Of a DNA stretch of 64,000 nucleotides, positions 1-64,000 are shown one piece after another. Source of the DNA: Apostichopus japonicus (lineage: Eukaryota; Echinodermata; Holothuroidea; Aspidochirotida; Stichopodidae); contig NC_092569.1 in NCBI RefSeq assembly GCF_037975245.1, forward strand, positions 12,637,001 through 12,701,000, read 5' to 3'. Position 1 is the stretch's first letter. Every line of letters begins with the position of its first letter. The position numbers and the translations under genes are program-made. Under the pieces are notes generated by a model. It did not search any database and was not told where the DNA came from. It worked only from the letters and a program-made list of their open reading frames with translations.

Positions 1-758
1 TCTTCAGTTACAGAAAGATGTCAACAATTGAATGCTTACATTTCTTTCAGGATTGTACAATAAAATAGAGGGCGACGTTCCTTCTTGTAGTTCCAATTTA
101 AATGTCGTTCGAGCTTAGCCAAACTTACAGTTGTCGTACCACAATCAATCGTTCCATTGACTTACACACTAAGATCGTCACTTTCAAGGCCCGCTAAAGC
201 ATAAATATAAGTTTTCAACTGGCATACCCATCCACCACATGCAATCTGGGGGCATGGCCTGTCGTGGCACTGCACTTTTCCATACCATAACCGGTTGGAT
301 CTTGAGCTATAAGAGGAGCAAGTTTAGCATACTGAACCCCAACCCTTCATCTGCTCACTCGGAGCATTATTCACATTTAGCCAAAGAATTTCTTAACTGC
401 AGTGCTCTATATCACCTCCAATCCTCCATATTTTCGCATCATCTTTTCATATGCTCTTACAAATGAAGGCAGAAAAACATACTGAAAATATGCCAAAAAG
501 AAGCAATTCAGTAGGATATACACTACGGTCATTGTGGCATGGAGCCTTTATGCATTCTTGTCTGCGTGATTTGGAATGATCAGGAACTCGTATTATTATT
601 GAACTATTATTTGAACCCAAGAACCAACAGGCTAGGCTGGCGTGATGGCCAGGTTGGTTATTCGGGCAGCACTGCGTGGCGGTGATCAGTTTGCTGCAGG
701 TCATGTGAAACTCGCCGGCATTGGACCTGCACAACTACTGACCATCGGTGTATACGCA

Positions 759-760
<2 letters not shown>
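1..760. repeat. 757-760-bp direct repeat, copy A (cut by window start)
   Basis: Near-identical to 2838-3594 with only a few substitutions and short indels (for example an extra GCAGT near 401). Copy A runs straight into an (AT)n tract. No coding family is recognised on either strand; the small ORFs here are not conserved-looking. Since it begins at base 1, its true left edge is unknown. Confidence 0.9.

Positions 761-762
<2 letters not shown>

Positions 763-808
<46 letters not shown>
763..808. repeat. (AT)n microsatellite
   Basis: Uninterrupted TA dinucleotides, about 46 bp. Confidence 0.95.
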
Positions 809-811
<3 letters not shown>

Positions 812-2277
812 GCTACAAACAGGATATTAACTGCTTTCACACTGACAATGGTTCCGTATACTGACAATTCCTGATACAGAACAACAAAAAAAGACGGTAA
901 TTCTGCAAACGATGTAAATTTGGGTGCAGAGTATAACAAACAAGTCGTAGTAACGGATCAAAAAGAACAACAAAAAGAAAAGATCGACCTATGGTGAAAG
1001 AGCTCCAAGCTACAGTAAACCTATAACAATCAGTTCTGTAGACTCACTGACGTATAGCCTATACGCTTGAGAAGTGAACAGCAATATAACAGTATAACAA
1101 CATAAATGGGAATTTTTTGTCATAGGACAGTCATAGGAAAGAGGGACGATATTGCCAAAGAGAAAAAAAAATGGGAACTCCCCTTACAAATTTCCAAATC
1201 CCTTCAATATTTCAATTGTGCAATCAACATTTTCGGACAATATTATAATAAACCAATATTACAGCAGCGAGAATATAAGCTACACATATATGTCGTAGAA
1301 ACTTGCTGCCTGGTTAGGAGGGAAATCAAAAAGAAATTATTTGAGAAGAAATACAAAACGGTGAAATAGTTGAATTGAATGAGAGGACTAAATCAGCCAA
1401 GACTCTCGCCGGACATTTTACTGCGTCTGCGTTGCGCCTAACAGTGCCTTAATTCCTGATGAATCGACCTATGGCAAATTCAATTGACATATATAGGACT
1501 TTGTTAGCTCTGTCGTGGTCTCATTTGAAAACATTGATAAATGCCAGTAAATTATGAGATTTTTAAATCATATTTAAGCAGCCGGTCTCAATTTACAATT
1601 ATACTTTCACCTTTACCGAACACATATCCTAAAGACAAGTTGAAGTGACCGTAATTACTGTTTCAGAACCGAGATAGGTTATATAGGCCAATATGGTCTT
1701 CATATTCCCCAGCTGAAATGAATTGAAGCTAATTACCTATATAACATTATATAAACGTGATATAACCATCAGAGGTGTATCAATTGGCGGTTTTAGTGGT
1801 TCATTACCCAACCAGGGCCCCCAATGTCCCCCAACTTCACCTCGAAGGATTGGCTCAGGCATTTTGAGCCAACGGATCACAACTTTCAGTCATGTAAGAT
1901 GACCGAGAAGAAGCAGAAGGTTTCTACATTCGTGGATTTGCGTCCAGTACAAATTAGTAGAAAGGATTGATAATAAGGACCCACAGCGTCAGCTCTTACT
2001 CTTAAACAGGCCGCCCTGATATCCTTTATAGCTACTCACCAGTGATGATGCAAAGTGCATTGCTAAGAATTATTAAAATACAAATATACAGAATCACCGG
2101 GCAACAATCCATTAACTTATTATTCTTACACGTATATAGCCTACTCATTATTCTAAAATGTACGGTACTACAAGAAAACCTATATATAGGACAGAACCGA
2201 ACAAAAAACTCACGTAAACAACATGAGTAACGTAAAATACTGTCTTAAAATACTTTAGAAACAACATTGATTCCATC

Positions 2278-2280
<3 letters not shown>
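809..2280. other. Spacer with no recognised gene
   Basis: AT-rich sequence between the two copies of the 757-bp repeat. The ORFs are short and without recognisable families. I see no gene here. Confidence 0.5.

Positions 2281-2334
<54 letters not shown>
2281..2334. repeat. (AT)n microsatellite
   Basis: About 54 bp of uninterrupted AT dinucleotides. Confidence 0.95.
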
Positions 2335-2337
<3 letters not shown>

Positions 2338-2837
2338 ATGCGATAAATGGAATGAAAAGTATTTTGAATTCAAACACAATTTTCTAAGTGATGACAAACT
2401 TTGAAATTGCTCTTATGTGTGAAGAACAGAACACCCCCACCCCCTCCCCCCCCCCCTCAAAAAAAAATCGTGATATATATATCTCCATAACTGAGGAATA
2501 ATTTTTGAGTAACGTACAGCAAACGAATGTCTGTGTCACAAAGGCGTAGACCATATAATGACGATTTCACTATATTTATTTCTTTTGAAATTCGCTTACC
2601 GCAACTGCATTTATCTTGAACTGAACTACTTGTGACCTGTATGGCTATGGGGTGGTTAAAAAATGACAGAAACACAATATTAGTCATGATAAATTAAAAA
2701 AAGTTTCCAATAATCACACTGCTACAGATAGTCATACGTGTTGCTATTTCAAAGTTGTTCAACGCAATTTGGAGTGGATCGTAGGATACGAGATTTGAAT
2801 TATCCCGCTCTTCTTACTTCGTTTCTGGTTAGCAATG

Positions 2838-3594
2838 TCTTCAGTTACAGAAAGATGTCAACAATTGAATGCTTACATTTCTTTCAGGATTGTACAATAA
2901 AATAGAGGGCGACGTTCCTTCTTGTAGTTCCAATTTAAATGTCGTTCGAGCTTAGCCAAACTTACAGTTGTCGTACCACAATCAATCGTTCCATTGACTT
3001 ACACACTAAGATCGTCACTTTCAAGGCCCGCTAAAGCATAAATATAAGTTTTCAACTGGCATACCCATCCACCACATGTAATCTGGGGGCATGGCCTGTC
3101 GTGGCACTGCACTTTTCCATACCATAACCGGTTAGATCTTGAGCTATAAGAGGAGCAAGTTTAGCATACTGAACCCCAACCCTTCATCTGCTCACTCGGA
3201 GCATTATTCACATTTAGCCAAAGAATTTCTTAACTGCTCTATATCACCTCCAATCCTCCATATTTTCGCATCATCTTTTCATATGCTCTTACAAATGAAG
3301 GCAGAAAAACATACTGAAAATATGCCAAAAAGAAGCAATTCAGTAGGATATACACTACGGTCATTGTGGCATGGAGCCTTTATGCATTCTTGTCTGCGTG
3401 ATTTGGAATGATCAGGAACTGGCGTATTATTATTGAACTATTATTTGAACCCAAGAACCAACAGGCTAGGCTGGCGTGATGGCCAGGTTGGTTATTCGGG
3501 CAGCACTGCGTGGCGGTGATCAGTTTGCTGCAGGTCGTGTGAAACTCGCCGGCATTGGACCTGCACAACTACTGACCATCGGTGTATACGCAAT
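2838..3594. repeat. 757-bp direct repeat, copy B
   Basis: Second copy of 1-760, same orientation, start-to-start distance 2837 bp. Similarity stops at the shared ...TATACGCAAT, after which copy B continues into unique sequence and copy A into (AT)n. Could be a recent tandem duplication or two copies of one mobile element. Confidence 0.9.
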
Positions 3595-3749
3595 GCTAGC
3601 CAGGGTCCATGTAGATCAAGTTTCTATAGGACCCAAAGTAAATCTCAACAACGTTATCATCCAGACCTTAGCAGTTATTCTCAAATTTACCGTAAATGCC
3701 GTTATAGTGGCGTTTTGTTGTCTGGGGAACGCTTAGCTCGTTGAATATC

Positions 3750-3982
3750 CCAGGATTCAACACAGGATTCATCACAGGTATCAAACCCATCCCAGGATTC
3801 ATCCCGGGATTCATCACAGGATTCAAACTCATCACAGGATTCATCTGGGCAGGATTCACCACGGGATTCAATCTCATCACAGGATTCAAAGGATACACAT
3901 CATATTCAAAATCATCACAGGATTCATCCCAGGATTCATCACAGAATTCTTCCCAGGATTCAGTTTGATTACAGGATTCATG
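3750..3982. repeat. 15-bp minisatellite, CAGGATTCATCA type
   Basis: About 15 degenerate units built on CAGGATTCATCA and CAGGATTCAAAC. Read as protein it gives a GFITG-like periodic peptide, which I regard as an artefact. The same unit recurs in inverted orientation at 4115-4243. Confidence 0.85.
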
Positions 3983-4114
3983 TACATATAACGAGTGCAA
4001 TTTATGGAAAGTGAGACCACTATCCCTAGATTCATCCCCACACATGCAGATATATCCCCACTATCAGATTTCCATAGTTTAACTGTGCAGAAGATACACA
4101 ATCCTTTATATGAA

Positions 4115-4243
4115 TATATATGAATTCTGTGATGAGTTTGAATTCTGTGATGAATCCTGGGATAAATCCTTTGACGAGTTTGAATCCTGTACTAAATCCT
4201 GTGATGAATCCTGGGATGAAACCTGTGACGAATCCTACGATAG
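4115..4243. repeat. 15-bp minisatellite in inverted orientation
   Basis: Units of the form TGATGAATCCTG and GAGTTTGAATCCTG, the reverse complement of those at 3750-3982. Ends about 125 bp before the COPS5 start codon. Confidence 0.85.
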
Positions 4244-4369
4244 CTTCAGGTTGGTCATGACCGACCCTCCGTTGCTTGTATGTTTTGTTTTCCTATACAC
4301 TGTGTGATACGGTGTGAGTTCTAGATCATATCAAATTCGAGGCTCCTGACGCGAAATTTGTTCGGCAAA

Positions 4370-14429
<10,060 letters not shown>

Positions 14430-15644
14430 ACAACGTCAGATGTATTAACGAGGTTACTGCTGCCTGAGAATTTCATCATTCTGCTTCTTGTACTGCATCT
14501 CTTGTTAAAATATTGCTGGATACAATATGGATACAATGTGAATTATGAACTATGAATGTCCGCAGAAAGGATGGTGGAACCGTATAGTGACAAAACATTA
14601 GACAAAGCAGATCTCAGTTATGCACCATGTCAATGGCTGTTTCTCATATAATACGTCAATCTGTGAAGGCCAGTGCAGATATTAGATTTTATTGTTTTAG
14701 TGGTAGGAAAGAGTAAAATCATTCAAGTAATGAAGTTATGTAAAATAACAATATCTGGGTTGATTTGAAATTATTTGATTTAGACCAAGGAAGATGAAAA
14801 GAAACTTTTTAAGGTGGGAAGCTATGAGTTGTTTAAAAGTACAGTGTAGGACTGTTGCCGTCCAAGGAGATATTTACCATATATACAGACGAAAAAGATA
14901 ATTTGGCAGTGGAAATGACATGAACTTTATCTGCAGTACTGACGAAGGAAGCCAGCCTGAAAGACAAGATTCATTGCTCTGTTAAGTGAAGCACGAATTC
15001 AGTGACAGACATAATGGTTCAGGGATTTTGTCGAAACATGTTGACACACTAAGCATTCTCAGATTTCCGGGCAAATTTCTTTAGAAACAAACACTAGTAG
15101 TAGACAGTACTGGTCAGCTCAAGCCACCATTGCTGTTACATTTTTGAGAAACAAAAGCTTTTTTATTTTGTGTGTCCATAGTTTTATAATAGACAATGGT
15201 TTCTGAAGTATTCATTGTATTGCCCCACTTTAAGGGCAGTAATTAGTACAAGCTCACGTTTTATTGAACCTTAGTTCACATTGTCCGATATGCCCATTCA
15301 AAGCTGCATTTTACAGTGATATTGGTTTGTAACTTGGCACCATTCTGACTAGATGTTATGTAATATTTGCACATAAAGGGGTATACCTCAGTCTACCTAC
15401 AGTAACACACCTATGTATTTACAACGATTTGTTCTATCTATATTAGCCATTTATTAACTGTTTAATCCAATACAGAAGATTTTGTGTGCTACAAATTCAG
15501 TGTAACAGTTTTGACCATTTATTTGTAAACCCTTGAAGTTCATTTCCTAATTTCATTGTTCCTGGCATAATTTAACAGGTTACTTTTAAAAGTCCCTTCT
15601 TTGTTTTTAAGTAAAATATTCACTAGCAAGTTAGCAAGAGGGTA

Positions 15645-16022
15645 TGAAAATATAGCATGGTTAACTATGAACTGGACTTTTGCAGTACACTTTTTGCCCC
15701 CCAATGACGTCAATGTGCATGCCTCCTATACCCCAAACGGTTTCTTTCTATTATGTTATCCTAACATAGCAAAAATGAAATGTGTTCTATAGCATGGTTA
15801 ACTATGAACTGGACTTTTGCAGTACACTTTTCGGCCCCCCAATGACATCAATGTGCATGCCTCCTATACCCCAAGCGGTTTCTTTTTATTATGTTATCCT
15901 AACATAGCAAAGATGAATTAGAAGCTAGGTCTTCGTCTATGGACGTCACAGTGCATGCCTCCTATACCGCAAACGGTTTCTTTTGCTTGTGTTATCCTAA
16001 CATAGCAAAGATGAAATGTGTG
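15645..16022. repeat. Tandem repeat of about 139 bp, 2.7 copies
   Basis: Copies start TATAGCATGGTTAACTATGA at about 15650 and 15789, with a partial third from about 15940. Shared core: CATGCCTCCTATACC...TTATCCTAACATAGCAAA. Confidence 0.85.
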
Positions 16023-16210
16023 CTAGGTCTTTGTTTCTTATCTTTCTCTCTTTAGAGAAACTGCCTAGCACAATGGCTGAAAGAGAAACAGAAAAACAAA
16101 GACCGTAATCTAAAATTGGCTACTGAGCTTTGAATCTTATTTTATTGGTCATGAGAAACTGTGTACCTTTGAGTGCTTCATTCCTAACTTTGAATGCATG
16201 ATGATGTAAT

Positions 16211-16493
16211 CAGGCACGTAGCGAGGAATTTGCCATGGGAGGGGCGAAGCTTGTAGGCAAACTATCTAAGCGTAGCGCCACCATGTGTTGGCGGGAAGCG
16301 TACACGAACATTTTGGCCGAAAATGCCTCCCAGATCGCTGGAAATGGCACTTCCCAGGCCTCGTAAGTTGCATCTAAGCATTTTCTATTTTGCAATTACT
16401 AGCGATATCATAAAAGAATACAAAAAATATGCTCAAGCGGGGGGGGGGGGGGGCAGTCGCCTCCCCCCTTGGCTAATCACCTGGATGTAATTT
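16211..16493. mobile_element. hAT-type MITE, 283 bp, TSD GATGTAAT
   Basis: Begins CAGGCACGTAGCGAGG and ends CCTTGGCTAATCACCTG. Flanked by perfect 8-bp repeats GATGTAAT (16203-16210, 16494-16501). Contains the family core GCCTCCCAGATCGCTGGAAA and TATCTAAGCGTAGCGCCACC. Confidence 0.93.
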
Positions 16494-16501
16494 GCTTTTC
16501 T

Positions 16502-17815
16502 ACATTTATGTTTTATAACTTGTATAATTTAATAATTTAAGTCATGAAGAAACTACAACAAGTAAAGTTGACTTGATGGTGTAATATTATCTGCTGATAT
16601 CACATGAAGTATCCAAGATTAGAGCTTGACCATCCTATTGAAAATTATAAAGCATTTTTCATGTAATGGTGAACACATTTGCTCCCGATTTTTTTGGTCT
16701 TCATATTAGACACCACTCCGTGGTTGTGACAACGATGAAGATGTCACATGCAAAGACCGAAGACCCTCGTATGTCTTTGTGGTACAATTAAGAGGTCTTT
16801 GTTTTACCCTGAACCCTAAATAGGGTCTCTGAGCAGACGGTGTGGCTGTTAACAACTACAAACATAAAGTTGATTTTGACTCACTGTGATAATAAAGGCA
16901 CATAGATCATGGGAAAATTTCATAGGCTGTATTTGAGATAGAAAGATATCTTTTTGAACTTAGTGGTAAATAGAGAGACTCCCAGTTACCTTCAAGTTTG
17001 TTTGGCATTGTTTTATTTCTCGGACAAAGTACTTTTTTTCAGGATGAGGTGCTCTAAACCTTGAGCATTTTACCATCATCCTTGAAACATAGAACCACCA
17101 AAACACTATGAGGCCCTCAAAATTCCACCCTCCTAGCTGCACCAACATTTAGGCCCACAATCCGCGACCCCTGGCCCCGAATGAAAGCTCAGAATGTATG
17201 AAAGGCTAACTGACAGTGGACTTGAAAAAAAAGAGAAAGAAAAAAGAATAACTTGAGTTTCAGATATCTTTGGCAAGCTTGTTAAACTGTAGATAAAAAT
17301 CTAGGGAACGTCCGCCAAAATGATCTAGCCTTTGATGACAACATAGGGAGTGGGATGGGAAATTGCATCAATATTATGGCCCAAAATTCCTGAAAAAATA
17401 TGGTCACCTTACAGTACGCCCATCCATACAGGTTTATCTGCCTACCGATATAAGTCGCAAGGAATTTAGAATGCCCCCCCCCCCCACGGACTGCTCCCCC
17501 CTCCCACACACAACCACCTCGACTCACCCGTTTGAAATCTTAACCACGATCAGAAATCCCTTCAATAATGATGAATGAACGTTCCTATATGAGCAAAAGT
17601 AATGATACCTAATTTAAGGGAGGTTACTTTCAGGTTAAACTTGTCTTTAATTTGTTTGGCATTCAAATCAACCTATGACAGGAAGTGGAAGTCCCATGAC
17701 ATGAAAACGCCCCTCGTCCCAGGTTGGCCATTTAACCATTCACAAATGCTATCAAACCGGAATAGTGATTCCCTTTGTCATATACCAGCTGATCGTAAAA
17801 TACAAATTTGTCGTT
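16502..17815. other. Intergenic DNA between COPS5 and ENOSF1
   Basis: No gene recognised. Contains a candidate AATAAA at 16891 and a poly(C) tract near 17477. Confidence 0.5.
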
Positions 17816-17848
17816 CCATGGAGCTATAAACAGCTTATAGCTCCATGG
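17816..17848. promoter_or_regulatory. Perfect 14-bp inverted repeat upstream of ENOSF1
   Basis: CCATGGAGCTATAA, 5-nt loop, TTATAGCTCCATGG. It lies about 180 bp before the ENOSF1 start. Possible protein-binding or cruciform site; function unknown. Confidence 0.6.
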
Positions 17849-18025
17849 TCGTTCCCACTTTTGGTCAACTACCTCAGCAAATCAGCTGTTCACACAACGA
17901 TATCATAACACAGGACCTCGATAAAGCTACAGCTATAACTATTGTTACACTTACAGCAAGTTCCTATTGGAGTCGCTGAACCGCAGGTAAAAACACATAA
18001 AAGGTTGCAAGAAAATCAAGATAAA

Positions 18026-18106
18026 ATGCCGGCTAAGATAACGGAAGTAGTCGTGAAAGACATACGATTCCCTACATCGCTGGAGGCTCATGGGTCTGAT
18101 GCTATG
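18026..18106 (+). CDS. ENOSF1: ENOSF1 exon 1
   Basis: 27 codons: [20 protein letters not shown] then AHGSDAM. It starts at the ATG in GATAAAATGCC. The donor is GCTATG|GTGAGA. The FPTSLE..HG.DAM block matches the family. Confidence 0.92.
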
Positions 18107-21100
18107 GTGAGATCGTGTAATCCACACAGTGTACAGCATAAATTAACAAGTTACAGTAAGCCTAACGTTAGGCCTATTTGTAGGATTAAGGTATTTCCCC
18201 TCATCTGCGCAGCCTAGCTAACGGTCTTAGCAAGTGCATATTATTATTAGCCTAGTGTTGCCATTAGCATAAACCCTAACTTAGCCTTGGCCTAGTAGTA
18301 GTACAGTTAGTCAGCCATATTGTCAACCTTGAAACATGCTGATTCAGTACTCTTTCATTTATAGTGTTCCCTATCATATTTCATACCCTAGCTCCTTTTA
18401 AAGGCATTGAAGACTCACCCCAATTAACCACGTGCCGCACTCTGAAAAAGTAAACTTACCGATGCTTGCAAGGGAAATTTTGCTGCTTGTCGCTACAAAA
18501 TGCATACAGAATGAAACGTGATACCTTGTTATCTTTAGCTGGACCTGAGATGTCCATCGCTGTATCGTCTGTACACTGTGCTGTGGGTATTGACCGCGGC
18601 TGTATGAACTGACTGTACACTAGTGTCTAATTACCAAAGGTAGCAAGCTGTGTGCATATTTTCTGGGATCGATGGTGGTGTCTAACACTTCTGTTACACC
18701 TCATTTGAAACTAGGTCAGATTACCGGCATTAGACGTTTCTTTTTGCGCGAGTCTTCGCACCCTTTAACAAAACACTACTACTAGTTCATCCAACTTATT
18801 CAAATTACCTGGCATTGCAACTTTGCTAATTATAAATTCTTTACTGCCATTCAGCACACAGATCCTGATTACTCCTGTGCATATGTCATCATACACACGG
18901 ATTCAACTGATGCGTTGGAAGGACATGGCCCTACTTTCACAATTGGTAGAGGGACTGAAGTCGGTAAGAAATATGTTTCAATTCTCCCGTTCACAATCTA
19001 AGAAAAACTCTTCTATGGAGTTGTTAAATTAATGAATAGCTACATTAATTTCTTTGATCCGTTTTCAAACCCCTTTGTTCCCTCCTCGCTCCTCCCCGTT
19101 GACCTCTAATGCCCCGCCACCCTTTAGTTTTCATAATTGACAGATCCATGACTGTGCCCTCTTTGAAGAATTGCTGAGGTAAAATTTACACTTTTCCAGG
19201 AAGCATTCAAATGATTTAAAAGAATAGTTTTTGTACAAAAACCAAAATGCAAGAACAGCAAATTTAGCAAATTAAATCAAATGAATGACAGGTTAAGAGA
19301 AAACAGAATTTGAAATTCACCTCAATAGTACAAATGTGGTTGTGATACGCACACAGATTCACTTTGCGTCCATATTCACGCTAGGTGGGCCACATACCCC
19401 ATAGAACAAGTGCTGTGCAGAAGCCAATTGACGAAACATATGTGGCGTTGAAATATGACTTCAAAATACTCCAAATTTGTATTGTTTCAACTGGAACATT
19501 CTTATAATCCTTATAATTAAAAGTTAGCTAATGACACCATAGCGAGGCTTAAAATAGCCTGTACAAACAAATGAATCAAGTTTGGTTTCAAGACATTGAG
19601 AGTATCAAATTCTTGTGGTATGATAGACTCCATCCGGTGCACATAAGTTGTCTGGGAATATTCTCTCCTGACAAGTAGCAAACAATCTACTGCAATTTTT
19701 TTAATTTTTTTATTTACATTTATACAGTTCATTTGTAATTTTGATTCTCATATTTTGATAGACAGTTATCAAGTTTAAGTATACCTTACATCTACACACA
19801 TATGCAAATTTAATTTAAACAAAAGAAATATGCTTTTCCTTCATCAGTTGTAGCAGCTGTAGAGGCCATGACATTCCATCTGATTGGCCAAGATGTACAG
19901 GCCATCTTTGATGACTTTGGTGGATTTTGGAGGAAATTTGTCGCAGATTCGCAACTACGATGGGTATGTAGTAAGTGTGTGTTGATTAAGTATGAACCAA
20001 ATTGTGCAAGCTGCATGTATTGCTGTTAAACTTTCTCTATGTTGATTGACCCAATTCTAGTTTCCTGATTAAATAAACAGTACCAAACTGTATGTTCCTT
20101 CAAGGTATCGTATAAACACAGATAAAAGGCCATTCAGATCCTGAATTTGTAGCTTATTATAGAAGGTCAAGGGCATTTACACTGCCTGGAGTAGTGCAGT
20201 TCAGTTGTCACAACAATTAAAGCTAAATATATAGAAAAACTGGAAGGTCTGAGGGATTGACATTCCAGCAGAATCTTACTGAGAGGTAGATTAAAACAAA
20301 TATTAGAGAAATCAGCTATATATGTACAGTACTGGAATGAAAGTGATGGGGATAAAAAAAAGTTATACATATGCTTACAAATGAAACACAATAATTGCTG
20401 TAACATTTTTTTGTATTTAAAGGTATGCTGTACAGTATTGGCCCCAAATATGCTAGATATTCAAATATTGGTCACCTTTGGTCAAAATTCTTAAACTGTT
20501 TTTATTACTACCTAAAGAGGAAAGTTTCCTCACTGCGACATTATTCATCTTGTGTCTTCCTTAAAAAATGTCTGAGAACAATTTGGAGAGTAAAGAACTC
20601 TAGGAAAGTACTTTTAAAAACTTCTCGCAATTATAGCATGCTTATAATTTGGGGCCCATACTGACTACCTTTAATATGTTTCCATCTTCTGTTATGTAGT
20701 TAGGACCAGAGAAAGGTGTCGTTCATCTCGCAACTGCTGCCATAATGAATGCTTTGTGGGATCTTTGGGCAAAGAGAGAGAAAAAGGTGAGAACGTAAAT
20801 TCTTCTAAGCCTCTCTCTTCCCTCGTCAACTACAGTGCTTTAGCCGTTTCCAAATGCTCACCCCCATCGGGAATGAGGGATCAATTATTTACAAGTACCC
20901 AGTATGTTAATACTTGTAAATATTATATTGTATGATTAGTATATTGTGCATGTTTTCTACAATGAAATTGTGAATAGGCTGAAAGAAAAAGTCCCTTCTT
21001 GTTGCACACATCTATCTGTGTGTGCATGTGTGTGTGGGGGTGGGGGGGGGGGTGGGGGGTCTATTTAGTAACATACTGTGACACTAAATTTGCTTTTCTG

Positions 21101-24089
21101 TTTTCTTTTCACACTGTTTATGTTAATTTTGTACTGTATATATTGTATAATATTGTTTATTTATTAATTTTGTGCAATGAAATTGTCAATAAACTGAAAA
21201 ATAAATTATGCATTTAACTAACAGGACAATTCTGGATGTCCAAAGATGGGACAGTACTTATCATTATCATGTTGGTTTTGTTTCATGTTGTGCCAGTAAT
21301 CCTATCCATTTCAATGGAGAACTCTGTGGTTGGTTTTGTCGGCACTGCAAAGTCAAATGTCACTTAAAGACATGACATAAAAAATTGATTATTTGTTGCA
21401 TCTATGTCACATCACAATTACGATACATAGATATAAAAAACTATAATCTGATTCCTTCAACTAACCTACCCCCTTGCTAGCATATTGAAATATTTGGTGT
21501 TCAAATACACTTCTGAAAGACTAACTGGTTACAAAATGTACAAACTTTCGCATCACAATTAAAATACATAGATATCAAAAACCATAATCTGATTCCTTCA
21601 ACTAATCTACCCCCTTGCTAGCATATTGAAATATTTTGCATTCAATACACTACTGCAAGAGTAACTGGTTACAAAATGTACTGTATATAATGTGTGAGAT
21701 ATAGCTGACCACTTCCTGAAAAAGACAGGTTGTTAATCGTTGATATATATCAGGTGTTATGAATACAGATGAAGAAACTGACATATATCTAGTGAGTCCT
21801 TGAGTTGATTCTTCAGGAAATCCTCTCGAAGTATTTGACCATTAATAGATACTGTAGGTCATTGTAACCTACTTAGCGTTTGACCCCTACTTGAAACTGT
21901 TGCTTATGGAGAAAAAGTTTGTCGTTCATGACGCTGGGTTTTTGTTATCTTTTTTTTTTCCATCTCTTTATTGATTCGTTGACATTTATACCAATAGACA
22001 AGATAATTTAGCGAGTTCTTTAGTATTACAATACAACTTATTCATGGAGTTTTGTTATCTTGATACAAAGGTTTGTATAGGTTGGTTTTGGGTTTTGTTT
22101 ATAAATGTTTGATGAATTTGGAAGCTATAAATGGTTTATGCTAAATGTCACTATATTCAAGCAAGGTTTACAATATAAGTGGCAGGAGTACGGGTAATAT
22201 CCTGTAATCCTTGAAAGTTGATCAATTTGTGGGAATAATTCCAGCGTGAGATTTTGTTTCGTACAGCTACCAGTATCAAGTATTTGCATAGTTATATATA
22301 AGGCATTCATATAGCGCCATAACTAAAACGATATTCTATGGCGCTTTACAAGGAAAAAATAAAACATACAAATGGACAAAACATACAAATGAACAAAACA
22401 AACAAATGAACATAACAAGCAACAAGACAGAAAAAAGAAAACGGGGATTACTTAAAGGCTTCATTAAAGAGAACTGTCTTCAGAGCTTTTTGGAAAGAGA
22501 GAAATGTGGATTGATTAGCAACCGAAGACGGCAAGTCGTTCCACAGCCGGGCCCCAGTTATATAATCAGAATTGAGAATACAGTATATGATCCTGATTTA
22601 ATCATACTGGATGCAGAAATATAGTTAGAAAGAAATGCTTCAAATTGAGCTCAGTTTGAGGAAAATACAGAAAGCTTCTTCCAACTGTTTAGAGTAATAT
22701 GGATTGATGGATTATGAAATAAGAACAGATAAATATTACAATCCTTACATAAACTAGAAAGATTGAACCTTAGAATCAGAATTGATGGATCATACCTTCA
22801 AAGAACTGAATTGCTTTTTTTGCAATGTAACAAATTACTTAATTGAAATGGATGGAAGTAATTTCATGCCATGACTTTGTTGGTTGCATGGATTAGCACA
22901 GTTGTGTGGATTTTATTCAAAATTAAAATCCTGTTCAAACCTACCTCTTCTTCATCTGACAGCCTTCTTACAGAAGTTTTGGGCTCAAAAATACTGTAGT
23001 TCGGCCCTTGGAATTAAAATTGGAATCGCCCTGGCTTTGAAAATATTGTGCTGGTGGTGCTATTAAGTCTCCCCCCCCCCCAAATTATAGTAAAACAATA
23101 AGAATCTGACGGTGATGAAATGGAATGACTCAGGTCAACAACAATTATAAATAAGGTTTTTGGAGAAAGATGACTAAGATGTTTGTAAGTTTGGCACTTA
23201 TAAAATATCTCAACATCAGCGTGAAAAATGTAACAGAGATGGCCAAGATTTTAGGTTCTCTTTGTCTTGGCTTCAGATGAGGAAAACTTTACTGTGAGTC
23301 CTGGAGGAGAATATCTTTATAAGTTATATTCATCTTCTGTTTTCTTACTTCTCTTTCATCTCTTTTCCCATTTTAACAGCCACTGTGGAAACTTCTAGTA
23401 GACATGGTGAGTTTGATTCAATGATCAATGTTTTACACAAGTTTTCAATTGAGAATCTTCAAATATACATATACAATTGTTTTCCTCAGCTTATTTGAGT
23501 ACTTCAATGCAACTTGAAGTAATAAAGATTCCAGTAATAAGATTTTCTTGCATCTCTTTGCTCTTAGGATCCCGAGAAATTAGTCGCATGTGTTGATTTT
23601 ACGTATATGTAAGTATGACATAAAAATATTGTTGCACTGCTGTAACCTTTACACACAATAGACTTCAGGATTTAGCTTAGATACTGTACCTAAGTGTTTA
23701 ATAGGAAACTGTAGACTGGATTATATATGAACTCTTGTACCTAAGTGTTTAATATGAAACTGTAGACTGGATTATATATGAACTCTTGTACCTAAGTGTT
23801 TAATATGAAACTGTAGACTGGATTATATATGAACTCTTGCTCATGTACCTAAGTGTTTAATAGGAAACTGTAGACTGGATATAGGAACTCTTGTACCTAA
23901 GTGTTTAATATGAAACTGTAGACTGGATTATATATGAACTCTTGCTCATGTACTTAGGCATTCAATAGTGAACTAGACTGGATTATATATGAACTCATGT
24001 ATCTAAGTGTTTAATAGGTAACTATAGACTGGATTATATATGAACTCTTGCTCATGTACCTAAGTGTTTAATAGGTAACTATAGACTGG

Positions 24090-24127
<38 letters not shown>

Positions 24128-27100
24128 CTCTTGCTCATGTATCTAAGTGTTTAATAGGAAACTATAGACTGGATTATATATGAACTCTTGCTCATGTACT
24201 TAGGCATTCAATAGTGAACTAGACTGGATTATATATGAACTCTTGCTCATGTATCTAAGTGTTTAATAGGAAACTATAGACTGGATTATATATGAACTCT
24301 TGCTCATGTACCTAAGTGTTTAATAGGAAACTGTAGACTGGATTATATATATGAACTCTTGCTCATGTACCTAAGTGTTTAATAGGAAACTGTAGACTGG
24401 ATTATATATGCACTCTTGCTCATGTACCTAAGTGTTTAATAGGAAACTGTAGACTGGATTATATATGAACTCTTGCTCATGTACCTAAGTGTTTAGTATG
24501 AAATTGTAGACTGGATAATATATGAACTCTTGCTCATGTACCTAAGTGTTTAGTATGAAATTGTAGACTGGATAATATATGAACTCTTGCTCATGTACCT
24601 AAGTGTTTAATAGGAAACTGTAGACTGGATTATATATGAACTCTTGCTCATGTACCTAAGTGTTTAGTATGAAATTGTAGACTGGATAATATATGAACTC
24701 TTGCTCATGTACCTAAGTGTTTAGTATGAAATTGTAGACTGGATAATATATGAACTCTTGCTCATGTACCTAAGTGTTTAGTATGAAATTGTAGACTGGA
24801 TAATATATGAACTCTTGCTCATGTACCTAAGTGTTTAATAGGAAACTGTAGACTGGATTATATATGAACTCTTGCTCATGTACCTAAGTGTTTAGTATGA
24901 AATTGTAGACTGGATAATATATGAACTCTTGCTCATGTACCTAAGTGTTTAATAGGAAACTGTAGACTGGATTATATATGCACTCTTGCTCATGTACCTA
25001 AGTGTTTAATAGGAAACTGTAGACTGGATTATATATGAACTCTTGCTCATGTACCTAAGTGTTTAGTATGAAATTGTAGACTGGATAATATATGAACTCT
25101 TGCTCATGTACCTAAGTGTTTAGTATGAAATTGTAGACTGGATAATATATGAACTCTTGCTCATGTACCTAAGTGTTTAATAGGAAACTGTAGACTGGAT
25201 TATATATGAACTCTTGCTCATGTACCTAAGTGTTTAGTATGAAATTGTAGACTGGATAATATATGAACTCTTGCTCATGTACCTAAGTGTTTAGTATGAA
25301 ATTGTAGACTGGATAATATATGAACTCTTGCTCATGTACCTAAGTGTTTAATAGGAAACTGTAGACTGGATTATATATGAACTCTTGCTCATGTACCTAA
25401 GTGTTTAGTATGAAATTGTAGACTGGATAATATATGAACTCTTGCTCATGTACCTAAGTGTTTAGTATGAAATTGTAGACTGGATAATATATGAACTCTT
25501 GCTCATGTAGTAGTGGACGATCAGTACTTTGTTCAAGCCTTTTTTGTTTCTTTTTCTTTTTTTTTTTAATAATTATTTACAGATTTTGGATTCTGGATTC
25601 ACCAAATATTGTTACCATGTAACAGACAAGTGGGTACTGCTAGCATGATGCACACACAGGTTCTCTCAGGTTGTCAGATATGGTTAAACAAAGTGATTTT
25701 GAGATTTAACACTCAAGCTCGAGTTTGCATTGGTTTGAAAATATTCTGACGATTTCTCATTTATACCTTAGATCTGATTGTATCACAAGAGAAGAAGCTT
25801 TGGCAATACTCAAGAAGAACAGCGACACCAAACATGAACGAGGTTTGTCCGTTTATAAGAACACATTTACAGCATTTGTGTAAATAAACGTTAATAAGAA
25901 ATGAGTAAATACTATGAAAGAAAGAAACGAGTACACCAAATTACTATTTTAATACCTTCCCTGTGATTTTTTTCTGGGTGTGCAAGGTTTTATACGTCCT
26001 ACTGACAAGCATATGTGCAGAAGAATTTGTTTGCAAGCAAATTTCTGTTATGAAAAAACTATATATGTTTCTGTTCATATTTTTTGTAGAAAGTTTCTTA
26101 AAGGAGAATGGCTTCCCAGCCTATACAACATCTGTTGGTTGGTTAGGCTACAGTGATGAGAGAATCCAGAAGGTATTATCAAACATTTAAATGTTTTACC
26201 TTAATTTTAGTAGAGGGTCCTCTAACATATATGTTTCATTTTGTTTGGTGACATGATAGTATTTTCTTCAATCTATAGCCCTTGTACCCCTATGATCCAC
26301 CAAAATGTTGAAGTTAACAAATAAAGATGCGCCCAGCAACATTTTAATGACTTACAATATATACAGAATTATGACGCAAAGTTTTCCTCACCTAAGCCCC
26401 AACCATTGAAGGGGTTGAGGTGAGATCATTGGTAATACTGAACTTTCTATATCTGGGAGTTTGTGACCATTCCTTCATCGTCTCAAAGGTTGCGCGGATG
26501 GACAGAAGGTTGAGAAGCTTTGGCCAAAAAGACCACTGAAATACAGGCTATAATAGGTGTTTCCATGTAATAGTTTCCACCTTCGATTGCTAGACTCAGA
26601 TATGAAATGCCAAACTTCATTTCAAAACTGATATTGAACTGTATTACGTGTACTGAATTAGCTGCAATTCCTTATCAGTTGATGAGATGCAGGTGTACTC
26701 CAAAAACTGATTAATTTGAATCCTAATGAATCAGGCCGATCTTGTAGTTTGAATCTGATGTTGTTGAGTTCACAAACCGCCGTGGTTAAAGGAGCATTAC
26801 ATTACGTAATAATAGTTTATTATAAATTGCTGCAGGGTGAGGATTACAACTTTTAGCAATGTTAGAAGGTTATTTTTTTGTTATCCGTGTTACCACGGAA
26901 TATCATACATCGACATATTGGCAAAAACTGTAAGATTTAACAAATACCTTGGCGATGGCATGGTATATATACTGCTTACATACAAACATCGCAAATAGAG
27001 GTTTACAAATGCTTACGGAGGTTGTAGACTCTCGTAATATTGTACTTTGTTACCTTTCCTTTATACATTTCAAGTCCTCTACTCGTCGTTTGTGGTCGGA

Positions 27101-30100
27101 AAGTGTTTGCGATTCATCCGATATGCTCACGCAGTGATTGAATATAGCATCACAGATAAGATTTAGGGCCATGTAATATCTATACTGCAGGCATGAGCTT
27201 TTTCCACGAATTAATATCCGTGATTTCTTTTCTACCTCGGGGTCAAAAACTAATATCCTAACAAACTGTAGCATGGGCAAACTGGAGCCTATACCGCAAT
27301 TTTTGCAAAGTTCCGTGATTTTTTTTTACCCCAGGCTCATCCCTGATACTGTGATTTAACATCACTTTAGCTTCACGACTACATAGATGAAAATACCGAG
27401 AAGATACTGTATCTGAATTTACGCATTTTGCAGCCTGTTATCTATTTAAGAGATTTAGAGAGTACAGTATATTTACTATTGCAACAAATTTATGTTTCAT
27501 AATCGCTCTCATTCCCCCCATGAAATACATTCTTAGAAATGCCAAGACGCTCTCAAGGATGGATGGACGATGTTCAAGATGAAAGTCGGTGCCAATCTCG
27601 AAGATGATATCCGTCGGGCCAAAATAATACGACAAGAAATCGGCTACGAGAATGCTCTGGTACGTCTGAGCACCGTGATACCATATTTGTTGTTCTCCTT
27701 GTCCTGTTAAAGTCGTAAAGCGTGGAACCAATGACATGAATGGAATTTATTTTTAAAGGGTGTGAAGACTTGCGCAAAATGAAACGTGTAATACCGGTAA
27801 TCTGACCTAGTTTCGAATGAGGTGTAACAGAAGTGTTAGACACCACCGTCGATCCCAGCAAATACACACACATCTTGCTACCGTCGGTAATTAGACACTT
27901 GTGTACAGTCGGTACATACAGCTGCGGTCAATACCCACAGCACAGTGTACAAACGATACAGCGATGGACATCTCAGGTCCAGCTAAAGATATCAAGGTAT
28001 CACGTTTCATACTGTCTGCATTTTGTAGCGACACGCACAAAACGTCACTTGCAAGCAACAGAAAGTTAACTTTTTCAGATGGCCGCACGCGGTTTGGGGC
28101 AAATTTTTTTTTTTGAAGATGCGGTTCACAAGATGAAAAAAAAGGGATATTTCTTTTTGACTTATGCTTTACCATATGATATTATCTCATTGTGAATGCA
28201 GCTTACAGTTGCTTCTATTTGAAATGTCATCTTTGTTATTTACACAGTACCAAACACTCGTTGTGCTTGAATAATTCAAGTCACAACAGATTGTACGAAT
28301 TTACACCTTTAAAATGGTTTCCTGGGAATTGAAAAAAAAAGAAAAAACAAACACAATCGTTTATGCTGAGGTTATATTTTTGTATCTTTGCAGATGATGG
28401 ATTGCAATCAGCGTTGGGGAGTCCACGAAGCCATTGAGTGGATGAAACCGCTTGCTGAATTTAAACCAAAGTGGATTGAAGAACCTACATCACCAGATGA
28501 TGTGCTTGGCCATGCTGCTATTGCAAAGGTTTTTTGTACAAAACAAAATTCCAAAACATGTCAATTTTTTATCTACAAAGAACTGCCAGAAACCATGACA
28601 GCATTAAAACCCTAAAAGTAACAGAGCACAGTGTTTGTCATCATATTCCCGACTACGTTAGGCTACTATCTCACATTGCGTATCCACCTCTTCATAGGCG
28701 TTAATATGTTAGGATATCATCTCATATTGCCTATCCACCTCTATATAGGCTTAATAGTAACAGAGCACAGTGTTTGTCATCATAATACCCCGCTACGTTA
28801 GGCTACTATCTCACATTGCTTATCCACCTTCTCTTCATAGGCGTTGATACGTTAGGACATCATCTCATATTGCCTATCCCCTCTATATGGGCTTTATAGT
28901 AACAGAGCACAGTGTGTGTCAACATGTTGCCCTGCTATGTTAGGCTACTATCTCACATTGCCTATCCACCTTCTCTTCTTAAGCGTTAATGTTAGGATAA
29001 CATCTCACATTGCCTTTCCACCTTCTCTTCATAGGCTTTAAATCCCCTTGGTATTGGTGTTGCCACCGGAGAACACTGCCACAACAGGGTCATGTTTAAA
29101 CAGTTCTTACAGAGTGGGGCTATGCAGTATTGCCAGATCGACAGCTGTCGTATCGGCGGAGTCAACGAAATTCTGGGCGTCCTGCTAATGGCCAAGAAAT
29201 GTCAAGGTAAGACCTCGGTTATTGTTACATAAATGCAGTCGACTGGGATAGTCCATAGCAGTCAAGTTAATTAACTAATGAGGAAGTGGATGAATTAATT
29301 AATTGTTTAGAATGGGTGAACAATTTTCAGAACGTATTTACTGATGGGTAGGAGGTCCCCAACTTGGAGGTGTCAGTAATTGGTCCCTACACTCTACAAG
29401 TTTCAGGACAAATAGTCACAAATAATGTTTCTAGGTAACCCTAGGTATGTCCTGATTACTCCAGCCAAATTCAAACCAATTCAGCTCCAATAGGTCACTT
29501 CATAAATGTCTAAAACTGATAATCCTTGTATCTGTGTGTATCCTACCCCAGTCTTTAATCTAACCCAATTTATTCTTCTTCTTCTTCTTCTTCTTCGTAG
29601 TGCCAGTATGTCCTCACGCTGGTGGGGTGTTACTCTGTGAGCTGGTTCAGCATCTCATTATGTTCCACTATGTCTGTATCTCAGCCTCGTTGGACAACAG
29701 GTAACTTCTTAACTATAATCATTGTTTATAAGCAGGAGCGAAGAACAAAGAAAACAAAAACACACAAGAACAATAATGTGGCAATGACTTACTGCAGAAA
29801 GAACTAGGTAATCACTAAACAGGGTAAGACTGGGGCATCAATTGCTAGGTAGTAGTGGCCAGTGATCCAACCGGCCACCCTGCTGTGGACATGGAACAAG
29901 CAGGGCGTTTAGCATCAAACTAGTTTAATACCTTTTATGTTGAGGTTAACCTAACGATTTCAAGAACCCTACACAGGTAGCTCCCACCACCACCACCACA
30001 TGCATGGTCACCAGGTGGGTAGGAAGCTTCTAAAACATTTGGGGGCACAACATCAGAGGGGCACTTTTTCATATCACAACCACCACTCGTTATGCTATAA

Positions 30101-31590
30101 ACAGATACACACCGGCCATATCACTTAAATATATATATATGATTTGTTAGTATGCTATCAATACTATTTATTGAGATTGTTTATTGTTAACAGTGCTACA
30201 AAAAGATATGGGATGCCATTTTAAAAATAGCATGTACAGACTAAAAATAAATAATTAATATAAAATATTAAAAGTAACAAAGGCTTAAGATATACAAAAG
30301 AGGTAATTTTATTTGCCAGTAGGGCACATTTGCTATTTTGGCAAAAAGTGGGGGGGGGGGGGGGCACGTGTAGTCTATGTACAGGGAGTGAATAACTAGA
30401 TAAGCCAAGAAGAGTTTCGTGATGCACTTCCTTTCACATTCCATAACTCTCTGTATTCGCTACATTTGTTGTATATATACATATATGTTGTGAAAACACA
30501 AATAAAATAAACGTGCCCCCCCTCCTTCCCCCCTGATGGTCACCATATCACGTACAGTGTGAATCACTCATCTATCTCACAGCCTTTAATCTACATTTTG
30601 TATATCCCACTGTTAATGGTAATACAGTGTTAACACTATGACTAGAGCACCAAGAAGGTTAGGTCATCTTGATCATGAGTCGTTAGCGTTTTACGAGACA
30701 ATGTCGTAATGAGATGATGATTTGTCCTGCTAGTATAGCCATTGCCGGCAGTTGTTTTTAAGAGTTTGTAAAGCCTTCATAATCCTCTCATTTCCCTTCC
30801 CAGTGTCTGTGAGTACGTTGATCATCTCCGGGAACATTTCGTCTATCCAGTGGAAATGAAAGGTCCAAATTACTTACCTCCTACGGTAAGAAAAGTACAT
30901 CAAAATAAATAAATTTAAAAAATTTAAAATAATTTTTTTTTTTTTTTTGAAATAGAAAAAAAAAAACACTTATGAAACAACCTTTAATTGTAATCATATC
31001 TAGAAAAGGAGATATTAAATTGTACACTGCTAGGAGTCTCTTTATACTGACTGCCTCATGCAGTACAAATCAGAACTGTAGTCCGATAGAAAAAGGTAAC
31101 ACAATGAAAGCATGACGCTAGATAAGTGTGAGTGACACTGATGGAATTTCTACATTTGATTCCACTGCTAAGTATTGCTGACAAAGGTCCCAGGGGGACC
31201 GAAAATCCCAAATATATATTTTCGAAAACTGTACTCCTCATTTGTCAATTATGAGTCATATCTCATTTCTCTGCTTTATGTCTAATAATATTTTCTTTTG
31301 GAGTATGCATGGATTTTTTTATAGTATATATTATATATATTATATTCAAGAACTGTCTTACCATATCCTTGCAGTGTTTTGCTTTCACTGAGACATTTAT
31401 TTTATATTACGGCTTACATAAACATTAAGCATTTATAACTTGATTTCATTAATTCTTTTTAAAGTTTATGTTCTATCTCCTTTTGTAGAAACCTGGATAT
31501 TCAACAGAATTAAAGCCTGGATCTATTGAGGATCACCTCTATCCTAATGGAAGAGTCTGGGAGGAACTAAGAAAGGAAGGGAAAATATAA
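18026..31590 (+). CDS. ENOSF1: Mitochondrial enolase superfamily member 1 (L-fuconate dehydratase-like), 14 exons
   Basis: Enolase-superfamily dehydratase of the mandelate-racemase subgroup; the family converts L-fuconate to 2-keto-3-deoxy-L-fuconate using a Mg2+ site. Exons: 18026-18106, 18855-18963, 19848-19963, 20700-20786, 23380-23406, 23568-23608, 25772-25842, 26090-26172, 27537-27659, 28394-28528, 29035-29206, 29601-29700, 30804-30885, 31489-31590. The total of 1329 nt gives 442 aa; human has 443. Visible active-site elements are the KxK motif (Lys219/Lys221 in FKMKVG), metal ligands Asp249 (MMDCNQRW), Glu275/Glu276 (WIEEP) and Glu304 (TGEHCHN), then Asp327 (QIDSCR) and His354 (CPHAGG). 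The vertebrate SASLEN segment reads SASLDN here (Glu to Asp at 380). No extended mitochondrial presequence is seen. In human the gene overlaps TYMS antisense; no thymidylate synthase is seen here. Confidence 0.96.
18399..18768 (+). mobile_element. TTAA-flanked MITE (family T1), 370 bp
   Basis: TTAA + AGGCATTGAAGACTC ... GAGTCTTCGCACCCT + TTAA. Two other copies lie at 27753 and 59875. A TTAA target and terminal inverted repeats fit a piggyBac-type MITE. In ENOSF1 intron 1. Confidence 0.9.
18855..18963 (+). CDS. ENOSF1: ENOSF1 exon 2
   Basis: Encodes [20 protein letters not shown], then [14 protein letters not shown]. Acceptor TTCAG|CAC, donor GTCG|GTAAGA, leaving one base of Val64. Confidence 0.94.
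19848..19963 (+). CDS. ENOSF1: ENOSF1 exon 3
   Basis: Encodes [20 protein letters not shown] and [16 protein letters not shown]. Bounded by CATCAG|TTG and TGG|GTATGT. Confidence 0.94.
20417..20674 (+). mobile_element. TTAA-flanked MITE (family T2), 258 bp
   Basis: TTAA + AGGTATGCTGTACAGTATTG ... GCCCATACTGACTACCT + TTAA. An inverted copy is at 54669-54927. Ends 25 bp before ENOSF1 exon 4. Confidence 0.9.
20700..20786 (+). CDS. ENOSF1: ENOSF1 exon 4
   Basis: 29 codons: [20 protein letters not shown] then DLWAKREKK. The acceptor TATGTAG|T lies only 25 bp downstream of a TTAA-flanked MITE, which may supply the branch point. Confidence 0.95.
21030..21059. repeat. (TG)n / poly(G) low-complexity tract
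   Basis: TGTGTGTGTGGGGGTGGGG-type run in ENOSF1 intron 4. Confidence 0.8.
21409..21682. repeat. Direct duplication of about 140 bp
   Basis: CATCACAATT...ATACATAGATAT...CTACCCCCTTGCTAGCATAT...AACTGGTTACAAAATGTA occurs twice in tandem in ENOSF1 intron 4. Confidence 0.85.
22290..22640. repeat. Probable dispersed retroelement fragment
   Basis: Contains CATATAGCGCCAT...GGCGCTTTACAAGG and GGCAAGTCGTTCCACAGCCG, motifs I associate with common dispersed repeats of marine invertebrates. There are no clear ends and no second copy in the window, so this is an inference. Confidence 0.45.
23380..23406 (+). CDS. ENOSF1: ENOSF1 exon 5, a 27-nt microexon
   Basis: Nine in-frame codons, PLWKLLVDM, between TTAACAG|CCA and GACATG|GTGAGT. 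The peptide matches KPVWKLLVDMDP of the vertebrate protein, so this is a real microexon. It is easy for gene predictors to miss. Confidence 0.93.
23568..23608 (+). CDS. ENOSF1: ENOSF1 exon 6 (41 nt)
   Basis: Encodes [13 protein letters not shown] plus two bases of Ile154. Bounded by CTCTTAG|GAT and TATAT|GTAAGT. The following intron holds the 57-bp minisatellite. Confidence 0.92.
23686..25508. repeat. 57-bp minisatellite with ABB higher-order structure, about 32 copies
   Basis: Unit: GTACCTAAGTGTTTAATAGG...GACTGGATTATATATGAACTC...TTGCTCAT. Type A carries AATAGGAAACTG and GGATTATAT; type B carries AGTATGAAATTG and GGATAATAT. Early copies are degenerate; the last 1.1 kb are near-identical. Fills most of ENOSF1 intron 6. 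Confidence 0.97.
24094..24124. repeat. (AT)n expansion inside one minisatellite unit
   Basis: One 57-bp unit has its TATATAT core expanded to about 30 bp. Confidence 0.85.
25772..25842 (+). CDS. ENOSF1: ENOSF1 exon 7
   Basis: Encodes [20 protein letters not shown] plus HER. Acceptor CCTTAG|A; donor GAG|GTTTGT is a weak but GT-type site. Phase joins correctly to exon 8. Confidence 0.9.
26090..26172 (+). CDS. ENOSF1: ENOSF1 exon 8
   Basis: Encodes [20 protein letters not shown] then SDERIQK. Bounded by TTGTAG|AAAG and CAGAAG|GTATTA. Confidence 0.94.
26200..27536. other. ENOSF1 intron 8
   Basis: 1.36 kb, without a repeat or site that I recognise. Confidence 0.4.
27537..27659 (+). CDS. ENOSF1: ENOSF1 exon 9 (catalytic KxK)
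   Basis: 41 codons in phase 0 with [20 protein letters not shown]; it holds the KxK motif that supplies the general base lysine. Donor CTCTG|GTACGT. Confidence 0.95.
27753..28122 (-). mobile_element. TTAA-flanked MITE (family T1), inverted copy
   Basis: Starts TTAAAGGGTGTGAAGACTTG and runs through the reverse complement of the 18399 copy. The far end (GGTTTGGGGCA...GAAGATGC) is eroded and interrupted by a poly(T) run, so the second TTAA is lost. In ENOSF1 intron 9. Confidence 0.85.
28394..28528 (+). CDS. ENOSF1: ENOSF1 exon 10 (metal-binding Asp and Glu)
   Basis: 45 codons, [20 protein letters not shown] to [19 protein letters not shown]. The donor GCAAAG|GTTTTT is poor. Read-through of this donor would stay open to a TAA near 28613, so intron retention is conceivable. 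Confidence 0.94.
28615..29034 (+). repeat. Tandem repeat of about 137 bp carrying acceptor-like sites
   Basis: Three copies of TAACAGAGCACAGTGTTTGT...CCTATCCACCTTCTCTTCATAGGCGTT, each with two related halves. The last half-unit is the polypyrimidine tract and AG of ENOSF1 exon 11. Confidence 0.9.
29035..29206 (+). CDS. ENOSF1: ENOSF1 exon 11 (third metal ligand)
   Basis: 57 codons plus 1 nt, beginning [20 protein letters not shown] and including [12 protein letters not shown]. The acceptor CTTCATAG|GCTTT has several degenerate copies in the tandem repeats just upstream. Confidence 0.95.
29577..29598 (+). repeat. (TTC)n microsatellite as polypyrimidine tract
   Basis: CTTCTTCTTC... ending CGTAG directly before ENOSF1 exon 12. 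Confidence 0.9.
29601..29700 (+). CDS. ENOSF1: ENOSF1 exon 12 (catalytic His)
   Basis: Encodes [20 protein letters not shown] and the segment SASLDN. The polypyrimidine tract is a (TTC)n microsatellite ending CGTAG. Donor AACAG|GTAACT. Confidence 0.95.
30804..30885 (+). CDS. ENOSF1: ENOSF1 exon 13
   Basis: Encodes [20 protein letters not shown] then PNYLPPT. Bounded by TTCCCAG|TGT and CTACG|GTAAGA. Confidence 0.94.
31080..31300 (+). mobile_element. Penelope-like element fragment (terminal repeat)
   Basis: Matches, in opposite orientation, 51960-52140: GACGCTAGATAAGTGTGAGT...GCTGACAAAGGTCCCAGGGG...TTTGTCAATTATGAGTCATA. The other copy is joined to a GIY-YIG endonuclease, which identifies the family. 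In ENOSF1 intron 13. Confidence 0.75.
31178..31205 (+). ncRNA. Hammerhead-ribozyme-like core (degenerate)
   Basis: CTGACAA, then a hairpin AGGTCCC / GGGACC, then GAAAA: the CUGANGA-stem II-GAAA layout of a hammerhead, with one change (CUGACAA). Stems I and III are not clear to me, so activity is doubtful. Confidence 0.4.
31489..31590 (+). CDS. ENOSF1: ENOSF1 exon 14 (last)
   Basis: Encodes [20 protein letters not shown] then [13 protein letters not shown] and a TAA stop at 31588-31590. Acceptor TTTTGTAG|AAA. Confidence 0.95.
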   Translation, partial: KPGYSTELKPGSIEDHLYPNGRVWEELRKEGKI

Positions 31591-31693
31591 AATTAGTTTG
31601 GTAGTTTCTCTTTTTTATGTTTTAACATTTTTACAAATTTTGTATATCCTATTTGGACTTTTGTTCCATTTTCAACTTTTTAAGGTAAAATTG

Positions 31694-31699
31694 AATAAA
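31694..31699 (+). terminator. ENOSF1 polyadenylation signal AATAAA
   Basis: AATAAA lies 104 bp after the ENOSF1 stop codon, inside a T-rich then A-rich stretch. It implies a short 3' UTR of about 120 nt. Confidence 0.7.
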
Positions 31700-33400
31700 A
31701 AAATGAACAATTAATTTCAGTGAACGGTTAATCCAACATTCCATTCATTTTATATCTTGCCATGATTCGTTGTCATCATATTCTTTTCTCTCTTTTCTTG
31801 GTATATTTTATTTTGCTTCATCCTGTCTTTCTCTTTTTTAAATGAATTTTTTAGTGATTATAAAGCAAAGTGAAAACAAGTGTTGCTTGATGAAACTAAT
31901 ATATATGAAAGAAATATAAGACGAAAACAAGAGAAAGTTCAGTCCAATTTTACTATAAAAATTTGAGAACCCGAAGATCATCACAAAAATTAGATAAGCA
32001 GTGCAAAGGAAATGCTGTGTAAAATATTAGCAGATTTGGTACCTCTGTATGTTCACTTTTAACATCTGAATATAAACTTAAATACACTCAATATTTGTAA
32101 GTTTATAATTAATTATAATCATGTTCTATATAAATACCTGAACTGACTTTGATAAGTGACAAACAATGAAGATACTTTTTGATAGCATAAGATCAGATTT
32201 CATTTCCATAAGTTTTAAACCCTATAAATTAAGAGTTCTAACAAAGACATTTGTTTATAAGAATCTGGGTGGAATGTGTTGTTGTTATGTTCGGGCATAG
32301 ACCTATAAAGGGCTCCCTTTTATGGCAAGCCAAATGTGGCGTAAAATACTGTCGACCACGAGTGTTCAAAACAACCAATCGGTGCGACTTCCATCTCATC
32401 CAATACGTTTTCTTAACGTGTCGTCAAAGTCCGACAGGGCATAACAAAATTCCCAAGAATAATGCATCATAGAACATCTTATGACATTACCAGGATCCAC
32501 AAGCACATCTTGATGGAAACATGTGGAGTGTTAGATCATGTTCTATGATTATCTACTGTGTAAAAGATAAGCTATATTACCAAGCATGCAGAGCCAATAT
32601 ATGTAATTGTAGTGAGTGTCGAAAACCAAATTGCTTTTCGAAATTCAACTTGTTTGACGCTATAAACGTGGCAACATTAAGTGATTCATCACGTTTGAAT
32701 TTGACAACCGGTATTGGCCCCGTTGTTATCTGCCCTGCATTTCCATATTATGAAGTCCTATAAAGTTACCCGGAACATTGTACTTTAGTAACTGTTGAAT
32801 AAAAGGACACTAATTAGAAAGTAGGGTATGTAATTATACTGGTTTAACCAGTTGCTTGAACAATAACCAAGTATGTCTCTTCTTTTTTCTTTTCAACATT
32901 TTATCTCTCCTTTTTTTGACTTCAGCTTGGGTCATCTCTGCATCACACACAGCCAGACAGGATTATGACTATTGTTCTTGTTGTAACTGTGACATAAATT
33001 AAGGTTAAGTACCTGGTACACATAATGTTTCCTGTAATATTTACCCCATTTATTTTCATGCTAGCAACATCGACCAATATGACCCCTAAAAGGTGGGTCT
33101 GTGGTTTGGTATACTAGATTCCAAAGCCAAAACCCGAAATAAGTATAGTTATGCAATTGCAGAAAATAAATTTAGTGTTCAAAGTTTGTGTAGCTGTTTT
33201 GAAGGCTGTGAATTTTGTCTCTTAAAAAATATTCCTGGTTCCTGCGTAAAAAAAGTACTATACACCTTTGCACATGTATATTAATGTGACTAATTTGTAT
33301 AGCAAAATTTTGCGATGCGATAACGGATAAATGATTTCCCTGAGTGGCATCTGGGACTCACCTGTATTTACTACACGGTTGGCGAAGCTTAACATTATAT
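31700..33400. other. Intergenic DNA downstream of ENOSF1
   Basis: Two adjacent small ORFs (32251-32472 and 32521-32763) have a cysteine-rich stretch but no family that I recognise. Nothing else stands out. Confidence 0.4.
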
Positions 33401-33414
33401 ATGTATGGTATATG

Positions 33415-33886
33415 CAGGCGCGGATCCAGATGGGGGGTCCAGGGGGTCCGGACCCCCCCCGCTCTTGGCCTCCCCAAAAAAGAGAAAAAAATAATTAAAT
33501 TAAACATCCACGGCGTTTGTTCTCTCCAATCTACCATAAATAGATCATCAATAAAACTAGCTAATTCGTACTGAGCCAGATACATTTCGAGTGAGTTTTT
33601 GTAGGTGCTTTGCATGGCTAATGTGTTACCATATTTCATAGATTGTTTTTTTCTCATCAATTGAGAAATTTCAGACATGAGATCCATATTTTCAGGCTAG
33701 GTACATGCAGCTTAGAATACTCGGGAAGTGCCGTTTCCGGCGATCTGGGGGGTTTGTAAAGCCAAAAATTTTCTTGTACGTTCCGTGCCAACCGATGGTG
33801 GCGCTCCGCTTAGATAGTCTTACGTTCAGGCGTAGCTGGACCAGTCAGACCCCCCCCCCCTGTCACAAATCCTGCATCCGCCCCTG
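33415..33886. mobile_element. hAT-type MITE, 472 bp
   Basis: Begins CAGGCGCGGATCCAG and ends CTGCATCCGCCCCTG (inverted). ATATG is found on both flanks rather than a full 8-bp duplication. Contains TTAGATAGT and the GGGAAGTGCCGTTTCCGGCG core shared with the other MITEs. Confidence 0.85.
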
Positions 33887-34862
33887 ATATGTCATTCCCA
33901 AGTTTTGTTTTTTTTTCGCTTCGTTTGTCATCATCCCTGCCGCTTCAGATACTAGTTACAGAATTGTTAATTTTTTATTTGAACGTCTGTGATGTATTAT
34001 GAATTTAGTATCCGGACTACACGTGCCTTTCAATGCCTGCATATAACATTCTTTTCAGCATAGGGCATGTTATACTGACAAAACCTTAATAATTCCACCA
34101 AAGAAACGTTTTTTTTTTGCTCATTTAGAAGTACCAGATAAATCACTGTAAGTAAAACTAAAAGAACAAAAAGTCAATCCATCATAGTAATTATTGTTTT
34201 AATGTTTGTTTAAGAAAGGCAAATGCAGGTTCCATTTTTAAATTTCATTATTAAATTTCGATCATAAAATTTATCAGAAGAATTGTGAACATGCTTGTCC
34301 GTCATAATTATATTCGTAATGTTGTTTATAGCGTTAATTAATCTGATTTTTCTCCTTATTACTAAACAATTAAATATAAGTAGACATTTTCTAAATGGAA
34401 ATAATTGAATATAATTCAATTTATATATATTTTGTAATATGTGACTTCTTAAAAGTGCTCTTTTCTAAGAAATGTTGTTTTTGTAAGTAATCATTAAACT
34501 TTTCAAAATCATATTTATATTGAAATCAGATATTGAATACAAACCGTGAGAAGATTTGGGCATTTTTATCTTATTTTCCTTATCAGCGAATTTTTCAAAA
34601 TATTTTCAGCTCTTTAACAAGTAGGTAAGTGTAACTACCTGCCAGTCCTATCCAACCAACCCTTCTCCCTCCCCCTTCCCTTCTATGCACCCCCACCCAT
34701 CCTTCCACACTCCTGTAAGCGCCACATATATAACCGATTGTCGTCAAATAAACCGAAATCAGGGGGAGGGGGGTTCTTACTGGGCGGCATGTGGGCCAAA
34801 TATACAAGGAAAGGTTTCACTCCGGCCCATAGAGTAAAATCAGCCAACAATCTTGCGCTGAT

Positions 34863-35118
34863 CAGGCGCGTAGTCAAGAGGGGGTGACCTCTCCCCCCCC
34901 CCCCCCCCTTTGAGCATATTTTTTTATGATATCGCTAGTAATTTCAAAAAAGAAGATGCTAAGATGCAACTTACAAGACCTGGGAAGTACCATTTCCAGC
35001 GATCTGCAGGGAGGCATTCTTGGCCACCATTTCTTTTACGCTTCCAGCAAACTTATGGTGGCGCTACGCTTAGATAGTTTGCCTATATAGGCTTCGCCCC
35101 TCCCTTTTTGCGCGCCTG
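34863..35118. mobile_element. hAT-type MITE, 256 bp, TSD GCGCTGAT
   Basis: CAGGCGCGTAGTCAAG ... TTTTTGCGCGCCTG with perfect 8-bp duplications at 34855-34862 and 35119-35126. Same core as the copy at 53647 and carried in the same orientation. Confidence 0.94.
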
Positions 35119-35916
35119 GCGCTGATCCGGATATTCGCATCCTTCAGACCTTGAACACCGTTCTTAACTAGACATTGCTCAAACTGTAGCTAAAGTGAGA
35201 TGTTGGGTCTCTCTGGCCCTTTGTTCCAACCAATGTTTTGCCCTTGTTATATCGTAGAAAGTTAATTGAGAGCCCCTGGCGTAAAACAAGCAAGCATACA
35301 CTGTGCCGTCCACACAAGGTTCACAAACTCGCTAACAGAAGGCGTAGATACACTATATGTATCATGTATGTATCATTCTGTCTTTTACCAGTTTCCGAAC
35401 TACACGATAGATCGTTGATGGTACATTACTCAATTACTGCAGTATACTGTTCATTTAATTAGCTGGAATCAATTTCATTGTAAGTCAAAACTACGAATTA
35501 GTCATTAATTTTTCATTTATGATATTGGTCATTGATTGCGCAAATTTTAACACTTTTAATACAAATCAAATCTTCACACTACATCCTATTCATCCTGCAT
35601 GTGTGAATGTATAGTGGGCTGGAGAGACTGTAAGGAAAAATGCCTACACCTATCCTGAACCCCACCCCCCACCCCCGCCCTCCTCGCCATTCTCACCTCT
35701 ACCGGGTTTCACTTTGTAGCTAAAGAGTCTAGTTCAAAGGATTTGCGATTTGTGATCGAAAAATAAAGACACAAATCAAATTAGTCATATTTTCATTTCA
35801 CTTCATAGATACGAATTCTGAGCTTGATTAAACCTGTACCATAGAAACGTCTTCCTTCGCCACCAAAAACGGTGTTTATTTATAGCCCCATGATGTAATA
35901 GCCTGGAGAGTAAGAC

Positions 35917-36104
35917 TTTTCGGCCTTTTGGCTAAGATCATGTGTAGTATCTGTTCCCTTTCGAGGGAATGGTGATGTACACCCGACGATGATCACACAG
36001 TCACAGTCCCGATGCAAGGGGACTGGGATTGAGAGCGGATCAGTCGTTCTGTAGTTTGGTTCTCGTGCCCAGGTTCTTCCCTGGGCGACTTTTCCTTAAA
36101 AAAA
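35917..36104 (+). mobile_element. SINE with a U2 snRNA-like 5' head, 188 bp
   Basis: Starts TTTTCGGCCTTTTGGCTAAG and continues to GTAGTATCTGTTC, matching about the first 45 nt of U2 snRNA. The remaining roughly 140 nt is unrelated to U2 and ends in an A-rich tail. It is flanked by 22-bp direct repeats (35895-35916 and 36105-36126, one mismatch, GTAATAG...GAGTAAGAC), so it was inserted by retroposition. Confidence 0.8.
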
Positions 36105-36126
36105 GTAATAGTCTGGAGAGTAAGAC

Positions 36127-36290
36127 ACAGTAAAACCTAAGGTTTATTGGTGGATAAACCCGGTTTATTAGTTGATAATCCAGGTTAATCATCCGAGGAT
36201 CCAGGTTTATCGGCCGAAAACCTGGATTCTCCAGTCGACCACAAATGTGGGAAAAACCCGCAAGGGCTTATGGATTACAACTTACACGTC
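36127..36290. repeat. Degenerate CCAGGTTTATCG-type repeats
   Basis: GGTTTATTGG...GGTTTATTAG...CCAGGTTTATCGGC clusters, resumed at 36500-36630 on the other side of a tRNA-SINE. Confidence 0.6.
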
Positions 36291-36294
36291 GGGT

Positions 36295-36497
36295 GGCTTC
36301 CAATTCAATATTTTAACTCAAATTTGGAATCTTTTCAATTTAGAAGTCATTTCAGATGGGAAAACCGTAGATTGTTCTTGGATGAAAAACCCACCTTACT
36401 ATGACCCGGCCGGGAATCGAACCCCGAACCTCCCGATTGCTAAGCCTCATTGCTTCATATGCGACCGCCTTTATCCACTCGGCCACAGCACCGGTAT
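36295..36497 (-). repeat. tRNA-derived SINE (family 3)
   Basis: The minus strand reads GCTGTGGCCGAGTGGATAAA ... GGTTCGGGGTTCGATTCCCG: a tRNA-Leu/Ser-like head with A and B boxes, followed by a body ending GGGTTTTTCATCCAAGAACA. The long tail makes a functional tRNA unlikely. Confidence 0.75.
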
Positions 36498-37528
36498 TAT
36501 CGTCTGATAAACCTGGTTTATCAAAATTATTTTGATAAATATGGATTCTCGACTGACAATCCAGGATTATCGGCGACAATCCAGGACTATCGTTCGATAA
36601 ACCTGCAGATTATCAACCTTCAAACCGGGGTTTTCGATTTGTTGGGCATTTGGGTTGTCATAACTTTTAGCCCGCAATCACAATATACGACAATGAGTCA
36701 GTCTGAAAAGAAACAAACACCAACCTTTATTGTGAAAAACAACCCTTACCGATTCATGAGTATGAACAAGGGGAACCACCGCGTTAATCAGAAAATATGC
36801 AAATATGCACATACAAGCAAAAGTGCTTGTTCAAACGTATTTGGTGACGAAGTTTACCTTCGACCCGACCACGTATATAAGAAAACAAGTATACAGCGGC
36901 TTTTATTCACTTTTAAAACTAGACACATTTATGTTTCATAGGCCTTGTCAAAGGATATGTCTATGTACGTCAGGCTGCCATGAGTTGATTTATTAACTAA
37001 TAAAATAAATCAAAAGTGACATTTGAAAGTTGAAAGTTTCCATCCAATGAGGAGTCAAGAACGACGAAACGTAGAATATTTTGTACAGTTTTGAAACTAA
37101 TATTTATATTCAGCATTTTCTCCAACCAATGATAATCCGTTCTCACTAAAAAAAATTTTATTTTATTTTTTATAATTCTTACATCATCACATCAAGCAGG
37201 GGTTCGAGCGCATTCAAGATACTAATTTCGATTCCAAATGACTGACTTTTCGAAACCTCAGTATAGGACACGTGTTGTTCAATTTGAATGATGTGGTCAA
37301 ATGATGGGGTGGTGATGCTTATAGGCTGTCCGGCATATTTGGTTGTTTTCTTCTTTGCCTGCCAGATACGACGTTTTGTTTGTTGAGGGAGAGGGTGGGG
37401 GGGGGGGGTTAAACCTTACATTTCCTAATAGCTCACGTAAATGAAATGTTTGACACCCAAAGGTAAAGGAGAGTTATTAATTGTTCCGTTCCTTGAATTT
37501 TAAATCTTTTATTAGAAACATATAGGTT

Positions 37529-37774
37529 CATGGACGTAGCTACAGGGGTGTGGGGCCCACCCCACCCCCACCCCACCCTACCCCACCAGTTGAATCTTCA
37601 TTAGCTGGAAAATGGGTTTCCAGCGATCTGGGAGGCATTTTTTCGGCCAAAATTGTCTTGTACGCTTCGCGCCAACTCATAGTGGCGCTACCCTTAGATA
37701 GTTTCCAATGCCGAATCTACGGCTCTGATAATTTGCCTACAGGTTCGCCCCTCAAATTCCTCGCTACGCGCCTG
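37529..37774. mobile_element. hAT-type MITE, partial
   Basis: The right end CTCGCTACGCGCCTG and the core CCAGCGATCTGGGAGGCATT...TACGCTTCGCGCCAACTC are present. The left end (CATGGACGTAGCTACAGGGG) is altered and no target duplication is visible. Confidence 0.75.
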
Positions 37775-37809
37775 TGTCGGACTCTGACCAAGTCGTGTCT
37801 TATGTAATC

Positions 37810-39400
37810 ATAATTGGAAAAAATGAGTGATTCCAAATAATAATTTATAATGATATATCCAAGATCATTTAGTTACCCTAAAATATATAGAGAGAATTAT
37901 TATTAACTATAAGGTAAATCCAATACAGACCGTTTTGCTAAGACGATAACTTCAGTTATAGTGAATCTAGGCCCGTGAGCTCCATACACGGTTTGTGAGT
38001 TCACCTTGCATGTTGGGTACAAAAAGCCTATTTTTTGGGGGGTTTTTTTGGAGGTCAAGTGTGAACAAATTTTAACAGATGTCATTGTCTAAGTACTTTT
38101 CTAAATACGATAACTAAATTAGAAAACGTAAAGCTTGAATAAAATTTGATGTGTGGGTTCTCCGTATGGACTTGCATTTGTTTGTTATAGCTGTGACCAT
38201 AGGTCCGATTGAGGTCAACAACGGAGGTCAAAGTCTGCAAATATGCTAATCACAATCATTCCAAAATGGAAACATTGAAATGAAATTCATACTTGGTATT
38301 ATGTAGATCTACCTAGTAAGTACAAGTAAACATTGCGCACATGTAAGACTTATATTCATTGTTTTCATAGGACTCTTTGCCGAGGAATTACCAAGCCATG
38401 TTTTGCTTTCTGGTTTAAACCGCCCAAAACTGTCCCCATTATAAATCGACTGTCAGATATACTTTGACAAAAACACGAAGTAGGTTATGGAAGGCCAACT
38501 CATTAAGTCGAAATGTTGTTCTAAAGGAGAAATATGACACACTCTACCTTCCTGTTTTTCCTGCCAAGCAAATCCGGTAGATGACCTTAGACTACAAATT
38601 TTATTTTAATTCAGGTCAAATTTGCAACATTTGTCACGTGTAATTGAATCTTATAACCATGTCGAGATTGAATCTCAAATACAATTCTACATTAATAATT
38701 GTACTCTTCACGGTCATGAAATTGTAATCATCGGAGATATCTTTATTCCATTGCACTCGAGGGGTAAACCAAAACAACATCTATGAATGCACTTTTTGTT
38801 CAACCTAACCGTATATATATTGTTGCTTTATTTCAATTAGGCAGGTTCCTGCGGACGTCTTTATAAGTAGAGCGAACTCTCCTGATATATACGTGAATAC
38901 GCATTTATGGATAACCTTAGTCAGAAATTTCATGCTGAGGAGAAATAATAATAATTTTTTTGCTTAAGAAACGTCCTTTTGAATATTACAAGTTAATCAA
39001 ACAAAGCGGCTGGTCTACGTAGTCTAGCACGCACACATCGTTAGGTAAATCACTTACCATGAAGCGAGTGACAAAGACACAATAGTATAACGCAAAAGTT
39101 GAGTTATCAGAATTTATAAAGCAATGGACTAGTATTAGCTTCACACCTAAACTTGACACCCGACATTATCGTCAATTTAACATCCATACAATAGTTATTT
39201 TGTAAGTTATAATGATATATATCGGTATCACCATTTGATAGCGAGAGTTGGTTTAGAACTATGACTAGCAATAACATTGACCTTTTCTGTTGCCCTATGT
39301 GATATATAGTACCGTTACGAGTCTGAATCTTCAGTGGCGCAAGTCACAACTGTCTAAATTAGGTAATAAGCTGATCATATCTGCTGAGAAATTTATTGTG
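37810..39400. other. Intergenic DNA without recognised features
   Basis: AT-rich, stop-rich in all frames. I see no gene. Confidence 0.5.
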
Positions 39401-39417
39401 CATTGATTTACATTGTA

Positions 39418-39503
39418 CTTCTCCTCTTCTCCTTCTCCTTCTCATTCTCCTTCTCCTTCTCCTACTCTTTCTCCCATCTCCATCTCCTTCCCCTTCTCCT
39501 CCT
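39418..39503. repeat. (TTCTCC)n pyrimidine microsatellite
   Basis: Imperfect TCTCCTTCTCC units on the + strand, about 85 bp. Confidence 0.9.
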
Positions 39504-39814
39504 TCGAAATAACTTGCGTTGATACCGCCGTAAAATTAAAATATATATAAACTGAATTTACTTGAAGCTAGCGAACAGGGTCAACGCCCCCAATTAGCAA
39601 AATTAGTTCATAAATAAACCGAATTTAAGCTGGCGAACGTTGTACAGTAGTTCTATTAGGCAGTTTTTTTAGAGTATTCAAAATCATACGAAGTTTTATA
39701 TGGTGGAGTATAAGCATCGCGAGATACAATTTCTCAAAGTGGCAAGGAAAACGTGGTAAATATGACTGATAAATTTGTAAGGTCATTCACAATCACAGGA
39801 ATATACGAATAGGT

Positions 39815-39860
39815 AAATTAGAGTGCGACAGTCGGAATTCCGACTGTCGCACTCCAATTT
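39815..39860. repeat. 46-bp palindrome with a perfect 34-bp centre
   Basis: The arms 39821-39837 and 39838-39854 are exactly complementary with no loop (GAGTGCGACAGTCGGAA / TTCCGACTGTCGCACTC). They are extended by five more pairs after one mismatch. Confidence 0.95.
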
Positions 39861-39984
39861 TCCAACTATCGTCAGTTTTACCAAGTTAGGGGGGGGGATG
39901 AGACACCCCCACACCCCCCTCTAGCGACGTCCCGGAGTTAATTATCATCTGTAATCGAATATAGTTGAACGAAAAAATAAAACG

Positions 39985-40490
39985 AAAACAAACTGCTTTA
40001 GTAGTTGATGCTGTCTATTGCTGAAGCTTAAAAGTGCCATCAACATAAGGAAAACTTTGCCCAATAAGTTGACATTTTTTAGTAAATTGTTTAGATAACA
40101 AGATAATATCTTATCAAAAATCAGAAAATGTTGGATTGCTCAGTTGCTTTAACTTAGCAATCGAACAATTTTCTGCAAAATGTTTAATTGACATCTTATC
40201 ATATCTCGTCAATTCAACATTTTTCTGTAAAATGTTCAATTGTTCACTTCATTTCAACTGAGCAATTGAACAATTTTCTGCAAAATGTTAAATGGACAAC
40301 TTATCGTATCTCGTCAATTCAACATTTTCTGCAAATATTAACTTCTTCACTCAATTCCAATTGAAAAATTTTCTGCAAAATGGCGTATCTCGTCAATTCA
40401 ACATTTTGCTGAAAAGGGCATCGAATTGAACTCGGACGTTTGTTACTCGAATGTGTAAACAAACTGCTTTAGTAGTTGATACTGTCTACG
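39985..40490. repeat. Tandem array of about 118-bp units bounded by a direct repeat
   Basis: Repeated GAACAATTTTCTGCAAAATG...TATCTCGTCAATTCAACATT. The array is bracketed by CAAACTGCTTTAGTAGTTGA at about 39989 and 40459. Confidence 0.8.
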
Positions 40491-41889
40491 GAAATGCTTT
40501 AAACATGAAAGAATGTCCTTAACGGGGATGTTCTACCAGGTCACTGACAGTTATACTTCGTTTATGATAAGTTCAATCTAGTCGGGATTAATATCAGTTT
40601 GTCCACGAAATTATTTACAAGCGCGAGCATATCACATGATGAACCTCTGTTAAAGCATGGAGCTATTAAAGAAAATAGCGAGTCCATGGATAAAGTAAGA
40701 TTTTTTTTGTTTCTGGCAGAAAGAGTTAACTCAGTATGCAAAACATCTCCTTATAGCAATAACTTATTCAGAATGATTCAAAAAACAAATATTGTGGATC
40801 TTCAGTTCTACAAGTGTCAAATTGTCATACGATAGAATATCCATTGAAATGGTTTTAAAAAATAAAGCATCTGTATAGTTACAATTTTTTTTACTTTTAA
40901 ATGATATTGAGATCACATTATATTTATAGAGCAGTTTTCCCGTTACCTGACTTTGTATTTGCATATTTAATTAGCTGAAAGGGTGCATGGTTAATGAGAC
41001 AGTTGTGTCTTAATTTGATTAATTTTTCTGGTTCTTATTCTTCCTGTTTTTGGGCGGACCAAGCTTTTTTTATATTTATAGTGTACCAACTACGGCCCGG
41101 CGGGCGGCTATAATTGGAACCCTCTTCTAATTGGCAGGCCAATACTTAATGTTAAAATATAATTACTTGTCATTAATGTTCATGAATTTTAATTTGGCAT
41201 TTTTGTTTTCGAGACGATACAAACTTAAAAGGTTTGGCAAATATTTTACCCAAAATTGGGTACGTAAATATCTAACCAAAGTTAGGTAAAGCTTTCTTCT
41301 ATAATATATCCAATTAAATTTAGTTACCAAAAAGTGATAATTTGGTCACTAGTTGTCTGCATAGTATAACATATTTTGGAGGCGAAATCGCTGGTACTGG
41401 TTTTTCAAAGACAAATAATACATTCTCTCAGGTAGAACAAACCTTAAACTTCTACGAAATGATTTACCGGTACATATATACTAATTCGTGAAAGTAAGGT
41501 GGTCTCTCTAAATCCATTACCCTCACTGGATAGCTGGCACTTTTGTAACTCATGCCCCCTTCCATTTTCTGTATCAGAGCCTTGTAGAGTATTTAGCTGT
41601 GAGAGCTTAAAGTTTTCGCCACTTGTAAAGAAGGCCTCTTCACTCACCAGTAAAACAATGTTCTTACGCTGCTGTTAAAACGCCTAAGTGGTCTTTCAAT
41701 AACCCCAGTGTCCCCAATTATCACACCGAGTGTAAAGTCCCATGTGCGACATATATAAGCCATAACAAATCAGATCCAATTTGATCCAATTTAGACAAGG
41801 ACATTTTTTTCTGCTGTATGTTGCTTCTCGGCACACTTTAAGGAGAACACTCGAGCGGATTGATATTGCTCAAAATATAGAGTAAGACG

Positions 41890-42112
41890 CCTTCAGAAGG
41901 AGGTGTTGTAAACATTAAGTTATGCTATGCCGAATTGTTTTCAAACTAATAAATGACCATGGGATGTTCCTCCCTCCCCTTCCATCCCCTCACCCCACCC
42001 CCCAACCCCAAAAAGGAAGAAAGAAAGAGGTGTTATAAACATTGAGTTATGCTATGCCGAATTGGTCTCAAACTAATAAATGACCAATGGATGTTTCTCC
42101 TTCCCCTTCCCT
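41890..42112. repeat. Tandem duplication, 127-bp period
   Basis: TGTTRTAAACATTRAGTTATGCTATGCCGAATTG...CTAATAAATGACCA occurs twice. Confidence 0.85.
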
Positions 42113-42175
42113 TCTCCTCAAAACTTACCCAACCGAACCCCAAAATAAATATCTATAGATATATATCTATATGTA

Positions 42176-42270
42176 GAGCGGGAGGCCCGGGTTCGAACCC
42201 CGGTGAAGGCTGGAAGTTTTTCCACTGTTCTTGATTTTCCAACTCATTACGATATTCAGTTATATATTTT
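42176..42270 (+). repeat. tRNA-derived SINE (family 4), truncated copy
   Basis: AGAGCGGGAGGCCCGGGTTC...GAAGGCTGGAAGTTTTTCCACTGTTCTTGATTTTCC; the head is missing. Confidence 0.8.
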
Positions 42271-42505
42271 CATTTGCCTTTGTCGTTTACCTCCATTTCA
42301 TTAACATAAAGTCTGTTCAAAGTATCTCTTTCGAGATCCGGCAGTAATCACTAATAATTTCGAGTTGGTTAGCAACATGTTTGATCTCTAGAGTAAGGCA
42401 AAATATGTCACCAAAAACAGAACCAGTATTATTCGATACAGGTGACAAACGCCTACAGTGGAATTACGACCTTCCTTACCGGTTTCGAACCTCTGGACAA
42501 TCAGC

Positions 42506-42620
42506 GTCCATAGCCTAGTGGTTATGGTGTCCACGTACAGAGCGGGAGGCCCGGGTTCGAATCCCGGTGGAGGCTGGAAGTTTATTCACTGTTCTTGATT
42601 TTCCAACTCATTACGATTTC

Positions 42621-42625
<5 letters not shown>
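42506..42625 (+). repeat. tRNA-derived SINE (family 4), fuller copy
   Basis: tRNA-like head from AGCGTCCATAGCCTAGTGGT to GGTTCGAATCCCGGTGGAGGCT; six of seven acceptor-stem pairs form. The body GGAAGTTTATTCACTGTTCT matches the copy 330 bp upstream. Confidence 0.8.

Positions 42626-42688
<63 letters not shown>
42624..42688. repeat. (AT)n microsatellite
   Basis: About 65 bp AT run followed by (TG)n to about 42719. Confidence 0.95.
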
Positions 42689-42690
<2 letters not shown>

Positions 42691-43292
42691 TGTGTGTGGG
42701 TGCGTGTGTGTGTGTGTGTTCCATTCCATTGCCTTGGTTACAGTGGTACAACATATGAAATAATTGCCACAAGAAAAACAAAAACAAAAATGGCCAGTTT
42801 TCGTGACAACCTGCTGATGTTTAATTTTACCACGAATGTAAATTCGATGACTTGATTGCGTGCATAGGTAGTCGGACTCTGTAATATTTCCAGCACATAA
42901 AAGGCGTAATCGGTTTGGCTGATAGATATACGATTGCACTCTCCTTATTTATTTGTCGATAAAAGTACATTTCCTATTGTGACATCTGTTAATGCGATTT
43001 ATGTACAGGAATACTGCCATATTATACACTGGAATTTCCATTATGTTTGCTACCACTTGTGTTTCATTCCTTACATTGGAAACGGTTTGGGCAGGTTCCT
43101 GTTATTCTTTCTTTCTTTCTATTTCCTTCTTATTTTGTTGTATTGCAAGCAATGACTCGAATCATAATTGTTATTATGTGCAGAGAAAAGTTTTATGTCA
43201 ACTCACAATGGCAATGACCACGCTAGTCCGAGAATACTGAGCAACACTTTATACAACAATATATCCACAATGAGTAACTTCATGTAGGCCAT

Positions 43293-43360
43293 GAGTACGG
43301 TATATCGGTATATACGGTATTTACGGTATATGCGGTATATACGGAGTATGCGGTATATCT
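43293..43360. repeat. CGGTATATA minisatellite
   Basis: Short imperfect repeats of (A)CGGTATAT. Confidence 0.75.
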
Positions 43361-44280
43361 ACACCGTGATGAGAGATGAAGAAGATGGGAATTGACCCAG
43401 TCCTTACCCCCACCACCCCCATAACTTCCTGTCCCCATCACATCTTCCATAAACCTACGTAAAAAAAAAGTAATGCAGTATTTTAGCCTATGGCGCTCGA
43501 AAAATTCGCATATTTGATTTCTAGGGTTAAAGGGACACACTTAAAAGTGATTTAAGAAGCAGATACGGATACAAGTTGTATTTTAAGTGTGTAGGTTGCG
43601 GACCTGCTCGGAGCGGAGAAGTAGTAGACAATCCTGTTTTCAGCATAACCTTTTCCCTCCTTACCCCTATCCCATGTCCGTGTAAAGCCATTCTCAATAA
43701 TAGGTTACTACCTTCTAAAGTAGAATGGGTACATACTTTACCCAGCACTGGGTACCATATCAGTCCAACCGAATTTGTACCATTTGGACGATAGTTTAAC
43801 CAATTCAATTGCCAAAAAAAAGTTATAGGTTAATCATAATTATCTGTATTTTCCTTTCTGTTGTGGCGAAAGGTTACCCCAAATTTGGTTGGAAAAAATA
43901 CTTACCCATGCAGTGTTAAGTAAAATATTTGCCCAACTTTGAACATAGTTCAAAATTTGTTTGATTTATTTCATTTACACAAGAGAGCACTCCTTGCTGA
44001 CATCCAATACCATTTGTACTTGACATTTTCTTATATGAATGATCTGTGTGTTAGACTTAATTGTCCAGCCACTTAAATTGATGGGCCTCGGACGTTTAAA
44101 GGGTCTTTCCCATACAACCTCGACAGATGGGAGTGTTGAGTAATGGTTTATAACAAATCAAAAAAGTATGGAATAGCCTATGCATGTACATCCACCATAA
44201 TGTTACAAGAGTAACGTCAAATATTGTAGACGTATACCACTATACTACAGAAGTGGTCAATGTTGATAAGCATTTACAGA

Positions 44281-44302
44281 GGGGGGGGGGGGGCGGGGGT
44301 GT
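44281..44302. repeat. Poly(G) tract
   Basis: G-rich homopolymer run, interrupted by one C. Confidence 0.85.
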
Positions 44303-45292
44303 GGAGGTCGAGGATTGAAAAACAAGGACGTGGTGGGAGCATGGGAGTACATCCAACACCCCCTGAAACCGCGCATGCTTATGAAAATGTATCTCGTGTA
44401 ATTCGCTTACAGCGGCATGGTCACATAAACCGACAAAATTTTCAATCAAACAGTCAAAGTCTGCATACAACCGACTTGGGTAACATAAAATCCACAGTTG
44501 TTTAGGAGAGTCAAAGGTCACATGAACTTTGACTGTCAAGATCATTTACACAGCGGTAGCCGTCCGTACGTCGGTCTTTACGTCTGTGTTTTCGTGAAGA
44601 GCAACTTAACAAAACCGTCATAAATCAACTTTATTAAAGGTTACCAGTACTTCCCCATGTAATAAAAAATAAAATATATATATATATATATTAATTTTCC
44701 GATAATAGACAGCCATTCAAATTTCAAATAGCATTTTAATGCCATTTTAAAGATGGTTATCCACACTGAGACATTTTAGCACTCCGCACTGTCTGTCGAA
44801 AAGTAACCTACAGGAAAGTGCCCGTACTTTTCACAAAATTTTACTCAATTTATAGCGTCCAACAAATTGGGGAATAAAATTGATGACCTTTTAAGTCCAA
44901 ACATATCCAACGGACACAATTAACTGTCAAACGGTTCAACAGTGAAACGTGAAATTAAATATATAAATGGTTATCATTGATACAGACAAACGGTCAGGAA
45001 GAATTGACATATTATGCAATGATATATAATACCTGCCAAGTTCATGAAAAACCGACCAAGCCGAGCAAAGCCGCAACAGATCATGTTATCGTAATATATG
45101 ATTATACGTTCATTCATAGTAAAGATTCCTAAATCCTATTGGTCCATTCAGGTCAGCTGACCGTGGTTAATCCTGTGAGTAACGCACGGTAAAATTACGG
45201 GGCATCACTTTAATAAATCTGTGGTTATATGTGACCAAAAATGTTTTGTTTTATGATTTTTCCCCCACACAAATGGTAGTGTATGAATGAAC

Positions 45293-45457
45293 GGGATTAA
45301 TCAACGGTCTAGCGTGCGTTACTCACATGATTAATGCACTCCAGGTGTTAATGCTATCGCTGGATGCACTCGGGCTCCGCCCTCGTGCATCGCTTGCATT
45401 ATCCCCCGATCGTGCATTAATCCTGTGAGTAACGCACGCTAGACCGTTGATTAACCC
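45293..45457. mobile_element. Foldback MITE, 165 bp with 45-bp inverted arms
   Basis: The arms 45293-45338 and 45413-45457 are complementary apart from two mismatches (AATCAACGGTCTAGCGTGCG core). The spacer contains a second inverted repeat, TGCACTCGGGC / GCCCTCGTGCA. A partial copy of the arm (TTAATCCTGTGAGTAACGCA) is at about 45171. No target duplication identified. Confidence 0.8.
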
Positions 45458-46542
45458 CTTATTTAAATTCCTCTAACTCGTTGTCTTCTTGTAAACTGTA
45501 ACTTGTTAACTCGTAGACTTTCGGTAAATAACACATTTCAATTTTTCACATAAACAAACAGAAAGTGATTTATTTATGTATGATTTATTATACTTGCCTA
45601 TTATTGTTCGTACTTCGATATCAATAATGTTCTATAATTCAAAAATGTCATATCATAGCACGTAACATGACTACAAATGGCTTCCGCATACATCATCTCA
45701 TTTCCACGGAGACTATACCCTCACGGAAGTGCTCTATCAGTGTTCTAATCACACTGTTGTATGATTCCTTCGTTCTGGTTAGCTATATTTCCTTCTGCCA
45801 TTGCCAACGCTATAATGATTTAGTATGAATCTATACCTGTGGTTCTCGATCGATGATAAATCATTTAATGAGTTTTGCGTAAATAAATTTGTGTAGTTGT
45901 TCGTCTTCGTTAATTCTTCAGCTTCCTGTTATCAGTCCGTATGTTAATGCTGACGCTATAAATACACGGTAGCATATAGATTCCCACGCAGACGAAACCA
46001 GTACTTGGATTAAAGAAAGGTTTAAAAAACTCCTTCGCGGAGCAACCGAACCAAAACAAAAACATTCCACAAAAGTGCAGCTTGTTCAGAGATCAAGCGA
46101 GGGTTATAGACTTAATGCACGGTAGTAACTGCATAATGTTACCTCACAACCTTATCCCGAATCGAACGCCATTGCTTATTTTGCGTCCCGTGTTGCCGGA
46201 GTTACCAACAACGAACGTTGACAATTCTCACACCATGAATGCAGTATCATATATGATCAACAAAGTTTCACCATCAATTTCATATATTTTGTTTAGTTTC
46301 AATCACAAATCCAATTTGTATACGTGTTTAAGGCTAACTTTCCTTCTTTATCGAAAATGAATATTTCAATAGCACCAATAGTCGTTCGATCCCACTCTGT
46401 TAGTTACACTTGATAATTCATGTGCGTGCACCCTTTAAAGACAAAAAGCAGAAATAACAACAAATATATTGGTATAAGCGCAGCGTTACACACTCCCCTG
46501 CTTTAAAATTGTGTCCTTTACGTTCTCGGGGAGAGCAATGTC

Positions 46543-62712
<16,170 letters not shown>

Positions 62713-62730
62713 CTTCTGGTAGTGGTTTTG

Positions 62731-62750
62731 ATTATTTATAAATAAAGTGT
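62731..62750 (-). promoter_or_regulatory. TATA-like sequence upstream of R-spondin exon 1
   Basis: The minus strand reads TTTATTTATAAATAA about 20-35 bp before the ATG. That spacing would leave almost no 5' UTR, so it may be chance in AT-rich DNA. Confidence 0.25.
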
Positions 62751-63145
62751 TCCGTTAATCCCATTGATTCATTGTGAACGTCGTAGATTGGTTCCATCAA
62801 ATGATAGCCAACTAATTGTAGAGAATGGTAGTTGCAGAGAAGTTATCATTAATATTCTTCAGCTGAAATTGGGGAGGAGTAGACCAAGGCTTTTCTGTGG
62901 GAAAGGAAATAGAAAAACGAAAAAATGATGTGTGTTGTCGATTTCGTCATATTTTTTTTTTTTAATTAGAATTATGTCATTTAAAATGACTGTCTCTGTT
63001 ATTTTTTTTTCAAAGATGAAATCTGAAAACATATTCAACATGAGTGAAAATTGTTTGTTAGTAGATAAACTTGAAAATAGAAATTTATGATGTTAATCCT
63101 TTGCTATACTGTGATTATTAGACTTTTACTTCTTGCATTTACGAC

Positions 63146-63709
63146 CAGTGGCGTCGCACCCATATCGGGATTAGTAATGCCATTGCCTTTGAATATTTTT
63201 GTCCTAAGCTCGCGTTTGATACAGTCACAATTAACCTGGAAAATAATCACTTCGTTATCGCACGTTTTACCTTAGGTTTCGCTACTTTCGCTTTTTCTGC
63301 CCATGTTTTCAAACGGCATAGCTTTTTCTTCACCCAGTCACCACTTCTCACGGGCATGGGCGGTGATCATGGATCAGCCAACACAAAAATGTTTCGATTT
63401 GTTAAATTTTGGGCGCTTCTGGGAGACGAGGAATTGGTAAACTGAGGAATAAATGACGATCCCTTACTTCGAGAATATTTCCCAAAATAAAAATTGCCGG
63501 AAATTTTTATCAATTGTAGGGGTGTTGCTTACTGCCATAAGGCATGGGAAGTGCCGTTTGAACCATTTCCTGCAATCTGAGGGGTCTGCGAGACGAAAAA
63601 TTTTCTTGTACGCGGAGCGCCAACCTGTGGTGGCGCTCCGCTTAGATAGTCATCACCTACTCACGCCCCCCCCCCCCCCTCCAAAATTTATTTTCACACG
63701 ACGCCCCTG
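63146..63709. mobile_element. hAT-type MITE, 564 bp, TSD TTTACGAC
   Basis: Begins CAGTGGCGTCGCACC and ends ACGACGCCCCTG, with perfect 8-bp duplications at 63138-63145 and 63710-63717. Core GGGAAGTGCCGTTT...GTGGTGGCGCTCCGCTTAGA. Confidence 0.95.
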
Positions 63710-64000
63710 TTTACGACCAAAGCTAATCTCAGTATATGATTCAGTTTCACTCAGTGTTGACTCTTATCTTAACAACAGAATGTATAGTTTCTAGATTTAC
63801 TTATATTTGTTAATGTTCAAGCTGTGCAAATTATTTCAAAGATTTTACGTAAAGTTAAGCTTCTTTTGGGTTCTGTTATTTCAATATTCATACTTAATGA
63901 TATTCATACATTCACTAGCATAGTACAAAATTATAAATTATAATATATGCATAACACATAAATTCGAAGCATCTATATACTTAACGATGACTATACACTG

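Follow-up and report, generated by a model that had tools for sequence, protein, structure and literature searches.

The DNA analysed here, referred to as the window, is a stretch of 64 kb (C9:12637001-12701000) from a genome of 671.6 Mb in 35 contigs. It contains a single SINE copy, an insert at 35917-36104 flanked by 22-bp direct repeats that read GTAATAG(C/T)CTGGAGAGTAAGAC and lie at 35895-35916 and 36105-36126. The insert and its flanks are made up as follows:

35895..35916, + strand: 5' target-site duplication, 22 bp, pairing with 36105-36126 with one mismatch
35917..35956, + strand: U2-derived head corresponding to U2 nt 6-45, 5' truncated by 5 nt relative to full-length copies, which begin at nt 1 (comparison with Rfam U2 and host U2)
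35947..35956, + strand: GTATCTGTTC, equal to U2 nt 36-45, a stretch that flanks the SINE body on both sides in U2 genes and in SINE-in-SINE insertions
35957..36097, + strand: non-U2 body, type A (comparison within the SINE family)
36067..36086, + strand: 3' hairpin GCCCAGG...CCTGGGC, upstream of the tail (predicted fold)
36098..36104, + strand: A tail of 7 A, after which GTA comes next in the family (sequence)
36105..36126, + strand: 3' target-site duplication, 22 bp, starting with GTA (repeat match)

The first-pass annotation had described a head from the start of U2 snRNA, a non-U2 body and an A-rich tail, all between 22-bp duplications, and this description was borne out by a head that equals the host's U2 at 39 of 40 bases, by the tail of seven A and by repeats with one mismatch between them. 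The best Rfam family for the insert was U2 (42.2 bits, E 2.7e-6); the score lies under the curated cut-off of 46 because only the 5' part of U2 is present. Both the host U2 and the SINE head have a T where the Rfam U2 consensus has an A, and the identity of the head with the host U2 rules out a chance similarity. Another RNA family in the body was also rejected, the next Rfam hits for one copy (L028) having E values of at least 0.63 and scores far under the cut-offs.

Other features of the window lie near the insert or further downstream. Related AGGTTTAT/AACCTGG-type repeats, found in both orientations, adjoin the insert at 36126-36260 and recur at 36490-36635. A tRNA-like sequence with a long variable part at 36402-36492 (- strand; 20.4 bits, under the Rfam cut-off) is perhaps the head of another SINE. 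A tRNA-Cys-like gene is located at 42503-42576 (+ strand; ARAGORN anticodon aca; Rfam 45.8 bits at 42504-42575).

A dispersed SINE family headed by U2

Searching the genome for the type-A head-body junction (up to 3 mismatches) gave 1,224 places, and for the body core (up to 3 mismatches) 1,906 places, with 0 for the reversed-pattern control in both cases; since the junction pattern is that of type A, the count of 1,224 leaves out type B (types are described below). A first look had given 2,141 candidates, 40 of which were scored and resulted in 41 matches, namely 40 near-full-length copies (the window copy included) and one tail piece. The near-full-length copies are spread over many contigs, with identities of 100% for the window copy and 94-96% for the others. 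These three genome-wide counts rule out a single copy or one-off chimera.

Three samples of loci were used to describe the family. The first (L001-L030) was selected for likeness to the window copy. The second (L052-L111) comprises 60 of the 79 regions prepared from 100 listed zero-mismatch type-A junction places, after seven places of a tandem cluster on C5 and the last 14 listed places had been left out. The third (L112-L131) consists of 20 regions around exact body cores absent from the junction list. Two loci were sampled twice (L014 is L073, and L018 is L091); they were counted once in recounts and twice in the promoter survey of 110 loci, in the survey of duplications and targets and in the comparison of body types.

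The copies are short, non-coding and dispersed in large number, with target-site duplications and a tail. Flank duplications scored at least 10 in 14 of 30 copies, compared with 3 of 870 mismatched flank pairs used as a control. The 3' end was intact in 100 of 108 distinct loci, and among these 100 the 5' start fell at consensus nt 1-6 in 61 and beyond nt 45 in two. Loci picked on the body core alone (L112-L129) carried the U2 head sequence in 17 of 18 cases, the remaining one being 5' truncated. Since the head-body junction, the flank duplications and the tail recur in many dispersed copies, these copies form a distinct snRNA-headed SINE family, as the first-pass annotation had proposed for a repeated element; a single genomic copy or a U2 part always apart from the body, the two outcomes that it had named as refuting its proposal, are not what the genome contains.

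In two loci (L004 and L136) the U2 head is partly doubled, a head piece being followed by a fresh head start, which suggests that synthesis jumped at its 5' end. Eight exact SINE junctions lie on one strand at C5:11042402-11066008 with a spacing of about 3-4 kb, and the SINE there seems to have been caught in a larger tandem repeat.

The 3' ends and targets of the dispersed copies carry traces of U2. The tail was intact in 80 of 88 distinct copies, and in these the A-run was followed by GT in 60 and by GTA, which is U2 nt 36-38, in 51. Among 50 distinct duplications scoring at least 8, the letters between the A-run and the duplication start with G in 29 (GT in 12, G in 11). Each duplication was extended as far to the left as the best match allows, so that these intervening letters are absent from the target; the template supplied them, or they were added while the copy was being synthesised. 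When 40 targets were aligned on GTA, the places of U2 nt 38-41 were occupied by A in 30, T in 21, C in 17 and T in 20 targets (one-sided p of 7e-9, 0.003, 0.0008 and 0.007, respectively), and the dispersed targets thus resemble the A/TCT of U2. This signature may in part reflect primer-template pairing instead of endonuclease choice.

SINE and LINE insertions in the U2 genes

The U2 genes of this genome are found in a tandem array on C16 (645-bp unit) and as further genes on C15. Consensus nt 1-45 of the SINE match U2 nt 1-45 without a difference at each of the 12 U2 loci compared. With 60 uninterrupted target sites (56 on C16 and 4 on C15), the U2 units that carry a SINE are a minority. The CTTAAAAAGTATCTGTTCTTTTCAG pattern (up to 2 mismatches) occurs at 8 places genome-wide, against 0 for the control: 6 are in the U2 array, 1 is a decayed U2 copy on C20 and 1 is a SINE cluster on C5. 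In the six array units the SINE body sits at U2 nt 38/39. One unit has the U2 promoter and U2 nt 1-45 (with a single altered base), continues with the SINE body and TTAAAAA, and then runs into GTATCTGTTCTTTTCAG, where U2 resumes from nt 36. The SINE head corresponds to the upstream half-site of the place in the U2 genes at which the element inserts, which makes a random RNA chimera unnecessary.

The array insertions differ in structure. Three units (31059288, 31132305 and 31133748) are seamless at nt 45. In unit 31134546 the SINE is 5' truncated and flanked on both sides by GTATCTGTTCTTTTCAGC; in unit 31006763 the SINE, also truncated, follows the 3' end of a LINE and shows the GTATCTGTTCTTTTCAGC duplication as well; and unit 31021625 has two SINEs stacked. 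Five units with a U2 head show 0, 0, 0, 0 and 1 mismatches to an intact unit over the 250 nt upstream. The truncated copies have duplications of 15-18 bp and no head-body junction, and are for that reason best read as insertions. Counting three distinct truncation points plus the seamless class, at least four separate insertions took place, not necessarily seven; U2 array units may be copied together with their insert, which would multiply insertions, and the assembly of a tandem array may be imperfect.

An alternative origin for the U2-gene copies is exchange with dispersed SINEs across the common 45-nt head, by gene conversion or by recombination and with no insertion into U2. Arrays homogenise, such exchange could make the three seamless units, and the seamless copies may possibly have been smoothed by conversion. 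It would not give truncated units with 15-18-bp duplications, which exclude conversion as the sole origin of the array copies; one of these units stands behind a LINE end, and only a few bases are common to the 3' side and U2. We consider this origin very unlikely.

A different alternative takes the chimeric U2-body RNA to be the product of a functional host small RNA gene with dispersed retrocopies. The predicted fold of the insert strand is strong (z -4.0, beaten by 1 of 200 shuffles), the U2 promoter is intact, and the SINE consensus keeps GTAGTA, which we take to be the stretch of U2 that pairs with the branch site. The array copies, however, differ in structure, two being truncated and one stacked, and copies insert into one another, so that a host gene of this kind deserves hardly any credence.

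Insertion of copies into one another is seen at the SINE-SINE junction CTTAAAAAGTATCTGTTCCC, which places a SINE at the U2 site of another SINE's head; it was found at 12 places (up to 1 mismatch; control 0), one of them in the U2 array (L138), and 8 of the 12 were inspected. At L135 an older type-A SINE has a truncated type-B body inside its head, flanked on either side by GTATCTGTTC; at L133 a type-B SINE lies within the head of an old type-A SINE; and at L132 a short SINE tail alone precedes the site. Four others (L134, L139, L140 and L141) are dimers, each of a single type, that possibly arose by slippage. Another stack was observed at C2:21947327-21948627 (L130), where at least six SINE pieces, each ending in AAAAAGTATCC, follow one another head to tail in a CCTATCC-rich spot, as a result of repeated hits on a regenerated target.

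The SINE copies of the array are type B, with the short loop CCCTTAGGG or CCCTCGGG where present and a GGGTGAC end. The 17 dispersed type-B stretches differed from one array copy by a median of 0.65%, and four of them showed no mismatch; some were taken from tandem junctions that had been deliberately sought, and the share of type B in the sample is therefore not representative. Type-A stretches (109) had a median mismatch of 3.2% to the type-A consensus, and in the body-core sample the values were 1.1% for B (8) and 4.9% for A (16). As type B is the least diverged, the U2 genes now hold the youngest lineage sampled. None of the array pieces examined contained type A, to which most of the sample belongs. 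Movement probably went from the array to the rest of the genome.

The U2 site used by the SINE is also occupied by LINEs with an APE-type endonuclease. Their 3' ends at this site read ...CTTGAAAGAAA(A) followed by GTATCTG and ...ATTAAAAGAAA followed by TCTGTTC. A domain scan found Exo_endo_phos and RVT_1 in two ORF2 proteins and a CCHC knuckle in two ORF1 proteins; the two scanned ORF2 proteins carry the APE-type domain in place of the restriction-like endonuclease of Utopia. Insertion at the U2 site together with an APE-type endonuclease is what characterises Keno, and by their sequences the resident LINEs therefore look Keno-like. On C16, at about 31.00-31.17 Mb (L034-L051, L138 and L142), several LINE families with long open ORF1 and ORF2 are found at the U2 site, and their 5' side is joined to U2 at nt 25-31 in some and after nt 45-50 in others.

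The first-pass annotation had also proposed comparing the SINE tail with resident LINE 3' ends, and here no match was found in the LINE 3' ends examined. The SINE body and hairpin gave only short matches of chance size to the sequences of the U2 LINEs examined, ruling out kinship of the body with these LINEs, and a genome search for the exact SINE tail without a SINE upstream gave 0 places.

A probable SINE lineage of the U2 array

We consider it probable that the family is a passenger of U2-targeting LINEs, that is, a non-autonomous SINE lineage that lives in the U2 array and is inserted at nt 38/39 by target-primed reverse transcription. Its cycle would begin with a body inserted at U2 nt 38/39, the site of the resident LINEs. 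The U2 promoter would then make an RNA of the form U2(1-45)-body-A(n)-GTA, which the U2-targeting LINEs would reverse-transcribe in trans. At a U2 gene, the cDNA would pair through its head with the upstream half-site; because the two match, full-length copies would join seamlessly and truncated copies would leave duplications. The presence of both forms in the array leads us to infer that joining is driven by homology. Elsewhere in the genome the copy would land like any other SINE, carrying a U2 head but lacking a promoter. The head would thus act at once as start site, as target and as homology arm.

The simplest source of the RNA would be a resident copy driven by the U2 promoter. Such an RNA would start at U2 +1, the position where the longest copies begin. 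The 110 dispersed loci surveyed showed no likeness to the U2 promoter. The element has a weak A-box (5/6), a weak 9-residue B-box (5/7) and three TTTT runs, and these sequences are compatible with some weak use of Pol III. The further proposal that the element is a homing SINE, whose head guides it back into the U2 genes and whose full-length residents are transcribed master copies behind the U2 promoter, seems to us evenly poised between true and false.

The ordinary alternative is a SINEU-like SINE in which a U2 fragment and the body were joined by template switching, and which a non-specific LINE moves, copies in U2 genes being rare accidents. It accords with the fact that nearly all copies are dispersed (1,224 junctions or 1,906 cores against 8 U2-type places) and that many targets are only loosely U2-like. 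It does not account for a head that ends at the insertion site of the U2 LINEs, for several structurally different insertions at one U2 site, or for the U2-site signature in the ends and targets of dispersed copies. This explanation is already weakened, and we regard it as unlikely.

Under the homing proposal, SINEs in general may owe their snRNA heads to a body that landed at a LINE target site within an snRNA gene, and not to an RNA chimera. The family bears on how a snRNA-headed SINE gains its head from a gene with an external promoter and is later transcribed. In this genome the gene array, the resident element and the dispersed offspring are all visible, and the head-body joint coincides with a LINE target site, so that head capture, supply by master genes and joining by target homology become directly testable. 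Our search of the open-access literature brought up no SINE described as living in U2 genes, and the present family adds a SINE to the few elements known from snRNA genes.

Comparison with known systems

In crocodilians, SINEU elements have heads from U1 or U2, and their partner LINEs belong to the Tx1 group, which is also the group of Keno. SINEU was reportedly described by Kojima in 2015, and we know of no case in which it resides in U2 genes. SINEU shares with the present family a head from an snRNA gene; the difference is that the present head consists of U2 sequence from the host itself, reaching to the LINE target site, and that copies are found within U2 genes. The name SINEU is applied to SINEs with an snRNA-derived head (PMC8010984, PMC7245038, PMC5753468), and Repbase classes SINEs by the origin of their head (PMC5753468). 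With consensus nt 1-45 equal to host U2, the present SINE is, as judged from the sequence of its head, a SINEU in the sense of Repbase.

According to the portions of PMC4640811 available to us, Keno (with an APE endonuclease) and Utopia (with a restriction-like endonuclease) use one U2 site, U2 resumes at nt 39, and one Utopia has a tandem insertion in U2 genes; these portions mention no SINE partner for either. The SINE lies at their U2 site, and the array LINEs resemble Keno in their APE-type endonuclease. Keno and Utopia are, however, autonomous LINEs, whereas the SINE is non-autonomous and mostly dispersed.

The closest known system by way of life is that of the R2 SIDEs and R2/R1 hybrid SIDEs, which PMC3414825 presents as short non-autonomous elements, moved by LINEs, at the site of a LINE in a multicopy RNA gene. 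The SINE is likewise a short element at a LINE's site in such a gene. SIDEs, as presented there, consist of LINE ends with a ribozyme at the 5' end, whereas the SINE body is unrelated to the LINEs examined, the host gene itself forms the element's 5' end, and more than a thousand copies are dispersed through the genome.
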